A DNA stretch of 64,000 bases from Chloroflexota bacterium (GTDB taxonomy: Bacteria > Chloroflexota > UBA11872 > VXOZ01), in the NCBI GenBank assembly GCA_012270555.1, contig JAAXIC010000018.1:1-64000 (forward strand), written 5' to 3'. A model generated the notes under the pieces. That model saw nothing but the letters and a program-made list of their open reading frames with translations. It did no database searches and had not been told where the DNA came from. Positions 1-64,000 of this stretch are shown here, piece after piece. Made by a program: the position numbers and the translations under genes. Numbering within the stretch: the stretch's first letter is position 1; every line of letters starts with the position of its first letter.

Positions 1-82
1 TGTTACCTATCAGCCCAGTCTGTACATCCCAAGGAGAGGGTGTAACACCATGCCCTCGGGACCTAGTTATGCAAAGGTCTCC

Positions 83-511
83 TCACGCAAAGGCGCGTCT
101 GAGCAGGGTTATCCACTCCAAGAAGTAGCCCCATTCCGCATCGTAGGGTGTCTCCGTCACCGGCAGGTCTTTGACCGGGACGCTGGTTTTCTCCAGCGCC
201 GCCACCGTGCGGCCCCCCTCGAGCGGCAACAGCACGAGTTCTTCGCCCGGCTCCACCAGCCCGAGCCGCTCTTTCGCCACCGTACGGATATACGACTCCG
301 TTCTGCGGCGCGCCAGCTCCTGCTGCAGGGCTTCATTCTCCGCTTGACGCGCGGCCAGCCGCTGCTCCAACACCAGCACCCGTTGGTTGACCTCATAGCT
401 GTTGAGCACGCGCGCCGGAAAGCCGGTGAGAGTGGCGGCGATGACCAATCCCGCCAGGAGAAGCACGTATCGCGTTACACGGGCAGACGCGCGGTCGTTG
501 GGGAGGCGCAT
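83..511 (-). CDS. DivIC/FtsB-type septum formation initiator protein
   Basis: A 142-residue small bitopic protein. It has a short basic N-terminus, one membrane segment at about residues 13-33, and a heptad-rich coiled coil at about 40-75 (NQRVLVLEQRLAARQAENE region). This is followed by the family's usual tail in which the coiled coil runs into 'ERLGLVEPGEELVLL'. Members of this family link the FtsL/FtsQ divisome complex at the septum, with the coiled coil outside the membrane. No other division gene is visible beside it. Family assignment is by architecture and the C-terminal motif; whether it is FtsB or DivIC cannot be decided here. Confidence 0.75.
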   Translation of the reverse strand: MRLPNDRASARVTRYVLLLAGLVIAATLTGFPARVLNSYEVNQRVLVLEQRLAARQAENEALQQELARRRTESYIRTVAKERLGLVEPGEELVLLPLEGGRTVAALEKTSVPVKDLPVTETPYDAEWGYFLEWITLLRRAFA

Positions 512-950
512 GGTCTAACGGTCTCGCATGGGTAACGAGGATGTTGCTGGGTACACTGGCTGCCGCAAGAGACGCGTGCGGGCGTTTCTCCGCCCTAGCC
601 GTAGTTCACGTGATCCCAATTCGTTGGCGTGACATTGGCGCTCTTTTGGCGTAGTCCGTCATTGGGACGCCGATAGGAAAAATACCGCCGGAAGCAGCGG
701 CTCATTCAATGCCGCTCTCCCGCTTTGGCACACGTCGTCCGACCGTCAATGGAATCGCTGCGAGAAGGAATCTCCTTCTCTGTCCGGGAACCCGCCAAAG
801 GGCAAGCAGCTACGTGCGCAATCGCGGGGACTTTAGCGAAAGGATACACCTACGTGCTGGAGTATGATTCTATCACAAGCAGCAGCCAGTGGGTAACGAG
901 AGTTAGCCGGAATCGCTTCCGCGCAGCCCTGTTTCGTCATCCCGCTACCG
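512..950. other. Intergenic stretch with no recognisable gene
   Basis: About 440 bases separate the start of the DivIC-like gene from the end of the lyase gene. Short open frames exist, but none has a convincing ribosome site or recognisable product. No strong hairpin or repeat was seen. Confidence 0.5.
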
Positions 951-1829
951 TCAGCCGCTGCCTGGTGTAGCGTACTGCTTCTCCCAGGCGCGGAATTGGC
1001 CCACGTTCACGCACTCCGTGAATTCATCCAGAGTGGTCATGTCGGTGATGGTGCCGGTCGTGCCGTGCTCCTTAAGCGCCTTGTAGACGTGCTGCATGGC
1101 GCGGGCCGCTGAGAAGAGGCTCGAGAGGGGATATACCACAATCTTGAAACCGATCTCGGCCAGGGCATCCGGCGAGAGCACGGGCGTCTTGCCGCCCTCG
1201 ATCATGTTGGCGAAGAGCGGCGCGTGGGGAAATGCCTTGGCGATGGCGTGGAGCTCGTCCATGGATTGCGGCGCTTCGATGAAGACCACGTCGGCGCCGG
1301 CCTCGTAGTATGCGTGGCCGCGCTCAAGGGCCGCATCCAGACCGAGCACGGCGCGTGAATCCGTGCGTGCGATGATCACCAACCCGGAATCACCCCGCGC
1401 GTCCACGGCGGCGCGCAGCTTCTGTACGTGGTCCTCCATGGGGATTACGCGTTTGCCTTCCAGGTGGCCGCACTTCTTCGGCCACTCCTGGTCTTCCAGG
1501 ATAATGCCGGCCACGCCGAGCGAAACGCACTCGCTCACGGTGCGGATGACGTTGAGCGGATTGCCGTAGCCGGTGTCCATGTCCGCGACGAGAGGCACAC
1601 TCACGCTGTTCACGATATTGTGCACCCGGTCCAGGATTTCGCTGGCCGTCATCAAGCCCAGGTCCGGCACGCCAAGGGCGCTGGCGGCAAAGCCGAAGCC
1701 GGTTGTAAAGACGGTCTCGAAACCGGCTTGCTCCGCGAGCCGCGCGCTCAGGCAGTCATACGCGCCGGGCAACACGACGATACCGGGTTGTTCGATCAAG
1801 GCCCGCAGTTGGGCGGAACGCTCATTCAC
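951..1829 (-). CDS. Isocitrate lyase/PEP mutase superfamily lyase
   Basis: A 292-residue TIM-barrel enzyme of the family that includes methylisocitrate lyase, oxaloacetate decarboxylase and carboxyvinyl-carboxyphosphonate phosphorylmutase. Visible motifs are the metal-binding 'VADMDTGYGN' (D83, D85), 'LEDQ' (E112, D113) and the active-site loop 'KKCGH' with C120, which marks lyases rather than true PEP mutases. 'ARTDS' and 'FIEAP' strands follow in the usual order. The length is normal. It is transcribed divergently from a solute-binding protein gene, so the two may share a control region and a substrate, but that is inference. The exact substrate cannot be read from sequence. Confidence 0.85.
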   Translation of the reverse strand: MNERSAQLRALIEQPGIVVLPGAYDCLSARLAEQAGFETVFTTGFGFAASALGVPDLGLMTASEILDRVHNIVNSVSVPLVADMDTGYGNPLNVIRTVSECVSLGVAGIILEDQEWPKKCGHLEGKRVIPMEDHVQKLRAAVDARGDSGLVIIARTDSRAVLGLDAALERGHAYYEAGADVVFIEAPQSMDELHAIAKAFPHAPLFANMIEGGKTPVLSPDALAEIGFKIVVYPLSSLFSAARAMQHVYKALKEHGTTGTITDMTTLDEFTECVNVGQFRAWEKQYATPGSG

Positions 1830-1950
1830 AGGACATTCTCCTTTATTTCCTATTAGCTATGGGTTTTGCACATTCAAATAGATATTGTAGCCGCAGGCGT
1901 GTGTTCGCACATGATATCGGGAAATCCAGTTAATTCTTGCCCCGCAGGAC

Positions 1951-1978
1951 TTGACGAATTCCTCTTGACGGGCATAGT
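1951..1978 (+). promoter_or_regulatory. Possible promoter for the solute-binding protein gene
   Basis: TTGACG (1951-1956) and CATAGT (1973-1978) with a 16-base spacer lie about 110 bases before the GTG start. The -10 match is only 4 of 6, so this is tentative. Confidence 0.3.
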
Positions 1979-2088
1979 TTATACCCATTGGAATTAACGT
2001 TTACGGAAAGGAGGGGAAATCCCCAAGGGCCCTACGAGGAAGTGATCCGCGAGACTGCAGTTTTGCGTCAAGCACAGGAGGATGAGTA

Positions 2089-3501
2089 GTGGAAATTAGC
2101 AACCAATTCACGCGACGTCGTCTCATCGGCAGCTTCGGCGCGCTCTCGGCAGGCAGCCTCTTCCTTGCGGCCTGTGGCCAGCAGATGGAGGCCGAACCCA
2201 GTGGAGAAATGGCCGAGGAAGAGACGGCGAAGGCGGAGGAAGAGAAGCCCGCCATGGCCGAACCGGTGGAGGTGCAATGGCTCACCCACCACAACAGCCG
2301 CCAATTGGACAATGTTGACGGGCTGGTCAAGGAACCATTTGAAAACGATAATCCCGGCATCACGCTGAAGTGGATCATCTGGACCGGCGACCGCCGCGAG
2401 TTCCTGCTGACGCTTGTGGCCGGCGACCAGGCGCCGGACGTGGCATGGCTTACCGATCCGGCGCTTACGGCACTTAAAGCAGTGCAAGCCATTGACGACC
2501 GCGTTGCCAAGGATCAGATTGATCTCAGCCCCTTTCCCCAGGCTGCAATGGACGCCTGGTTCCGGCGGGACGGCCAACTCTTCGCCCTGCCGAACCAGTC
2601 CGGCGGCGACTGGCCGGTGGCGCCCACGAACAAGCGCATGTACGAGGAGGAGGGCCTGAACCTGCCGCCCACGGACTGGACCGACCCCGACTGGACCTTC
2701 GACCGCTTTCGGTCGGAGATGAAGCGACTGACCAAAGAAGACGGTGGCAAGACCTCCCAGTTTGGTTTGTTGGGGGCAAGTCCGGTCTACCTCTTCATTG
2801 ACTGGCCGAACCTCTTCGATACGGAGTGGATCGCCGACGACAACCGCACCGTGATCTCAGACGACCCGGCGCTGGTGGATGCCTACGAACAATTCTTCGA
2901 TATGGCCGTCCAGGACCGCTCCGTGGCTAAGCCGGGGCAGGTGAACGACCTCTTCGGGACCAACGTCAGGACGGCGTTCGTCGAGGAGAGAGGCGCCATG
3001 CTGCGCAGCGCGCCCGGCGGCTTCTTCATGATACTGGAGGCAATCCAACGCGGCGCGCCGTTCGTCTACAGCCCAATCTTCCGGGGTACAAGCGCAAGAC
3101 CGGTTTCGCACCTGAACCTCGACGGCAACGGTATTGTCGTCGGCTCCAAGCAGCCGGACGCCGGCTGGGCACTCATCAAGTGGGGCAGCCGCACCATCAA
3201 CTGGGCGATTTCCCGCGGCACCGGCTTCCATCGCGTGGACTTCTTCGACGAATGGGCGGAGAACATCTACGGCGACAAGGACTTCCAAGCAGAAGTGCGC
3301 CTGGAGGTCTACCGCGACGCGCTGCAGTACGCCGTGCCCGCGGGACGCTCCTTCCGTTCCGCTGCGTATAACCAGATCCGCGACCAACTCATCACTCCAA
3401 CCTTCACGGACCTCTACGAGGGCAAGGTGACGGTGCAAGAAGCCCTGCGCGGCATGAAGGCGCCGATGCAGGCCTTGGTCGACGAGGCGCTCGCGCAATA
3501 G
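2089..3501 (+). CDS. ABC-type extracellular solute-binding lipoprotein (family 1)
   Basis: A 470-residue exported lipoprotein of the sugar-type (family 1) solute-binding class. The N-terminus carries a twin-arginine-like RRR (9-11), a hydrophobic segment and lipobox L26-A-A-C29. An acidic Glu/Ala-rich linker precedes the binding domain, whose hallmarks include 'GDQAPDVAWLTDPAL' and the Trp-rich 'TDPDWTFDRFRSEMKRLT'. The GTG start is supported by AGGAGG at 2076-2081, seven bases upstream. No permease or ATPase gene is adjacent, so the transporter partner must lie elsewhere. The ligand is unknown; the fold suggests sugars or related organics. Confidence 0.88.
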   Translation: MEISNQFTRRRLIGSFGALSAGSLFLAACGQQMEAEPSGEMAEEETAKAEEEKPAMAEPVEVQWLTHHNSRQLDNVDGLVKEPFENDNPGITLKWIIWTGDRREFLLTLVAGDQAPDVAWLTDPALTALKAVQAIDDRVAKDQIDLSPFPQAAMDAWFRRDGQLFALPNQSGGDWPVAPTNKRMYEEEGLNLPPTDWTDPDWTFDRFRSEMKRLTKEDGGKTSQFGLLGASPVYLFIDWPNLFDTEWIADDNRTVISDDPALVDAYEQFFDMAVQDRSVAKPGQVNDLFGTNVRTAFVEERGAMLRSAPGGFFMILEAIQRGAPFVYSPIFRGTSARPVSHLNLDGNGIVVGSKQPDAGWALIKWGSRTINWAISRGTGFHRVDFFDEWAENIYGDKDFQAEVRLEVYRDALQYAVPAGRSFRSAAYNQIRDQLITPTFTDLYEGKVTVQEALRGMKAPMQALVDEALAQ

Positions 3502-3538
3502 CGGGCAAACGAGGACGGACTAATCCTCGGACAGACAC

Positions 3539-3574
3539 GTGGTAAAGGGTCGGCAATTGCCGGCCCTTTACCAC
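3539..3574 (+). terminator. Hairpin terminator after the solute-binding protein gene
   Basis: A near-perfect inverted repeat has arms GTGGTAAAGGG and CCCTTTACCAC around an inner CGGC-AATT-GCCG stem. It starts 37 bases after the stop codon. There is no long T-tract, so it may stabilise the 3' end rather than act as a strict intrinsic terminator. Confidence 0.5.
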
Positions 3575-3644
3575 TTAAGATATTGCTGAGAATTCGCCTC
3601 CGTACCGGCAGCGGTGAGCCAAGAATGCCTATAACTGGGATATA

Positions 3645-4355
3645 GTGAAATTAGATACAGTTGCGTTCTCACTCCATCACGGTTGCATCGCTCTGGAAAA
3701 TCCCATTCGGCCAACGACGTCTACGCATGCCCGCAAATTTGCCAAGCGCCTGCGGGCACCCACGCTCCTTGCCGCGCCGCTCGTGGCGTATGTGGCCGTT
3801 GTGATGTTGCTAAGCACGTGTGGGCCGTTTAGCCCGCGTTCCGCGCCGCCAACGCCGACGGTGGCGCCTTCGCCTACCCCGTCGGCGGTCCCTTCGCCGG
3901 CCCCTACCGCTACGCCCCTGCCGACACCCACGGCTATGCCTTCACCGGTGCCGACGATTGCCGCCGCGACGCCACTACCGCCTACTGCGACACCGGCGCC
4001 CGCACCAACCGCAATTCCCACGCCTCACCCAACGCCAACTCCGGACATTCCAGGAGCCGTGCTCGTGGGAGACTGGGAAGGCACGGTGAAGATTCTGGGG
4101 TCGGAGATACCCGTAAGCGCTTCCTTCTCTGTAGTGGAGGGCGAGCTCCGGGGCACGCTGGACATTGATTCGCGCAACATCAAGAATCTCGCCATTTTGG
4201 CCGAGGTCCTTCCGGACGGTACGGTTCGGTTTGTAATCCCAAGCCAAGACCCTCCATTGACCTTCGACGGCATGCTGGAAGGTGACGTGATTACGGGCAA
4301 GTTCCGGGTAGGCATCATCAGTGGAACCTTCGTCCTGGAGCGGGTTGCACCTTAG
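3645..4355 (+). CDS. Proline-rich lipoprotein with a small beta-rich C-terminal domain
   Basis: Up to 236 residues if the GTG at 3645 is the start; the true start may be a later codon. A hydrophobic segment ends in a lipobox-like 'LLSTC', followed by about 80 residues of Pro/Thr/Ala-rich linker with repeated 'PTPTPSP' units, as in surface-tethered proteins. The last 100 residues ('GDWEGTVKI...GTLDI...FVLERV') look like the short beta-barrel-like domain often found fused to secreted hydrolases, but no catalytic domain follows here. It is probably an outer-surface protein of unknown binding role. Confidence 0.6.
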   Translation: MKLDTVAFSLHHGCIALENPIRPTTSTHARKFAKRLRAPTLLAAPLVAYVAVVMLLSTCGPFSPRSAPPTPTVAPSPTPSAVPSPAPTATPLPTPTAMPSPVPTIAAATPLPPTATPAPAPTAIPTPHPTPTPDIPGAVLVGDWEGTVKILGSEIPVSASFSVVEGELRGTLDIDSRNIKNLAILAEVLPDGTVRFVIPSQDPPLTFDGMLEGDVITGKFRVGIISGTFVLERVAP

Positions 4356-4507
4356 TTCTAGCCGAGAGTTGTTTCTCCGGCTTGACCGCGGGCCTTTTAG
4401 GTGAAGCCTGGTCTGCTTATGGAAGCGTAGAGTTTGAGGGGGCACGACGTCTCAGGCGAACTCTCCTGCCTGCCGTGGGTGCGGGAGAATAACAAGACGC
4501 ATTCCAT

Positions 4508-4536
4508 CGTCATTCCCGCGAACGCGGGAATCCATC
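4508..4536. repeat. Palindromic repeat, 'CATTCCCGCG' family
   Basis: The inverted repeat CATTCCCGCG / CGCGGGAATCC lies downstream of two convergent genes. Related copies occur inside uvrA (9882-10085) and at 58700-58770. Confidence 0.8.
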
Positions 4537-4611
4537 TTCGCCCCGCCGCGGGGAAAACTGCCGGGCGCAGCCGATGAGGCACAGCACGCCTGCCGGCCGA
4601 CAGGTCCGCGA

Positions 4612-5376
<765 letters not shown>

Positions 5377-5484
5377 TATGGGTCCTTTCGGTCCGCGAGT
5401 AGTGTGGAATGTATTGACTCATGTGCAAGTGAGACTGCCGTCGCAGAGGTCCTTAAATCAACTGAGGCGTGGACGATTTCGTTC

Positions 5485-5539
5485 GCAGGTAGACGCTGGT
5501 ATAGAAGTGGGCGAGAGGGGGAGGGTCTCCGGGATGCCT
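5485..5539 (-). pseudogene. Decayed fragment of a uvrA 3' end
   Basis: This 55-base stretch aligns with 7681-7736, the C-terminal coding end of the intact uvrA, at about 80% identity with one single-base deletion. It lies in the same orientation. Read across the frameshift it recalls the UvrA tail 'GTPETL...SYTGVYLR'. Nothing recognisable of UvrA remains on either side. It lies just beyond the 3' end of the TOPRIM-like gene, so the ATPase/TOPRIM pair is flanked by two copies of the uvrA end. Confidence 0.65.
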
Positions 5540-5573
5540 GTGATTTGCACTAACCCATGTCTGCGATAGCGCA

Positions 5574-6227
5574 TCACTCGATACCCGCAAGTCTCTTTAC
5601 CCCGTCGTGAAACACTTGAAAGCTCTTAGACAGATTCTGATCGACGTTCATATTCGGCGCGATATTCCGGGCCCACTCACACTTGGCCTCTCCTGTTACC
5701 GGATAACCCTTTTGTTTCAACCGCGCTGATCCGCCTGGATGAATTGCGTCTGCAAGGAGTTCCCACGTGTCGCAGATGCTGTCTTGCGCGTAGCGATCCA
5801 GAACTGAATCTCTTGCTTTAGGATACGCAGCCTTCACGGCTTGGCGGTCTCCAAGCAACCACGCCTCGCTTTCCTCAACGGCAATTCTAAAGAGCGTCGT
5901 TGGACGCGGATTGCATGCATTCAGTACATCAAGCAATTCCTGTTTGAAGGCCATGCAATCGCGCCTGTCCAAATCTACTACGACGACTACCGAAGCGGAA
6001 TCTGGAAGACTGTGCCCATATCCCTGCAAGATTCGCGGCAACCGATCTAACAGGATTCGCTTCTGTGGATCTGTTTTTCCTCGTAAGTCCTTGGGTATTC
6101 GTCCTAAGCCCCTATATGAACGCAATCGCCAAGAGTGAAGACTGTAGTTGGCACCTAGAATCTTCGGCAGAATTCGCTCAAGCGCCTCCTTGCCAGATGG
6201 ATCTTCGACCAGCACTTCAAAGTGCAT
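5574..6227 (-). CDS. TOPRIM-like DUF4276-type protein, partner of the AAA ATPase
   Basis: A 217-residue protein. The first strand 'FEVLVEDPSGKEAL' supplies a TOPRIM-type glutamate (E8). A hydrophobic strand then ends in the paired aspartates D85-L-D87 ('VVVVDLDRRD'). The DUF4276 hallmark follows as 'EESEAWLLGD' (E118, E121, W123). TOPRIM-like proteins of this kind are candidate nucleases, and in several phage-defence systems they act as effectors beside an AAA ATPase. The start codon lies inside the end of the ATPase gene (11-base overlap), pointing to translational coupling. Base composition is AT-richer than the neighbours, consistent with transfer. Nuclease activity is inferred, not shown. 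Confidence 0.75.
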   Translation of the reverse strand: MHFEVLVEDPSGKEALERILPKILGANYSLHSWRLRSYRGLGRIPKDLRGKTDPQKRILLDRLPRILQGYGHSLPDSASVVVVVDLDRRDCMAFKQELLDVLNACNPRPTTLFRIAVEESEAWLLGDRQAVKAAYPKARDSVLDRYAQDSICDTWELLADAIHPGGSARLKQKGYPVTGEAKCEWARNIAPNMNVDQNLSKSFQVFHDGVKRLAGIE

Positions 6228-7506
6228 TGGCCTCTGTCCGCTCTAGGTAGTCGCTGTACCAGAGGCTGCCAAGGGGCAGTCCCTCGTCCACCATGGCGTT
6301 CACGATTGGATCGTTGCTGGCACGGCGAATTGTGGCGAATCCGTCAATTCCTTTCTCCAATATCCAGGTTTCCTCCGGCGTGAGCGCGTCAACGAAATAT
6401 GGCTGATGTGTGGTAACGAAAATCTGCGACGTGTTGCTCTCCCCAGTGGCGTGGCCGCGAAACTCCGCGGCCAAGAGCTCCAGAAGTTTGTGATAGAGAC
6501 CGTTTTCAAGTTCCTCAATGCAGATGAATGGGGGAGGCTCCGGATCTTCCAGCATTAGTAAGTATGCGAACACCTTCAACGTGCCGTCGGACATTTGCTG
6601 AGCATAGAAGGGGTCAGAGAATCCTCGATCGTTGAAGCGCAGCAATAGACGTCCGTCTGGGCTCTGCTGCGTGCTAATGTGTTCAATGCCTGGAATCCGC
6701 TCAGCGATTCGATCCAGGATACTATTGAACCTTTCCGGGTGCTCGCGCTCCATGTACTGCACGACGTTGCCAAGATTGTCTCCGTGCGCATTCAACCGAC
6801 GTTGCGGGCCGGCCAACGGCAAACTACGGGCAGCATCTGGCGTAAAGTAGCTAAGGCACCATCCTTCTAAGAATTCGCGAAAGGCCGCTATTCTGGGATG
6901 TTGCTTCAAGGCGCCAAGGGTTGCAATGCCTAGTCTGCGCGAATCTTTCAACTCGACGTACTCTGACTCCGGACTGACTTCACCCTCAGCTAGCTCTTGT
7001 AGAGCTTTCACGTCGAATCCATCATTGTCGAACTGCCGCCCTTCTGTAGCCCCTCTCCACACCAATCCCCTACCTTCAAACACTGCTAAGAAGGCGAGAA
7101 CCATACCTTCGCCTTTTTCCGTGACAAACTGGTGGAAGGTTTCGTGTGCAACATAGGGACGACCCGCAGTATCAAGATCTATTGCAAGTCTGTATGTGAT
7201 GTCCCACGCCCCAGTCTCTTCCCGATATTGGACCTCGAATTCGATCGGATCACTACTTCCCTGCGTGCGGATTCGCTCAAAACCTCCCCTACCTCGCGCG
7301 TCGCACCCCTCCTCTACACCCAGCTTGAGGCAATCTGAGAGAAAACCAAAGGCATCGAACAGCGAACTCTTTCCCACTCCATTCTTTCCGATCACCGCTG
7401 TCATTGGTGTCAACGGCTGGACATCTCGCGAAGTCCACGGCATACCAAGCGTAATGTCCTTCAGCACTCGGAAGTTCTTGATTCTGATGCCTTCAATTTT
7501 TGCCAT
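6217..7506 (-). CDS. AAA family (SMC/OLD-like) ATPase
   Basis: A 429-residue single-domain ABC/SMC-type ATPase. It opens with the typical strand-turn 'IEGIRIKNFRVLKDI'. The Walker A motif is G40-KNGVGKS47. A signature-like 'MSDGTLKVFAYLL' sits near residue 300. The Walker B motif 'ICIEELENGL' (about 328-337) has Glu-Glu instead of the usual Asp-Glu, and the sensor histidine is in 'VTTHQPYF'. ATPases of this type pair with TOPRIM or DUF effectors in anti-phage modules such as AbiL, PARIS and Gabija-like systems, usually as sensor or scaffold. It is the first gene of a two-gene operon. GC is visibly lower than in uvrA upstream. Confidence 0.85.
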   Translation of the reverse strand: MAKIEGIRIKNFRVLKDITLGMPWTSRDVQPLTPMTAVIGKNGVGKSSLFDAFGFLSDCLKLGVEEGCDARGRGGFERIRTQGSSDPIEFEVQYREETGAWDITYRLAIDLDTAGRPYVAHETFHQFVTEKGEGMVLAFLAVFEGRGLVWRGATEGRQFDNDGFDVKALQELAEGEVSPESEYVELKDSRRLGIATLGALKQHPRIAAFREFLEGWCLSYFTPDAARSLPLAGPQRRLNAHGDNLGNVVQYMEREHPERFNSILDRIAERIPGIEHISTQQSPDGRLLLRFNDRGFSDPFYAQQMSDGTLKVFAYLLMLEDPEPPPFICIEELENGLYHKLLELLAAEFRGHATGESNTSQIFVTTHQPYFVDALTPEETWILEKGIDGFATIRRASNDPIVNAMVDEGLPLGSLWYSDYLERTEANAL

Positions 7507-7630
7507 GGCCTGCTACTTCTCAATTTCCATGCGACATTAGAAATCAGCATAACAGTATTGATGAGTCGGTTACTAACAACGCCGCTGCAATTCGCGAGAG
7601 TCAGGGCGCGCCAGCGAGTTCGACCACACC

Positions 7631-10600
7631 CTAAGACGCATGGGCCTTTTCCAACGCGCCGTCGCGTTCGAGCACGGCGCGCAGGTAGACGCCGGTGTAC
7701 GAGTGGGGCAGGTGGGCCAGGGTTTCCGGGGTGCCTTCGGCGACCATTTCACCGCCAGCGTCGCCGCCCTCGGGGCCGAGGTCAATCACCCAGTCCACGC
7801 ACTTGATCACTTCCAGATTGTGCTCGATCACGATCACCGTATTGCCCGTATCCACCAGGCGTTGCAGCACCTCCAGCAGGCGTTCCACGTCGGCGAAATG
7901 CAGGCCGGTGGTGGGCTCGTCCAGGATGTAGAGCGTGCGGCCGGTGGCGCGTTTGGATAGCTCAGCGGCCAGCTTGATGCGCTGGGCTTCACCGCCGGAG
8001 AGCGTCGTGGCGGGCTGTCCCACCCGCATGTAGCCCAGCCCCACGTCCACGAGCGTTCTGAGCTTGTTGTGAATGCTGGGGATGTTTTCGAAGAATGCGT
8101 TCGCTTCTTCTATTGTGAGGTCGAGCACGTCGGCGATAGTCTTGCCCTTGTAGGTGACCTCCAGCGCCTCGCGATTGTAGCGCTTGCCTTCGCAGACCTC
8201 GCAGGGCACGTAGACGTCCGGCAGGAACTGCATCTCGATCTTAATGATGCCGTCGCCGCGGCAGGCCTCGCAGCGGCCGCCCTTTAGATTAAAGGAAAAC
8301 CGTCCTGGCTTGTAGCCGCGCACGCGCGCCTCCGGCGTCTTGGCAAAGATCTCGCGGATGGGTGTGAAGGCGCCGGTGTACGTCGCCGGGTTCGAGCGCG
8401 GCGTGCGCCCAATGGGCTGCTGGTTGATGTCGATGACTTTGTCGATGTTTTCCAGGCCCAGGATCGCGTCGTGGGGGCCGGGACGCTCGCGGCTGTTGTA
8501 GATTTCCTGCGCCAGACGGCGGTAGAGTACGTCGATAACCAGGGAGCTCTTGCCGGAGCCGGAGACGCCGGTCACGCCGATGAGCCGGCCCAGCGGAAAG
8601 TCCACGTCGATGCTCTTGAGGTTGTTGGCGCGGGCGCCTTTCACGGTGATTCTTGGTCTAGCCGTTCGCCCTGAGCTTGTCGAAGGGCCGTGGACCGAAT
8701 TCGTCGAAGGAGCCTGTCCTGAGCCCCCAGCCGTTCGTCCAGAGCTCGTCGAAGGACCGCGCCGTTCACGCGGCACTTCAATCACCCGCCGACCCGTCAG
8801 GTAATCTGCCGTCAACGACTCATCCACCGCCATCACGTCCTCCAGCGGTCCTGCCGCTACCACGCGGCCGCCGTGCTCGCCCGCGCCCGGGCCGATGTCA
8901 ATGACGTGATCGGCAGCGCGAATCGTCTCCTCGTCGTGCTCCACCACCAGCACCGTGTTGCCCAAGTCGCGCAGGCCGCTGAGCGTTTGGATCAACCGGC
9001 GGTTGTCGCGTTGGTGCAGGCCGATGGACGGCTCATCCAGGATGTAGAGCACGCCCACCAGGCCGGAACCGATCTGGGTTGCCAGGCGGATGCGTTGGGC
9101 CTCCCCGCCGGAGAGCGTGGCGGTAGCGCGGTCGAGGGTGAGGTAGTCAAGCCCCACGTTTTCCAGGAAGTGCAGCCGCGCTCGGATCTCTTTGAGAATC
9201 TGGCGGCCGATCAGGCGTTCGCGCTCAGTGAGCGGTAGGGCCTCGAACCAGGCGCGGGCATCCTTCACGGCAAAGGCGGTCACTTGGGCGATGGTGTGGG
9301 CGTTGATAGTTACGGACAGACTTTCCGGCTTCAGTCGCGCGCCCTGGCAGGCGGGGCACGGCTGCACGGTCATGAAGCGCTCGATCTCCTGGCGCATGTA
9401 GTCGGAATCCGTCTCTTTGTAGCGCCGTTGCAGGTTGGGGATCACCCCTTCAAAGTCCACGGTGAACGTGCGGGTGTCGTCGCGAGCCGCCTTCACGGTT
9501 ACCGGTATGCGTTCTTCCGTGCCGTTGAGGAGAATGTCGACATGCTCTGTTGCTAGTTCCGCCACCGGCGCGCGCAGCGAGAAGCCGTAGTGCACCGCCA
9601 CCGCCTTCACCACTTGGTAAAGATAAGAGTCCTTGCTGGCGAGCCGCGACCACGGCAGGATGGCGCCTTCCAAAGGCGAGAGTCGCTTGTTCGGCACGAT
9701 GAGGTCGGGATCGAACACCATGGTCGTGCCGATGCCGGTGCACTCCGGGCACGCGCCGTGAGGACTATTAAAGGAGAACGTCCGCGGCTCCACCTCGCCG
9801 AGGGAAATGCCGCAGTGCACGCAGGCGAATTGCTCGGAGAAGAGGAGTTCCACCTGTCCGGGACTGGCGTCGACATCTTGTCCGTCATTCCCGTGAAAAC
9901 GGGAATCCATCTTCTCTTCGCTTGCGTCAATTGGGGTGCCGATTGTTTCCCCGCCGGATGGACTCCCGCTTTCGCGGGAGTGACGGCTGAGTGTGTTTTC
10001 GCCGTCGCTGGCATGAAGATCGGATGGATTCCGGCTTTCGCCGGAATGACGGTCCAATGCTCTCCCGCCTGCGGGGGCATGACGGTCAGCCCCGTCCACA
10101 ATCACAACCCGCACCACGCTCGATCCCAGACGCAACGCCGTTTCCAACGAGTCCGCCACCCGCGTCTTATCCGTCTCGCCGCCCCGGTTTATCAGCCGGT
10201 CCACCACGATCTCGATGGTGTGCTGCTTATAGCGATCGAGGGTGGGCGTTTCGTCCAGGTCGTATACCGTGCCGTCCACGCGCACGCGCACGTAGCCCGC
10301 CTGCCGCGCGTCCTCGAACACCTGCCGGTACTCGCCTTTGCGGTCCTGCACGATGGGCGCCAGGATCATGTAACGGGTGCCATCGGGCAGGTCGAGCAGC
10401 GTATCCACCATCTGCTGCACGGTCTGCTGCGAGATCTCGCGGCCGCATTCCGGACAGTGCGGCACGCCGATGCGGGCAAAGAGCAGGCGCAAGTAGTCAT
10501 AAACTTCCGTCACCGTGCCGACCGTTGAGCGCGGGTTGCGGCTGGCGCCCTTCTGGTCGATGGAGATTGCCGGTGAGAGGCCGTCGATGTGGTCGACGTC

Positions 10601-10819
10601 CGGCTTCTCCAACATGCCGAGGAACTGCCGGGCATAAGCCGAGAGAGACTCCACGTACCGCCGCTGCCCTTCAGCGAAGATGGTATCGAACGCCAGGCTC
10701 GACTTGCCGGAACCGGAGAGACCGGTAATGACCACCAGCTTCTCGCGGGGGATGTCGAGGTCAATGTTCTTCAGGTTGTGTTCGCGCGCGCCGCGGATGC
10801 GGATGTACTCTTCAGCCAT
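7631..10819 (-). CDS. uvrA: UvrABC excinuclease subunit A, with two in-frame repeat insertions
   Basis: The damage-recognition ATPase of nucleotide excision repair, 1062 residues against about 940-950 in most bacteria. Two ABC cassettes are intact: Walker A 'GLSGSGKS' near 33-40 with signature '[12 protein letters not shown]' near 569 and 'LDEP' near 594, and a second Walker A 'GVSGSGKSS' near 751 with '[12 protein letters not shown]' later. The CxxC zinc modules are also present ('CPEC', 'CVHC...CPEC', 'CPAC', 'CEAC...CEVC'). The extra length is two insertions made of genomic palindromic repeats, at about residues 245-320 and 688-721. Both fall in surface or linker segments, so the protein is probably functional. 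Confidence 0.95.
8657..8758. repeat. In-frame repeat block in uvrA, 'GAGCTTGTCGAAGG' family
   Basis: Two clear units (near 8661-8690 and 8731-8759) and a rearranged middle unit encode the peptide '[10 protein letters not shown]' twice. The block sits between the two ABC cassettes of UvrA (about residues 688-721). Related copies occur outside genes at 17361-17390 and 51911-51941. Confidence 0.8.
9860..10085. repeat. In-frame block of four palindromic repeats in uvrA
   Basis: Four short hairpin units (9882-9914, 9956-9986, 10022-10053, 10060-10085) of the 'ATTCCCGC...GCGGGAAT' family sit inside the uvrA frame. They encode peptides such as 'RHSGESRNP' and '[10 protein letters not shown]' (about residues 245-320). 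The insertion lies just before the CVHC zinc module. Confidence 0.85.
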
Positions 10820-10858
10820 GGGGTTATTGGTTTGCCTCTACTGGTGCCACCTTTCTTT

Positions 10859-10988
10859 GTCATTCCGAGCGAAGCGTCGAACGCAGTTCGCGGAATCTAG
10901 AGTGTTGCGGCTATCGGATCTTATACACCGTGGACTCTAGAATCCGCGCTCTTAGCGACACTCCGCTGCGCTCCGTTCGGAATGACAT
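10859..10988. repeat. MITE-like inverted repeat with TGTCATTCCGA ends
   Basis: The 130-base element begins TGTCATTCCGAGCGAAG and ends with the complement TCGGAATGACA. An inner repeat pair is built on 'GGAATCTAGAG' and 'CTCTAGAATCC'. It lies upstream of uvrA. A second copy is at 54468-54568, and a shorter, more diverged one is at 50982-51042. Confidence 0.7.
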
Positions 10989-11180
10989 TAATGGGCAGCA
11001 GGACTACGCCTAGCAGTTTCGCGAATCAGTCTCCATAGTACCACGCCGCCCCTACCGGAGCAGACCATTGACACCCAAGACTACATTCAGTAACCTCAGC
11101 GTAAGCGGAGGTGTGCATGAGCACATCCAGAGGCTCGCTGGGGCAATAGCCCCCCAAGACAACTCGTAGGAGGAAAGGTC

Positions 11181-12554
11181 ATGGAAGAGACACGACTTTC
11201 GCGCAGAACGGTACTCGCGGCGGTACCGGTAGCCGGTGGCGCAGCTTTCCTTGCCGCCTGCGGCACGGCGCAGGTCGCCGCGCCCATGGAGGAGGCAGCG
11301 CCGGAAGAGAAGGCCGAAGCCGCACCAGCGCCGGCAGAGGACGTAGAACTCACCTATCTCTCACGCGATTCCGATAGCGCCACTGTTAAGGTGCGCGCGC
11401 TCTTCGACAAGTTCGAGGCGGCCAATCCCAACATCACCATTACGATCCAGAATATGTCCAGTGGTGATGAGGCGAAAACGAAGCTGCTGCTCCAGGCGGC
11501 TTCGGGCGTGCCCATCGATTTCTTGCGCACGAGTTGGGGTTCCTTCGCCGACCTCATTGAAGGCGAAATCCTTTCGCCCTTGGACGACTTCTTCAAGGCC
11601 GACGGCCTCGTGCCGCCAGAACACTTTCTGCCAAACGCTCTGACGCACTGGACCGTCGGGGGAGTCCTGTACGGGTGGCCCGGCTCCGGTAACTGCGACG
11701 CCGTGATTCTCAATAAGGCGCTGCTGGACAATGCCGGTCTTGAGCCGCCGCCCATCGATCCCACCGACGCTTCTTGGAATATGGAGAAGTTCCTGGATTA
11801 CGCCAAGGCCATGACAAACGGTACCGAGCAATTTGGCCATAACGGCGGCGTGTCCGCTTCCGACGGCACGCGCGGCCACCAGCGCGGCGCGTACTTCGGC
11901 CAGATTTCCTGGGACGCTGAGCGCAAAGTCGCGATGATGGACCACCCGACGTTCATCGAAGGACTCGCTTACTGGGTAGACCTCAAGCTCAAGCACCGCG
12001 TAGTGCCGCTGCCGGAGGACGCCGAAGGTCTGGGCGCGGCCGGTACCGGCCGGCGCGCCCTCTGGGAGTCGGGCAAAGTGGGCATGACCATCACGAACGG
12101 CTACCGGCAGGTGGAATTCGAGGCCATCGGCGCCACCCTGCCGTTCAGCGCAGAGAAGAATATCTCCGGCCGCTCCTGGTTCCCGGCAATCCTCATCGGC
12201 TTCAGCCGCTTCCCGGATGAGACCTGGGCGGTGAATCGCTGGATGATGGAGCCGGAGCCGAATACGGAGTTCACCCTGGCCATGGGCCACACCATTTCGG
12301 CGGTGCAGACCGCGGTGGACATGCCGGCGGAGCAGCTCAAGGCGACCATCGGGTTCGACGCCATCGCCCACGCGGAGCAGGTAAAGTTCAGCCCGCCGGC
12401 AAGCTACGGCATGAACGCCTACCCGACCTGGGGCGAAGTCGGCACCGCGTTGCGTCCGCACTTTCAAGCGTACGACGTCGGCGAACTGACCCCCGCGGAG
12501 TACGGCCGCGTTGCCACCGACATCATCAACGAGCTGCTGGTACCGAAGGAATAG
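11181..12554 (+). CDS. ABC-type extracellular solute-binding lipoprotein (family 1)
   Basis: A 457-residue exported lipoprotein. The N-terminus has R8-R9, a hydrophobic stretch and lipobox L24-A-A-C27, then an Ala/Glu/Pro-rich linker. The mature part shows family-1 features: 'VRALFDKFEAANPNITITIQN', 'WPGSGNCDAVILNKALLDNAGL' and 'SGKVGMTITNGY'. The start is well supported by AGGAGG at 11168-11173. A TTGACA box lies about 110 bases upstream but without a good -10. No permease genes follow; the next gene is a convergent amidohydrolase. Confidence 0.88.
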   Translation: MEETRLSRRTVLAAVPVAGGAAFLAACGTAQVAAPMEEAAPEEKAEAAPAPAEDVELTYLSRDSDSATVKVRALFDKFEAANPNITITIQNMSSGDEAKTKLLLQAASGVPIDFLRTSWGSFADLIEGEILSPLDDFFKADGLVPPEHFLPNALTHWTVGGVLYGWPGSGNCDAVILNKALLDNAGLEPPPIDPTDASWNMEKFLDYAKAMTNGTEQFGHNGGVSASDGTRGHQRGAYFGQISWDAERKVAMMDHPTFIEGLAYWVDLKLKHRVVPLPEDAEGLGAAGTGRRALWESGKVGMTITNGYRQVEFEAIGATLPFSAEKNISGRSWFPAILIGFSRFPDETWAVNRWMMEPEPNTEFTLAMGHTISAVQTAVDMPAEQLKATIGFDAIAHAEQVKFSPPASYGMNAYPTWGEVGTALRPHFQAYDVGELTPAEYGRVATDIINELLVPKE

Positions 12555-12616
12555 GCTTTAGCAACCAGAGCCACTTACCGCAAATTGGAGCGGCTCCCGG
12601 TTAACCGGTCTATGCG

Positions 12617-12646
12617 CGTAGGGGCACGATATATCGTGCCCCTACG
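12617..12646. repeat. Perfect 30-base palindrome
   Basis: Arms CGTAGGGGCACGATA and its exact complement meet with no loop. It lies between convergent genes, so it may serve as a bidirectional transcription stop, or be a dispersed repeat. It has no T-tract. Confidence 0.6.
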
Positions 12647-12662
12647 TCGTACTAGCCGTAGC

Positions 12663-12681
12663 GCGGGGGCTTGTCCCCCGC
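12663..12681. repeat. 19-base hairpin repeat, copy 1
   Basis: The hairpin GCGGGGGCTTGTCCCCCGC occurs here and again, identically, at 17175-17193. Confidence 0.7.
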
Positions 12682-12695
12682 TCTTTCTCCGCGGC

Positions 12696-13514
12696 CTAGC
12701 GCTTGGTCTTGAATAGCTCCGCCAGATTTTCGCCGAGGATGCGCCGCTTTTCCGCGTCGGTGATGGGGGACAGGAGGACGCGGCCGAGTTGGTAGGTGGC
12801 GCAAGTCCAGGGCATGTCGGAGCCGTAGAGGATCTTGTTCGCGCCGGCGAGGCGCACCATTTCCGTGAAGTCGCCGCGGTAGCCCACTGAAGCCGCCGTA
12901 TCGAGGTAGACGTTGGGCTCTTCCGCCGCCACCATTACCAGGTCTATGGTCTTGTGGGGATTAGCGCCGGCGGCGTGGGCCACGATGAAGTGGCAGCCGG
13001 GGTATTCGCGGGCGATGCGGCGCAGGGTGTCCGGTGTGCCGGTGCCGTGGCTGATGAGCGGCAGGCGGTGGCGGTCGGCCAGTTCGAACGCGGGCCGATA
13101 ACCGGGGCCCTCGAAGGGATATTGGGCCACACCCGCGTGCATCTTGATACCCACCGCGCCGGCATCTATGCAGCGCTGCAACTCGTCCCGCACCAGATCC
13201 GCCTCGTGGGGGTCCGGCACGCCATAGGCCAGCAGCCGGCCGGGATACTGCCGCGCGGCCTCCAGGCTCCTGTCGTTGCCCTCGCGCATGTCGAACATGA
13301 TCGCCATGGTGGAAAACACGCACGCCTGGTCCATGCCGATGCGGTCCATGGTAGCCACCATGCCCGCGGCGTCGTTGTAGGTCTGGTAGAAGTGCGGCGC
13401 GGGGCCCAGGTGGCAGTGGTTGTCGATCACCAGCGTGCCGTGGAGGGGCGTGCCGTCGAGCGCTTGCTCGCGGAGCGACTGGGTAGCGGTTTGCGTTGCG
13501 GCGCCTGCTGCCAT
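12696..13514 (-). CDS. Amidohydrolase-family (amidohydrolase 2) metal-dependent hydrolase
   Basis: A 272-residue TIM-barrel hydrolase of the class that includes ACMSD-type decarboxylases and lactonases. Visible metal and catalytic positions are 'DNHCHLG' (HxH), 'GIKMHAG', 'LISHGTG', 'FIVAHAAG' and the late aspartate in 'LYGSDMPW'. The length is normal. The ATG has a purine-rich AAAAGGAA upstream. The neighbouring gene is a convergent solute-binding protein, so an uptake-plus-catabolism pairing is possible but unproven. Confidence 0.82.
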   Translation of the reverse strand: MAAGAATQTATQSLREQALDGTPLHGTLVIDNHCHLGPAPHFYQTYNDAAGMVATMDRIGMDQACVFSTMAIMFDMREGNDRSLEAARQYPGRLLAYGVPDPHEADLVRDELQRCIDAGAVGIKMHAGVAQYPFEGPGYRPAFELADRHRLPLISHGTGTPDTLRRIAREYPGCHFIVAHAAGANPHKTIDLVMVAAEEPNVYLDTAASVGYRGDFTEMVRLAGANKILYGSDMPWTCATYQLGRVLLSPITDAEKRRILGENLAELFKTKR

Positions 13515-13641
13515 GGCGGTTTTCCTTTTCTTCGTGGTGCTGTGCGGTCAGTGCGACGTGTTGTCCATGATTATACCTTGCCGTGTACAAATGACGTTTG
13601 CGCCCAACGCTCTGAGAACCCTGTCTATGCGCACCATATTT

Positions 13642-13731
13642 CCCCTCACCCCGACCCTCTCCCAAAGGGAGAGGGAGTTCTGACAGTCTGCACGCGAGTC
13701 ATCTAAAGGTCTCCTTGGGGAGAGGGAGATT
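13642..13731. repeat. CCCTCTCCC/GGGAGAGGG repeat cluster
   Basis: A palindromic unit (13642-13680) and a half unit (13711-13731) occupy the 378-base gap upstream of the amidohydrolase. Other members of the family are at 20783-20819, 23292-23499, 27569-27603 and 47578-47610. No further gene was seen in this gap. Confidence 0.75.
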
Positions 13732-13891
13732 CATGTGCCTCCCTTCGGAGATTGGCAAGGTACATGGCTAGACCCGGCCGAGCTATTGGCGGCTCGTCGT
13801 TCTGCTCGTGGTACGATACTTAAGGAAGTTAGCCGGGCCGTTGAAGCCGCACGAACGAGACGGCCACCTTTGGAGACCTGGAGAAGAACGC

Positions 13892-14908
13892 ATGGCATCT
13901 ACACCAGATTCGTCGAGTAAGCAATCCGCTTCCGCAAGCTTGCAAGAGCGCACGCTTGACGCCGGGCAGTATGTGGCTTCACTGCCGGAACGGCTCGTGC
14001 GTACGGCAGCGGTGGGCGCGGGGGGACTGGTTCACGAGACCTCGGAATTCGTCTTGCCGCCGCCCATTCGGCGCTCCCAACTCTATCAGTCCACTATTGG
14101 GCGCATGGTGCGCATTATCGTCGAGTTTGTCGGCGGCGTGGCGGGCGAGGAGGAGGCCGATGCGCTGGACGCGAAGGACCTCGCCGTGCGCAAGCTGGCC
14201 GGCAACGCCGTGGAGATGGCCAGCGTGGTGGCGGTGGGCTGGTCGCCGCTGTGGCTGCTGGCGGCGGCTGCCGATGTTACCGGCGGCACGCGCGCCTATC
14301 TGGACGCCTTTGTTCAGGAACTCAAGAACTCGGACGTGCTGCCAAGCGATGCCGATGTTTCCACCGCCGACGACCTGCTGGCGGCATTGGGGAACACCTC
14401 GGGCCAAATGGCGGATACTATTGACATTCCGCCGCTGGCCCTGGATGAAATGCGCAATAGCCTGAGCCAGTTCCGGGAGCATGCCGAGGACCTTCCCAAT
14501 CCGCGCGACCTAACGCAGATTTTCACGGAGATGAACCGGGCAGCCGCCGAGCAGAACCGCTCGTTGCTCGGCGTATCGTCGTTGGTCGCCGCGGGCGCGA
14601 TCCAGGCGGGCATTCAGCTCGGCAACGTGCATCTCTTCTCCTTTTACCGCGACTCTTTGAGCACCATTCGCACGGAAGGCGTGCCGGCCTATCTGCAGCG
14701 CATTAGCCAGCCATACTTGGAAGCCGCCGCGCACCACCTGCGCCCCAGCAACCGTACGCACACGCAGCGGCTGCTGGGACGATTTGTCCGGCTTGTCCAG
14801 CGTAAACGGAGCGAGATGATCGCTCCGCCACCGGCTGCTCAAGTGGGAAAGGATGAAAACTCACGCGAGCAGGGCGGCTTCGGCAACAGGACGGACAGGA
14901 CGCGATAG
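13892..14908 (+). CDS. Conserved hypothetical protein
   Basis: About 338 residues from the ATG at 13892, which has GGAGAAG just upstream; a longer reading from 13808 is possible but poorly supported. It is not recognised. Visible features are a Ser-rich N-terminus, two weakly hydrophobic segments ('MASVVAVGWSPLWLLAAAADV' near 110-130 and 'LLGVSSLVAAGAIQAGIQLG' near 225-245), helical amphipathic stretches and a basic, disordered tail. It may associate with membranes. It sits 18 bases before coaX on the same strand and may be co-transcribed with it. Confidence 0.6.
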   Translation: MASTPDSSSKQSASASLQERTLDAGQYVASLPERLVRTAAVGAGGLVHETSEFVLPPPIRRSQLYQSTIGRMVRIIVEFVGGVAGEEEADALDAKDLAVRKLAGNAVEMASVVAVGWSPLWLLAAAADVTGGTRAYLDAFVQELKNSDVLPSDADVSTADDLLAALGNTSGQMADTIDIPPLALDEMRNSLSQFREHAEDLPNPRDLTQIFTEMNRAAAEQNRSLLGVSSLVAAGAIQAGIQLGNVHLFSFYRDSLSTIRTEGVPAYLQRISQPYLEAAAHHLRPSNRTHTQRLLGRFVRLVQRKRSEMIAPPPAAQVGKDENSREQGGFGNRTDRTR

Positions 14909-14926
14909 TCAGTAGGGTTTAGACTA

Positions 14927-15694
14927 GTGCTTCTCGTAGTCGACGTCGGTAACACCAATATCGCTGTGGGGGCGTTTATCGGCAGCGAACTGGAGAGTTC
15001 GTGGCGGCTCAACACCGATATTGGCCGGACGAGCGATGAATACGGCGTGGAGATCGTCGGGCTGCTGCAACATGCGGGACTGGACGTGGGGCAGTGTGAG
15101 GATGTCATTGTTTCCAGCGTCGTACCCCCGTTGGCCCGAGCTATCGAGAACCTGTCGAGCAGGTACCTCGGACATACACCCCTTCTCATTGACCCGCACC
15201 GCGTTCCCGGCGTGGCAGTGGAGATCGACCGGCCGGAAGAGGTCGGCGCGGACCGGGTAGTCAATACGGCAGGGGCGTTTGCCCGGCATGGCGGTCCCTG
15301 CATCGTGATCGACTTCGGCACGGCGACGACCTTCGACGTGGTGTCCGCGGAGGGCAACTACGTCGGCGGCGCCATCGCGCCGGGTTTGGGCCTCGCCACG
15401 GAGGCGCTCGTGGCGCGCGCTTCCCGGCTCTACCGTGTAGAATTCGTGCCGCCCGCGACGGTGGTGGGCAAGAGCACTATCCACGCTATGCAATCCGGCA
15501 TCATGCTGGGCTATATTTCATTGGTCGAAGGCATGATCCGGCGCTTTCACGACGAGTTGGGCGCATGCAGGGTAGTCGCCACCGGCGGCTTTGCCCAGCT
15601 CTTCGCCAAGCACACAGCGGTGATCGACACCGTTGACCCCAACCTGACGCTGGAGGGTCTGCGCATTATCTACGAGCGCTTGCAGCAGAAGTAG
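14927..15694 (+). CDS. coaX: Type III pantothenate kinase
   Basis: A 255-residue cytosolic ASKHA-fold kinase that phosphorylates pantothenate, the first step of coenzyme A synthesis. The N-terminal P-loop-like 'VVDVGNTNIAVG', the 'GADRVVNTAGAF' motif and the phosphate-2 motif 'IDFGTATTFD' are all present, with 'GGAIAPGLGLATEAL' following. It starts at a GTG at 14927. The next gene downstream is coaBC, the second CoA enzyme, so the two form a small CoA cluster. Confidence 0.93.
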   Translation: MLLVVDVGNTNIAVGAFIGSELESSWRLNTDIGRTSDEYGVEIVGLLQHAGLDVGQCEDVIVSSVVPPLARAIENLSSRYLGHTPLLIDPHRVPGVAVEIDRPEEVGADRVVNTAGAFARHGGPCIVIDFGTATTFDVVSAEGNYVGGAIAPGLGLATEALVARASRLYRVEFVPPATVVGKSTIHAMQSGIMLGYISLVEGMIRRFHDELGACRVVATGGFAQLFAKHTAVIDTVDPNLTLEGLRIIYERLQQK

Positions 15695-15878
15695 GCGAGG
15701 TACCAAGAGCGCCCCGCTTCCTCATCTCTCCGATTGGTTCCCTCACCGGCAGTGAAAGACGACCCTTGATCGAACGCCTTGATTTGCGCTTGGCCTCGTT
15801 CCCGTGCCGGCGTTACCCCCTGAACCTGACTGGTTTAGAATGAATGAAGACACGGTGACAGAATGAGGTTGCGTTTGC

Positions 15879-17081
15879 ATGAGCGTGCTTAGCGGAAAGC
15901 GTATCTTGCTTGGCGTGTGCGGCAGCATCGCCGCCTTCAAGGCGGTGGCGCTTGCCAGCCAGCTCAATCAAGCGGGAGCAGAGGTTACCACCATCCTCAC
16001 CAAGGATGCCGCGCGGTTTGTCACGCCGCTTTCGTTTACCAGCGTGACGCAGCAACCGGCGTATATCGACCTCTTCACGCCGGATCCCGGCCGCATTCTG
16101 CACATCGCTCTCGCGGAAAAAGCCGATCTGCTCGCTGTCATCCCGGCCACTGCCCACACGCTGGCACGCTTGGCGCAGGGGCTTTCCGATGATCTTTTGA
16201 CCTGTACGTATCTCAGCACGCGGGCGCCGGTGCTCGTCGCTCCCGCCATGGACGGCGGCATGTATAGCAATGCCGCCACGCAGGCCAGCCTCGCTACACT
16301 CCGCGACAGCGGAGCACACGTCGTCGAGCCGCTCGAGGGCAGGGCCGCGTCGGGTCTCGTCGCAAAAGGCCGTATGCCTGAGGTGGATGCGCTCATTGCC
16401 GAAATCCGCGCCGTGCTCGGTAAGAACGGCTCGCTCTCGGGTAAGATAGTCGTCGTCACCGCGGGCGGCACCCAGGAGCCGCTGGACCCCGTGCGGTACA
16501 TCGGCAACCGTTCCAGCGGCAAGATGGGTTTCGCGCTGGCCGAGGCGGCGCGGGACTGCGGCGCGCGGGTGGTCCTCATCAAGGCCGCCACTACCGCGCC
16601 GCCCCCGCTGGGCATGACTTCGGTGCCGGTCACGACCGCCGCCGACATGCAGGCCGCAGTCAATGAACACACCGCCCAAGCGGATGCACTGATAATGGCG
16701 GGCGCCGTTGCCGACTACCGCCCGGAGACCGCCCGTGACCAGAAAACGAAACGCACGGGCGATCCGCTTGCCATACGCCTGGTTGAAAACGAGGACATTC
16801 TCGCCCAGGTCCCGCGCACGCTGGTGAAGGTGGGTTTTGCCGCCGAAACCGAGGACGTGCTCAAGAACGCGGAGAAGAAGCTCACAAGCAAGGGCGCGGA
16901 TCTTATCTTCGCCAACGATGTCTCCCACCCCGAGAGCGGCTTTGGCGCCGATACGAATCGGGTTGTGGTCCTGAGCAAGGACCACTCCCCCGAACCGCTG
17001 CCGCTGATGGCGAAGTCTGAAGTCGCCGCGGTGATCCTGGAGCGCGTGGCGGCGCTCGTCCAAGAGCGATCCCACGCGTGA
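15879..17081 (+). CDS. coaBC: Bifunctional phosphopantothenoylcysteine decarboxylase / phosphopantothenate-cysteine ligase
   Basis: A 400-residue fusion of the usual length. The N-terminal flavoprotein decarboxylase (about 1-180) has 'GVCGSIAAFKA', the histidine in 'LHIALAEKAD' and the substrate loop 'PAMDGGMYSN', where Asp replaces the Asn seen in many homologues. The C-terminal ligase (about 187-400) has 'TAGGTQEPLDPVRYIGN', 'RSSGKMG' and 'GAVADYRP'. It joins 4'-phosphopantothenate to cysteine and decarboxylates the product. The ATG follows coaX by about 185 bases. Confidence 0.94.
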   Translation: MSVLSGKRILLGVCGSIAAFKAVALASQLNQAGAEVTTILTKDAARFVTPLSFTSVTQQPAYIDLFTPDPGRILHIALAEKADLLAVIPATAHTLARLAQGLSDDLLTCTYLSTRAPVLVAPAMDGGMYSNAATQASLATLRDSGAHVVEPLEGRAASGLVAKGRMPEVDALIAEIRAVLGKNGSLSGKIVVVTAGGTQEPLDPVRYIGNRSSGKMGFALAEAARDCGARVVLIKAATTAPPPLGMTSVPVTTAADMQAAVNEHTAQADALIMAGAVADYRPETARDQKTKRTGDPLAIRLVENEDILAQVPRTLVKVGFAAETEDVLKNAEKKLTSKGADLIFANDVSHPESGFGADTNRVVVLSKDHSPEPLPLMAKSEVAAVILERVAALVQERSHA

Positions 17082-17174
17082 TGTCCGGTTCGCAGCGGGC
17101 GACGTCTGTCTTGCCAGTTGAGGCAAGACAAGCGACTAGAGAGAGGGCCGCCCCCAATGCCGTCGCTTTGAAGC

Positions 17175-17193
17175 GCGGGGGCTTGTCCCCCGC
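17175..17193. repeat. 19-base hairpin repeat, copy 2
   Basis: Identical to the hairpin at 12663-12681 (GCGGGGGCTTGTCCCCCGC). Confidence 0.7.
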
Positions 17194-17360
17194 CTGCACG
17201 AGAACTGTGGGCGTGTTCTCCGACGCTTTCCCATGAAGAGAGAACATCATAATTTGGCCTTACCTTGGCGCAGGTTGCAACCTGCGCTACCGTGCATGTG
17301 AGGGGCCGTGTTGCACACCTCGGAGTTCAATGTGACAACATTGGGGCTGCCCCTCCTCTG

Positions 17361-17390
17361 TTCGCACTGAGCTTGTCGAAGTGCGAACGG
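17361..17390. repeat. Palindromic 'GAGCTTGTCGAAG' repeat
   Basis: Imperfect inverted repeat TTCGCACTGAG...GTGCGAA. It belongs to the same family as the copies inside uvrA (8657-8758) and at 51911-51941. Confidence 0.75.
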
Positions 17391-17411
17391 CAGTCACCTC
17401 CTTCACGTTTC

Positions 17412-17440
17412 TTGACCTCGCGCCGAGCGCTCAGTATAAT
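17412..17440 (+). promoter_or_regulatory. Sigma-A/sigma-70 type promoter of groES
   Basis: TTGACC (17412-17417), a 17-base spacer and a perfect TATAAT (17435-17440). This is among the clearest promoters in the window. The predicted start near 17447 gives a leader of about 100 bases before groES. Confidence 0.75.
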
Positions 17441-17444
17441 GGCG

Positions 17445-17471
17445 GTATCACTTACTTGAGCAGAGTGTTAA
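17445..17471 (+). promoter_or_regulatory. Degenerate CIRCE-like (HrcA) operator
   Basis: Half-sites GTATCACTT (6 of 9 matches) and GAGTGTTAA (8 of 9) are separated by exactly nine bases, as in the CIRCE consensus TTAGCACTC-N9-GAGTGCTAA. It overlaps the predicted transcription start, where HrcA repression normally acts. Confidence 0.5.
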
Positions 17472-17543
17472 TTCAGTGTGCATTCTGCGACGTGACGTAT
17501 TATTGGTTGTATAGTTTCCGATGAGTCGGGAGGATTGTTACGG

Positions 17544-17849
17544 ATGGCCACTGCGACGAATACTAAGATTACCCCCCTGGGCGATCGTGTGGTAGTAAAA
17601 GCTCTTGAGCAAGAAGAAAAGACCCGAGGCGGAATCGTCTTGCCGGATACCGCCAAAGAGAAGCCCCAAGAGGGCGAGGTGGTAGCGGTAGGCGCGGGCC
17701 GCACCCTTGACAGCGGCGAGACGGTGTCGGTAGCGGTTGAGCCCGGCCAGCGCATTCTCTTTGCCAAATACGCCGGCACCGAGGTGAAGCTGGGCGACGA
17801 AGAGCTTCTTATTCTCAGCGAAAAGGACGTGCTGGCTATTCTGGACTAG
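17544..17849 (+). CDS. groES: Co-chaperonin GroES
   Basis: 101 residues from the ATG at 17544, served by GGGAGGA at about 17528-17534. It shows the full Cpn10 pattern: '[34 protein letters not shown]' including the mobile loop, then 'GEVVAVGAG', '[18 protein letters not shown]' and '[11 protein letters not shown]'. It forms the heptameric lid of the GroEL folding chamber in the cytosol. Unusually, the next chaperonin gene lies 1.3 kb away, behind two membrane-protein genes. Confidence 0.95.
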
Positions 17850-18065
17850 CCGGTACATCAGCGCGCGCTCTGTGAGCCCGCGTATGCCCTGACCATAATG
17901 TTTCGCATAGCGCGGCAGGTATCTGTTGCGCTTTGCTTTTAACGTGGTCCACATCCTGGGACAGTGGAGGCGAGTGACCAGAGGCGCACACGAAACGCCA
18001 ATTCTCGATGAGTCGGCAGCCAGGGTCAAGCCCCAGTACTATACATCTAATTTGGAGACGAGGGC

Positions 18066-18476
18066 ATGTATTGCACAAACTGCGGGGAAAAAGCCGGCGA
18101 AAGCGACAAGTTTTGCACCAATTGCGGCGCGGCGATTTCGGAAACGCTAGAAGAGGCGGGAGGGGCTGAAAAAGACCCTCCCCTCGGCGGCGAATCCACT
18201 GCACCGCCGCATGTGCCGAATTATCTTGTGCAGGCCATCCTCGTGACGATCTTCTGCTGCCTGCCCTTCGGCATCGTATCAATCGTCTTCGCGGCCCAGG
18301 TCAATGGACATGTCGCCGCGGGAGACATCCCTAACGCGCGCAGGGCGTCGAATCTGGCGAAAACGTGGGCGTGGGTCGCCTTCATCGGAGGATTGGTCAT
18401 AGTGTTGTCGTGGGTAGCACTCGTGTTGTTCTCTGGGATATTAACCGAACTGAGCGACGAATTCGGGACTCTGTGA
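18066..18476 (+). CDS. Zinc-ribbon plus CD225/dispanin membrane protein
   Basis: 136 residues. The N-terminal zinc ribbon uses C3, C6, C17 and C20 (CTNCG...CTNCG). A short acidic linker leads to a CD225/dispanin-type unit: 'VPNYLVQAILVTIFCCLPFGIVSIVFAAQ' forms the first membrane segment, then the 'A..GDIPNARRASNLAKTWAW' cytosolic loop and a second membrane helix. The function of bacterial members is not established. The stop codon overlaps the next start (GTGA), so this gene and the DUF2752 gene are translationally coupled, a common pairing for these two families. Confidence 0.85.
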   Translation: MYCTNCGEKAGESDKFCTNCGAAISETLEEAGGAEKDPPLGGESTAPPHVPNYLVQAILVTIFCCLPFGIVSIVFAAQVNGHVAAGDIPNARRASNLAKTWAWVAFIGGLVIVLSWVALVLFSGILTELSDEFGTL

Positions 18477-18898
18477 AATTGACTACTCCATACCCCCTGC
18501 GCCTTGGAACTGTCTCACACATTGGGATAGCCGCGCTGGGCGCCGTCGGTATCGCCGCGCTTTACGTCTTGGACCCCCGAGTGCCGGGCAACTACCCCGT
18601 CTGTCCGTTTCTGTCTTTTACCGGTTGCTACTGCCCGGGCTGCGGCACGCTACGCGCTCTGCACCGGCTCTTGCATGCGGACGTCGTGGGTGCACTTGGC
18701 TACAACCCACTTACAGTGCTATCGCTGCCGTTCATCGTATATTCCATAACCACCAGCGCGCTGCGAGAAGTGCATGTGCCGGTACCCCGCCCGGCCTTCA
18801 TACACCCGCAGTGGATATGGGTGTTGTTGGTGGGGATCGTCGTGTTCTGGGTGCTGCGGAATGTGCCCGTTGCGCCGTTCAGCATGCTGGCTCCGTAG
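18473..18898 (+). CDS. DUF2752 family membrane protein
   Basis: 141 residues from the GTG at 18473, which shares four bases (GTGA) with the preceding stop codon. The family signature is the cysteine cluster 'CPF...GCYCPGCGTLRALHRLLHADV', followed by 'GALGYNPLTVLSLPF'. Three or so hydrophobic segments flank it. Its function is unknown in the literature I can recall; the paired cysteines suggest metal or redox chemistry at the membrane, which is inference. Confidence 0.85.
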   Translation: MKLTTPYPLRLGTVSHIGIAALGAVGIAALYVLDPRVPGNYPVCPFLSFTGCYCPGCGTLRALHRLLHADVVGALGYNPLTVLSLPFIVYSITTSALREVHVPVPRPAFIHPQWIWVLLVGIVVFWVLRNVPVAPFSMLAP

Positions 18899-19158
18899 TC
18901 CATCCGGTTTGCTTTGGTTGGGCGATGAACGCTATCCAACGCGGAACCCCCAAGAAACAGACAGAGCGCTTTTCCCCTTGCGAGCGCTACGATTCTTGTG
19001 TATCGTACATAGATGGCGCTTTGCATAAGACAGCGTCAGAACAATAACTGAACCATCTCCGACGTGCTTGTACTTGCTGGCACGCATACGTTGCAGAGCA
19101 CACAGTGGCTTTGGCGGAGAATCCTGAAATTGCTCAATGATTGGAGAGACAGCGGGTA

Positions 19159-20772
19159 ATGCCACAACAACGCTTGCTACTGGAACCGGAAGCGCGCGAA
19201 GCCTTCAAGCGCGGCTTTGACACCATGGCCGACGTGCTCCGGGTCACGCTGGGGCCTAAAGCCCGCACCGTCGCCCTTGAGAGTATGTCCCAGCGCACCG
19301 CGCCGCCTGAGATCATGAATGACGGCGCCACCATCGCGCGCCGCATCGTCGAGTTGCCGGACCGCTTTGAGAACATGGGCGCGATGCTCATTCGCCACCT
19401 CGCCTGGCACGTCGGCGAGCAGGCCGGTGACGGCACCACCACCACCGCCGTGATTGCGCAGTCCCTTCTCGACCAGGCCTACAAGGCCATGGCCGTTGGT
19501 TTCAATCCCATGGCGCTGCGCCGGGGTATCGAGCGCGCGGCCAAGGTGATGCTGGATGAAATCAGCGCCTTGACCGTAACGCTCGAAACGCGAGACGAAA
19601 TCAAGCGCCTGGCGAGTGTCGTCTGCTTGGATGACTACATGGGCGCCCTCATCGGCGAAATCGTCGAGACCCTGGGCCGCGATGCCATCATCGTGGTGGA
19701 AGAATCCCGCAGCATGAATCGCGTGGACCGCGAGTACGTGGAAGGCATGCAGTGGGACAAAGGGTATCTTTCGCCGTATTTCATCACCAATCCGGATCGC
19801 ATGGACTGCACCATCGAGTCGCCGTTCATCCTGGTGACCGACCAACAGCTCAAGCGGGCCGATCAGGTCATTCCGGCGCTGGAAGCAGTGAAGTCGGTCG
19901 GCGGCAAGAGCCTCGTCGTTTTCGCCAACCTCGTGGAAGCCGAAGCCCTCGCCACGTTGGTGGTCAACAAGCAGGAAGGCGAAATTCAAACCCTCGCCAT
20001 CAAGGCGCCGGGTGCCGGCAACCGCATGATGCACATCCTCGAGGACATCGCCATCATGACCGGAGGCACTTTTGTCTCCAGCGATTCCGGAGACTTGACG
20101 GAAGACGTTACCGCGGCCGATCTGGGCCGCGCGCGGCGCATCTGGTGCAACCGCGACTTCTTCACCATCGTGGGCGGCATGGGCAGCGAGGTCGCCATCC
20201 GCCGCCGTATCCAGGAAGTGAAGAAGCTCATCCCCGACGAGAAGAACGAGTTCGAGCGCAACAAGATGCGCGAGCGCATCGGCAAGCTCAGCGGCGGCAT
20301 CGCCATCCTGAAGGTCGGCGGTTTCACCGAAGCCGAAATGAAGGAAAAGAAGCTGCGCGCCGACGATGCCATGCTCGCGGTGCGCGCCGCGCTGGAAGAA
20401 GGCGTGGTGCCCGGCGGCGGTATCGCGTACATTCACGCCGCCAAGGCGCTGCGTAAGCTCAAGGCATCTGACGAGGAAGAGGCGTACGGCATCAGGATGA
20501 TGGCGGAAGCCGCGGAAGCCCCATTGCGCCAGATTCTCCTCAATGGCGGGTACGACCCCGAAGCGATCATCGCCGACATCTACCGTAGACGCTACCCCAC
20601 CGGCTTCGACGTGCACAATGGCAAGTTCGTCAACATGATCAAGGCGGGCATCGTGGACCCGATCAAGGTGGTGCGCGCCTCGCTCACCAAGGGCGCCAGC
20701 GGCGGCGTGATGGGCATGACAACTGAAGCCCTGATCTCCCCGGGTAAGTACGATATGAACGTGAACCCGTAG
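19159..20772 (+). CDS. groEL: Divergent GroEL-family chaperonin
   Basis: 537 residues from the ATG at 19159, preceded by GGAGAG; a TTG at 19141 is an alternative. Chaperonin ATP-site motifs are kept: 'VTLGPKARTVAL', 'NDGATIAR', 'AGDGTTTTAV' and the catalytic-aspartate region 'KLRADDAMLAVRAALEEGVVPGGG'. The apical and equatorial order is normal. Differences from housekeeping GroEL are the N-terminal 'QQRLLLEPEAREAF', 'GPKAR' for 'GPKGR', and a C-terminus ending in 'MNVNP' with no GGM-rich tail. It could be the main GroEL of this lineage or a specialised second copy. Confidence 0.88.
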   Translation: MPQQRLLLEPEAREAFKRGFDTMADVLRVTLGPKARTVALESMSQRTAPPEIMNDGATIARRIVELPDRFENMGAMLIRHLAWHVGEQAGDGTTTTAVIAQSLLDQAYKAMAVGFNPMALRRGIERAAKVMLDEISALTVTLETRDEIKRLASVVCLDDYMGALIGEIVETLGRDAIIVVEESRSMNRVDREYVEGMQWDKGYLSPYFITNPDRMDCTIESPFILVTDQQLKRADQVIPALEAVKSVGGKSLVVFANLVEAEALATLVVNKQEGEIQTLAIKAPGAGNRMMHILEDIAIMTGGTFVSSDSGDLTEDVTAADLGRARRIWCNRDFFTIVGGMGSEVAIRRRIQEVKKLIPDEKNEFERNKMRERIGKLSGGIAILKVGGFTEAEMKEKKLRADDAMLAVRAALEEGVVPGGGIAYIHAAKALRKLKASDEEEAYGIRMMAEAAEAPLRQILLNGGYDPEAIIADIYRRRYPTGFDVHNGKFVNMIKAGIVDPIKVVRASLTKGASGGVMGMTTEALISPGKYDMNVNP

Positions 20773-20782
20773 CGGTGGTAAT

Positions 20783-20819
20783 TCCCTCTCCCTGAGGGAG
20801 AGGGCTAGGGTGAGGGTGA
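20783..20819. repeat. CCCTCTCCC palindromic repeat downstream of groEL
   Basis: CCCTCTCCCTGAGGGAGAGGG with the trailing 'CTAGGGTGAGGG' tail typical of this dispersed family. It may also act as a 3'-end hairpin. Confidence 0.75.
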
Positions 20820-20987
20820 GACTTCGGGTTGAGGTGAATCCAGTTCAGCCAAGTGAGGCCGGCACGTTCTACGGAACCAACGCAGACTGGCCTATAGCTT
20901 TGGATCCGCAAACGGGGAACAGTCTCCCTCTGGATTGCATTCGCGTTTCTCTTGAGTCTTGCCGACCTTAGCGAGGAGCAAACCGAC

Positions 20988-21413
20988 ATGAGCACACCCT
21001 GGGCGGACCGGATCGCAATCAGCCGGGTGTGGGTAGCCGGCGGGGCGGCCTTTCTGCTGTCGCTGATTGCAAATGCGCTCGTACGCATTTTGGTAAAGGC
21101 CGTTTTCCCCATCTCGCACCTCTTCGTTGCGTTGCAAGAGTGGCAAGGCATTATCTTCTTCACTTTCATTGGCGTCTTGGGCGCGACGGTCGTCTTTGCC
21201 GTTCTGGCCCGCCTCACGAAACACGCCATCAAGGTCTTCCGCGGACTGGCGCTTATCCTGCTCCTGCTCTCTTTCATCCCGAATATCCTGATGCTCACGA
21301 CGAACGGCCCCGGCGCCACCGCCCCCGCCGTCGCCAGCCTCATGGTCATGCACGTCATCACCGCCGGCATCACCGTCTGGCTGCTCACCACCTGGCCGCG
21401 CGTGCGAATGTAG
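20988..21413 (+). CDS. DUF6069-like four-helix membrane protein
   Basis: About 141 residues from the ATG at 20988, with GAGGAG nine bases upstream. Four hydrophobic segments are visible ('VAGGAAFLLSLIANALVRIL', 'IIFFTFIGVLGATVVFAVLA', 'FRGLALILLLLSFIPNILML', 'VASLMVMHVITAGITVWLLT'). The arrangement and the start 'ISRVWVAG' resemble the DUF6069 family. No function is known. It stands alone between groEL and a sulfatase. Confidence 0.65.
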   Translation: MSTPWADRIAISRVWVAGGAAFLLSLIANALVRILVKAVFPISHLFVALQEWQGIIFFTFIGVLGATVVFAVLARLTKHAIKVFRGLALILLLLSFIPNILMLTTNGPGATAPAVASLMVMHVITAGITVWLLTTWPRVRM

Positions 21414-21600
21414 GGCCATTGCAGCCGGAACTCGCCCTGGCACTTGTAGGACATCGCCTGAAGGGCTTCCGTTCCTTATTCGGAAAGCTATCGGCCTGCG
21501 CCGAAGAGATGTTGCTGCGCTTGGCTAAACGACTTCATCCTCGGTAGTCTTGTATGGTCACGTTGCCTACGTTTCTCCCCTAAAAGAAAGAGTGGACTAC

Positions 21601-23109
21601 ATGGCTAAGCAACCGAACATTCTTCTCATCATGTCCGATCAGCAGCAGTATGCGACCGCCGGCCCGGCGGCGGGTGGCTGGTCGCCGCATTTGGAGCGGC
21701 TGGCGCGGGAGGGCATCTGGTTCCGGCGAGGCTACACCGTGACGACGCCCTGCGCGCCGGCGCGGGCCTCCATTGCCACGGCGGTCTACCCCCACGCGCA
21801 CCACGTGCTCAACAACTGCCACGTGCCCTATGCCGTGAGCCGCGAGATTCGCGACGGCGTGCCTTCCTGGGGCCCGCTCATGAGCGCGGCGGGGTACCGT
21901 ATGCGCTACGCCGGCAAGGCGCACATCGGGTGGGAACGCGGCCCGGTGGAATACGGTTTCGATACCGAGGAGCGCGCATTCGACAGGGCCGCGTACTTGC
22001 GCGACCACCGCATCCGCACCGAGCAGCAAGGCGGCGTGCCGAAGCCGGGCGCCGGCAGCGGGCCGCGACCGGGCACGTGGGGCTTTCACGATGCGGCCGG
22101 TATCTACTGGCTCCACTACGGCGTGGAAGACGGTCCGCCGGAGGCCACGACCACGGCGATGCAGGCGGAGGCGGGCTTGCAGCAGTTGCGTGCGCTGGCC
22201 GATGAAGAGAGCGATCAGCCCTGGTGCCTGTGGATGAATTTCACCGGCCCGCACAATCCGTACGTGGTGCCCAAAGAATATGCCGACCGCTTCGACTGGC
22301 GCGACGTACCGGTACCGCCGAGCTTCTATACGGATGCCGCGGCCAAGCCCGCCTACGTGCGCCGGGCGCGTGAGACGTGGTTCCGCGAGGTCAATGAGGA
22401 GCATACGCGCAAGTCCAACGCGCACTACCATGCTTATTGCTCCCTGATCGACCACTACGTCGGCACGGTGCTGGACTTCCTGGACGCATCCGGTCAGGCT
22501 GAGAACACGGTGGTGGTCTACACCTCCGACCACGGCGACATGATGGGCGCCCACGGCCTGTGGTTCAAGGACATCTGGCCCTATGAAGAGACCCACCGCA
22601 TGCCGTACATCATGCGCTGGCCGGCGGGATTCGCGGCAGGTCAAGTCTGCGACGACTACGTGCGCACGCTCGACCTGGGGCCCACTTTCCTCGATCTGGC
22701 AGGCGCGGAACCGCTGGCGGGCGCGCACGGCATTTCGCTCATGCCGCTGTTAACCGGGCAAGAGGGTGCCGCAGACCGTCCGGAGCACCGCGAGCTCTTC
22801 ATGCAGGACCACGGCAACATCTTCTACTTCATGAACCGCACCATCTGCGACGGACGCTACAAGTTCGTCTTCAACGGTTTCGACTATGACGAACTCTACG
22901 ACCTGCAGGAAGACCCCTACGAGACGTACAACCTGGCGGAAAACCCGCACTGCGCCGACGTGCGCGAGCGGCTGACCGACCGCCTCTGGGACTGGATGCT
23001 GCAATTGGAAGACCCCTACGCGGGCCGGCAGTACGCCGCCAATGTGATTCTCGGCCGCAGCGAGCCGCCGCCCAGTCGCAGAGACCCCTCCCCACGCAGG
23101 CAACTTTAG
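21601..23109 (+). CDS. Type I sulfatase (arylsulfatase/alkaline phosphatase superfamily)
   Basis: 502 residues from the ATG at 21601. The N-terminal metal site is 'PNILLIMSDQQ'. The catalytic signature 'C51-APAR' is the cysteine form of the C/S-x-P-x-R motif, which a formylglycine-generating enzyme converts to formylglycine. Further metal ligands are in 'VVVYTSDHGDMMGAHGLWFK' and 'ETHRMPYIMRWP'. There is no signal peptide, so it is probably cytoplasmic and acts on imported sulfate esters. Such enzymes are expected where algal or sponge-derived sulfated glycans are used; the substrate is unknown. Confidence 0.9.
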   Translation: MAKQPNILLIMSDQQQYATAGPAAGGWSPHLERLAREGIWFRRGYTVTTPCAPARASIATAVYPHAHHVLNNCHVPYAVSREIRDGVPSWGPLMSAAGYRMRYAGKAHIGWERGPVEYGFDTEERAFDRAAYLRDHRIRTEQQGGVPKPGAGSGPRPGTWGFHDAAGIYWLHYGVEDGPPEATTTAMQAEAGLQQLRALADEESDQPWCLWMNFTGPHNPYVVPKEYADRFDWRDVPVPPSFYTDAAAKPAYVRRARETWFREVNEEHTRKSNAHYHAYCSLIDHYVGTVLDFLDASGQAENTVVVYTSDHGDMMGAHGLWFKDIWPYEETHRMPYIMRWPAGFAAGQVCDDYVRTLDLGPTFLDLAGAEPLAGAHGISLMPLLTGQEGAADRPEHRELFMQDHGNIFYFMNRTICDGRYKFVFNGFDYDELYDLQEDPYETYNLAENPHCADVRERLTDRLWDWMLQLEDPYAGRQYAANVILGRSEPPPSRRDPSPRRQL

Positions 23110-23574
23110 GAGCGTGTGTTCGCAGGTCCGGTTATCGCCGTCTACGGCTTGATCCCGCGTGACTTTTGGTGCGGCTCCGGTTTCCTCTCCCTGGGACGAT
23201 CGGCGTAAAAGAGATCCTTGCATTTCCCGCTTCCAATTCCGCAAGAGACTATTCCTGACCACAACAAAACGACGACTGGCCAATAGGGGATTCACCCTCA
23301 CCCTAACCCTCTCCCACGGGGAGAGGGAATTGTCTCGCTGCGGCGAGGGTTGCGCAAAGGTCTCCGCCGAGGGAGAGGGAGCGGAGGGCGGCGACCAATT
23401 GATGTGGAGCAGCTCCGATACCCTCTCTTGAAGGGGGTTGCGCGACAGGCAGCGGCTCCGGTTCCCTCTCCTGGGGGAGAGGGTTAGGGTGAGGGGAGCT
23501 CCTCGCCTGTTAGCGAAAGTCACGCAGAAGTTCCCTACACGGGGGTAACGTGACTCCCCAATTGAGGACAATCC
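23110..23574. repeat. Gap holding several CCCTCTCCC palindromic repeats
   Basis: Units at 23292-23330, a half unit near 23364-23383 and an inverted unit at 23461-23499 occupy most of this 465-base gap. They look like a pair of dispersed repeats in opposite orientation. No gene was recognised. Confidence 0.7.
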
Positions 23575-24330
23575 ATGAAACGAGCCTTAATCATCCGCCA
23601 CGCCGCGCCGGAGACGCTGGCCGCCAACTTCAGCGGCGTGCTGGAGCAGCACGGCTTTCAACTCGAACCCCTTAACGTCTTCGCATCAGCACCCGCCTTC
23701 GACCGTTTTGCGCCGCCGCCGCTGGAGGAGGTGGACCTGATCGTGGCGTTGGGCGGGCCGCAGTCGGCCAATGACGACTTTGCGGCCATTCACCAAGAGC
23801 GCGCCTACCTGCGCCACGCTCTGGGCACCGGCACACCAGTGCTGGGCATCTGCCTGGGGGCGCAGATCATGGCCACGGCCCTGGGCGGCACGGTGGAGCC
23901 GACGGGTGGCTATCAGTTTGGCCTGCGCAAGCTGTATGTGACTGCCGAGGGCGATGCCGACCCGGTCTTTGGCAATTTGACCATCCCCCTGGTGCCCACC
24001 CTGCACGGGGAGTGTTTCTCCATTCCCCCGGGAGCTACGCGGCTGGCGGAGGGATTCATGCTCTGCCGCGACGGGAGCTACCGCAGAATCAATATGGCTT
24101 TCCGGTACGGCAACTCCTACGGGTTCCAATTCGAGCCGCAACTCACTTTGGAGGAGTTGCAGGTGTGGAACCGGGAGCTTGGCGGCGACTACGCACTGAT
24201 GGGAGAGCGTTTCGACCCCAACGAGGAAGCGGCTCGCCACCTGCGGGAATTCGCCCGCTACGAGCCTCACTACCGCGAGCAGATGCGCAACCTGCTGACG
24301 GCTTTCCTTTACAACGCAGGCCTATTCTAA
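23575..24330 (+). CDS. Class I glutamine amidotransferase-like protein with altered catalytic dyad
   Basis: 251 residues with the GMP-synthase-like GATase-1 fold. The nucleophile elbow is intact (GI-C93-LGAQ), as is 'HGECFSIPPGA'. At the position where these enzymes carry the His-x-Glu dyad ('QFHPE'), this protein reads Q185-F-E187-P-Q189, so both the His and the Glu are changed. Glutamine hydrolysis is therefore doubtful, although a related peptidase-like or binding role may remain. The ATG is preceded by GAGGACAA. Confidence 0.8.
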   Translation: MKRALIIRHAAPETLAANFSGVLEQHGFQLEPLNVFASAPAFDRFAPPPLEEVDLIVALGGPQSANDDFAAIHQERAYLRHALGTGTPVLGICLGAQIMATALGGTVEPTGGYQFGLRKLYVTAEGDADPVFGNLTIPLVPTLHGECFSIPPGATRLAEGFMLCRDGSYRRINMAFRYGNSYGFQFEPQLTLEELQVWNRELGGDYALMGERFDPNEEAARHLREFARYEPHYREQMRNLLTAFLYNAGLF

Positions 24331-24454
24331 GGGCCGCAGTTATGCCAAGCCTGCAATGCGGAGAATCCTACATGCCTTGCGGCGAGTGCTCGTGAGGGCT
24401 GTTCCATTTTCCGGTTGAGTGCCGGAGGGTTCCCGCCTCCGACAATAGCCGCGC

Positions 24455-25426
24455 CTACCAGAAATCGACAACGCCCGGCTCGGTGCGGCGCTCCGTTGCC
24501 CCGCCGGCCTGGATGTGCACGATGTCGTCAGTCCAGTCATAGCGGATGTTGGCATTCGTGATTTCGCCCTTGAGCGCCGAGTAACCCGTGCGACCCCCGT
24601 GCGCGATCACCCCGTCACCCACCGGCCGCTTCATTGAGACGTGCCAGTAGGGAATATCGATCGGCCTGATTCGCGACCCGGGTATCTCGGCATAGAACTC
24701 CATGGTGCTGTACACGGGTGTTTCTATAATGGCTTTGCCGTCCTGGAGCGGGAATTTGAGCGAGCCGATCCAGGTGGTCTCATTGGTGCTAAGGTCGGTG
24801 ATCCACACCCCAAACCACGCGCCGTCAGGGTCCTGCGGCGCGGTTTCGTCGGGACCCAGCCGTACGCGATAGTCGCCCGGCCCCCAGGCATACGAACGCC
24901 GCACGCCGATGAAGTCTCCCTCGTGGCCCGATGACTCGGTCCAACCGTCCTCCGGCGCGTAGCGGGCGTTGGCGAGGTCGCGGGTCTCCCAGCGGGAGAA
25001 GATCAGACCCTTGCCGTACGAAAGCGCAACGTCAGGGTATTTCACGTCAGTCTGCACGCCAAAGTAGAACGGCACACCGGAAATCCTGCTATGGCCCAGC
25101 ATCAAGTAGTAGCCGAAGCCACCCCTCACGGGCTGTACGTCGTTGTGGATCGTGAACTCAAACACCAACTCCTCAAGCTCATCAAACCTTCCGCCTTCTG
25201 GGTTTTGCCAGCGAATCCATCCCCACCGGATATATGCCAAGTGCTCCGGCACGTCATGCAACCGGTAGAGGTCTTCGCGCCCCGGAATCTGCGTCGGCGT
25301 GGGCGCCGGCGTAGTGGTCTTCGGAATGCTAGCACTGGCGCCCGCAGTGGATGCAGGGTCCATTTGCGCGCATGACACAAGCAGCAGAAATGCGGAAACG
25401 AGGCAGAAGAGAAGTGTGCGCTTCAA
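24455..25426 (-). CDS. Secreted lipoprotein of unknown function
   Basis: 323 residues starting at a TTG (25426) with GAGAG upstream. A basic-hydrophobic signal ends in the lipobox 'LLLVSC', then comes a Thr/Pro-rich linker. The mature domain is rich in beta strands and aromatic residues ('WGWIRWQNPEGG', 'YYLMLGH', 'WFGVWITDL', 'EFYAEIPG'), suggesting a surface beta-sandwich. No known domain is recognised and no neighbour indicates a role. Confidence 0.65.
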   Translation of the reverse strand: MKRTLLFCLVSAFLLLVSCAQMDPASTAGASASIPKTTTPAPTPTQIPGREDLYRLHDVPEHLAYIRWGWIRWQNPEGGRFDELEELVFEFTIHNDVQPVRGGFGYYLMLGHSRISGVPFYFGVQTDVKYPDVALSYGKGLIFSRWETRDLANARYAPEDGWTESSGHEGDFIGVRRSYAWGPGDYRVRLGPDETAPQDPDGAWFGVWITDLSTNETTWIGSLKFPLQDGKAIIETPVYSTMEFYAEIPGSRIRPIDIPYWHVSMKRPVGDGVIAHGGRTGYSALKGEITNANIRYDWTDDIVHIQAGGATERRTEPGVVDFW

Positions 25427-25518
25427 TGAGCACTCTCATTTGCTTGGCAGTCTTTGGGCGCAGTATACCACTAGCTCAATCATGCTCACGAAGTAGCAAG
25501 CGCGCATTGCAGATGCAG

Positions 25519-25548
25519 TGGACAGCGCTAACGCCAGTATAGTATGAT
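25519..25548 (+). promoter_or_regulatory. Promoter of the small structured transcription unit
   Basis: TGGACA (25519-25524), an 18-base spacer and TATGAT (25543-25548). A start near 25555 leaves only a few bases before the long Shine-Dalgarno sequence. Confidence 0.55.
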
Positions 25549-25554
25549 GTTGTG

Positions 25555-25700
25555 CAAGAGAAAGGAGGTGATGCCCATGGATGTAAGTTGTAAATCCAGG
25601 GCCGCCTCCGTCAGGTCTCGGTTACCGAGACCACGGAGCGGCCTTAGGGAATTGAAGGAGCGCCAGCGGTGCACAGGCACCGGGCGCTCCTTTTGTTTTC
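25555..25700 (+). ncRNA. Unidentified structured RNA or leader unit
   Basis: A self-contained unit of about 145 bases lies between the promoter and an intrinsic terminator. It opens with AAAGGAGGTGAT (25561-25572), a near-complete match to the 16S anti-Shine-Dalgarno. It then forms a long hairpin: outer arms GGCCGCCTCCGT (25600-25611) and ACGGAGCGGCC (25633-25643), inner arms GGTCTCGG and CCGAGACC around a TTA loop. CCTCC at 25605-25609 could alternatively pair with GGAGG at 25564-25568, which would hide the ribosome site. I do not recognise the family. It may be a regulatory leader, a small RNA, or an mRNA for the 43-residue frame listed separately. Confidence 0.55.
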
Positions 25701-25708
25701 TTGCTTGA
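25577..25708 (+). CDS. Possible 43-residue Arg/Cys-rich peptide
   Basis: The ATG at 25577 lies five bases after an unusually strong Shine-Dalgarno sequence. The frame encodes 'MDVSCKSRAASVRSRLP...' and ends '...GRSFCFLA', with three cysteines and nine arginines. The last codons coincide with the terminator hairpin and T-tract, and the codons follow the RNA stems closely. The frame could therefore be a leader peptide or an accidental reading of a structured RNA. No homologous family is recognised. Confidence 0.35.
   Translation: MDVSCKSRAASVRSRLPRPRSGLRELKERQRCTGTGRSFCFLA
25655..25699 (+). terminator. Intrinsic terminator of the structured unit
   Basis: A ten-base stem AAGGAGCGCC / GGCGCTCCTT (25655-25664 with 25683-25692) encloses a second six-base stem CGGTGC / GCACCG with loop ACAG. 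It is followed by TTGTTTTCTT. This is the strongest intrinsic terminator seen in the window. Confidence 0.8.
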
Positions 25709-25743
25709 ATTGCTTATCAATAAGCGCGTCTAGCCATGAATTA

Positions 25744-26130
25744 CTAGAGCCTAGGCAGAGGCCTGACGTGTTCGTTAAGCCATGTTTCCAATGCCGCGTA
25801 ACGAAACAAGCCCGCCTCAAACAACGCCATGAAGTACTCGTAAGCAGCTTCATCCTCGCAGTCAATGTAGTGTCCGTTCATGCGAAGGAATGCATCGGTT
25901 ACGTAGAAGGCGACGCGTTTGTTGCCGTCGACGAATGGATGATTATTGGCAAGACTCTCCATCAACGCTGCTGCCTCTTGCACTACCCCATGGTAGTACC
26001 CCAGTTGTGGACGCATGAGCGCGGATGCTAGTGCAGCTTCATCGCGAATGCCGCGGATCCCGCCGAATTCCGCTATAGACTCAGCGTGTATAGCGATGAC
26101 CTCCCCTAGCGTTGGAAATCTACTCTTCAC
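25744..26130 (-). CDS. doc: Doc/Fic-type death-on-curing toxin
   Basis: 128 residues with the Fic-fold motif 'HPFVDGNKRVAF' (HxFx[DN]xNKR) near the middle and the Doc-like start 'FPTLGEVIAIHAESIAEFGG'. Doc proteins transfer phosphate to elongation factor Tu and stall translation; other Fic proteins transfer AMP. The GTG start overlaps the antitoxin stop by four bases (GTGA), a typical toxin-antitoxin arrangement with the antitoxin first. The composition is AT-richer than that of the flanking genes. Confidence 0.88.
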   Translation of the reverse strand: MKSRFPTLGEVIAIHAESIAEFGGIRGIRDEAALASALMRPQLGYYHGVVQEAAALMESLANNHPFVDGNKRVAFYVTDAFLRMNGHYIDCEDEAAYEYFMALFEAGLFRYAALETWLNEHVRPLPRL

Positions 26131-26354
26131 TTGGCGAGCAACTCACCAAGCCGGCGATTCTTTTCAACGCTAGCTCGGAAGTGAGCCATGACTTCGGCAC
26201 GGGGCTTGTCCTGTCTGCGCGCTTCAATGTAGTCGCGCATGGCATCTTCCAGTATGGCCTGAAAGTGTCGGCCATCCTGCTTGGCTATTGTGCGGAGTGC
26301 AGTCAATAGCTCCGGGTCAGCCTGGCTGGAAAACTTCTGCAATTTGGTCGCCAT
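26127..26354 (-). CDS. Ribbon-helix-helix-like antitoxin, partner of Doc
   Basis: 75 residues. The N-terminal 'QKFSSQADPELLTALRTIAKQDGRHFQAILEDAMRDYIE' fits a ribbon-helix-helix DNA-binding unit, and the charged C-terminal helix probably binds and blocks the toxin. The ATG has AGGAGGG upstream. It would be expected to repress its own promoter. Confidence 0.8.
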   Translation of the reverse strand: MATKLQKFSSQADPELLTALRTIAKQDGRHFQAILEDAMRDYIEARRQDKPRAEVMAHFRASVEKNRRLGELLAK

Positions 26355-26648
26355 GGTCGGTTCCCTCCTAAATCACAATTGTAGCTCTAGGAGAGGTATC
26401 AAGCAATGTCTTGATGAAGCTTGATTTGTGGTTGGGCGATTGGGCTACAAAGGGTCATTGGCTGATCCTTGGAGAGCGGGCAGGTCGCCACGCAAACCTT
26501 ACGCGAGAAGGTAACTGTGTGCTCTATTGAGAACTGCGATAGGGCATTGGATGAAACTGCGAGGCACTTTACACATGTCGACCCAAGGCTCGTTGCCAGG
26601 TCTTGCGAGACAAACGCGTTGTGTCCCAGTTACGTGGCTATTGCGGCA

Positions 26649-27563
26649 TCACCGCGACGGTGGCGGGTAGGTCGGCTTGCTCTCGTACGGCTCGCCGCCG
26701 GTGCGGGTGAAGAAGCCGGTGGTTTGGCTGAAGCCGGAGTCTTTGGCGTAGATCTCCATCTCCGGCGCGCGCAGGTTGCCCAGGTTGTCGCGCACCGCCG
26801 CGATGCTCGGGTACGTGGCGGCGACAGTGTGTTCGTCGATGCGAAAGGCATTGGCTACCGCGCTCATGGCGTCGGTGGCGCGTTCCGCGAACGTGTACTT
26901 GACCTTGAGCGTCACGGGGCCCTCCAGCTTAAGGGGCTTGACCACGCCGATCTTGCCCAGCGCCCGCACCGCGCCTTCCGCCGCTGCTTCCGCCGCGGCC
27001 TGGGGCGTCATGGAGATGGCGCTGAAGTGGCTGGTGCCCTTCTTCACGGCGACCGTCTCGATGCCGGGCACCAAGTCTTCCGCTTCCAGGCAGGCCCAGT
27101 AGTCGCCGGTGTTGAGCACCGCCGGCACGTTGTGAATGCCCGCGAAGGCCACAAAGATGCCAATCTCGCCGACGAGCAGGTCGTTCAGCCAGATGCCCTC
27201 CACGGCGCTATAGGCGCGGGTGATGGGGTGAGGCAGAATCGAATGCCGCCAGCAACCCTTTTCGCGGTTGCCCGCCATCTCATGGAAGCCGACGAGCATG
27301 CCGGCGTCGAAGCTCTCATCGAGCAGTTCGGTAAAGATGTCATGCCGGGGCAGGCCGTGGATGATCTGTACGGGCTTCGGCAGCTTATGGTACTCCATGA
27401 CGTGGATCGTGTTCAGGACGATTTCGGTGACGCCGTTGTCCAGGAGCGCCTCGCAGATGGCTGCCAGTTCCATGGTGGCGTATTCGCTGGCGTTTAGGTA
27501 GCCTTCGCGCCGGTTGAAGACACCGGCTACGCCCTCCTGGTCGGCAAAGATGTAGATTTTCAC
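26649..27563 (-). CDS. M55 family (DppA-like) metallopeptidase
   Basis: 304 residues of the D-aminopeptidase family that removes N-terminal D-amino acids from short peptides, as in peptidoglycan-derived D-Ala-D-Ala. DppA metal ligands are matched by D8 and E10 ('FADQEG'), H59 ('EYHKL') and H94 ('GFHEMAG'), with a later Glu in 'YSAVEGIWLN'. The GTG start has GGAGAC upstream. The size is close to the family norm. The next gene is a DegT aminotransferase in the same orientation, but repeats separate them. Confidence 0.88.
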   Translation of the reverse strand: MKIYIFADQEGVAGVFNRREGYLNASEYATMELAAICEALLDNGVTEIVLNTIHVMEYHKLPKPVQIIHGLPRHDIFTELLDESFDAGMLVGFHEMAGNREKGCWRHSILPHPITRAYSAVEGIWLNDLLVGEIGIFVAFAGIHNVPAVLNTGDYWACLEAEDLVPGIETVAVKKGTSHFSAISMTPQAAAEAAAEGAVRALGKIGVVKPLKLEGPVTLKVKYTFAERATDAMSAVANAFRIDEHTVAATYPSIAAVRDNLGNLRAPEMEIYAKDSGFSQTTGFFTRTGGEPYESKPTYPPPSR

Positions 27564-27568
27564 GTGTC

Positions 27569-27603
27569 TCCCTCACCCTAACCCTCTCCCACGGGGAGAG
27601 GGG
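27569..27603. repeat. CCCTCTCCC palindromic repeat
   Basis: 'CCTCACCCTAACCCTCTCCC' followed by ACGGGGAGAGGG, lying between the M55 peptidase and DegT genes. It belongs to the same dispersed family as 13642, 20783, 23292 and 47578. Confidence 0.75.
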
Positions 27604-27690
27604 ATAAAGCGGAATCTGACCATGCAATGCGCGGGTCCCAACGCGCGGGTCTCAACCGGACTTGGCAGTGTGAGCGCGCAGGGCACGGTC

Positions 27691-28953
27691 TTACTTCGCG
27701 TAGTGCGTGAACACCTTGCGCACGGCGCGGGCCATGTCGTGGATCATCTCTTCGGTGCACATTTCGTTGACGTGCCGCACGAGCATGCGCTTCAGGATGC
27801 CCTCGGCGTTCGGGCACATGCCGGTGTAGTAGCGCACGTCGCGGCCGTTGGCGGGATCGAGAAGCGGATACGCCGATTCACCAAAGAAGCGGCGGTTCTT
27901 CAGCACGTCGTATTCATAGATGGGTGTACGGGTATAGCCCGCGCCAAAGCCGACGCCTTCATGGGCAAAGGCCTGCGACAAGTCGTCCAGCCCGACGCTT
28001 ATTTCCTCCAGCTTGGCCAGCGGGCACCAGTTCCAGAAGACGTGCGTGCTTTCCGGCGTGGGCGCGCGCGGCGGGATGATGCCGGGCACGTCCTCTACGA
28101 GATCGCTCAGCAAATTGCCCCACTTGGTGCGTAGTCCCGTGATGGTAGGCAGCTTGCGCAACTGCGCGAGCGCGACAGCGCCCTGCAGTTCCGTCATGCG
28201 GTAGTTAGGCGCCAGGAAAGGCGGCTGGTTCTCGCGGCCGCTGCGGCCGCGGCCTTTGTTGTGCGCCAGCATGATGCGCTCGCCCAGGTAATCGTTGTTG
28301 GTTACGGTCATGCCGCCGTCGCCGGTGGTCATGTGCTTGCTCTGCTGGAAGGAGTAACAGCCGATGTCGCCGATGGTTCCGGCGTAACGGCCGTTGTACG
28401 CCGCCATGTGCGCCTGCGAGCAGTCCTCGATCACGAGCAGGTTGTGCTTGCGGGCCAATTCCACGATGGGGTCCATAACTGCCGCGTTGCCCTGCAAGTG
28501 CACCACCATGATGGCGACGGTGCGCTCGGTGATGCAGGGCTCGATGGTCTCGGCGGTGATGATGCCGGAAATTGGGTCCACGTCCGCAAAGACCGGCACG
28601 GCAAGCTGATAGAGAATGGCGATGATGCTGCCGATATCCGTAATGGGCGCGACGATAATCTCGTCTCCCGGATTGGGCCCCACCGCCAGCACGCCCACGT
28701 GGAGCGCAGCCGTACCGGAGGTGCTGGTGACGGCATGCTTGACCCCGAAAGTCTTCTTCCACTCTTCCTCGAACTGCGTGACCTTGGGGCCGCCAAGGAC
28801 GTTGAGATTGCCGGATCGGATCACGTCCGTCAATTCCGCGATTTCTTCATCGCCAAACATGCGCCCGCTGATGTCGCTATTGGTGGGGAACTTATAGTCA
28901 ACGGTCCTCGGGCCGCCCTCAATGGCAAGTTGCTCTTGCTCTACGGTCTGCAT
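27691..28953 (-). CDS. DegT/DnrJ/EryC1/StrS family PLP-dependent aminotransferase
   Basis: 420 residues with fold-type I features: 'VTSTSGTAALHVGVLA', the PLP-ring aspartate region 'LVIEDCSQAHMAAYNGRYAGTIGDIGCYSFQQSK' with the Schiff-base lysine in 'QQSKHMTTGDGG', and 'NYRMTELQGAVALAQL'. Family members transaminate or dehydrate nucleotide-linked ketosugars for polysaccharides or antibiotics. No sugar-nucleotide genes are adjacent, so the pathway is unclear. The ATG is preceded by AAGGAGAT. Confidence 0.9.
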   Translation of the reverse strand: MQTVEQEQLAIEGGPRTVDYKFPTNSDISGRMFGDEEIAELTDVIRSGNLNVLGGPKVTQFEEEWKKTFGVKHAVTSTSGTAALHVGVLAVGPNPGDEIIVAPITDIGSIIAILYQLAVPVFADVDPISGIITAETIEPCITERTVAIMVVHLQGNAAVMDPIVELARKHNLLVIEDCSQAHMAAYNGRYAGTIGDIGCYSFQQSKHMTTGDGGMTVTNNDYLGERIMLAHNKGRGRSGRENQPPFLAPNYRMTELQGAVALAQLRKLPTITGLRTKWGNLLSDLVEDVPGIIPPRAPTPESTHVFWNWCPLAKLEEISVGLDDLSQAFAHEGVGFGAGYTRTPIYEYDVLKNRRFFGESAYPLLDPANGRDVRYYTGMCPNAEGILKRMLVRHVNEMCTEEMIHDMARAVRKVFTHYAK

Positions 28954-29485
28954 GGGGAGTATCTCCTTAGGTAGCTGCGGGATTCAACAGGTAATGGCAA
29001 GCGAAACGTTGCTCTCATTGTGGACAAACACCAGGGGCAGCGCAAGTGGGGTTGCGGAAGAGCCTACCTCTCGCGCGCAGTGAGGCAAAGACCAGATGAG
29101 ATCAGGTCTCATCCTAGCCTTTGTCACGGGGAGGGGAACTTGTCACTTTTTTGCGAGAGAACCCGCTGGGCTTGGGAAACGGCGTATCACGAAGCGATAT
29201 GGCAGCCAATGTTTGACCAGCGGACAGCAGCAGAACGCTGCGAAGGAGCCACCTGCGAAACTCCTCGCCCGCTCGCGCTTCGACAGACTTGGACGAAAGG
29301 GTGTGTGGGATTTAGGATGAGCAATTCTAAAGGGACCAATGCAGTTGATTTCGGTACGGAAATCAGGCTCAAACTGTGTGGACGAATCAGCAGACTAGGC
29401 TATCTTGTCCTGCACGGCACGGGGCGTGGCGTGTGCTAGAATGACCGTAGGCAACTGTCGTGTCCCGGATAGCAGGGATGAAACG
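28954..29485. other. Gap without a recognised gene
   Basis: 530 bases with mixed composition. Short open frames show no family resemblance. A weak, degenerate GGGGAGGGGAA repeat-like segment lies near 29125. No RNA structure was noticed. Confidence 0.4.
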
Positions 29486-29719
29486 ATGGCGGTATTTGAT
29501 ACCCATAAGGCATATACTGCGTTTAAGGAAGCAGGCTTTACAGACGCCCAGGCCCAGGCGTTGATAGATCAAGCTCGTGACGGCAGCGACGCGCTGGCAA
29601 CGAAGGCGGATTTACTGGAACTTGAGCAGCGGATGACGATTCGCTTGGGTGCGATGCTCTTTGCGGTGGCCGGCCTACAGGTAGTTATAATTGGGATTCT
29701 GCTTGCCTTTTTCACATGA
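29486..29719 (+). CDS. Small coiled-coil/single-TM protein (DUF1640-like)
   Basis: 77 residues from the ATG at 29486. The N-terminal 'FDTHKAYTAFKEAGFTDAQAQALIDQ' is followed by 'LATKADLLELEQRMTIRLGAM' (heptads) and one C-terminal membrane helix ('LFAVAGLQVVIIGILLAFF'). This layout matches short CCDC90/DUF1640-like bacterial proteins of unknown role. It stands alone. Confidence 0.6.
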   Translation: MAVFDTHKAYTAFKEAGFTDAQAQALIDQARDGSDALATKADLLELEQRMTIRLGAMLFAVAGLQVVIIGILLAFFT

Positions 29720-29994
29720 TAGGAATTACAGTCACAGCCCCGCTTCGATAGTCTCCGAACCAGACCGTCCTCTTTTTTCTATCCTCGACAACCTTCCTGA
29801 GGTTTCCAAAGAGAACTCCAACCACAGTCTCCTTGTTCTTCTACCTAGTGTTACACCGTATATAGCTCAACAGTGAGTTGGCACAGTTGCTCCGCCATGG
29901 GTGGGTATGCGAATTCCGCAAGAGCATCCTATCCTTTCTCGAAAGATTTACCTACGGGCGTTGGTACGCCTATGCCAGCTCGAAATCTCTCCTA

Positions 29995-31056
29995 CTACTT
30001 TACAAACGCCAAATACACTTGCGCGTGGCCGCTGATGTCGGACGTGTAGACTACGCCGCGGCCGTCGGGGGTGAACGACGGGTGGGGGTGCGACCACTGG
30101 GGGCCGTAAGCCTCGTCCGGTGCGGTCTCGCCCACGTAGGGTTCCGGCTGCGACCATTGGAACCCCTGCGACGACGCCTGCGGGTGGCAGAGCGTCTCGC
30201 GTTCCCCGGATGTCGGATCGATGAGTTGCAGTCCCACATCGGGCAGGGTGGTATCGCAGACGATTTGCGCGCCGTCGCGGCGGGGCGCGGGATGCCAGCA
30301 GTTGAACTCAGCCACGGCGCGTTCACCGGTACCGTCGCGCCGGATGGCTTTCAGCGCATGGGGCCAGTAGGTAAAGATGATCTCGTCGTTGGAGAGCCAC
30401 GATTCGTGGGTGATCCATTCGTCGAAGGTCTGGTCGCGCAAGGGGCGCGGGTTGGACCCGTCAGCTTCCACCAGCCACATGCGCGGCAAGTCCGACGAAA
30501 AGAGCACCGTGCGCCCGTCGGGACTCCACTGGGCGTGCGCCACGAGCTGATCGGTGCCGAAGAGCACCCGCTCGCCGCCGCCGTCGGTGCGCACGGCCAA
30601 GATGATGTTCTTGCCGTCCTTCTGCGCCGCCAGCAGAATCTCTGAGCCGTCAGGACTGATGGAGCAGTTGCCGAGCCAGGACGAAGGCGGCAGGTTCGTG
30701 AGCACCGTCTCCTGCAGCGTTATTGTGTCAATGGCGCGCAATTGGGTCGTCGCGGCGTAGTAGACGTGTTTGCCATCGGGCGAAACGCAGGCCGACCACG
30801 GCGAAACGTCGCCGCTCGACGTGAGTTGCCGCAAAGCGCCGTCCGGCAATTGGATGCCGTAGAGATTCGGCGCGCCGGCGCGGTACGACGTGATGATGAG
30901 CATGTCGTGGTTGGCGCCCGCCCAGGCCGGATTGAGGAAGTACGGCGCGTGGTTCACACAGGGCGCGTCGGTCAACTGCCAGATGGCGGCGCCGGTCCGC
31001 TCATCCCGCAACTCCTGCTTTTCGGTGGGTAAGTGCGTGGCTATCGACGTGCTCAT
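29995..31056 (-). CDS. Oligogalacturonate lyase-like (PL22) beta-propeller protein
   Basis: 353 residues built of WD40/PD40-type blades ('SPDGKHVYYAATT', 'SPDGSEILLAAQKDG', 'WSPDGRTVLFSSD'). The late segment 'YGPQWSHPHPSFTPDGRGVVYTSD' and the histidines in 'CVNHAPYF' and 'THESW' match the oligogalacturonide lyase family, whose members cleave unsaturated pectin oligosaccharides with a His-coordinated metal. There is no signal peptide, so the location is cytoplasmic. Substrate specificity is inferred from family only. Confidence 0.75.
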   Translation of the reverse strand: MSTSIATHLPTEKQELRDERTGAAIWQLTDAPCVNHAPYFLNPAWAGANHDMLIITSYRAGAPNLYGIQLPDGALRQLTSSGDVSPWSACVSPDGKHVYYAATTQLRAIDTITLQETVLTNLPPSSWLGNCSISPDGSEILLAAQKDGKNIILAVRTDGGGERVLFGTDQLVAHAQWSPDGRTVLFSSDLPRMWLVEADGSNPRPLRDQTFDEWITHESWLSNDEIIFTYWPHALKAIRRDGTGERAVAEFNCWHPAPRRDGAQIVCDTTLPDVGLQLIDPTSGERETLCHPQASSQGFQWSQPEPYVGETAPDEAYGPQWSHPHPSFTPDGRGVVYTSDISGHAQVYLAFVK

Positions 31057-31272
31057 ACCATCTATCCTTTCTCTCTGTCGAATCGTAAGCGTTGTTCCAA
31101 GAGACGACGTATTCTAGGTACTGCCAACGGTGTCGCGTTGCGTTTGTGATCCGTGGGAATCCATCTTCGCCGCGCATACCCTAGATTCCCGCCCCGCATC
31201 AAGTACCGGCAGGAATAAATCTCCAAAGCGATGGGGTGATCCAAGGTCTCCCTAGGCGCCTTTGGACGCGGC

Positions 31273-32331
31273 TTAACTTGGGGGATGGCTAATGCTAAGC
31301 CAGCCTTGCTCTTCGAGGACCCGAAGCGCCAAGCCGATCTGTCGCTCGGAGAATTGTCGCTTGCGTTCACCCCAGTCATACGTGTGGTCGATGATCTCTG
31401 CCTCTGATGCGTTCGGATGCTCACGGGCCACCCAGTGCACTGTCGTCAACAATTCGAGACCGAAAGGCGACTCGAATCCATCGACGAGCTTTGAAACCTT
31501 TTCGAAGCGCGCGCGGGTCTCTGGATGTTGTTCGAGAAAGGTCCGAGCGTCGTCTATAGCGCCAGGAACCAGTTCGAGTTCTTTGCTAGGCGCGTCACCG
31601 CCATCGGCATAACCTGTAATGAGATGCCCTTCGACCGCCCTTAGGACGTGCCGTAGGTTCTCAGCATAAGGGCCACGTAGCGCCTTCTGATACCTAAGTC
31701 TCAAAGGCTCACCCGCTTCCTGCATCAGGTACATGAGCTTGTGCACTTCCAAGAGTGAAACAAAAGGATCAAGCAAGCCGCCTAGATAACGATCCATCAA
31801 GCCGACTAGCACCGCTCGCCCCGGTGTCATCTTTGGCACATTGCGCGAACGGTTAATTCGCTTATCCGTTAGCGCACTGCTCGGTTCGAACACAACAATT
31901 TTGACGTCAGGGAGTTTCCTAAAAATAGCTTCAATACGCTGGCGCACCTCCTGCCACTCCAGCCCGCCCAAGCCGCTTGCCAACGGTGGCAGCGCGATAG
32001 AACGGATTCTCCGCATTTCGATCTCTTGTGCCAACGCCGCGAGACCGGCTTCGATGTCCTCCATGCGGCTCTTGCCGCGCCAATGGCGCTTGGTGGGGAA
32101 GTTGATGATGTAGCGCGGGCCACCCACGAGACTGGTTTCATAGACGAACATATGACCGGGCCTGACCTCTTCGCGTTCGCAGGCAGCGGCGTATGCTTTG
32201 AAGTTTTCGGGAAAAGCATGCTTGAACTGCAGCGCAACGCCGCGCCCCATTACACCTACACAGTTGACACTGTTGACAAGTGCTTCGACGTTTTCCGCAA
32301 GGATGTCACCAGTCTTGAATTCGATCATCAC
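31273..32331 (-). CDS. darG: DarG macrodomain antitoxin (DNA ADP-ribosylglycohydrolase)
   Basis: 352 residues. The N-terminal macrodomain (about 1-155) carries 'GDILAENVEALVNSVNCVGVMGRGVALQFKHAFP' and 'FPTKRHWRGKSRMEDIEAGL', then 'IALPPLASGLGGLEW', the typical DarG/TARG1-like ADP-ribose-binding pattern. The C-terminal half ('LLEVHKLMYLMQEAGEPLRLRY...') is the DarT-binding region. It removes ADP-ribose from thymidine in DNA and also neutralises the toxin directly. It lies 16 bases after darT, with a GTG start and GAGGAG upstream. The order toxin-antitoxin is normal for darTG. Confidence 0.92.
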   Translation of the reverse strand: MMIEFKTGDILAENVEALVNSVNCVGVMGRGVALQFKHAFPENFKAYAAACEREEVRPGHMFVYETSLVGGPRYIINFPTKRHWRGKSRMEDIEAGLAALAQEIEMRRIRSIALPPLASGLGGLEWQEVRQRIEAIFRKLPDVKIVVFEPSSALTDKRINRSRNVPKMTPGRAVLVGLMDRYLGGLLDPFVSLLEVHKLMYLMQEAGEPLRLRYQKALRGPYAENLRHVLRAVEGHLITGYADGGDAPSKELELVPGAIDDARTFLEQHPETRARFEKVSKLVDGFESPFGLELLTTVHWVAREHPNASEAEIIDHTYDWGERKRQFSERQIGLALRVLEEQGWLSISHPPS

Positions 32332-32347
32332 GGCGTCTCCTCACTTG

Positions 32348-33007
32348 TCAATAATACCAGCGCTGTCTGATTTCGACACGTGGGCGGTGGTTGGACCCCT
32401 CAATGGCTGACTGCACTTGGTTTCGTATGTGCTGCGATCGCACGCCAATGCGTGATACGAGTTCCCATGGGAACGAGCGCTCGACTAAGAATTCCGCCTG
32501 TTTGCTCTCCTTGACAATATCCTCAATCCCACTTCCTGACCACCAATTTGCACGAACCGCATCCCAGTTGATCTTGTCCAGATGCACAAGATCTTTGTAG
32601 TCATCGAAACGGTAAGAGCCAGCGTTCGAAGAGGTGAAGGCCCAGCGTCTCCCACACTCATCTGCCCAGGCGACGGCCTGCCGCAAGTCTGCTTCCAAGT
32701 GGACGATAGGCCCTTGCCCACCGTGATAGGTTAGTTCAGGGCGGTTATCCTTGTGTATAAAGTACAGCATTACTGACCTTGGACAAAAGTAGAACGGGAC
32801 GCAATCACCGACGAATAAGCCTGGATGGCTGAAAAGAGTAAGATCATTCAGCCTCCGCTCTTTGATGGAATTCATGCCGATTGTGGTGCCCGCAATCCCA
32901 CGCCGTCTAACTTCTCTATCCGACCAAAGGCACCCATATCCAACAATTGATGGCAGCCTATCAATGGGAACGATATGGTAGATCTTTGGACTGGCGGGCA
33001 CATTCAT
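32348..33007 (-). CDS. darT: DarT toxin (DNA ADP-ribosyltransferase, DUF4433)
   Basis: 219 residues from the ATG at 33007; longer readings extend into the neighbour. Key ART features are present: H11 in 'IYHIV' (NAD contact), 'MNSIKERR' with R51-R52, and the catalytic glutamate E172 in 'SKQAEFLVERSFPW'. DarT attaches ADP-ribose to thymidine in single-stranded DNA and blocks replication, protecting against phage. It forms an operon with darG. The region is less GC-rich than the flanking genes, suggesting horizontal gain. Confidence 0.92.
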   Translation of the reverse strand: MNVPASPKIYHIVPIDRLPSIVGYGCLWSDREVRRRGIAGTTIGMNSIKERRLNDLTLFSHPGLFVGDCVPFYFCPRSVMLYFIHKDNRPELTYHGGQGPIVHLEADLRQAVAWADECGRRWAFTSSNAGSYRFDDYKDLVHLDKINWDAVRANWWSGSGIEDIVKESKQAEFLVERSFPWELVSRIGVRSQHIRNQVQSAIEGSNHRPRVEIRQRWYY

Positions 33008-33048
33008 GGTCAAGCTCTGGCCTCTTTTTGAAGTAGCGTTCGAAGTCC

Positions 33049-34956
33049 TCACTCTTCCTGTGTGAACCAAATCGGGCTACTCCACGCCCGTTGTCGGTTG
33101 GCTTGGTAGAGGCGCAGATAGTAGTATACGAACGGGTGGTCGTTGGGGAACGTGGGCGCGAAGGCAACGTCTGCGAGGTCAGCGGTGTCGGTCCATTCAT
33201 CTTCCCACACGTCGGATTGCGGGTCGGCGCTGTAGGTTACCTGATTGTTGCGGATGACCTCGACGCGGGTGATTGGCGCGGTGCCTGCCGCACGCATTCG
33301 CACGTGGCGCGGCCCAACACCGGCTAACTCAGCAGCAATATCGCTGCCCATCGGCTTGCCGTCGATGGTGAAGTCGAGGAGTATGCGGTCACCGGTGGTG
33401 GCGTAGCAGCGACGGTCGTAGAGCGCCTGCCAGATGGCCTCGCGCGTAAGCTCCGGCGCCACCACGCAAGCCAGGCCGTTGCCGTCGTTCACGTGAAAGC
33501 TGCCCTGATTGGCCAGACCGTAGTGACTGTCCGTGCCGCCGACGAAGCCGAGGCGGTGTCCCATGGCCAAGGCGGTCTGCACGCTGAGCGGCCCGGACTC
33601 TTCCGCAATGTCCCACATGGAACAGATTTCCACCAGCCGCTGGTAGCGATCGTTGCGGAAGCGCCAGTCGGCGCCGCCCATGGACTTGGGGTGGTGGGGC
33701 ACAGTGAGCGCCTCCAGGTCCCGGTCGGCCATGTCTTGCCAAAGCGCGTCGGGACTCTCATGTTCGCCCTGATACCAGAAGTGGAACGGGCCGCTATCGC
33801 CCCGGTAGTAGATGTTCTTGTGTCCGCTGCCGCTCACGCCGCCCCATTCGAAGCTGACGAGCGTGACGAAACTGCCGGGGTCGTTGCAGCGATTGCAGTC
33901 GGCGACGAGATCCTGCCAGATGTCGTCGGTAACCTCAAAGCGCCAATTGTAGTGATTGGCAGGCGCGCAAAAGTCGAGACCGGCGACATCACGTCCCCAA
34001 CCGAAGAACTCCTCCGTCGAGCCCGTGCCCATGCTGTGCCACATCTGGCTGTGCATCTCGCCGAAGTAAATCCCCCGGTCCGGCAAAAACCCGGCACCGA
34101 TGGGATTGCTCCTGCCGGCGATGCCCGCTACGGGATCGAAAACGCTGAGCGTGTGTACGCCGGTTGTCTTGGCGGTGACGGCAATGGTCTCTCCCAGGGG
34201 CTGCGCTGTTGTGTCCACTGCGACACGGTTTACAGTCTCCACGCCCTCCGGCGCGAACACCTGCGCTTCGCCGGCATAATTCGTCGCGGGATTGAAGCTA
34301 TAGATATCCACCGGCAACACGCGCACGTCGAAGGTCTCGCCAGGCCGCACCACGGCGGGCGCAAAGACGCGAAATCGGTCGGCCACGTGCGCGCCCACCA
34401 CCTTCACCGTGGGGAAGTTGGCAATCTGCCGGTACTCTCCGCTGCCGTCCACGTCAACGCCGATGCTGAAAACGGCGGTTTGGGCGAACTTCTGGGCCTG
34501 CAGCAGATTGCCGTCAGGCGCGCCCAGAGTAATCTCCACCTCGTCTCCGCCTTGCAGCGTGCCGGCTTGCACCACGACGTCCAGCAGATCGAGATGGCGT
34601 CCGTAGGAGACGGCAAGCGCGAGTTGTACGTCAGCATTCGTGCACGCCACGTCAGCGAACGCGCCGTAGCCCGCGCGGATTTGGTCACGGCTGCCGAGCG
34701 TTTGCACACCCCGGCGATAGCAGTTGCCCAAATGGCAGTCCCAGCTCTCCGGAATTTCCACCGTGACATGGGCGCCGGCGGCTAGGACAAGGCCCGGCCC
34801 CGCCGTGAGCGTGATGACAAACGTGTGTCCGCTGGCCGCCTCGACCTCGTGTGGGGTGATGGTGGCACGCATGTCGACTGGCGGCAAATGCTGCCAAGCG
34901 CGCGTGATGCCCCGCATCCACACACTGGAGTCGTCGAATATCCTTGGCTCAAGCAT
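33049..34956 (-). CDS. DUF3604/PHP-like metal-dependent hydrolase
   Basis: 635 residues. The first 290 form beta-sandwich-like domains. The catalytic half has PHP/DUF3604 landmarks: 'GIYFGEMHSQMWHSMGTGSTEEFF', 'FCAPANHYNWRF', 'SFEWGG', 'VPHHPKSMGG' and 'GFVGGTDSHYG'. These histidines and aspartates would bind two or three metal ions for phosphoester or related hydrolysis. There is no clear signal peptide. The stop lies 41 bases before darT, but the genes are probably independent. Confidence 0.8.
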   Translation of the reverse strand: MLEPRIFDDSSVWMRGITRAWQHLPPVDMRATITPHEVEAASGHTFVITLTAGPGLVLAAGAHVTVEIPESWDCHLGNCYRRGVQTLGSRDQIRAGYGAFADVACTNADVQLALAVSYGRHLDLLDVVVQAGTLQGGDEVEITLGAPDGNLLQAQKFAQTAVFSIGVDVDGSGEYRQIANFPTVKVVGAHVADRFRVFAPAVVRPGETFDVRVLPVDIYSFNPATNYAGEAQVFAPEGVETVNRVAVDTTAQPLGETIAVTAKTTGVHTLSVFDPVAGIAGRSNPIGAGFLPDRGIYFGEMHSQMWHSMGTGSTEEFFGWGRDVAGLDFCAPANHYNWRFEVTDDIWQDLVADCNRCNDPGSFVTLVSFEWGGVSGSGHKNIYYRGDSGPFHFWYQGEHESPDALWQDMADRDLEALTVPHHPKSMGGADWRFRNDRYQRLVEICSMWDIAEESGPLSVQTALAMGHRLGFVGGTDSHYGLANQGSFHVNDGNGLACVVAPELTREAIWQALYDRRCYATTGDRILLDFTIDGKPMGSDIAAELAGVGPRHVRMRAAGTAPITRVEVIRNNQVTYSADPQSDVWEDEWTDTADLADVAFAPTFPNDHPFVYYYLRLYQANRQRAWSSPIWFTQEE

Positions 34957-35281
34957 TGCAGAATCCTAATCGGCTTGCGCAACACGCGCCTGCCTTATTC
35001 TTCTCTCCGGGCGGAAGTTCCGACAAAGTATTCTAGCGCCCAACCGGCCTGCGTGCAGTATACTGTTCACGGCATTTAGTGGATAACCTGCTGCCCGTTT
35101 ACGAGCTTGGCACGTGGCAACGGGCAGGCAGGCCGGGGGTTGCGCGACGTCTATCGCGCCTCTTGAGAGGAAAGCACGCTCTGCCGGTTGCGTTGCGCTC
35201 ATTTCAGCCCCCTGCTCGTCCGGCACATCGATTGATAAAGACGAAAACTGAGCAATTGGCACACTACGTGGAGGAACTCTC
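34957..35281. other. Divergent intergenic region
   Basis: A 325-base gap between the divergent DUF3604 and DUF3574 genes should hold promoters for both. Only weak boxes can be seen (TATACT near 35058). No gene was recognised. Confidence 0.4.
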
Positions 35282-35698
35282 GTGCGCGTTTTCCAATCTG
35301 TCCTACTTTTGGCCGCCATCTTCATTCTAGCGGGTTGCAGCGCTTACACGGTGACTTCTTGCCCTGCGGGAACTGATGAATTCGCCGAATACCAGCTCTT
35401 CTTCGGCCGCAGCAGCGGCGGCGTTGAGGTGGTGAGCGACGAAGCCTGGGCAGAGTTTCTGGCGGATACGGTGACGCCGCGCTTTCCCGATGGCTTGACC
35501 GTGGTTGACGGGGCCGGACAGTGGCGCGGCTCAGATGGCGTAGTCCAGCGCGAGCGTTCCAAGGTGCTCATCATCCTGACCTCGCCGGGCGAGGAAGGAA
35601 TGCGGCTCACCGACGAAATCTCGGCAGAATATGAAGCGCGCTTCAACCAAGAAACGGTGCTGCGCGTGGTGCGCACGGCCTGTGTGTCTTTCTCCTAA
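35282..35698 (+). CDS. DUF3574 family lipoprotein
   Basis: 138 residues. The signal peptide ends in lipobox L16-A-G-C19. The mature part 'YQLFFGRSSGGVEVVSDEAWAEFLADTVTPRFPDGLTVVDGAGQW' is the DUF3574 core. The family has no assigned function. The GTG start is preceded by GGAGGAAC. It converges with the coiled-coil protein gene nine bases further on. Confidence 0.8.
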   Translation: MRVFQSVLLLAAIFILAGCSAYTVTSCPAGTDEFAEYQLFFGRSSGGVEVVSDEAWAEFLADTVTPRFPDGLTVVDGAGQWRGSDGVVQRERSKVLIILTSPGEEGMRLTDEISAEYEARFNQETVLRVVRTACVSFS

Positions 35699-35722
35699 AA
35701 AACCGCGTCATGAGCGGCGGTT
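35697..35722 (-). terminator. Intrinsic terminator of the coiled-coil protein gene
   Basis: Read on the minus strand, AACCGC and GCGGTT form a short stem around the stop codon, followed by TTTT. It lies between two convergent genes. Confidence 0.5.
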
Positions 35723-37426
35723 CCTCTGGTGACGGCCGATGTAGCCGACAATAACCTGGTTGCGCTCCTCGTCCCAGGCGAAGGCAATGCGAATGATATT
35801 CTGCGGGTCGCCCCTGTTGCCCTTGCCTATGTGTTCGCCTAGCTCGTATGTGTGGCCCTGATAGTCGGTTGTGTACCACTCTCGGTACTGCTGTTTGGTA
35901 ATGTTCGCCTGATGCGGCTTGTACGACCAGCCAGGGCAGGGCTTCTTCAGACGCTCGTTGAAGCGCGGTTCCTCGCCGGCGCTTGCCCAGCGCAGGCAAT
36001 GGTAGTCCGTAGCAAGCCAGGCCAGGGCGGCGAACACCTCCTCCGGCTTTTGGTACGGGCTGTCTTTTTCCCACTTCGAGTTGAGGGCAAACACTAACTG
36101 ATTGGCGAACTGTTCCTTTGCCCGCGACACTGCGTCGGCTACGCTTTCCAATGGCTCCGATGCCGCATAGAATTGCCGCCAGTAGTCCCCCAGGTCGCGA
36201 CTCTCTGCGAGTTTGGTTCTCAGTTCCTTATTCTTGCCTTCTAGCGATTCCTTCACGGTTTCCAGGCTGGCGTAATTATCGGCAAGCCGCTCGTTCTGAG
36301 CGTTTAGCCGGTAGTTCTCCGACCTGTAGGAATCACGCTCGCTCTTGAGGCGCTGGCACATGTCGAGCAAGTCTTGACTTTCATCGGCTGTCGGCGTGGG
36401 ATCCGCCTGTTCGCCTGCCCCTTTTGTCTCCTGAGAGGCTGAAGGGACCCCCGGTATAGTCTCGCCCTTTTTCCCGTCATCCTTTGCAGCGAATATGTCC
36501 TGCCACTCCTCGACGACCTGGGCAATGGCGGCCTCTTGTCGAGCCCTTACATGCACCCGTTCCGCTTCCTTAGACTTTGACTCAGCTTGAGGACGAACGC
36601 TTTGGTACGCTACCAAGTTCTCCTTTAGATTCTCGGCCAGCCTCAGCGCAGTGGTGATTGTTGCCGGAGTCGCTGCGGCATCTTCTTCCCAAGCGGCAAT
36701 GTCAAGTTCAAGATATTGGAATTCTGTCGCGAATTCCCGCTGAATCTCTTGGAGGGTGTTGGCGCAACGCTCGCTAAGCGCCTCTGTCCGTTTCAGGGCC
36801 TTCTTGTCCGCGATCTCTTGCACAATACTCACGAAATCGTCAATGTCTTCCCAGTCCGGGTCCTCAATGTCAACCCTTCGCAGTTGCTCGATGCACGCGG
36901 AAAGTGGCTGGGACGAGACATCTAACCTTTCCGCCATGCCGGACACATAGCAGACCATCAGCCTAACGTCGTCTCGGTCGAGGCTGGCATCGTGCAAGCA
37001 GATTGTGTCTACCAAGTCTCTCCACTCGTTCATCCGCCAGTATGAGTTGAGAACGCCGTTACGGCGGTTGGGGCCATCGACTGGATAGCTGCGGTTAAGC
37101 AGTTGGTGTTCAACGAGGGCTTTCAGATCGTCTCGGGACTCCACCCACGCCCTAAGCACTTCTCTGGTAAGGCTGTCGTTTCCCTGGACTAACTCTCCCA
37201 GAATTCGATCCTTCAATTGGGATGGCTGAGCTTTGCTCGAATACCTGAAGCCACGCACTTTGATGCCTTGATTGATCGCTGAGTTTAGCTCTTTGAGGAC
37301 GCCTCCAGACGCCTCGTCTCGGTACTGCAGCACATGGCCGATAAGGCCCAGGAAGTACTGGGGTGTGAAAGCGTGAATGACGCTGCTCAGCGGGATTCTG
37401 TCTTCGGTTTCCGTCATCGTCACCAC
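35708..37426 (-). CDS. Unknown 572-residue coiled-coil protein with a compact C-terminal domain
   Basis: Not recognised. An all-helical N-terminus (about 1-190) precedes helices with heptads (220-320), a charged low-complexity linker (about 325-360, 'KKGETIPGVPSAS...PTPTADES') and a second coiled coil (365-425). The final 80 residues form a distinct alpha/beta domain ('CPGWSYKPHQANITKQQYREWY', 'HTYELGEHIGKGNRGDP', 'IRIAFAWDEERNQVIVGYIGRH'). The composition is AT-richer than the surroundings. It has its own terminator and no operon partner. The architecture (linker, coiled coil, small terminal domain) would suit a sensor-effector protein, but no function is assigned. Confidence 0.7.
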   Translation of the reverse strand: MVTMTETEDRIPLSSVIHAFTPQYFLGLIGHVLQYRDEASGGVLKELNSAINQGIKVRGFRYSSKAQPSQLKDRILGELVQGNDSLTREVLRAWVESRDDLKALVEHQLLNRSYPVDGPNRRNGVLNSYWRMNEWRDLVDTICLHDASLDRDDVRLMVCYVSGMAERLDVSSQPLSACIEQLRRVDIEDPDWEDIDDFVSIVQEIADKKALKRTEALSERCANTLQEIQREFATEFQYLELDIAAWEEDAAATPATITTALRLAENLKENLVAYQSVRPQAESKSKEAERVHVRARQEAAIAQVVEEWQDIFAAKDDGKKGETIPGVPSASQETKGAGEQADPTPTADESQDLLDMCQRLKSERDSYRSENYRLNAQNERLADNYASLETVKESLEGKNKELRTKLAESRDLGDYWRQFYAASEPLESVADAVSRAKEQFANQLVFALNSKWEKDSPYQKPEEVFAALAWLATDYHCLRWASAGEEPRFNERLKKPCPGWSYKPHQANITKQQYREWYTTDYQGHTYELGEHIGKGNRGDPQNIIRIAFAWDEERNQVIVGYIGRHQRNRRS

Positions 37427-37577
37427 ATTCCCTTAGCTTCTGGCCTTCGCCTGACGGCAGCTGCGACTACCTTGCTGATTCGTCCTGCGCACACCGATGC
37501 CTAAGCGTCGGTGTCGTGACATAGCTATTTCGTTCTCAGGTTGCTCGTAACCTCTGCTTAGCAACCACAGAACCCAA

Positions 37578-37613
37578 CCAGGCGATGGTGCCCGGACAGA
37601 CACCATCGCCTGG
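37578..37613 (-). terminator. Terminator of the solute-binding protein gene
   Basis: Thirteen-base arms CCAGGCGATGGTG and CACCATCGCCTGG enclose a ten-base loop about 85 bases after the stop codon. On the minus strand it runs into 'TTGGGTTCTG'. Confidence 0.6.
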
Positions 37614-37696
37614 AACAGCCAAATCTAGTTGCTGCTTGTATCGAAAAGCCAGCAGCCAACCTTTTCTTGATCTAAACGCGACTTCCGGCCTACAGC

Positions 37697-39073
37697 CTAC
37701 CGACCCAGACGCTCGTTCCAGCCGGCCAGCAGTTCCGTAATGCCTTTCTCAGCGGCTTCCAGCGCCTCCGGCGCGGTGATGTTACCCGCCATCACGTCCG
37801 GCACGAAACCCACGGCGTGGATGCGCGCCTCGGTGCCACCAGGTCCAGAGTAGTAGAAGTGGCGGAACGGCATCTGCTGGGCGATCAGTTCGCGGAACGG
37901 ATCGTTTTCCGTGTACTCCGGCGAGGAGGTGGTAGCCTCGCGCACCGGCACGCGGTCGTACTGCTTGGCAAAGCGCAGGTTCGTATCCGCGCTCAAGAAG
38001 TACTCGACCCAAGCGAACATGGCGTCCGGGTTCGGGGCGTTGATGGCAAACGTGGCGGTGTGGTTGCCGCCCAAGTTGGCGTCCAGGCCGCCTTCCGGCT
38101 TGGGCCACGGCGTGAAGCCGAAGTTCAAGTCCGGCGCGTTTTCCAAGAACCACTGGCCGCGCTCGGCAAAGGTGGCGTAGTAGTGCACCGCGCGGGCCTC
38201 GGCCAGGTGACTGTTGCGGTGGAGCCCGTCGCCGCGCAGTTCGGCGATAGCGTCCCAGCCGCCCTGCACCTCGTGGATGTTCTTCAGCCAGTCCAACGCC
38301 CGCACGGCTTCGGGGCTATTGATGGTGACCTCGGACCAGTCGTCGGACATCACGTCGCCGCCCAACTGCCAGAGCAGGAGCAGCCACAGGCCGGTGCCGC
38401 CGCTGCCCCAGAAGGGCGGGCATCCGGCACGCACGAGAGTTTCGCCGTCGAACTTGGTGGTCTGGATGATGGCGGTATCGAAATCGGACCACGAAGTCGG
38501 CGGATTTTCCGGGTCCAGACCTACTTCGAGATACGTATCCCCGTGGATGTACATCACGCGCAGGTCCGGCGCGTACGGCGCGCCGTACATGTTGCCCGTG
38601 GGCGCGTCGGTGAGATAGCTCAACACGCTGGGCCAGAACTCCGCGAGATTCAGCACGCCTGAGGCTTTGTAGTAGTTGTTGAGCGGCTGCGAAATGTCCG
38701 TGACGCCCAACTCCACCGTCTGCCAGTCGCCCACGTCCACGGCATCGGGCGGGCTGCCCGCCGCCACGGCCGTCTTGAATTTGTTCAAGCGGTCCGACTC
38801 GCCAACCGCGTTGAAGGTCAGGCCGGGATTGAGATCCGCAAACTCTGCTGCCCACGGCTCGAAGTCAAAGAAGCCCCGGTGCCAGTAGAGCGCCTCGCCC
38901 TGCGGGCCGGCCGGGGCCTCGGCCTCAGCCTGGGCTTCTTCCTGCTGCTCGGGCGCCATCTCCTCATCTTCCATGGCCGGCGCGGCCTGACCGCACGCCG
39001 CCGCGAGCACGCCTGCTCCCAGCACGGTTGCGCCGGCGAGGAGAGTACGACGAGTGATTCGCTCGTTCATCAT
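37697..39073 (-). CDS. ABC-type extracellular solute-binding lipoprotein (family 1)
   Basis: About 458 residues from the ATG at 39073 (or its neighbour at 39070), with GGGAGG just upstream. The N-terminus has R8-R9 and lipobox L23-A-A-A-C27, then a Met/Glu/Gln-rich acidic linker. The mature protein has family-1 traits such as 'WAAEFADLNPGLTFNAVGESDRLNKFKTAVAAGSPPDAVDVGDW' and 'TNLRFAKQYDRVPVREA'. The Tat-like RR pair suggests folded export. No permease or ATPase genes are near. Confidence 0.88.
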   Translation of the reverse strand: MMNERITRRTLLAGATVLGAGVLAAACGQAAPAMEDEEMAPEQQEEAQAEAEAPAGPQGEALYWHRGFFDFEPWAAEFADLNPGLTFNAVGESDRLNKFKTAVAAGSPPDAVDVGDWQTVELGVTDISQPLNNYYKASGVLNLAEFWPSVLSYLTDAPTGNMYGAPYAPDLRVMYIHGDTYLEVGLDPENPPTSWSDFDTAIIQTTKFDGETLVRAGCPPFWGSGGTGLWLLLLWQLGGDVMSDDWSEVTINSPEAVRALDWLKNIHEVQGGWDAIAELRGDGLHRNSHLAEARAVHYYATFAERGQWFLENAPDLNFGFTPWPKPEGGLDANLGGNHTATFAINAPNPDAMFAWVEYFLSADTNLRFAKQYDRVPVREATTSSPEYTENDPFRELIAQQMPFRHFYYSGPGGTEARIHAVGFVPDVMAGNITAPEALEAAEKGITELLAGWNERLGR

Positions 39074-39485
39074 TGAGCCTCCCTGTTTGTAGACACGAAC
39101 GCACACACTGCCCTAGTTATAGCGAGCGGAAAATGGCGTTGTCAACTGTATGGCCGCACAAAGCTTTTTGACTGTCATGCGGGCGAACCGTTGCGGCAAG
39201 GTAGATAGACTTTCCCGCCAGTGCGTGCGCTTTCAGTTTTAAGGCGGTAGGAAAGTTGAATTGTGCAGAAAGAAGGGAGTGGTATCATTTCTCATGGCCT
39301 CATCTGTCTGCCCTTTCTGCATAGGTGTCTAACACCAAACAACACATTAATTCTCCAAAGAAAGTGCTGAGCCTGCGGGCGCATTCTGCAGAGACTGAAT
39401 CCCCCTTAAGATCGCCTACCTTATCGCACATGCCGCCAACCATCTGGTAGCATTTAAGCGATAGCATTGGGGAGGCACATCCGAC
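39074..39485. other. Divergent intergenic region
   Basis: About 410 bases separate the solute-binding gene from the small-protein gene. No gene or strong hairpin was seen. Promoters for both directions are expected but not clear. Confidence 0.4.
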
Positions 39486-39737
39486 ATGAAAGCGCAAGCG
39501 GAAATCATGACCTACGCGGAAATGGCATCTGCCTTTGACGGGGAGTGGGTGCTGATCGGCGAGCCCGAACTCACCCCCATGAATGAGGTGATACGCGGCG
39601 CCGTGCTCGCGCACGACGAGGACCGGATCGCCGTCTATGAGGCGCTGTGGCGATTGCGAGAGGAGGGCCGCGAACCCAGTCATATCGCCGTGTGGTACTT
39701 TGGCGAGAGGCCAAGCGACGTCGAATTCCTAATATGA
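39486..39737 (+). CDS. Small conserved protein paired with a retropepsin-like protease
   Basis: 83 residues, soluble. The sequence 'IMTYAEMASAFDGEWVLIGEPELTPMNEVIRGAVLAHDEDR...SHIAVWYFGERPSDVEFLI' has the look of the small proteins often found next to clan-AA proteases. The stop overlaps the next start as ATGA, so the two proteins are probably made together. Its role is unknown. Confidence 0.65.
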   Translation: MKAQAEIMTYAEMASAFDGEWVLIGEPELTPMNEVIRGAVLAHDEDRIAVYEALWRLREEGREPSHIAVWYFGERPSDVEFLI

Positions 39738-40117
39738 GCTATCGGTTCGACCCGCACGGTGATCTGATCATCCTTCCGGCTAGGCTTTACCGTGGCAATC
39801 GTCCTGAAGTCGTCCGTTTGGCACTTGATACCGGCGCAACCAGAACGGTAATTAGCAGACAGATCGCTCTGTATCTCGGCTACGAGCCTGCTGCGTTGCG
39901 AGAACAAGCGCGTATCATCACCGGTAGCGGCGTAGTGTCCGTTCCTTTGTTAAACGTCGATAGGGTCGAGGCGCTAGGGAAAGCAGCGACCAACATGCGC
40001 GTTCTCTGCCACACCCTGCCATCCCGCGCCGCCATAGACGGCGTGTTGGGCTTGGATTTCTTGCGCGGTGAGCGCTTGGTTATTGACTTTCGTGCAGGTC
40101 AGCTAGCGCTGGAGTAG
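39734..40117 (+). CDS. Retropepsin-like aspartic protease
   Basis: 127 residues from the ATG at 39734. The catalytic motif is 'LALDTGATRTVIS' (D32-T-G-A), and the second conserved segment is 'AIDGVLGLDFLRG', as in single-domain retropepsins that act as dimers. There is no signal peptide or membrane segment, so it is cytoplasmic. The overlap with the preceding small gene suggests one functional unit. It ends seven bases before purD. Confidence 0.82.
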   Translation: MSYRFDPHGDLIILPARLYRGNRPEVVRLALDTGATRTVISRQIALYLGYEPAALREQARIITGSGVVSVPLLNVDRVEALGKAATNMRVLCHTLPSRAAIDGVLGLDFLRGERLVIDFRAGQLALE

Positions 40118-40124
40118 GTGGTCT

Positions 40125-41384
40125 ATGCGCATTCTGATTGTCGGCGGCGGTGGACGCGAGCACGCGATCGCGTGGAAGTGCGCGCAAAGTCCAATCCAGC
40201 CGACGCTCTTTGTCGCGCCGGGCAATGCCGGCACGGCGGCGCTGGGAGAAAACGTCCCAATCCAAGCTACAGATATTGATGGCTTGGTCGCTTGGGTGCG
40301 GGGCAACGCCATTGACCTCACGGTGGTTGCTCAGGACGATCCGCTGGCGCTCGGAGCGGTGGACGCCCTGCAATCGTGTGGGCTGACCGCCTTCGGCCCC
40401 ACGCAGGCAGCGGCAAAGCTCGAGTGGAGCAAGGTCTGGTCCAAGGACTTCATGCAGCGGCACGGGCTGCCCACGGCTGACTTTGCCGTTTTCGATGAAC
40501 GCAGTGCGGCGGCCGCCTACCTGGAACAGACCCAGTTGCCAATTGTCCTTAAGCCCGACGGCCTGACCGCCGGTAAAGGCGTGTTCGTCTGCGCCACGCG
40601 TGAAGAGGCGCTGCAGGCGCTGGACACCATCATGGAGAGCCGCGCTTTCGGTGAATCCGGCGACCGCATCGTCATCGAGGAGTGCCTGCGCGGCACCGAG
40701 ATATCAGTCTTCGCCTTTGCCGACGGCACGCACATTACGCCGCTCGCTACGGCATGTGACTATAAGCGCGCCTTTGACGGTGACGCCGGGCCCAATACCG
40801 GCGGCATGGGCGGCTACTCACCGGCCCCATTCGTGGATCCGGAGACCCTGGACTACATTCACCACGAGATTATGGAGCGCACAATCACGCTCATGGCGCA
40901 GGAAGGACACCCGTACGTCGGCGTGCTCTACGGGCAGCTCATGCTAACTAACGACGGGCCGCGCATCGTCGAGTTCAACGTGCGCCTCGGCGACCCCGAA
41001 GCGCAACTCATTCTGCCGCGCCTGCAGGCCGATCTCGTCACAGTCTTTCAGGCGGCAGTGGACGGACGCCTTGACGAGGCGGACGTCACCTGGGACCCTG
41101 CCGCCACCTGCGGCGTGGTGGCCGCCTCCGGCGGTTATCCCGGCGCCTACACCACCGGCTACCCCATCGCGGGACTAGATGCGCTCGATGACGACGCGCT
41201 GCTCTTCCATGCCGGCACCGATCGCGTAGACGATACGGTCGTCACCGCCGGAGGCCGGGTGCTCATAGCGGTAGGACGAGCCGCTAACGTGCCCACGGCG
41301 CGTCAGCGTGCCTACGACAATATCGCGCGCATCACATTTGAAAATGCCTACTATCGCAAGGATATCGCCGCTCGCGAGGTCTGA
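40125..41384 (+). CDS. purD: Phosphoribosylamine-glycine ligase (GAR synthetase)
   Basis: 419 residues, the normal length. It catalyses the second step of purine synthesis, joining phosphoribosylamine to glycine with ATP. The N-terminal 'ILIVGGGGREHAIAWK', the ATP-grasp segment 'LPIVLKPDGLTAGKGVFVC', 'GPNTGGMGGYSPAP' and 'IVEFNVRLGDPEAQLILPRL' are all intact. No other purine genes are adjacent. It probably shares a transcript with the retropepsin gene upstream. Confidence 0.96.
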   Translation: MRILIVGGGGREHAIAWKCAQSPIQPTLFVAPGNAGTAALGENVPIQATDIDGLVAWVRGNAIDLTVVAQDDPLALGAVDALQSCGLTAFGPTQAAAKLEWSKVWSKDFMQRHGLPTADFAVFDERSAAAAYLEQTQLPIVLKPDGLTAGKGVFVCATREEALQALDTIMESRAFGESGDRIVIEECLRGTEISVFAFADGTHITPLATACDYKRAFDGDAGPNTGGMGGYSPAPFVDPETLDYIHHEIMERTITLMAQEGHPYVGVLYGQLMLTNDGPRIVEFNVRLGDPEAQLILPRLQADLVTVFQAAVDGRLDEADVTWDPAATCGVVAASGGYPGAYTTGYPIAGLDALDDDALLFHAGTDRVDDTVVTAGGRVLIAVGRAANVPTARQRAYDNIARITFENAYYRKDIAAREV

Positions 41385-41748
41385 TGACAATGCCTGGGGC
41401 CAACAGAACTACGCGCATGATGGTTTTCTTGTTCGAACAAGGTATACTTCACCCATAGACGAGACGCGGTCTGTCAAGATTCTTAACGTATTGGGGAGAA
41501 TTGCGCAGGCATATTCGTGATGTCGCACGAGAATCTCAGGAAATTCCCAGCTTTGTCTAGCATTCTAGAAGGTGGTATTGAGTCTCAGGTGCAGCGCTCG
41601 TGAATGGGTGCAGAGAAGGTCCAGAGCAAGGCACAGCGTTGTGTATGATCGAGGGCGCGTGGTTTTCGTTGTGCTCGCGCTCAGTCTTGGGTGGTAGTAG
41701 TTTGTTCGTATCTATTGAAATCCCCGGCGTATGCGAGGAGAGTTCGCA
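41385..41748. promoter_or_regulatory. Upstream region with an operator-like palindrome
   Basis: The 364-base gap holds a perfect palindrome CTTGTTCGAACAAG (41428-41441) directly before TATACT (41443-41448). This is consistent with a repressor site on a promoter about 300 bases ahead of the next gene. The rest shows nothing recognisable. Confidence 0.35.
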
Positions 41749-43098
41749 GTGACGCGACGCAATCTGCTTCTCCTCGCCTCCTTCGTTCCTGCCGTCGTTG
41801 CCGCTTGCGGGCCTTTTGCATCGGACGATTCTGAATCGGATGAGACCCCCGGGGCGTCAGCGGCAACTCCCGACGCACCGTCAATCCTCACGCTTCTCAT
41901 GCCCGATGCCTCCGGCAGCGAAACCAATGAGATGGAAGAGGTGTTGAAGGAACAGACCTTCGCTGGGCAGTACATGGTGACTCCGGTGACGCTGCGCCCG
42001 ACCGGCGGACAGACGTATTCCGAAGCCGTCACCGCCTTGGTAGCTGCCGGTACCAGGCCCGATCTTGTCTGGATGGACCAGTTCGCGCTGCCCACGCTGG
42101 CGCAACAGGGGGTAACGCGCGCGCTCACGCAGTATACGCGACAAGACATTGACTTCTCTACCGATAGCTACTGGCCGCACATTCTCAGCAGCGGCGCTAA
42201 TCGCGGAACGCTGCATGCTCTCCCTCTCGCGGCGTCGGTTTGTACACTGCTGTACAATCCGACGCTTTTTTCACAGTCGAATACTCCCCTGCCGGAAGAC
42301 AATTGGAGCTGGCAGGATTTTCTGACACTGGCGCGGTCGCTCAATAACCCGGCAGCCACGCCCCGCATCTGGGGTGTGCTGCAAGCGCCCCTCATTCCGC
42401 CGTTCTTCGCTATGGCGTGGCAGGAAGGGAGCACTCTCTTCCAGGACCGCAACTGGGACGTGACGCACGCCGGGGTCATAAGCGCGCTGCAATTCCAAGC
42501 CGACCTGATTCTGCGCCATGAGGTCGCGCCGCCCCTCGATGTCGTGAACTACGGCACGAACAACCTGACCATCGGCCTTACCGATAGGGCGCAGAGCATG
42601 ATACTCTCCGGCCAGATCGCCATGACGGGCGGTATGGTCAAAGCCGAAGTCTTTTGGCGCCAAGCCGGTCGCGCCTCGCTGGAACTCGTGGAGGTACCGC
42701 GCGGCAGCGATGCGGCAACCTGGGGCATGGTGGAACACATGGCGGGCGTTGCGGAGGAGAGCAACCAGCCTGACGCTGCCTACGAAGTGCTGGGATCCTT
42801 GACCACGGCCGCGGCTCTGATCCTCAGTATGCCGGCCAAACGCACCAGCGCGGAAGCGCTCCGTTCCGTGCATCAAACGCTCACAGTCAACGACTCGGAA
42901 GTGTTGGTAGAGAGCATGGAGCAGAGCCAGTACATCGACGCCGATGCGCCGGAATGGCTTGCTTTTCTCATGCTTGCCTCGCTCGTCTTCCCCGTCCTCA
43001 CCGGTCAGTCCTCCGCCCCCCAAGCCGCCGCTGACACCCAAGACGCCATCCGCATGCAACTCCAGTCCGTGGAAGCCACACCAACGCCTTCTTCCTAG
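41749..43098 (+). CDS. ABC-type extracellular solute-binding lipoprotein (family 1-like)
   Basis: 449 residues from a GTG at 41749 with CGAGGAG at 41734-41740; the ATG at 41731 lies upstream of that site and is less likely. R3-R4, a hydrophobic stretch and lipobox V17-A-A-C20 indicate an exported lipoprotein. The mature sequence has 'ALVAAGTRPDLVWMDQFALPTLAQQG' and 'ILSGQIAMTGGMVKAEVFW', typical of family 1 but more diverged than the other copies in this window. No transport partners are visible. Confidence 0.78.
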   Translation: MTRRNLLLLASFVPAVVAACGPFASDDSESDETPGASAATPDAPSILTLLMPDASGSETNEMEEVLKEQTFAGQYMVTPVTLRPTGGQTYSEAVTALVAAGTRPDLVWMDQFALPTLAQQGVTRALTQYTRQDIDFSTDSYWPHILSSGANRGTLHALPLAASVCTLLYNPTLFSQSNTPLPEDNWSWQDFLTLARSLNNPAATPRIWGVLQAPLIPPFFAMAWQEGSTLFQDRNWDVTHAGVISALQFQADLILRHEVAPPLDVVNYGTNNLTIGLTDRAQSMILSGQIAMTGGMVKAEVFWRQAGRASLELVEVPRGSDAATWGMVEHMAGVAEESNQPDAAYEVLGSLTTAAALILSMPAKRTSAEALRSVHQTLTVNDSEVLVESMEQSQYIDADAPEWLAFLMLASLVFPVLTGQSSAPQAAADTQDAIRMQLQSVEATPTPSS

Positions 43099-43204
43099 TG
43101 GTCACTCGTTGCCAGATATACCTTACCGACTTGACCCGGCCCTATTGTGTATTGCAGATTGCTGTTTGGTATTTTGCCGGTAGCATGCTGTTTGACGGAG
43201 CTTC

Positions 43205-43888
43205 TTGAAAACCGTGAGGCCTGTTAACCCACAGGCGATCCTCTTCGACTTCGACTACACGCTGGCCGATTCCTCGCCCGCCGTAGTTATCTGCGCGAAT
43301 TCCGCCTTGCGGGCCCTTGATTTGCCCACGGCGGAGCCCGACGCCATTCGCCGGACCATCGGTCTCTCGCTGGCAGAGACCTTCATCCAGCTTGCCGGAT
43401 CGCGCGTCCCGGACGACCGGTTTGCGGCTTACGGCAAAGCGTTCGACCGTCACTTCATCCAAACAGCCGATGCCATCATGGCGGACCGCACCGTAGTCTA
43501 TCCGGGCGTAGCCGCAGCGGTGCAGACCTTAAGGCGGCGCGGCATTGCGCTGGGGGTGGTTTCTTCAAAATTCCGCTACCGCATCGAGCAGGTATTGGAG
43601 CGCGAAGACTTGCGTGCGGCATTCGACGTAATCGTTGGGAGAGAAGACGTCATTGCGTCCAAACCCGATCCCGAAGGACTGCTCACCGCCATGTCGGTGC
43701 TGGGCAGCGTCCCGCCAGCGACCTGTTACGTTGGGGATAGCCTCACCGATGCCGAGGCAGCGCGGCAAGCCGGAACGGCATTCATCGCCGTGCTCTCGGG
43801 CGTAACCCAGCCGGCAGCGTTCGACGCGTACACTTGCCGGGCTGTCATCGCAAGTATCGCCGAACTGCCGGACGCCATTACCTGCTAG
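43205..43888 (+). CDS. HAD-superfamily hydrolase (phosphoglycolate phosphatase-like)
   Basis: 227 residues starting at TTG 43205 (GTG 43214 is an alternative). HAD motifs are 'ILFDFDYTLADS' (motif I, D-x-D), 'GVVSSKF' (motif II), 'SKPDPEG' (motif III lysine) and 'YVGDSLTDAEAARQAG' (motif IV). The helical cap between motifs I and II fits the Gph/PGMB-like group. The substrate is a small phosphorylated metabolite, not determined here. Confidence 0.88.
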   Translation: MKTVRPVNPQAILFDFDYTLADSSPAVVICANSALRALDLPTAEPDAIRRTIGLSLAETFIQLAGSRVPDDRFAAYGKAFDRHFIQTADAIMADRTVVYPGVAAAVQTLRRRGIALGVVSSKFRYRIEQVLEREDLRAAFDVIVGREDVIASKPDPEGLLTAMSVLGSVPPATCYVGDSLTDAEAARQAGTAFIAVLSGVTQPAAFDAYTCRAVIASIAELPDAITC

Positions 43889-44080
43889 CCCGCCCGGTTT
43901 TCCTTTGTTGCGCGTGGAGGCCGCCCGCAACACTCCCCAATTCCGGCTTTTCTGACCTCGTGCCCCGCAGACGTGGCCCATCCCAGAGCACATGCCGCTG
44001 GTCACCCGCCCGACCCTGTGCGAGCATGGAGATGACGCTCGCGTCAATGCATGCATTCCCGTACGTACAGAATGTGGCAA

Positions 44081-45385
44081 ATGGACATACCGCTGCTTCG
44101 GTTCTTCCGGCGTGCAGACATACTTGCCGTCTTGGCGCACCGCAGCTTTCGCTATCTCTTCTTGGCGCGCACCGTCAGCAGCGCCGGCGACGCGATATAT
44201 TCCGTTGCCCTGCCTTGGCTCGTGCTCGAAGAGTTGAACTCTCCTATGTCCTTGGGTTTCACGCTCTCTGCTTCCGTAGTTCCCTATATCTTCATGGGTC
44301 CACCGGCCGGTGTGCTCGCAGACCGGATAGACCGCAAGTTCCTCATGATACTGTCGCACGCGGTGCAGGTGGCGGTATTGGCGGCGCTCATAGCAGCGGG
44401 GCGACTGGTGGAACTGCACACGTTACACTTTGCGGTCGCTGCGTTTCTGATTACGGCGGCAGGCCAGTTCTTCTACCCGGCGCGGGCCGCGATTTTACCG
44501 AATCTCGTGCCGCGAGAGGACTTGGTGGCGGGGAATGCCGCGTTGACGGCCGGATCCCGGTCAATTGACATTGGCGGCAAGGCCGCGGCCGGATTCCTGA
44601 TTCTGACCATCGGCGCGCTCAACACCTTTGGCATCATTCTGGTCGCGAATGGCCTCGCGGCTTTGCTGCTCGGCAGGATCACGGCGCCCGCCCAGGCCAA
44701 ACTGCAAAGCACGATCGGCCGGGAAGTCCACCTGCACACGAGGATCGTGGGAGTGGCAAGAGATGCCTGGACGGATTTCGTAGCCTCTCTCGCGTACATT
44801 CTCCGTCACCCTTTGCTCCGTGCTCTGGCCCTTGTCGGGTTGGTATTCAACGCTTTTCACCTTCCGGCAGCGTCGATTCTCGTGCCGGTCTTTTTCAGGG
44901 AGACCCTCAAGGCGGGGCCGGACTCCTTCGGTCTGTTCAACTCGATTGAGTCTGCGGCGATGTTCGTCGCGCTGCCTATGATTCCCTGGCTGGCGCGGCG
45001 GCTGGGGGACGGTAAGGTGAGCCTCATTTCCCTCATAGCCCTGGGCGTACTCATAGGAGGTTTAGCGGCGGTAGGACAGCTCTGGCAAGCCTTTGCCATT
45101 GCAGCCCTCATGGGTCTGTTGACTGCCGGCGTGCTTCCGATGCAGAGCTTGGTGCAGGCGGTGTCGCCCGATCATATGCGCGGCAAGGTGGTGGCGAATC
45201 TCGCGGCGGCGAACATCCTCTTGGTAATCTTCACCGGGCCTCTGATAGCGTGGCTGACCGAGTCAATTACGGTTAGGCCCCTTTTCCTCGCCACCGGTAT
45301 TGTCGTACTGCTCTCAGGCTTCGCCCTCATGACCGTGAAAGAGGTGCGCGAAGGACGCGTCAGCACAACCCGGCAGGACGGCTAG
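44081..45385 (+). CDS. MFS transporter (MFS_3/enterobactin-exporter-like)
   Basis: About 434 residues from the ATG at 44081. Ten to twelve membrane segments are visible. The loop 'PPAGVLADRIDRKFLM' is the conserved MFS motif A, and 'FYPARAAILPNLVPREDLVAGNAALTAGSRS' is typical of the MFS_3 drug/siderophore exporter group. Function as an efflux pump is inferred from family. It has no regulator gene nearby. Confidence 0.87.
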   Translation: MDIPLLRFFRRADILAVLAHRSFRYLFLARTVSSAGDAIYSVALPWLVLEELNSPMSLGFTLSASVVPYIFMGPPAGVLADRIDRKFLMILSHAVQVAVLAALIAAGRLVELHTLHFAVAAFLITAAGQFFYPARAAILPNLVPREDLVAGNAALTAGSRSIDIGGKAAAGFLILTIGALNTFGIILVANGLAALLLGRITAPAQAKLQSTIGREVHLHTRIVGVARDAWTDFVASLAYILRHPLLRALALVGLVFNAFHLPAASILVPVFFRETLKAGPDSFGLFNSIESAAMFVALPMIPWLARRLGDGKVSLISLIALGVLIGGLAAVGQLWQAFAIAALMGLLTAGVLPMQSLVQAVSPDHMRGKVVANLAAANILLVIFTGPLIAWLTESITVRPLFLATGIVVLLSGFALMTVKEVREGRVSTTRQDG

Positions 45386-45533
45386 CGCGCCCCGGCCTAT
45401 GCGATTTGCGGTCGGATAGAGGTGCGTATGCACAATTCGGTCCGGACGGGACAGTTGAAGGTCGCGCGAGTGGGAGGTCGGCAGAAAACCCGCAGATAGC
45501 GCGCCCATCTCAGCGGCTTTTCAGTCGAGATGA

Positions 45534-45989
45534 TTAGAGCAAGCGGCGGCGGGTTTGCAGCCGGATGCGCTGGGGAGCGGCATTGGGGTCGTCGGCAGGA
45601 CGCAACTCCAGGAAGATGCCGCCGGACTGGCCGATGACCGTGCCCGCGTACAGCGGTTCTGAGTCGTCATCGCCGGTCAACGCTAGGATGACGACGGCGT
45701 CATCGACCTCCATGGGCACCGACTTCTTGCCGCCGGGTGGGATGCGGTGCACCACCGTATCGCCGTTCACCGTGATGCGCTGCGCGGCGCTTCCCGTATT
45801 CGTATAGTCCAGACGATAGACCGGCACCGTTTCTGCTGCTCCTTGAGTCTTGTAGCGAGTCCTAAACTGCGACGTGAACCTCGTCACAGACGTAAATTCG
45901 CTCGTATTGAGGACGTTGAACCTGGCCGCGTTCGCTCTCCATGATAGCAAGTCTTCCACTTCCAACCCAATCGCTTTGCCGATACCCAT
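45534..45989 (-). CDS. Hypothetical protein
   Basis: About 151 residues from the ATG at 45989 (a GTG at 46010 is also possible). It is not recognised. The C-terminal 110 residues look all-beta ('YRLDYTNTGSAAQRITVNGDTVVHRIPPGGKKSVPMEVDDAVVILAL'), perhaps a small sandwich or single-domain barrel. It is soluble, with no signal peptide, and lies divergently from the next gene. Confidence 0.5.
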   Translation of the reverse strand: MGIGKAIGLEVEDLLSWRANAARFNVLNTSEFTSVTRFTSQFRTRYKTQGAAETVPVYRLDYTNTGSAAQRITVNGDTVVHRIPPGGKKSVPMEVDDAVVILALTGDDDSEPLYAGTVIGQSGGIFLELRPADDPNAAPQRIRLQTRRRLL

Positions 45990-46014
45990 TGATACGCACG
46001 CAACAGGCACATAG

Positions 46015-46044
46015 TAGGCATGCCCTTTTCGTCACGAGTATAAT
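46015..46044 (+). promoter_or_regulatory. Promoter for a probably leaderless gene
   Basis: TAGGCA (46015-46020), an 18-base spacer and a perfect TATAAT (46039-46044). Six bases follow before the GTG at 46051, so transcription would begin at or next to the start codon. Confidence 0.5.
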
Positions 46045-46050
46045 GGGCGT

Positions 46051-46815
46051 GTGGGAAAGCGCGTGACTTCGCACGGGGTGGTTGCGATGCCGACCGTTGT
46101 TACACCGCTAAAACATGACTCAGCGCTCGCTGCGGACCAGACTCCCGCCGTGCGCGCATTTACGGATGCGCTCGGCGCAGGGAATCACTGGTACAGCGCG
46201 CTCTTGGGCGCCGTCCATCTCTGGAGTCGGGACGAAGAGTGCTACGGCGGGCGCTACTTTCGCTACATGATCGCGGGGGAAGCGCTCGATCTGCTGCTCG
46301 TCATGGAGCGCATCAGTTGGGATTTGCGGCAGCTTCTGCCGCCGGAGGAATGCGAAGCGCTCTTCTTCTACGCGCGACCGCCCTATACGTATTCGGATAG
46401 AGAGTTCGCCCACCTGCTGGGCGCGGAGAAGTACCGCGCGTACCTCAACTACTTCTACGGCGTGACCCTCGAAGAGGTGCTTTTGCACGCGGTGGAAGAT
46501 GAAATACTCAAGGCCACGAACTACGGCGTTACCCGCGACAAGCGCGATCCCGAGAGTCCGTACACGCGGTTGTACGGCAAGAACGAGCATGAACTCCTGC
46601 AGGAATTCAGCGCAGAGCGGGAACGCCCGGTCAATGGCGTCATGACGCTCACCGAGTGGAAAGAGTTCCTCTATTGGCTCTTCAAGCAGCGCGTCGCCAA
46701 CTCCCTGCCGGAACGCCTTGCCAGCGATTCGCAGAAGGGCTTGGATACACTGCGCATGCTGCGCGGCACGTATCCGGCTGGGCCGTTCGACACGCTACGG
46801 GGGTACAGCGAGTAA
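46051..46815 (+). CDS. Hypothetical protein, likely translated from a leaderless transcript
   Basis: 254 residues from GTG 46051 (an ATG at 46087 is the alternative). It is not recognised. It is soluble and mainly helical, rich in aromatic and acidic residues ('WYSALLGAVHLWSRDEECYGGRYFRYMIAGEALDLLLVMERISWDL', 'LFFYARPPYTYSDREFAHLLG'). The stop overlaps the next start by one base, so the following small membrane protein is coupled to it. Confidence 0.65.
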   Translation: MGKRVTSHGVVAMPTVVTPLKHDSALAADQTPAVRAFTDALGAGNHWYSALLGAVHLWSRDEECYGGRYFRYMIAGEALDLLLVMERISWDLRQLLPPEECEALFFYARPPYTYSDREFAHLLGAEKYRAYLNYFYGVTLEEVLLHAVEDEILKATNYGVTRDKRDPESPYTRLYGKNEHELLQEFSAERERPVNGVMTLTEWKEFLYWLFKQRVANSLPERLASDSQKGLDTLRMLRGTYPAGPFDTLRGYSE

Positions 46816-47069
46816 TGCGGACTCTGTTTATACTCCTTACGGCACTTGTCCTGGCGCTGGTGCTCTGGGTGGAGTTTCGCACGCGTCTTTCGCGCAGCCT
46901 CAAGATCGTGGCGTGGCTCATCCCCTCGCTGCTCATCGTGCGTCTCTTCTTCAACTGGTCGTGGGAGGACGCCGCGTATCTGGGGCTCATAGTCGGTATT
47001 GGCGCTCTCGTGTGGCTGGCGGTCTGGTATATTACCGGCCGCATCGCGCGCGGCCAGATGGAAAAGTAG
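46815..47069 (+). CDS. Small membrane protein
   Basis: 84 residues beginning at the ATG that overlaps the preceding stop (TAATG). Three hydrophobic stretches are visible ('LFILLTALVLALVLWV', 'IVAWLIPSLLIVRLFF', 'YLGLIVGIGALVWLAVWYIT'). The family is unknown. Tight coupling suggests it works with the 254-residue protein upstream. Confidence 0.65.
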   Translation: MRTLFILLTALVLALVLWVEFRTRLSRSLKIVAWLIPSLLIVRLFFNWSWEDAAYLGLIVGIGALVWLAVWYITGRIARGQMEK

Positions 47070-47140
47070 CGCCCGGTCAATTGACGCAGTCGTCCGGTTT
47101 ACGAATAATAGATAGAGACGCAAATTAAGGACGCCACATT

Positions 47141-47542
47141 ATGCCTCAGAGAATGTCCAAACGCGACGAGCAAGAGGTGCGGCGGCTCCTCGACGGCATT
47201 GAAGTCTACGTGCCTGAAGAGAAGCAGCGGATCCGCCGCGCGCCGCCGTCGCTGCAACGCGCCTTTTTCGCCATATTCGATCGTTTCGGCCCCAGCGGCA
47301 CGCTGCTGTTGCTTGGCCTCGGTGCGATAGTGGTGGGCAACGTGCTGCGGCTCACGTTCCCTTTGGCGGCGCCGCTGCTCGGCGTTGCCGCCGCGTGCTG
47401 TCTTGGCGCCGCGCTGTACTTCGCCTTCCGCGGCAACCGGCAGCGGCCGACAAAGTTGTGGCGCGGCCGCGAAATGACCGACCGGCCGCCCAGCATGATC
47501 GAGCGTTTGCAGCGCAGACTGCAATCGCGCCGCCGGTTCTAG
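47141..47542 (+). CDS. Small membrane protein with basic tails
   Basis: 133 residues with charged N- and C-termini and two central membrane segments ('GTLLLLGLGAIVVGNVLRL' and 'APLLGVAAACCLGAALYFAF'). The basic tail 'MIERLQRRLQSRRRF' probably faces the cytoplasm. It is not recognised, but it lies close behind the two preceding genes and may share their transcript. Confidence 0.6.
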   Translation: MPQRMSKRDEQEVRRLLDGIEVYVPEEKQRIRRAPPSLQRAFFAIFDRFGPSGTLLLLGLGAIVVGNVLRLTFPLAAPLLGVAAACCLGAALYFAFRGNRQRPTKLWRGREMTDRPPSMIERLQRRLQSRRRF

Positions 47543-47577
47543 TACCCTTACAACTTAATTCTGCTGTGATGTTTCAT

Positions 47578-47610
47578 CCTCACCCTAGCCCTCTCCCTCA
47601 GGGAGAGGGG
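47578..47610. repeat. CCCTCTCCC palindromic repeat
   Basis: 'CCTCACCCTAGCCCTCTCCC' followed by TCAGGGAGAGGGG, between the membrane-protein gene and the LRR gene. Confidence 0.75.
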
Positions 47611-47742
47611 ACAAACTCGGAACCGAGGTATCTCCAAATCCATCTGGAAACGGTACTAGTCCGCCAGCAACCACGGCTAACCCCAAATAAGCGGTAGCGA
47701 GTCCGTTTAATACTCTCTCATTAGTCGCTTAGGAGAACAAAG

Positions 47743-50181
47743 ATGTTTCAGCGACTCCTTTCGTATCCCACGCACGCCCTTGGCTTCTTTGCCCGGCACA
47801 TGTCATTGCGGACATGGGTCGGCCTCCTCTGTTTGAGCGGCGTTTTCTTGCTAACGGCGGCTACTTATCAGTCGCCGTGCACCGAGGATATTGACGCCGA
47901 GGACTGCGAAGCACTCACGACAAGCGGTATCGGCGATACCCTGCGCGGCGAAGGCGGCGAGAATCTGAACTGGAATACCGAAACGCCCGTCACCGAGTGG
48001 ACCGGCGTCACCATCGACCCCGAGACAAAACGCATCACCCGCATCGATCTGCGGAATCTCGATTTGCAGGGAACTATTCCCGCCAGCCTGGGCCTTCTCA
48101 CCGGTCTGGAGCGGCTGTGGCTCTCCGGCAACCATCTCACTGGCGAAATACCGTTGGAGTTAGGCAACCTCGCCAATCTGGAGTGGCTCGCGCTGCGCGG
48201 CAACCAGCTTACCGGCTGCCTGCCGGACGAGTTCCGCGACATTCCGTACGGCGATATTGGACAGCTTGGCCTGCCGTACTGCGCGGAGAGTGCGTACGCG
48301 ACGCTGCTTGAGATTAGAGATGCGCTCGTCGGCGACGGCACAGCGCTCAATTGGGCTGACGACCTTGACGTCAGCGAGTGGGACGGTGTGAGACTCAACT
48401 CTTTGCAGCGCGTTACCTCCCTGAGTCTTTCGGAACACGGGCTGCGCGGCACGCTCCCGGCAGGGCTGGGCGACCTTACCCACCTGGCATCGTTGAATCT
48501 CTCGCGCAACCTGCTGAGCGGTGCGCTGCCCGCGGAGCTGAGCAACCTTTCCAACCTGAGCTCGTTGAACCTTTCGCGCAACAAGCTGAGCGGCGAGATA
48601 CCTGCGGAGTTCGGCAATCTTGCTAGCCTCAGGTCGCTCTCGCTTCACTACAACCGGTTGTCCGGCGAAATTCCGCCGGAATTCGGCAACCTCACTGATT
48701 TGAGGTCGCTGGTGCTCTCCTTCAATCAACTAAGTGGCGAGATTCCGATAGAGCTCACTGCACTCCCCGAATTGACGACAATCCACATCTCGTTCAACCG
48801 GTTGACCGGCGAAATACCGGCGGAGATTGGCAACCTCACCAACCTGGACACGCTGGTGCTCTGGAACAATCAGCTTACCGGTCCCATCCCGCCGGAGTTG
48901 GGCAATCTCACCGAACTGACCAGCATAGACCTCGATAATAACTTCCTGACCGGCGAGATTCCGGTGGAGTTGGGCAACCTTACCAACCTGGAAGCCTTGT
49001 GGCTGGATAATAACTTCCTGACTGGCGAGATTCCGGTGGAACTGAGCAACCTGAAAAATCTCTGGGCCCTGGGCTTGGCCGGCAACCAGTTGACCGGTTC
49101 CATCCCGCCGGCGTTGGGCGATATCCCGTTCATCTCCTATTTGGTGCTCAGCCGGAACGAACTTACGGGCAGCATACCGCCAGCACTGGGCAACCTCGTC
49201 CATTTGCGTGACTTCAACCTCTCCGACAACCGCCTGACCGGCGAGATACCGGTGGAATTGGCGAATCTCGCCTTTGTCCGGACATTTAGGCTTGCCAACA
49301 ATCGCCTTACCGGCGAAATCCCAGTGGAGTTGGGCAACCTGCTCCATCTGGAAGCGTTGTCGCTGGCGTCCAACCAACTAAAGGGCAGCATTCCGGCCAC
49401 CTTGAGCAATCCCGGCAAGCTGGGAGTTTTGGACCTGAGTGATAACCAGTTGGGCGGGGAGATACCCGCCGCGCTGGGTAGCCTCTCGAGTCTGAGCGAA
49501 CTCGATCTCTCCCACAACCACTTGGCCGGCGAGATACCGGCGGAGTTGGGCGATCTTGCCAGCCTGACGGTATTGGACCTGGGCCATAACCGGCTGACGG
49601 GCAGCATTCCGGTTGCGTTGAGCAAGTTGCGCAACCTGCAGGAACTCGGCCTCTGGAACAACCAGCTTACCGGCAGCATTCCGGCTGAACTGGGTAACCT
49701 GGCGAACCTGCGGTCCATGGATATGCGCCACAACCAGCTCTCGGGCGAGCTTCCGGCGACGCTCGGCAACCTCTCCAATCTGCGTGAGTTGGATATCGAC
49801 GAGAACAAGTTCACCGGCAGTATTCCGCCGGAATTGGGCAACCTGGTCAACCTGCGCGAGTTGGATCTCAACGAGAATCTACTCACCGGCAGTATTCCCG
49901 CCACACTGGGCAATCTCACGAACCTGGAATGGCTGGACCTCGACGAGAACCAGCTTTCCGGCAGCATTCCGGCCGAACTCGGCAATTTGGTGAACCTACA
50001 GGCGCTCGACTTGGGTGAAAACCAACTGAGCGGCGCAATACCCGCCTGGCTGGGCAACCTCAGCTCGCTGAAGAAGCTCGACCTCAGCGGAAACCAACTG
50101 ACCGGGTGCATCCCGGCTGCTCTGCGCGACGTCGAGTACAGCGACCTCGATCAGCTTGGCCTGTCGTTCTGCGAGAATTAG
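47743..50181 (+). CDS. Large plant-type leucine-rich-repeat protein
   Basis: 812 residues. The N-terminal hydrophobic segment ('TWVGLLCLSGVFLLTAA' near 25-43) and following cysteines suggest export. An LRRNT-like cap and two repeats come first. A second cap follows ('LLEIRDALVGDG...LNWADD...WDGV'), then 23 uninterrupted 24-residue repeats of the form G-x-IP-x-x-LGNL-x-x-L-x-x-L-x-L-x-x-NxLT. It ends with 'GCIPAALRDVEYSDLDQLGLSFC'. There is no C-terminal anchor or kinase domain. The repeats form one long solenoid suited to binding protein or glycan partners outside the cell. Secretion and partner are inferred. Confidence 0.9.
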   Translation: MFQRLLSYPTHALGFFARHMSLRTWVGLLCLSGVFLLTAATYQSPCTEDIDAEDCEALTTSGIGDTLRGEGGENLNWNTETPVTEWTGVTIDPETKRITRIDLRNLDLQGTIPASLGLLTGLERLWLSGNHLTGEIPLELGNLANLEWLALRGNQLTGCLPDEFRDIPYGDIGQLGLPYCAESAYATLLEIRDALVGDGTALNWADDLDVSEWDGVRLNSLQRVTSLSLSEHGLRGTLPAGLGDLTHLASLNLSRNLLSGALPAELSNLSNLSSLNLSRNKLSGEIPAEFGNLASLRSLSLHYNRLSGEIPPEFGNLTDLRSLVLSFNQLSGEIPIELTALPELTTIHISFNRLTGEIPAEIGNLTNLDTLVLWNNQLTGPIPPELGNLTELTSIDLDNNFLTGEIPVELGNLTNLEALWLDNNFLTGEIPVELSNLKNLWALGLAGNQLTGSIPPALGDIPFISYLVLSRNELTGSIPPALGNLVHLRDFNLSDNRLTGEIPVELANLAFVRTFRLANNRLTGEIPVELGNLLHLEALSLASNQLKGSIPATLSNPGKLGVLDLSDNQLGGEIPAALGSLSSLSELDLSHNHLAGEIPAELGDLASLTVLDLGHNRLTGSIPVALSKLRNLQELGLWNNQLTGSIPAELGNLANLRSMDMRHNQLSGELPATLGNLSNLRELDIDENKFTGSIPPELGNLVNLRELDLNENLLTGSIPATLGNLTNLEWLDLDENQLSGSIPAELGNLVNLQALDLGENQLSGAIPAWLGNLSSLKKLDLSGNQLTGCIPAALRDVEYSDLDQLGLSFCEN

Positions 50182-50248
50182 CTCTGCGAGCACTAGGCAT
50201 GATTGTAGAGACGTTGACTGCACATTGCGTGTAAGGACGAATAGTTAA

Positions 50249-50283
50249 CGTTCAGGCTGGCGGCACTGCCGCCAGCCTGAACG
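50249..50283. terminator. Long hairpin between the LRR gene and nadD
   Basis: Perfect 16-base arms CGTTCAGGCTGGCGGC and GCCGCCAGCCTGAACG surround loop ACT, about 65 bases after the LRR stop. There is no T-tract, so it may be a 3' stabiliser or a dispersed repeat. Confidence 0.5.
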
Positions 50284-50318
50284 ACATTCATTCCCAGCGC
50301 CGGTCTGGCATATAATCC

Positions 50319-50936
50319 ATGCGCATTGGCATCTTGGGCGGCACGTTCGATCCCATCCATTTCGGGCACTTGATTGCCGCAGAAGAGGCGCGCAGAGTGC
50401 AGCAGCTTGACCGCGTGCTCTTCGTCCCGGCCAATCGTTCGCCGCTGAAGCCGGCCGCGCGGGCGTCCACCGCCCATCGGGTCGCAATGATACGTCTGGC
50501 AATCAAGGACAATGCGGCCTTTGCCCTCTCCACGGTTGACGTTGCGCGTCCGCCGCCCAGCTATGCCGTGGACACTATGGCAATACTCCAATGCTGTTGG
50601 CCCGATGACGAGTTCGTCTTTCTCCTTGGGGCCGACCAGCTCGCTGACTTGCCTCAGTGGCGCGCGCCGGAACAATTGCTGCAGGCGGCGCCGATTGTCG
50701 TCCTCACGCGGCCTGGGGCGGCGCTCACCCCATTGGATGCGCTCACAGGCTTGTCACCGGCGGCGCGCGCCCGCATCACCGTGCAGGAGATGCCGGCAGT
50801 CGCCATTTCCGCCAGTGCAATCCGTGAGCGCGTGGCTGCCGGTCAAACCATCCGTGACCTCACGCCGAGTCCGGTAGCGGACTACATCGAGGAGCATGGT
50901 CTCTATCTGCCCAAGGGCGACGGCGGGTCTGAATGA
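50319..50936 (+). CDS. nadD: Nicotinate-nucleotide adenylyltransferase
   Basis: 205 residues. It adenylates nicotinic acid mononucleotide in NAD synthesis. The nucleotidyltransferase motif 'GILGGTFDPIHFGHL', then 'LFVPANRSPLKP', 'FLLGADQLADLPQW' and the late 'ISASAIRERVAAGQ' (ISSTxxR-like) are all present. The usual partner rsfS follows after about 230 bases. Confidence 0.94.
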   Translation: MRIGILGGTFDPIHFGHLIAAEEARRVQQLDRVLFVPANRSPLKPAARASTAHRVAMIRLAIKDNAAFALSTVDVARPPPSYAVDTMAILQCCWPDDEFVFLLGADQLADLPQWRAPEQLLQAAPIVVLTRPGAALTPLDALTGLSPAARARITVQEMPAVAISASAIRERVAAGQTIRDLTPSPVADYIEEHGLYLPKGDGGSE

Positions 50937-50981
50937 TGACGCGTGCGAGCGCGGAGGCGCTTCGCCGTAAGTGACAGAACT

Positions 50982-51042
50982 CGTCATGCCGGAACAGAGG
51001 GTTGGCAACAGTTTAGATTTCTCGCTGCGCTCGAAATGACAT
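50982..51042. repeat. Short, diverged member of the TGTCATTCCGA element family
   Basis: Ends GTCATGCCGGAA and TCGAAATGACAT are imperfect inverted repeats over 61 bases. It is shorter and less conserved than the copies at 10859 and 54468. Confidence 0.5.
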
Positions 51043-51169
51043 TTAGGGCGCGCAGCCGCGAATGGGCGGGCCCACGGGAATGGACAGCCCATTTCCGTAG
51101 TGGGACGCTTGAAAAACCGCGAAAAAGATGGCGCGGCGTAACCGCAAACAAGGGGGGTGTGCTATAATT

Positions 51170-51520
51170 ATGCCGATGGAAGGCTTAGAGAAAGCGAAGC
51201 TCGCAGTCGATATCATGGCCGAACACGGCGGCGCTGACATTGCGCTGCTGGACATTCGGCGTCAGACTGTTGTGGCCGATTTCTTTGTGCTGTGTTCGGC
51301 GGAGTCAACGCCGCAGTTGCGCGCGATTGTGGAGCATATCGAACAAGACTTGGACGCGCGCGGCGAGTCGCCGCTACGCAGCGAAGGCAAAGGTGAAGGT
51401 GGCTGGGTGGTGCTCGACTACGGCGACGTGATGGTGCACGTCTTCTCGAGCGACATGCGCGAGTATTACCATCTCGAGCGCCTCTGGTCGCAAGCGACGA
51501 CCATCCTGCGTGTGCAGTGA
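51170..51520 (+). CDS. rsfS: Ribosomal silencing factor RsfS
   Basis: About 116 residues from ATG 51170 (ATG 51176 is also possible). RsfS binds ribosomal protein uL14 and blocks subunit joining when nutrients are short. 'AVDIMAEHGGADIALLDIRRQTVVADFFVLCSAESTPQLRAI' and 'GGWVVLDYGDVMVHVFSSDMREYYHLERLW' are the conserved core. TATAAT (51163-51168) lies seven bases before 51176, so a leaderless start there is conceivable, although AGGGGGGTG also sits upstream. Confidence 0.94.
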   Translation: MPMEGLEKAKLAVDIMAEHGGADIALLDIRRQTVVADFFVLCSAESTPQLRAIVEHIEQDLDARGESPLRSEGKGEGGWVVLDYGDVMVHVFSSDMREYYHLERLWSQATTILRVQ

Positions 51521-51613
51521 TCCTGCGTGCCGGTGCACGACGAGAACAAGGGTAGCACACGCGGATGCTGCCAGCCCCCACCGGAGCAAAAGGGGGACGG
51601 TACGGTGATTAGA

Positions 51614-51796
51614 ATGAAACTCGCAGAAGAAGGCCACTTCGTTTGGGGTGTTGCGCTGGGAGCGTTGTGCGGCTTGCTCCTCGGCTCAGTTATCGGGACG
51701 CTGCTCGGCCACGAGAGCGTCGCGTACCTGCGCCGCACGGCCCAACGCCTGCTCGGCCGCGATGATGACGTGAATTTCGAGATCTTCGTGCAATAG
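51614..51796 (+). CDS. Short membrane-anchored hypothetical protein
   Basis: 60 residues from ATG 51614, or 89 from a GTG at 51527. One glycine-rich membrane segment ('FVWGVALGALCGLLLGSVIGTLLG', YtxH-like) is followed by 'RRTAQRLLGRDDD'. It lies behind rsfS on the same strand. Its role is unknown. Confidence 0.5.
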   Translation: MKLAEEGHFVWGVALGALCGLLLGSVIGTLLGHESVAYLRRTAQRLLGRDDDVNFEIFVQ

Positions 51797-51910
51797 ACCC
51801 CTAAGTGGCTTCCTCTTCCTATGCCGTGACCGCCTGCTGCTAAACGGTTGGTAGTGGTGCCATATCCGTGACGCGTACTAGCCACAGTCTTATCTTGAGA
51901 ATCCAACAGA

Positions 51911-51941
51911 CCGTTCGTCCTGAGCTTGTCGAAGGATGAAC
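51911..51941. repeat. Palindromic 'GAGCTTGTCGAAGG' repeat
   Basis: CCGTTCGTCC and GGATGAACGG arms surround TGAGCTTGTCGAA. It is the best-preserved palindrome of this family, lying between the small membrane protein gene and mutS2. Confidence 0.75.
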
Positions 51942-52004
51942 GGTCTGTCTCTATGCCGCACGTTGGGCCAACCCCAGCGAACGGTATTCTCTTAACTGCG
52001 CCCC

Positions 52005-54380
52005 CTACTGCGCTAGCTCGACGACGGTCGCACCGTCGCCGCCTTCCTGCGCCGGAGCGGTGCGGAAGCGGCGCACGAGCGGATGGCCGCGCAGCATCTC
52101 GTGTACGGCTGCGCGGAGCGCACCCGTGCCCTTGCCGTGGATGATGCGCACATTCTTCAAGCCGCCGTGGAGCGCCTGATCGAGATAGCGGTCAACCGTG
52201 CCGATGCTCTCCTCGGCGCGATTGCCGCGGATGTCGAGTTCAAGCGGCACCACCGGCGCGGACGGGGCGGTATCACGGTGTCTCGCTTCCGGAGCGGGCG
52301 CGCGTTCCTGAACCGCTACCAGCGTGATCTCTTCGTGAGGCACGCGGGTCTTGATCTGGCCGACCTGCACCGCCACCTGCCCCCGCGCATCCGGCACGGT
52401 GAGCACCTGCCCCGGCATTTCCCAGCCCCGCACACGCACCGTATCGCCCACGGCGAGATCTTGTGGTTCCGGCGCTTGCCGTGTCGCCCGTGCCCGCGAC
52501 CGCATTTCGCGCTGTCGTTCGCGGGCCTGTGTGGCGGTGTGCTCCAGCAGCTTGCGATTGCTGTCTACTGGCGCGGCAAAGGCTTTCGCCTGGCGCGCCA
52601 GCGCCTCGATCTGCTGCAGCAGGTCGCCCGCTTCTTCAGTCGCCTGATTCCACGCCGCAATTCTCTGTTCCGTTATCGCTTCTTCCATCTCCCGCACCCG
52701 CGCCGCCAGTTCGTCGCGCTGGGCTTCCAAATCCGTGCGGTCGTTGGCCAAGTCTTCGCGCTCGGCTTTCAGTTGCTCCGTCTCTTCCCGCAGGGAGACC
52801 ATCAGCTCGTCCACCGCCTGTTCCGTCGGACTGAACCGCGCCTCTGCCTCCGCCGCGATAGCGGGGTTGAGACCGAGCCGGCCGGCAATTTGCAGCGCGT
52901 GGCTCGTGCCCGGCATGCCGATGGAGAGCACGTACGTCGGCGCCAGCCGCTCGACGTCGAATTCGACGCTGGCGTTCTGCATGGATTCCTCCACGTGCGC
53001 CAGCGCCTTCACCGCCGAGAAGTGGCTCGTGGCCACGGTGGGAACGCGTTTATCACGCAGATACAAGAGAATTGCCTGCGCCAGCGCCGACCCTTCCTGG
53101 GGATCGGTGCCCGCGCCGAGCTCGTCGAAGAGCACCAGCGAGCGCTCGTCGGCCTCATCGAGAATGGGGATGATCTTCGAAAGATGCGATGAGAACGTGG
53201 AGAGGCTCTGCTCGATGCTCTGTTCGTCGCCAATGTCGGCGTGCACCTGCCGAAATACCGCCAGCCGCGAGCCAAGCGCCACGGGCAGGTGCAGCCCGCA
53301 CTGGCCCATGAGCGTCAACAACCCGACGGTCTTGAGCGCTACGGTCTTGCCGCCGGTGTTCGGACCCGTGATCACGAGCACATAGAAGGGCTGCTGGCGC
53401 TCCCGGTGGGGGTCTTGTCCAAGATAGACATCTATGGGGACCACCTCGCCCGTGAGTAACGGATGCTTGGCCTGACGGAAGGAGAAACGGTAGCCGGCAA
53501 CGACAGTCGGCTGTTCCGCCTTGATCGAGTCCGCGTAGCGCGCCTTTGCCAGGATGATGTCGATGGCGGCGAGCGTGCCCACGTTGTCGGTGAGTTCCTG
53601 TTGGTAGACTCCCACCTCCGTAGACAGCGCGCGCAGAATGCGGTCTACTTCCCGTTGCTCCTCGCGCTGGGCGCTGCGCCAGCGGTTGTTGATCTCTACC
53701 ACGTCCAGCGGCTCCACGAACACCGTTGCGCCACTGGCGGACTCATCATGCACGATCCCGCGGACGCGGCTGCGAAACTCCGCCTTCACCGGCAAGACAT
53801 AGCGGTCCGAGCGCAGCGTCACGATGGGGTCTTGCAAGTAGGTAAGGTACTCCGGCGCGCGTACCAGGGCTTGCATGCGGTCGAGCAGTTGGTTGTGGAT
53901 GGCGCGCACGTCCAGGCGCAGCGAACGCAGCAGCGGACTGGCGCTATCCAAGACGTCCGCATCGGGCCCGATGGCCTGTTCAATAGCCCCTTGCAAGGGA
54001 TCGCAGCGCATGATGTCCCGCGCCAAGCGGCTGAGCAGCGGAAACGATTCAGCGCGTCGCACGAGCATCTCTCGCACCATGCGCCCGCTGCGCACCGTGT
54101 CGGAGACCTCCAGCAGCGCCGCCGGGTCCAGCACGCCGCCCCGCGCGGCATAGTCAACGAGACCGCGCACGTCATGCGCCGAACCGATGGTGAAGTTCGG
54201 ATGCAGGCGCAGCAGTTCCCGCGCCTCGGCAGTTTCCACCAGCAGCGCCTCCACCACCTCCGGCTCCGTGGCCGGCATGAGCTCCTCCGCCAACGCCTTG
54301 CTGGCGGAGAAGTGCGCGTGCTCGACGAGCAGCACGCGGATCTTGGGAAATTCGAGCAGTTCGAGAGTCTTAGGATTCAT
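52005..54380 (-). CDS. mutS2: MutS2 (ribosome/recombination-associated Smr-domain ATPase)
   Basis: 791 residues from the ATG at 54380. The MutS-like core and ABC ATPase have Walker A 'ITGPNTGGKTVALKTVGLL', 'STFSSHLSKI' and Walker B 'LVLFDELGAGTDPQEGSAL'. A long coiled coil ('LREETEQLKAEREDLAND...') and a KOW-like segment ('GDTVRVRGWEMPGQVL') follow. The C-terminal Smr nuclease domain has 'LELDIRGNRAEE' and 'IHGKGTGALRAAV'. MutS2 either restrains recombination or splits stalled ribosomes; the sequence alone does not decide. There is no mismatch-recognition N-terminal domain. Confidence 0.95.
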   Translation of the reverse strand: MNPKTLELLEFPKIRVLLVEHAHFSASKALAEELMPATEPEVVEALLVETAEARELLRLHPNFTIGSAHDVRGLVDYAARGGVLDPAALLEVSDTVRSGRMVREMLVRRAESFPLLSRLARDIMRCDPLQGAIEQAIGPDADVLDSASPLLRSLRLDVRAIHNQLLDRMQALVRAPEYLTYLQDPIVTLRSDRYVLPVKAEFRSRVRGIVHDESASGATVFVEPLDVVEINNRWRSAQREEQREVDRILRALSTEVGVYQQELTDNVGTLAAIDIILAKARYADSIKAEQPTVVAGYRFSFRQAKHPLLTGEVVPIDVYLGQDPHRERQQPFYVLVITGPNTGGKTVALKTVGLLTLMGQCGLHLPVALGSRLAVFRQVHADIGDEQSIEQSLSTFSSHLSKIIPILDEADERSLVLFDELGAGTDPQEGSALAQAILLYLRDKRVPTVATSHFSAVKALAHVEESMQNASVEFDVERLAPTYVLSIGMPGTSHALQIAGRLGLNPAIAAEAEARFSPTEQAVDELMVSLREETEQLKAEREDLANDRTDLEAQRDELAARVREMEEAITEQRIAAWNQATEEAGDLLQQIEALARQAKAFAAPVDSNRKLLEHTATQARERQREMRSRARATRQAPEPQDLAVGDTVRVRGWEMPGQVLTVPDARGQVAVQVGQIKTRVPHEEITLVAVQERAPAPEARHRDTAPSAPVVPLELDIRGNRAEESIGTVDRYLDQALHGGLKNVRIIHGKGTGALRAAVHEMLRGHPLVRRFRTAPAQEGGDGATVVELAQ

Positions 54381-54822
54381 GGGTTTTCGTTGAGCCTCTT
54401 GTCCGTCGTTCCGGTAAGTGTTGCGTATTCGTTGACAGAATCTCCTGCCCACTAGACAGCGTATGTCATTCCGAGAGAAGCGAGGAATCTAGGGCCCATG
54501 CTCTACACAGTCCGCAGTCCCAGCACACGAGATTCCTCACTCCGCTGCGCTGCGTTCGGAATGACATGTGCAATGGCATATACGACGCTAGAGTCACCAC
54601 GCTCTCTACCAAGACTGTCAACGAATTACCTGACATCTACAATTCCCACGCAAAGCCTGCGCCGTGCTCGATACGAAGTATCGACTGATTCGGGGTGGAA
54701 AGCTATCTTCTCTTTATTATCGCAGGATTCTGCTTGTGCGCGAGCGGCGCATGGCAAGCGCAAGCTGCGGGCACTACCAACTCATTCCCCGAACTAAACC
54801 TAAACCGACCCAAACGCTTCCC
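54381..54822. other. Gap with one MITE-like element, no gene
   Basis: The 440-base space between mutS2 and the GMC oxidoreductase gene holds a TGTCATTCCGA inverted-repeat element (54468-54568). No plausible gene was found. Confidence 0.5.
54468..54568. repeat. MITE-like inverted repeat with TGTCATTCCGA ends
   Basis: Begins ATGTCATTCCGAGAGAAG and ends TTCGGAATGACAT, with inner repeats GAGGAATCTAG and GAGATTCCTC. It is about 100 bases and closely related to 10859-10988. Confidence 0.7.
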
Positions 54823-56334
54823 TCAAGTGAGCATGGCGACGATCCGCTCGGCGACCATGAGCGTCGGCAGGTTGGTGTTGGCGCGCGGGACGGTGGGCAT
54901 GATGGAGGCGTCGACGACGTGGAGGCCTTCCAGGTTGTGAACTCTGCCCATTGGGTCGACCACGGCGTCGGGGTCGGAGGCCGGGCCCATTCTGCAGGTG
55001 CCGGCCGGATGGAAGTAATGCAGGCTGTTGCGGCGCAGGTCCTCGGCGGCAACCATGCCGGCGGTTTCGTCAAGCTCCTGCCCGATCAGATCGGCGAACG
55101 GTCGCTGGCGGGCGACCTCTCTGGTTAGCCTTACGCCGTCCAGCAGCACCGCCAGATCATGGTCGCTGGGATCGGTGAAGTAGCCGGTGTCGATCACCGG
55201 ATTGCGCTGCGGGTTGCTGTCGCGCAGCGTCAGCCGGCCGCGGGACTGCGGCGCCATGAGCGCCACGTACAGCTTGCACTCCCAGCGTCCGTCTGCGTCG
55301 GGCGCCGCAGCCGTGAGCGGCGCAAGGTGCAGATCGAAGGCCTCATCACAATAGCTGCTGCGCGCCTTGGCCAGGCTCTGCTCCGTGAAGACGGTCTTGC
55401 CGTCTGCGATGAAGCCGTCCGTCAAGGAATTGAAGAGCTCTGTGCCGTGGTGCGTCATGGTGACGCCCGGATGGTCGTGCAAGTTGCGCCCCACGCCGGG
55501 CAGATCGAGCCGCACGGGGATGCCGAGTGAGGCGAGTTCGTCCGCCGGGCCAATGCCGGAGCGCAGCAGGATGGCGGGCGACCCGTACGCGCCCGCGCAC
55601 AAGAAGATCCGCGCCGCCGCGACGGTTGCCGCTTGTCCGTCGCGGATAAAACTAACCGAAACCGCCTGCGAGCCGCGCAGGTTTATTTTGTCTACAAGGG
55701 CGTCGTCCACTATGGTGAAATTGCTCTGCGACCGCACCGGGTCGAGATAGGCGAGCGCCGTGCTCCAGCGGATGCCCTCGTGGTTGTTCACCGGCGCCAG
55801 CGCCGCGCCCACGTCTTCGTCCAAGTCGTTCAGGTCCGCCGTTCTGGGAATGCCGGTCGCAATCATGGCTTCCAGGCACGCGCCGTGGAAGGGAGTCACC
55901 TCTGCTGGTGCGTACTCGCGCACACGCAGCCTGGTCATCGCCCGCTCGAAGTAAGGAAGCACCTCCGCCGTCGACCAGCCCTCGTTGCCGGCGTTTGCCC
56001 AGCCGTCGTAGTCGGCGCGGCTGCCCCAAATGGCGATACAGCCGTTGTGCGCCGAGCAGCCGCCGATGACTTTGGCGCGCTGGAGTTCGTGGTTCGGTTG
56101 GCCGTGCTGTGCGGCGCTGGTGAACGACCAGTCGTGGGTACTCGCAAGCACGCGACCGTCCAGCAAATCGTCCGGCCAGCGGTCTTCGCGTAGGTGACCG
56201 TAATCCGGGCCGGCTTCCAGGAGCAGCACCGACCGGTCGCCGCGCTCGGCAAGCAGGCCCGCCACGGCCGCTCCGGCCGTGCCGCCGCCGATGACGACCG
56301 TGTCCGCGTAACGAGGTATGTGTGACGTGCGCAT
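54823..56334 (-). CDS. GMC-family FAD-dependent oxidoreductase
   Basis: 503 residues, the choline dehydrogenase/alcohol oxidase family. The FAD Rossmann motif is 'VVIGGGTAGAAVAGLLAE...LLLEAG'. Further marks are 'KVIGGCSAHNGCIAIWG', 'GAYGSPAILLRSGIGPADEL' and the catalytic histidine in 'LHYFHPAGTCRMG'. The final 'HVVDASIMPTVPRANTNLPTLMVAERI' is standard. It oxidises an alcohol of unknown identity in the cytoplasm. The start has GGGAAACGG upstream. Confidence 0.92.
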   Translation of the reverse strand: MRTSHIPRYADTVVIGGGTAGAAVAGLLAERGDRSVLLLEAGPDYGHLREDRWPDDLLDGRVLASTHDWSFTSAAQHGQPNHELQRAKVIGGCSAHNGCIAIWGSRADYDGWANAGNEGWSTAEVLPYFERAMTRLRVREYAPAEVTPFHGACLEAMIATGIPRTADLNDLDEDVGAALAPVNNHEGIRWSTALAYLDPVRSQSNFTIVDDALVDKINLRGSQAVSVSFIRDGQAATVAAARIFLCAGAYGSPAILLRSGIGPADELASLGIPVRLDLPGVGRNLHDHPGVTMTHHGTELFNSLTDGFIADGKTVFTEQSLAKARSSYCDEAFDLHLAPLTAAAPDADGRWECKLYVALMAPQSRGRLTLRDSNPQRNPVIDTGYFTDPSDHDLAVLLDGVRLTREVARQRPFADLIGQELDETAGMVAAEDLRRNSLHYFHPAGTCRMGPASDPDAVVDPMGRVHNLEGLHVVDASIMPTVPRANTNLPTLMVAERIVAMLT

Positions 56335-56532
56335 CCGTTTCCCAGGTTTGAAGCTAGACCGCTTAGTTCAACAGGGGGATTCTAGCATACGAGAAGGGTA
56401 AATCGAGACCGCAGACATCCAAAGACTTTCCCCAAAGCCAAAGCGCATCGCCAACGGCATGCCGCTTCACTATGACCGCGCAACTTTGGGTATACTATCG
56501 CCAAGAGAATGTGTACGCATGAGGAGGTGGCT

Positions 56533-57912
56533 ATGGGACAGCGGCACAACGAAGGGGGCGTTGCGACAGAGCTGGAATCAGGTTCGCCCCCAACCATTGC
56601 GACTGCCGAGCTATTTGCAGAGGCGTCCCAATATATGCCGGGTGGCACGTCGCGGCTGCACTACTACTATCAGCCGTATCCTATCTATGCGCAAAGCGGG
56701 AACGGCTGCTACCTGACCGACGTTGAGGGTGTGGAACGCGTCGACTACCTCAACAATATGACCGCGCTCATTCACGGCCACGCCAATCCGGTGATAAACC
56801 TGGCTATCTTTCACCAACTCCAGCGCGGTACAGCCTTTTCCGAACCGGCCGAGCCGGAGTTGGAGCTTGCCCGTCTGCTGGTGGAGCGAGTGCCTTCCTT
56901 GGAAAAAATTCGCTTTGCCAACTCCGGCTCTGAAGCGATAATGCTCGCGGTCAAGCTGGCGCGGGCGTATACGGGACGCAGCCGCATCGCGAAGTTCGAG
57001 GGCTTCTACCACGGCTATTATGACTACGTGCAGGTGAGTTATTCTTCCCAGCCGGACTCATGGGGCCCCGCCACCGCGCCCCACAGCGTGGCGAGCAGCG
57101 GCGGACTGGCGGAATCGGTTGAGTCCGACGTATTGACTCTGCCCTACAACGATAAAGAGTCCGTGATTCGCCTGCTGGAGCAACACGGTACCGAGATTGC
57201 GGGGCTGCTCTATGACCCACTCTGCAACCGCGCCGGCTTTCCGCTGCCGCAGGATGACTTCCTGGGGTTCCTGCGCGAAATCACCCGCGACTACGGCATC
57301 GTGCTCATCTCCGACGAGGTGATCAGTTTCCGCGTGAGCTACCAGGGCGGCGCGGCGCGCTTCGGCGGCGACCCCGATCTCACCGTCTTTGGCAAGATTA
57401 TTGGCGGCGGACTGCCGATTGGCGCGGTGGGCGGCAAAGCCGAGATCATGGCGCTGCTTGATCCCACCGAGGGGCCGCCGGTGCTCGCCTCCGGCGGCAC
57501 ATTCAGCGGCAACCCGCTCTCGACGATCGCCGGTTATGCCGCGCTCGCCCAACTCACACCGGAAGCGTACACACGCCTGGAAGTCCTGGGCGATGATCTG
57601 CGCACACGCGCCAATGCGGTCTTTGCCGCTGCGGGCGTACCGGGCCAGGTCAGCGGTGCGGGTTCGCTCATTCTCGTGGTGCCGACGGACGCGCCGATTG
57701 TGAACTACCGCAGCATTCCCAAAGGACCGGAAACGGAAGCGCGTATGCGCGGTCTCCATCGCGGCCTCATGGATGCCGGTGACCGCGACGAAGTCGGCAT
57801 TATCGTTTCCAAAGAGGGCCTGGGGGCGCTTTCTACACCCATGGGACAGGTAGAGGTTGACCGCTTCATTGTTGCCCTGGAACACGCGGTCCAGCAGGTG
57901 GCCGGTGTTTAG
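56533..57912 (+). CDS. Class III PLP aminotransferase (glutamate-1-semialdehyde aminomutase-like)
   Basis: 459 residues from the ATG at 56533, just after GAGGAGGTGG. Fold-type I marks are 'FANSGSEAIMLAVKLARAYTGR', 'FEGFYHGYYDYVQVSY', 'LISDEVISFR' and the Schiff-base lysine in 'VFGKIIGGGLPIGAVGG'. The closest named relative is HemL, but no other haem genes are nearby, and isolated members of this group act on amino acids or amines. The HAD gene follows after about 20 bases, suggesting an operon. Confidence 0.9.
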   Translation: MGQRHNEGGVATELESGSPPTIATAELFAEASQYMPGGTSRLHYYYQPYPIYAQSGNGCYLTDVEGVERVDYLNNMTALIHGHANPVINLAIFHQLQRGTAFSEPAEPELELARLLVERVPSLEKIRFANSGSEAIMLAVKLARAYTGRSRIAKFEGFYHGYYDYVQVSYSSQPDSWGPATAPHSVASSGGLAESVESDVLTLPYNDKESVIRLLEQHGTEIAGLLYDPLCNRAGFPLPQDDFLGFLREITRDYGIVLISDEVISFRVSYQGGAARFGGDPDLTVFGKIIGGGLPIGAVGGKAEIMALLDPTEGPPVLASGGTFSGNPLSTIAGYAALAQLTPEAYTRLEVLGDDLRTRANAVFAAAGVPGQVSGAGSLILVVPTDAPIVNYRSIPKGPETEARMRGLHRGLMDAGDRDEVGIIVSKEGLGALSTPMGQVEVDRFIVALEHAVQQVAGV

Positions 57913-57930
57913 CCATCGGCTCAAGAGCGC

Positions 57931-58692
57931 GTGATGCCTGCGTCGCCGCGGTACACCGCCGTACTTACCGACATCGACGGTACGCTCGCGCCCTATGGGG
58001 TGCCGCCCCCGGCTCCGGTGGTCGCCGGGCTATCCGCCGTGGCAGAGCGGTGTCACGTGGGACTCATTTCCAGCCGGGATTTCCACTACGTCAACGCTAT
58101 GGCGGGGCGCTTCGGTCTCACAGGCCTGCAGGTAGCCGACGGCGGCGCCCGCATCTTTCGTGCTGAGACCCTGGAGACGCTCGACTGCATCTTCCTAGAA
58201 CGCGAGGACGCTCAAACCTTGCTGGACGCCGTAGCGCAGACCGACTACACCTTTTCGGCTGTTGATGATACGACGGTAATTGAGGCCGTGGGGGACATTC
58301 GCCACTGGCGCATCACGCGCGTTACGGTCTTGCCGGTGCCCACGGCGGATCTGCCGCGCTTTGAGGAACTCTTTGGCCCGGAGCGCCCCGTGCACGTGAC
58401 GCGCTTTCCCTATGAACCCGGTAGAACGTGGGGAGTGGATGTCACGCACAAGCTCGGCACTAAGGCGACCGCCGTCCACCGCTACGCGCGCCTGCTCGGC
58501 ACGACGCCTGCGCAAATCATCGGCATCGGCGACGGCCCAAACGACGTGGAATTTCTCCAGGAGTGCGGCCTGCGTATCGCCATGGGCAACGCCCACCCCG
58601 ACCTCAAAGCCATCGCCCACTGGATCGCCCCCGACGTCACCGAGCACGGCATTCTGGCGGCGCTGGAACGGTATCGCGATTGCCTAGACTAG
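57931..58692 (+). CDS. HAD phosphatase (Cof/SPP-like)
   Basis: 253 residues (GTG 57931 or ATG 57934). Motif I 'LTDIDGTLAPYG', 'LISSRDF', a C2-type alpha/beta cap and motif IV 'IGIGDGPNDVEFLQECGLRIAMGNA' place it with sugar-phosphate or mannosyl-3-phosphoglycerate phosphatases. It is probably co-transcribed with the aminotransferase. Its substrate is unknown. Confidence 0.87.
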   Translation: MMPASPRYTAVLTDIDGTLAPYGVPPPAPVVAGLSAVAERCHVGLISSRDFHYVNAMAGRFGLTGLQVADGGARIFRAETLETLDCIFLEREDAQTLLDAVAQTDYTFSAVDDTTVIEAVGDIRHWRITRVTVLPVPTADLPRFEELFGPERPVHVTRFPYEPGRTWGVDVTHKLGTKATAVHRYARLLGTTPAQIIGIGDGPNDVEFLQECGLRIAMGNAHPDLKAIAHWIAPDVTEHGILAALERYRDCLD

Positions 58693-58699
58693 GTACGGT

Positions 58700-58770
58700 C
58701 CCGTCACTCCGGCGGAAGCCGGAGTCCAGACGATTGCGAAGATGGATTCCGGCGAAAGCCGGAATGACGG
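58700..58770. repeat. Two palindromic repeats of the 'ATTCC(G/C)GC' family
   Basis: 'ACTCCGGCGGAAGCCGGAGT' (about 58705-58725) and 'GATTCCGGCGAAAGCCGGAAT' (about 58743-58766, inverted). These are relatives of the repeat block inside uvrA. Confidence 0.8.
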
Positions 58771-58855
58771 ACAAAGAGTTCCCATCGCAAAACGACCTAA
58801 ACGCATCTTGAGTGTGTATTGACACAACGTCCCGCCAAGGTGAACGTGTCTGGAG

Positions 58856-60004
58856 TTATGGGAATGATTTCGAGCCACTTGCCAGCAACTCCGCAATCTC
58901 AGCCGCGTCCCTCTTGCGCAGGCGTTTTGCCACCGTGATTGGCGTGTCGCCTTTGCCATTTGCTGCCGCTGGATTGGCGCCCCTTTCCAGCAGCAGCGCC
59001 ACTGCCTCCACGCGACCGGCGCGGACGGCGTCGCAGAGCGGCGTGTCGCCCTTTTCGTCGGCAGCATCGATGGCTGCGCCGTGGGCCAGCAGCATCTCCA
59101 TGCTGGCGAGAAAACCAGCGGTGGCCGCCCGGTGGAGGGCGGTCTTCCCTTTGTAGTCGCGGACGTTCACGTCGGCGCCAAGCTCCAGCAGCGCCTGTAA
59201 CTTCTCCGGGTGCTCTCCTTTGTCGCCCCGGCTTGCGACTACCAGCGGTGGCCAACCGGGACGGCCGGTATTGACGTCGTATCCGTGGGCAACTGCCAAC
59301 TCCGCTAGTTCTCGATTTTGGGAGGGGTCTGCCAGCGGGAGCAGGCTGGCATCTGCGCCGTGCTGCAAGAGCAGTTGAGCGAGGTCAGTGCGGCTCCGGC
59401 CCACCGCGATGCCGAGCAGGCGGCCGCTGTGCCGGCGCACCTCCGCGCCCCGTGCCAGCAGCAACGCCACCGTCTCAGCGGAGCCGCCGCTGACCGCATA
59501 CACGAGGGGTGTGGCCCAGTCGTTGGACATGGGATCAAAGACCAGGCGCGAGCCCTCCGTCTCCTGCATGTCGTGCTGCGGCTTGGCGCGCTCCAGTAGT
59601 GAAGGATCGGCGTCTAGGAAGCCGGCAACCGCCGCCGTATCGCCCAGATAGGCCGCCGTGTGGATGCCCACGCGCGCGCCTTTCGCCAGCAAATACTCCG
59701 CAATGGCGTGCCGCTGCTTGGCTCTGGCGACGCAGTAGCAGCTAATCTCCACGTAATGCTCGCTGTAGTGGCAGGCGCTGGCGTTCACGTCGGCGCCGCT
59801 TTCGACTAAGAATTCGGCAACCGCGAGCTTGCCCCGGTAGGCCGCCTCCCACAGCATCGTGCGCCCGTGGGAGCCGACAGTATGCAGCCAGCGCGGGTTG
59901 GCGTCGATAAACGCCCGTACCGCGTTCAAATCGCCGCGCCCGGCGGCTGCCACCACGATCTTGAGGAAGTCGCTCTGTTTGCCGGTGAGGCTAGTGCGTC
60001 CCAT
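58856..60004 (-). CDS. Ankyrin-repeat protein
   Basis: 382 residues from the ATG at 60004, with GGAGG six bases upstream. About nine ankyrin units are visible ('GRTMLWEAAYRGKLAVAEFLVESGADVNA', 'ATPLVYAVSGGSAETVALLLARGAEV', 'GKTALHRAATAGFLASMEMLLAHGAAID', 'GDTPLCDAVRAGRVEAVALLLERGANPAA'). There is no signal peptide or enzymatic domain, so it is a soluble protein-binding scaffold. It lies tail-to-tail with the HAD gene and just downstream of the Lnt-like gene. Confidence 0.9.
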   Translation of the reverse strand: MGRTSLTGKQSDFLKIVVAAAGRGDLNAVRAFIDANPRWLHTVGSHGRTMLWEAAYRGKLAVAEFLVESGADVNASACHYSEHYVEISCYCVARAKQRHAIAEYLLAKGARVGIHTAAYLGDTAAVAGFLDADPSLLERAKPQHDMQETEGSRLVFDPMSNDWATPLVYAVSGGSAETVALLLARGAEVRRHSGRLLGIAVGRSRTDLAQLLLQHGADASLLPLADPSQNRELAELAVAHGYDVNTGRPGWPPLVVASRGDKGEHPEKLQALLELGADVNVRDYKGKTALHRAATAGFLASMEMLLAHGAAIDAADEKGDTPLCDAVRAGRVEAVALLLERGANPAAANGKGDTPITVAKRLRKRDAAEIAELLASGSKSFP

Positions 60005-60014
60005 CGAAACCTCC

Positions 60015-61568
60015 TTAGCGGTCTGCGGAGCGCCGCGTCCAAAGCATCCGGCCAATCAACCCAACAACCAGAAGTGCGCACAATCCGGCAAACCAATCGC
60101 CGGTGCGTGTGTAGAGGGAACCGGAAGCTGCCGGGACGGCAACCGAGGCGCGGAGCACCGTGCGGGCCGGCTCCAATGCGGACGTGCTGGCGATGATTTC
60201 GCCGCTGGGCAGTATCACCGCGCTGCCGTAGCGCCAATCCGCTTTCACCACGGTCACATTGTTTTCAGCGGCGCGCTGCACGCTCGCCGCCACCTGGAAG
60301 GGGCTCATCTCCACCCAGTCGTGGCTCGTGACGGCGATGAGTTGCGCGCCATTGGCAGTGAGTTTGCGGGCAACATCGGGAAAGTCCGAGTCGTACGCCA
60401 TCATCGTGCCAAACGTCCCCAGTGAGGTGGCGAACACCGGATGCTCGCCGCCGGTGACGCTCTGTTCACCCACGTAGATGATGGGGTAGTTCTTGGCGTA
60501 CATGCCGAGAAATTCTCCCTGAGGAGAAATCAGCACCGCTTCATTGCGGAAGCCGCGCGGATCGGTATCCACGAAATACGGTGCCAAGAGATACGCGTCC
60601 ATCTCGCGTGCAAACGCCGCCAGCCGCGCGCGGGCCTCATCGTCTGCCTGCACGTCGCGCCAGACCGTCGCCTCCGGCCAGACGATGAGGTCCGCCCCCT
60701 GTGCCTGCTCGCGGGTGAGTTGCTCCACGTCGCTCCACGCCAAACCATAGTAGTCGCGCGCACCCTGCTCCACCCCGCGGTCAAAGTAGTCTGACATGTC
60801 CAGGCCGGTCTGCACGAGCGCCACCTCTATGGTTTGCGGTCCATTCTGTTCCTGAACGGCAGGCGGCTGCGCGGCGGTCGTGAGCAGCACACCGCCCACG
60901 ATGAGCGGTACAGCCAGTGCGGTCGCTCCTGCGGTGTGAATAGGACGGCGCGCCAACAGGCGGGCAAGGACAACCGCAAGAAGGACATTCACGAGGACGA
61001 TGCAGAAGGTGAGCAGCCACGGGCCGCCCATCCGCGTGATCGCCATAGCCGCCGGTACCGTGTGCTGCGTCGTGAAGAGATTTCCCCAGATGTGGCCAAG
61101 CTGCAACCGGTAGCGCACGTATTCGGTCAGCGTCCACACGGCCGGCGGCAGGAGCCAGAAGTAGGGTCTTGCCTGCGCCAGCGCGACCGGCGGGCCGATC
61201 GGCACGCGCGCAAAGTAGAAGAGTACAAAGAGCGTCGGAAGCAGGATCACGCTTACGAAGAGCGCCGGTGAATCCAGAAAGAGAATGGGCGGAAAGTCGC
61301 TGCCCCGCCACGCGCGGGAGGTAAGGCCGGGCGGAAAAGCTTGCCACAGGAGCACGCCCATGTAGAGCACGAACGTCAAGGCCGCCACTGCTCGAGCAGC
61401 ACGCGGCCGCGGCGTGGGGAGCGCCGAAATGACAAACATTGGCACCAGCGCCACCCACGCCAGGAACCAGTAGTCATACGGAGGGAACGCCAGCACCAAC
61501 AAGACTGCCGAGGCTACGGCGCTGGCAAGTATGCCCAAGAGTCCAAGGAGTTTTGACTGAGACTTCAT
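60015..61568 (-). CDS. Apolipoprotein N-acyltransferase-like protein lacking the catalytic cysteine
   Basis: About 517 residues from ATG 61568. The N-terminal half has several membrane helices, as in Lnt. The nitrilase-like half keeps the glutamate in 'LIVWPEATVW' (E299) and the lysine in 'MYAKNYP' (K359), but the cysteine position of 'ICYE' reads 'MMAYDSDFP', with Ala at 391 (bases 60396-60398). A final membrane segment follows. True Lnt adds the third acyl chain to lipoproteins. This copy may be inactive, or may use a different chemistry. Start and fold are clear; activity is not. Confidence 0.85.
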   Translation of the reverse strand: MKSQSKLLGLLGILASAVASAVLLVLAFPPYDYWFLAWVALVPMFVISALPTPRPRAARAVAALTFVLYMGVLLWQAFPPGLTSRAWRGSDFPPILFLDSPALFVSVILLPTLFVLFYFARVPIGPPVALAQARPYFWLLPPAVWTLTEYVRYRLQLGHIWGNLFTTQHTVPAAMAITRMGGPWLLTFCIVLVNVLLAVVLARLLARRPIHTAGATALAVPLIVGGVLLTTAAQPPAVQEQNGPQTIEVALVQTGLDMSDYFDRGVEQGARDYYGLAWSDVEQLTREQAQGADLIVWPEATVWRDVQADDEARARLAAFAREMDAYLLAPYFVDTDPRGFRNEAVLISPQGEFLGMYAKNYPIIYVGEQSVTGGEHPVFATSLGTFGTMMAYDSDFPDVARKLTANGAQLIAVTSHDWVEMSPFQVAASVQRAAENNVTVVKADWRYGSAVILPSGEIIASTSALEPARTVLRASVAVPAASGSLYTRTGDWFAGLCALLVVGLIGRMLWTRRSADR

Positions 61569-61988
61569 CAATCGCTTCCGACTTGTGCGCAATGCCAGCA
61601 GTGCTCTATCTCGCGCGCCATTGCATACACACTATAGAGCAATTCTCTCCACCACCTATCTATCTTAACCTGCTGACCTTTTCCATGCGACGCTGCCCAG
61701 GGGATTCAGCAAGATTTGAAGGCACGTAACTACCGTACACGGAAGTCCTTCTTGGTACGGCCTAGAGGGAAAGACGTGCAGAGTGATGGCGTAGTATCCT
61801 TAGAGAAGAGTGCCTCCGGCGGCAGAAATTGAGGCTCCTATGATGAAGAGCTTCTCCCCTTGGCTGCGTATTTGGAAAGAGGGCATTGAAGGAAGCTGTT
61901 CTTCCGGACTCCGCTCAAGACTTGACCAACAAATGAGTTCGTAGCGCAGTTCGACCTTGCATCTCCGTTCGGTAGAGAGGAAAACTAC
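61569..61988. other. Divergent gap with no recognised gene
   Basis: About 420 bases of moderately AT-rich sequence between divergent genes. Promoters for both sides are expected. Nothing else was seen. Confidence 0.4.
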
Positions 61989-62747
61989 ATGGGTGCACTG
62001 GGCCCAACGTCCCGCGACCGTTTCGATGAACTCTATCTGGCGACGTACGCCGATCTCACCGGCGACCGCTACACGGTGCCGGAGGTAGAGGCCATCGAGC
62101 GGTTGCTGGAGCTGCGGCCGGGGTCTACGATGCTTGATCTCGCCTGCGGCCAGGGCCGCCACCTCATCCATCTCGCCATCCAGGGTTATTCCGTGATCGG
62201 GCTGGACCGCTCAGACGTGCTCATGCGGCAGGCGTACAAGGACGCACGGGTGCGCGGCTTGGACGTCAACCTCGTGCAGGGAGACATGCGCGCGCTGCCG
62301 TTCGACCGCGCCTTCGATGGGGTGGTCAACTGGTTCACGGCGCTCGGCTATCTGGAAAGCGATGCGGAAGACCAGAAAGTGCTGAACGACGTGGCGGCGG
62401 TGCTGCGGCCCGGGGGACGTTTCGTCATGGAGATGGCAAATCCGATCCAGACCTACCAGAAGCAGGCCTGGGAGGACTCGGAGATGGCATCCACCGGCTA
62501 CGCCATGGTAAACAGGAACCGCATGGACTACGAGACGGGATACCAGCATACGAGCCGCGTCATCATTACGCCTGAGGGCGAGCGCATCGAACGCGAACTG
62601 AAGATGCGCGTCTACTTGCCGCATGAGTTAGAACGCATGCTGAATCTCGCCGGGTTGGAACGGCTCGACTTCTTTGGCAGTTTGGCCGGTGATCCGCTTG
62701 CCCCCGAGAGCAGCCGGCTGATTCTTACCGCCAGGCGCACCGAGTAA
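61989..62747 (+). CDS. Class I SAM-dependent methyltransferase
   Basis: 252 residues. Motif I 'MLDLACGQGRHLIHLAIQGYSVIGLDRS', the acidic strand-2 end, and 'LVQGDMRALPFDRAFDGVVNWFTALGYL' are typical. The substrate-recognition C-terminus ('YQHTSRVIITPEGERIERELKMRVYLPHELERMLNLAG') resembles small-molecule methyltransferases. The substrate is unknown. The ATG has GAGAGGA upstream. Confidence 0.88.
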   Translation: MGALGPTSRDRFDELYLATYADLTGDRYTVPEVEAIERLLELRPGSTMLDLACGQGRHLIHLAIQGYSVIGLDRSDVLMRQAYKDARVRGLDVNLVQGDMRALPFDRAFDGVVNWFTALGYLESDAEDQKVLNDVAAVLRPGGRFVMEMANPIQTYQKQAWEDSEMASTGYAMVNRNRMDYETGYQHTSRVIITPEGERIERELKMRVYLPHELERMLNLAGLERLDFFGSLAGDPLAPESSRLILTARRTE

Positions 62748-62820
62748 GTGGGACTCTTGAGCGAGCTTCTCCTTGCCTCGCTTCCTTTCCCACGTCGCGG
62801 CAAATTTGCCGGCAAAAAGT

Positions 62821-62850
62821 GCAGACACGTCTGCCAAGATGCTGTATAGT
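62821..62850 (+). promoter_or_regulatory. Promoter with an operator-like palindrome
   Basis: GCAGACACGTCTGC (62821-62834), a two-arm palindrome, overlaps the -35-like CAGACA (62822-62827). A 17-base spacer leads to TATAGT (62845-62850). It fits repressor control of the solute-binding gene at 62900. Confidence 0.4.
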
Positions 62851-62899
62851 AGTTGGCTGGATGAGAAGTCTCTTATGCCTTTGGACAAGGAGGAGCATC

Positions 62900-64000
62900 A
62901 TGGTGGCGCTCGTTTCTCGCAGAAGGTTGTTCGCGACTGCCGGTGTCATGAGTGGAGGGATTGTGCTCGCCGCGTGCGGCGCGGTGCCTGCGGCCGCGCC
63001 ACCGGCAGAGGGCGAGGCGCCCGCCGCCGAGGAAGCCGAACCCGCACCCGCTGAACCCGTAACTATCAGCTTTTGGGCCGCCAGCGTCTTCGCCACTGCG
63101 GACCACCCGGCCTCTAACATCGTAGATCGGTTTCGCGAACAAAACCCGGACATAAACGTAGAAGTCCAGCCCATCCCCGTTGGCTTGCGCGCCAGGGAGA
63201 GATTCGTCACCGCGGCCGCGGCCGGATCGCCGCCCGAGGTCTTCTACATGGACCGCTACCTGGCCGGTCAATTCTCCGCGGCGGGGTTTCTGGCCGACCT
63301 CACGCCGCGTGTGAATACGACCAGCGTCTTCATGTGGGACGACTTTTGGCCCAAGCTTCGCGAGGACGTGACGTGGAAGGGCAAGGTCTACGCGGTGCCT
63401 TTGCATTGCGACGGCCGTGCGTTCCATTGGAATAAAGAGCACTTCATCGAGATCGGCCTGGACCCCGAGGAGCCGGTGGGCACCTGGGACGAGTTGGAGT
63501 CCGCGACTTCGCGGCTCTACAAGACCAGCGGCGACGCGGTGGAGCGCATTGGGTTCACGCCGACGTTCGGCAATCCGCCGCACTTCTTGCAGTGGTACAT
63601 CTGGTTCTGGCAACTCGGCGGCGAGTACCTGACGCCCGACAACCGCAAGCCGAACTTCAACAACGATGCCGGTATCAACGCACTCAAGTTCATGCTGGGC
63701 CTGCTTGATCTGCAGGGCGGCCTGGAGGGCATCACCGCGGCCCTTGGCAACGCCAATCCCGCGCAGAACGATCACTTTACCGTGGGCCGCGTCTCCATGA
63801 TGGTTCATAACGGCACCAGCACCACGCGGCGCTACCAAAACTGGGGCGCGGCCGTGACCTGGGGCGTGGGCGGTCTGCCGATACCTGAAGACGGGCTGCG
63901 GACGAACTACCTCGGTGGCTGGTCGATCGCTATGCCGCAAGTCGGTGGGCACCAAGACCAAGCGTTCCGCTTCATCGAGCATCTCATGACCAAAGAAAGC
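62900..64000 (+). CDS. ABC-type extracellular solute-binding lipoprotein (family 1), truncated by the window end
   Basis: The first 367 codons are present and the frame is still open at base 64000. R7-R8-R9, a hydrophobic segment and lipobox L23-A-A-C26 precede an Ala/Glu/Pro linker. 'FREQNPDINVEVQPIPVGLRARERFVTAAAAGSPPEVFYMDRYLAGQF' and 'DGRAFHWNKEHFIEIGLDPEEPVGTWDELESATSRLY' identify family 1. The ATG has AAGGAGGAG at 62887-62895. Permease genes may lie just beyond the window. Confidence 0.88.
   Translation, partial: MVALVSRRRLFATAGVMSGGIVLAACGAVPAAAPPAEGEAPAAEEAEPAPAEPVTISFWAASVFATADHPASNIVDRFREQNPDINVEVQPIPVGLRARERFVTAAAAGSPPEVFYMDRYLAGQFSAAGFLADLTPRVNTTSVFMWDDFWPKLREDVTWKGKVYAVPLHCDGRAFHWNKEHFIEIGLDPEEPVGTWDELESATSRLYKTSGDAVERIGFTPTFGNPPHFLQWYIWFWQLGGEYLTPDNRKPNFNNDAGINALKFMLGLLDLQGGLEGITAALGNANPAQNDHFTVGRVSMMVHNGTSTTRRYQNWGAAVTWGVGGLPIPEDGLRTNYLGGWSIAMPQVGGHQDQAFRFIEHLMTKES

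Follow-up and report, generated by a model that had tools for sequence, protein, structure and literature searches.

What does a gene of this size and layout make? At positions 25519-25702 (plus strand) of a 64,000-nucleotide stretch of Chloroflexota DNA (hereafter the window), a promoter, a ribosome site, a tiny open reading frame (ORF), two competing hairpins and a terminator form a small free-standing RNA gene (Table 1), with a predicted length of about 145 bases. The flanking genes are both on the minus strand. Upstream is an ORF of 323 aa (24455-25426) that matched nothing in Pfam; downstream is a Fic/Doc-family gene (25744-26130; Pfam Fic, E 1e-13). A small minus-strand ORF (26127-26354) overlaps and precedes the Fic/Doc gene, an arrangement that resembles a doc-type toxin-antitoxin pair. 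The pair adjoins the RNA gene also in sister genomes L002 and L005, and was not seen in L003 and L006. Elsewhere in the window, the ORF table gives TTG as the start of a chaperonin gene (Cpn60/TCP1 family; 19141-20772, plus strand).

Table 1. Features of the RNA gene, with positions in the window.
Feature	Position	Strand	Remark
Sigma70-type promoter, TGGACA-18-TATGAT	25519..25548	+	Predicted transcription start near 25555
Extended Shine-Dalgarno, AGAAAGGAGGTGAT	25559..25572	+	14 bases complementary to own 16S 3' tail
Arm1, GGAGGTGATGCCCATGGAT; ribosome site and start codon, 5' side of P1	25564..25582	+	
Tiny ORF, 15 codons, MDVSCKSRAASVRSR, as in sister genomes	25577..25621	+	ATG at 25577
43-codon frame of the original prediction	25577..25708	+	TGA at 25706-25708, beyond terminator T tract
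Arm2, ATCCAGGGCCGCCTCCGT; internal anti-Shine-Dalgarno, pairs with arm1 (P1) or arm3 (P2)	25594..25611	+	
Inner hairpin of P2, GGTCTCGG TTA CCGAGACC	25614..25632	+	Folding
Conserved stop position, TTA here, TAA in sisters	25622..25624	+	Alignment and peptides
Arm3, ACGGAGCGGCCTT; 3' side of P2, rival of arm1 for arm2	25633..25645	+	Family covariation
Intrinsic terminator hairpin with T-rich tail	25655..25702	+	z -6.8

A small RNA gene kept across the Chloroflexota

We found that the RNA of the window folds far better than shuffled sequence. The full transcript folded at -77 kcal/mol (z = -7.2), and none of 200 shuffles did as well. By itself, the two-tier hairpin had a z-score of -6.2 and the terminator hairpin one of -6.8. 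The terminator is bulged and was missed by a simple terminator scan. The promoter was the one sigma70-like site in the 2.2 kb scanned. A single match is also the level given by shuffled sequence, as would be expected if hairpins and a strong ribosome site had come together by chance in intergenic DNA. That explanation is refuted by the conservation described here, and also by the covariation and controls described below, and we consider it hardly worth entertaining.

The unit is conserved well beyond the window. A DNA search of 150 relatives found it in five of five sister genomes, at 88-93% identity and kept from promoter to terminator, together with weak ribosome-site matches in other families that share the same layout. 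The exact 16-base pattern AGGAGGTGATGCCNATG was present in 50 of 400 Chloroflexota genomes, once in nearly each, and the reversed pattern in 1 of 400. A model built from 31 sequences (R1) found the RNA in 96 of the 400 genomes. With a more diverse model, built from 46 sequences (R2), the number was 160 (141/284 good genomes, 89/224 genera), nearly always with one copy. The same model, run on 298 genomes from two other phyla, matched 6, with a best E of 5e-4 and none at E ≤ 1e-4. When about 85,000 named species were scanned, 54 stretches were returned, nearly all of them Chloroflexota by name or by sequence, from Chloroflexus, Roseiflexus, Oscillochloris, Viridilinea, Kouleothrix, Herpetosiphonaceae, Ardenticatena and others. 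The layout was the same in members retrieved later from additional families. There was no convincing match in families f2, f3 and f4 of the same class.

Promoter and terminator recur with the unit. Among 80 curated homologues, a promoter matching at least 9 of 12 positions was found in 66 (5/80 in shuffled sequence), with a preferred spacing to the ribosome site of either 11-15 or 33-53 bases. By a scan that misses bulged terminators such as that of the window, strict terminators were found in 52 of the 80 (2/80 in shuffled sequence). These comparisons of sequence confirmed that the RNA gene is real, kept across the Chloroflexota and usually present in single copy. The promoter, hairpin and terminator of the original prediction are borne out by the folding z-scores, the five sister genomes and the recurrence through the phylum.

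Some candidate members were rejected. Pattern matches in Mycolicibacterium, Coriobacteriaceae and a Deltaproteobacteria MAG lie inside coding DNA and were scored as chance. A match in a 'Gracilibacteria' MAG (L194) is Chloroflexales-like DNA, and this Candidatus Gracilibacteria bin is probably contaminated or mislabelled. Matches L010, L021 and L070, and R1 matches L119, L128-L130, L134, L135, L137, L138 and L141, were put aside as chance by eye. An alignment fitted to R1 (A2) was left unused because opposite-strand matches of the palindromic arms had polluted it.

Several features around the RNA vary among families. A small hairpin, CC-NNNNA-GG, lies 10-20 bases before the ribosome site and has compensatory changes (GCCGTTCAGGC in Roseiflexus); other families have a GCYATCC-like motif there instead. 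Many Chloroflexales (among L047-L065) have a LysM-type lipoprotein gene directly upstream of the RNA, and in a Herpetosiphon-like genome (L055) the RNA adjoins an rRNA operon. Genome G311 is among the few with two diverged copies (L065, L066), one of which has a release factor 2-like gene nearby.

A ribosome site contested by two folds

We found that the ribosome site matches the 16S tail over nearly all of its length. The 3' end of 16S rRNA in the same genome reads GGATCACCTCCTTTCTAGGG (L205), and 14 contiguous bases of AGAAAGGAGGTGAT can pair with it. This 3' end was located by pattern; a covariance-model search of the genome missed the 16S gene. The near-full anti-16S match that had been predicted thus holds, with its length corrected from 11 bases to 14. 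The core of the site, AAGGAGGTGAT, occurs four times in the 3.18-Mb genome, one of these being the complement of the 16S gene, and 1-9 times per genome in the 12 genomes tested. In most homologues arm1 reads GGAGGTGATGCCC, and GGTGATGCC within it is invariant in alignment A1. Arm1 is presumably frozen by 16S.

The middle arm can pair on either side. Complementarity of arm1 and arm2 (P1) was significant (p<0.05) in 47 of 49 homologues, and arm2, which lies inside the ORF, is complementary also to arm3, 3' of the stop. In the window, CCTCC at 25605-25609 can pair with GGAGG at 25564-25568 or with arm3. The proposal that CCTCC serves two mutually exclusive folds fits these data, and both pairings seem to be selected.

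The two helices carry different signatures. On A1, P2 together with the small 5' hairpin had 88.9% paired cells, and 9 of 14 pairs had double changes. There were 37 double-change cells, a number reached by 0 of 500 shuffles, so the covarying base pairs by which the structure was to be judged are present in P2. When the partner was slid out of register as a control, paired cells dropped from 89% to at most 46%. As arm1 is frozen and never varies, P1 shows no double changes. Arm2 does vary, at columns 66, 67, 69, 70 and 72 of A1, almost only from A to G or from C to T, changes that retain wobble pairs with arm1. Across 28 non-sister sequences, the ten core pairs of P1 had one unpaired cell in 280; this count leaves out three sister sequences, in which the arms are out of register. 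Judged by this pairing and wobble-only change, P1 appears to be maintained by selection. Of the three arms, the ribosome arm is frozen, the middle one changes only by wobble and the third covaries, an evolutionary pattern that marks a bistable ribosome site with unusual clarity. Ardenticatena has the same arm2 RNA, but its ORF crosses it in another frame (Trp-Ala-Ser-Pro rather than Gly-Ile-Thr), and arm2 is therefore conserved as RNA.

We modeled how the ribosome site changes as the transcript grows. Each RNA was folded twice, once ending six bases short of arm3 and once with arm3 included, and shuffled arm3 was the control. Addition of arm3 raised the accessibility of AGGAGGTGATGCC by a mean of 0.24, compared to 0.004 for shuffled arm3 (Wilcoxon p 6e-10, a statistic that ignores kinship among the homologues). 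The gain exceeded 0.2 in 27 of 43 homologues and in 8 of 1075 shuffled arms; in the other 16, arm3 exposed arm1 by 0.2 or less in the fold model. For the window RNA, accessibility of the ribosome site rose from 0.17 to 0.53 once arm3 was added. With a fixed extension of 36 bases past the stop, the direction of change was mixed because the cut fell within the terminator. Based on the comparisons and the fold model, we regard it as nearly certain that this is a gated RNA gene.

This folding logic is the same as that of the type I toxin mRNA AapA3 of Helicobacter (PMC6733600), and the Chloroflexota RNA might likewise be a toxin mRNA whose ribosome site is masked by a metastable hairpin during transcription. 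However, a full-length type I mRNA is closed, and the Chloroflexota RNA is open. The encoded peptides, mostly 12-24 residues long, are not conserved and are mildly hydrophilic on average (mean hydropathy -0.22, with 12 of 79 above 0.5), and they do not resemble hydrophobic toxins. A toxin mRNA is therefore very improbable.

A tiny ORF that appears to be read for its own sake

The ORF is retained in the family. Of 110 distinct homologues, 79 have an ORF of 14-15 codons, and 104 start it with ATG. In the sister genomes it has 15 codons and ends at a TAA in the loop of the P2 hairpin. The window copy has one extra base in the P2 loop relative to its five sisters, which places TTA at the stop position and lets the frame read through. 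Because the TGA of the resulting 43-codon frame lies beyond the T tract, a terminated transcript would have no in-frame stop. The 43-residue peptide once proposed is thus not a conserved product. The loss of the stop may mean that the ORF is dispensable in some genomes, or that this copy is decaying or misassembled.

If the 14-15 residue peptide were the product, and the hairpins controlled its synthesis, the gene would be a microprotein gene. The start, the strong ribosome site and the stop are retained, and Chloroflexales peptides have a recurrent M-S-x-S...G-I/V-T/A...R-stop motif. However, the codons do not evolve as expected for a selected peptide. In 37 disjoint close pairs, differences outside arm2 were spread evenly over codon positions 1, 2 and 3 (54/60/53), and 87 of 118 changed codons were nonsynonymous and 31 synonymous. 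The Gly-Ile-Thr of the motif is imposed by arm2 and is gone where the frame differs, and the window copy lacks a stop. We consider a microprotein gene improbable. A conserved peptide with a function, as in dual-function sRNAs of the SR1/SgrS type, is likewise not indicated, as there is no synonymous bias outside arm2.

Other choices in the ORF also concern the RNA and its reading. Of 182 serine codons close to the start, 160 are AGT, which points to an RNA-level choice of an unstructured loop. The ORF stops with TAG or TAA in 104 of 109 homologues and with TGA in 5, compared to TGA in 165 of 385 (43%) long open frames of the same loci, a contrast that is inflated by kinship. CTAG is common at the stop, and nearly all stops are readable by release factor 1. 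Since the codons have no synonymous bias, translation rather than the peptide looks to be under selection; the ORF is apparently selected for being read, not for what it encodes. The suggestion that the RNA itself is the product appears to be right, with no codon-level selection on the peptide and with arm2 conserved as RNA.

We found no gene that the RNA might control in cis. Leader-peptide attenuators (erm-type and amino-acid operon leaders) have a short ORF, a strong ribosome site and overlapping, mutually exclusive hairpins. The Chloroflexota RNA has the same short-ORF and hairpin layout, with three competing arms, and it could be a ribosome-mediated leader that acts on a downstream gene by read-through. 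It differs from these leaders in having no conserved downstream gene and a terminator that is separate from the arms and independent of the switch. The nearest long downstream ORF was on the same strand at 35 homologue loci and on the opposite strand at 31, no downstream protein cluster common to different families was found, and neighbors were not conserved across families. The genes that follow in the window lie on the opposite strand. The likeness to riboswitches and attenuators that had been proposed therefore extends to the folding and not to a downstream gene to control, and an attenuator is very unlikely.

A possible ribosome sensor and its relatives

We think it somewhat probable, overall, that the gene makes a ribosome-engaging regulatory RNA whose ribosome site is gated by transcription. 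In the comparisons and the fold model, arm2 of the incomplete RNA pairs with arm1 and hides the ribosome site; with arm3 made, arm2 switches to arm3 and the ribosome site becomes free. A ribosome could then initiate, translate into P2 and open it, and terminate in the P2 loop, such that ribosome traffic itself would decide which helix re-forms. Engaging ribosomes would be the function, and the RNA would be neither an mRNA for a useful peptide nor a leader of a neighboring gene. Its action might be in trans, where it would sense or titrate either free 30S subunits or translation termination. Since neither a gene in cis nor a selected peptide is apparent, the simplest function is that of a trans-acting ribosome sensor or titrator, although we propose the ribosome-sensing role only tentatively and would not be surprised if it proved wrong.

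Alternatively, the RNA could be a trans-acting base-pairing sRNA, with arms that are freed by translation or by a partner and then pair with mRNAs, and with an ORF that drives or protects the RNA. A free-standing gene with its own promoter and terminator, GC-rich arms and no selection on a peptide would all fit. However, the most sequence-conserved element across the phylum is the anti-16S region, there is no other common single-stranded seed except the AGT-rich loop, and both C-rich arms are normally paired. We consider a base-pairing sRNA unlikely, and prefer a ribosome-engaging RNA.

Searches against known families placed the Chloroflexota RNA in none of them. At both the gathering and permissive thresholds, Rfam returned nothing above noise for the window locus and the Chloroflexota loci scanned (CsrC, at 15 bits with a cut-off of 61; Leu_leader; mir families). 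The locus therefore lacks the match to a known aptamer family that a riboswitch would be expected to show, and the absence of a described family, on which the novelty of the original prediction depended, was upheld at the window. A nearly single-copy RNA gene that is present in a large share of a phylum and yet absent from Rfam is rare. In the literature we found no account of the RNA in Chloroflexota, the nearest being Chloroflexi-1 and the rdhA motif of Dehalococcoides. Chloroflexi-1 (RF01698) is a candidate structured RNA from the same phylum, reported solely from Chloroflexus aggregans (PMC2864571), and differs in that Rfam gave no match at the RNA in a Chloroflexus-like locus (L034).

In AapA3/IsoA3 of Helicobacter, a system with comparable folding, a transient hairpin hides the ribosome site during transcription and gives way to a more stable structure in the full transcript (PMC6733600). 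The final fold closes the ribosome site in AapA3 and opens it in the Chloroflexota RNA, which also lacks a conserved or strongly hydrophobic peptide.

The closest likeness that we found is to Ms_IGR-5 (RF02471) of Actinomycetota. In 150 Actinomycetota genomes, R2 had three matches, two of which are the unit (E 5e-4 and 2e-3), with AAGGAGGTGGTCC, an AGT-containing ORF of 14-15 codons and an EV..R end. A pattern search of 307 Actinomycetota genomes found the unit in 23, with no downstream gene that is conserved in general, and R2 matches most of these 23 pattern-selected loci, weakly. Two of the pattern-selected loci match RF02471 at 167.9 and 49.9 bits (gathering cut-off, 45 bits). RF02471 was not matched by the window, by 14 Chloroflexota loci or in closer scans of two Chloroflexota loci. 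Its cut-off was reached by only 2 of the 20 Actinomycetota cousins searched (loci among L244-L266). Probably, then, RF02471 describes just a small part of a wider family.

Ms_IGR-5 and the Chloroflexota RNA have the same layout: a free-standing sRNA with a long ribosome site followed by a short ORF (AAGGAGGTGGTCC, then 12-15 codons). The Rfam consensus includes a ribosome site as well as a frame of 12 codons that ends CGC-UAG, and in the Ms_IGR-5 group the ORF often ends E-V-x-x-R with CGC-TAG. The two RNAs differ in their 3' part, which has the greater length in Actinomycetota, and P1 and P2, as defined in Chloroflexota, were not significant in the Actinomycetota group. In view of these differences, common ancestry of the two RNAs is at most probable. 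Ms_IGR-5 is transcribed in Streptomyces (PMC8079986, PMC8780764), was validated by RNA-seq in S. lividans (PMC8079986), and has homologues whose reads are ribosome-protected in both M. abscessus and M. smegmatis (PMC4974804). If the two RNAs are related, as is probable, these reports lend independent support to the reading of a ribosome-engaging RNA.

It is conceivable, and we offer it as a speculation, that an ancient RNA common to Chloroflexota and Actinomycetota, including the mycobacterial Ms_IGR-5, serves as a stand-alone ribosome sensor or titrator. Its site, as long as the 16S tail allows, would be freed only when the transcript is complete; its mini-ORF would be indifferent to the peptide and would nearly always end at a stop read by RF1; and its own fold would read out rates of initiation or termination. 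The likely link to Ms_IGR-5 gives a testable mechanism for a known mycobacterial and streptomycete sRNA that has been reported to be ribosome-bound.
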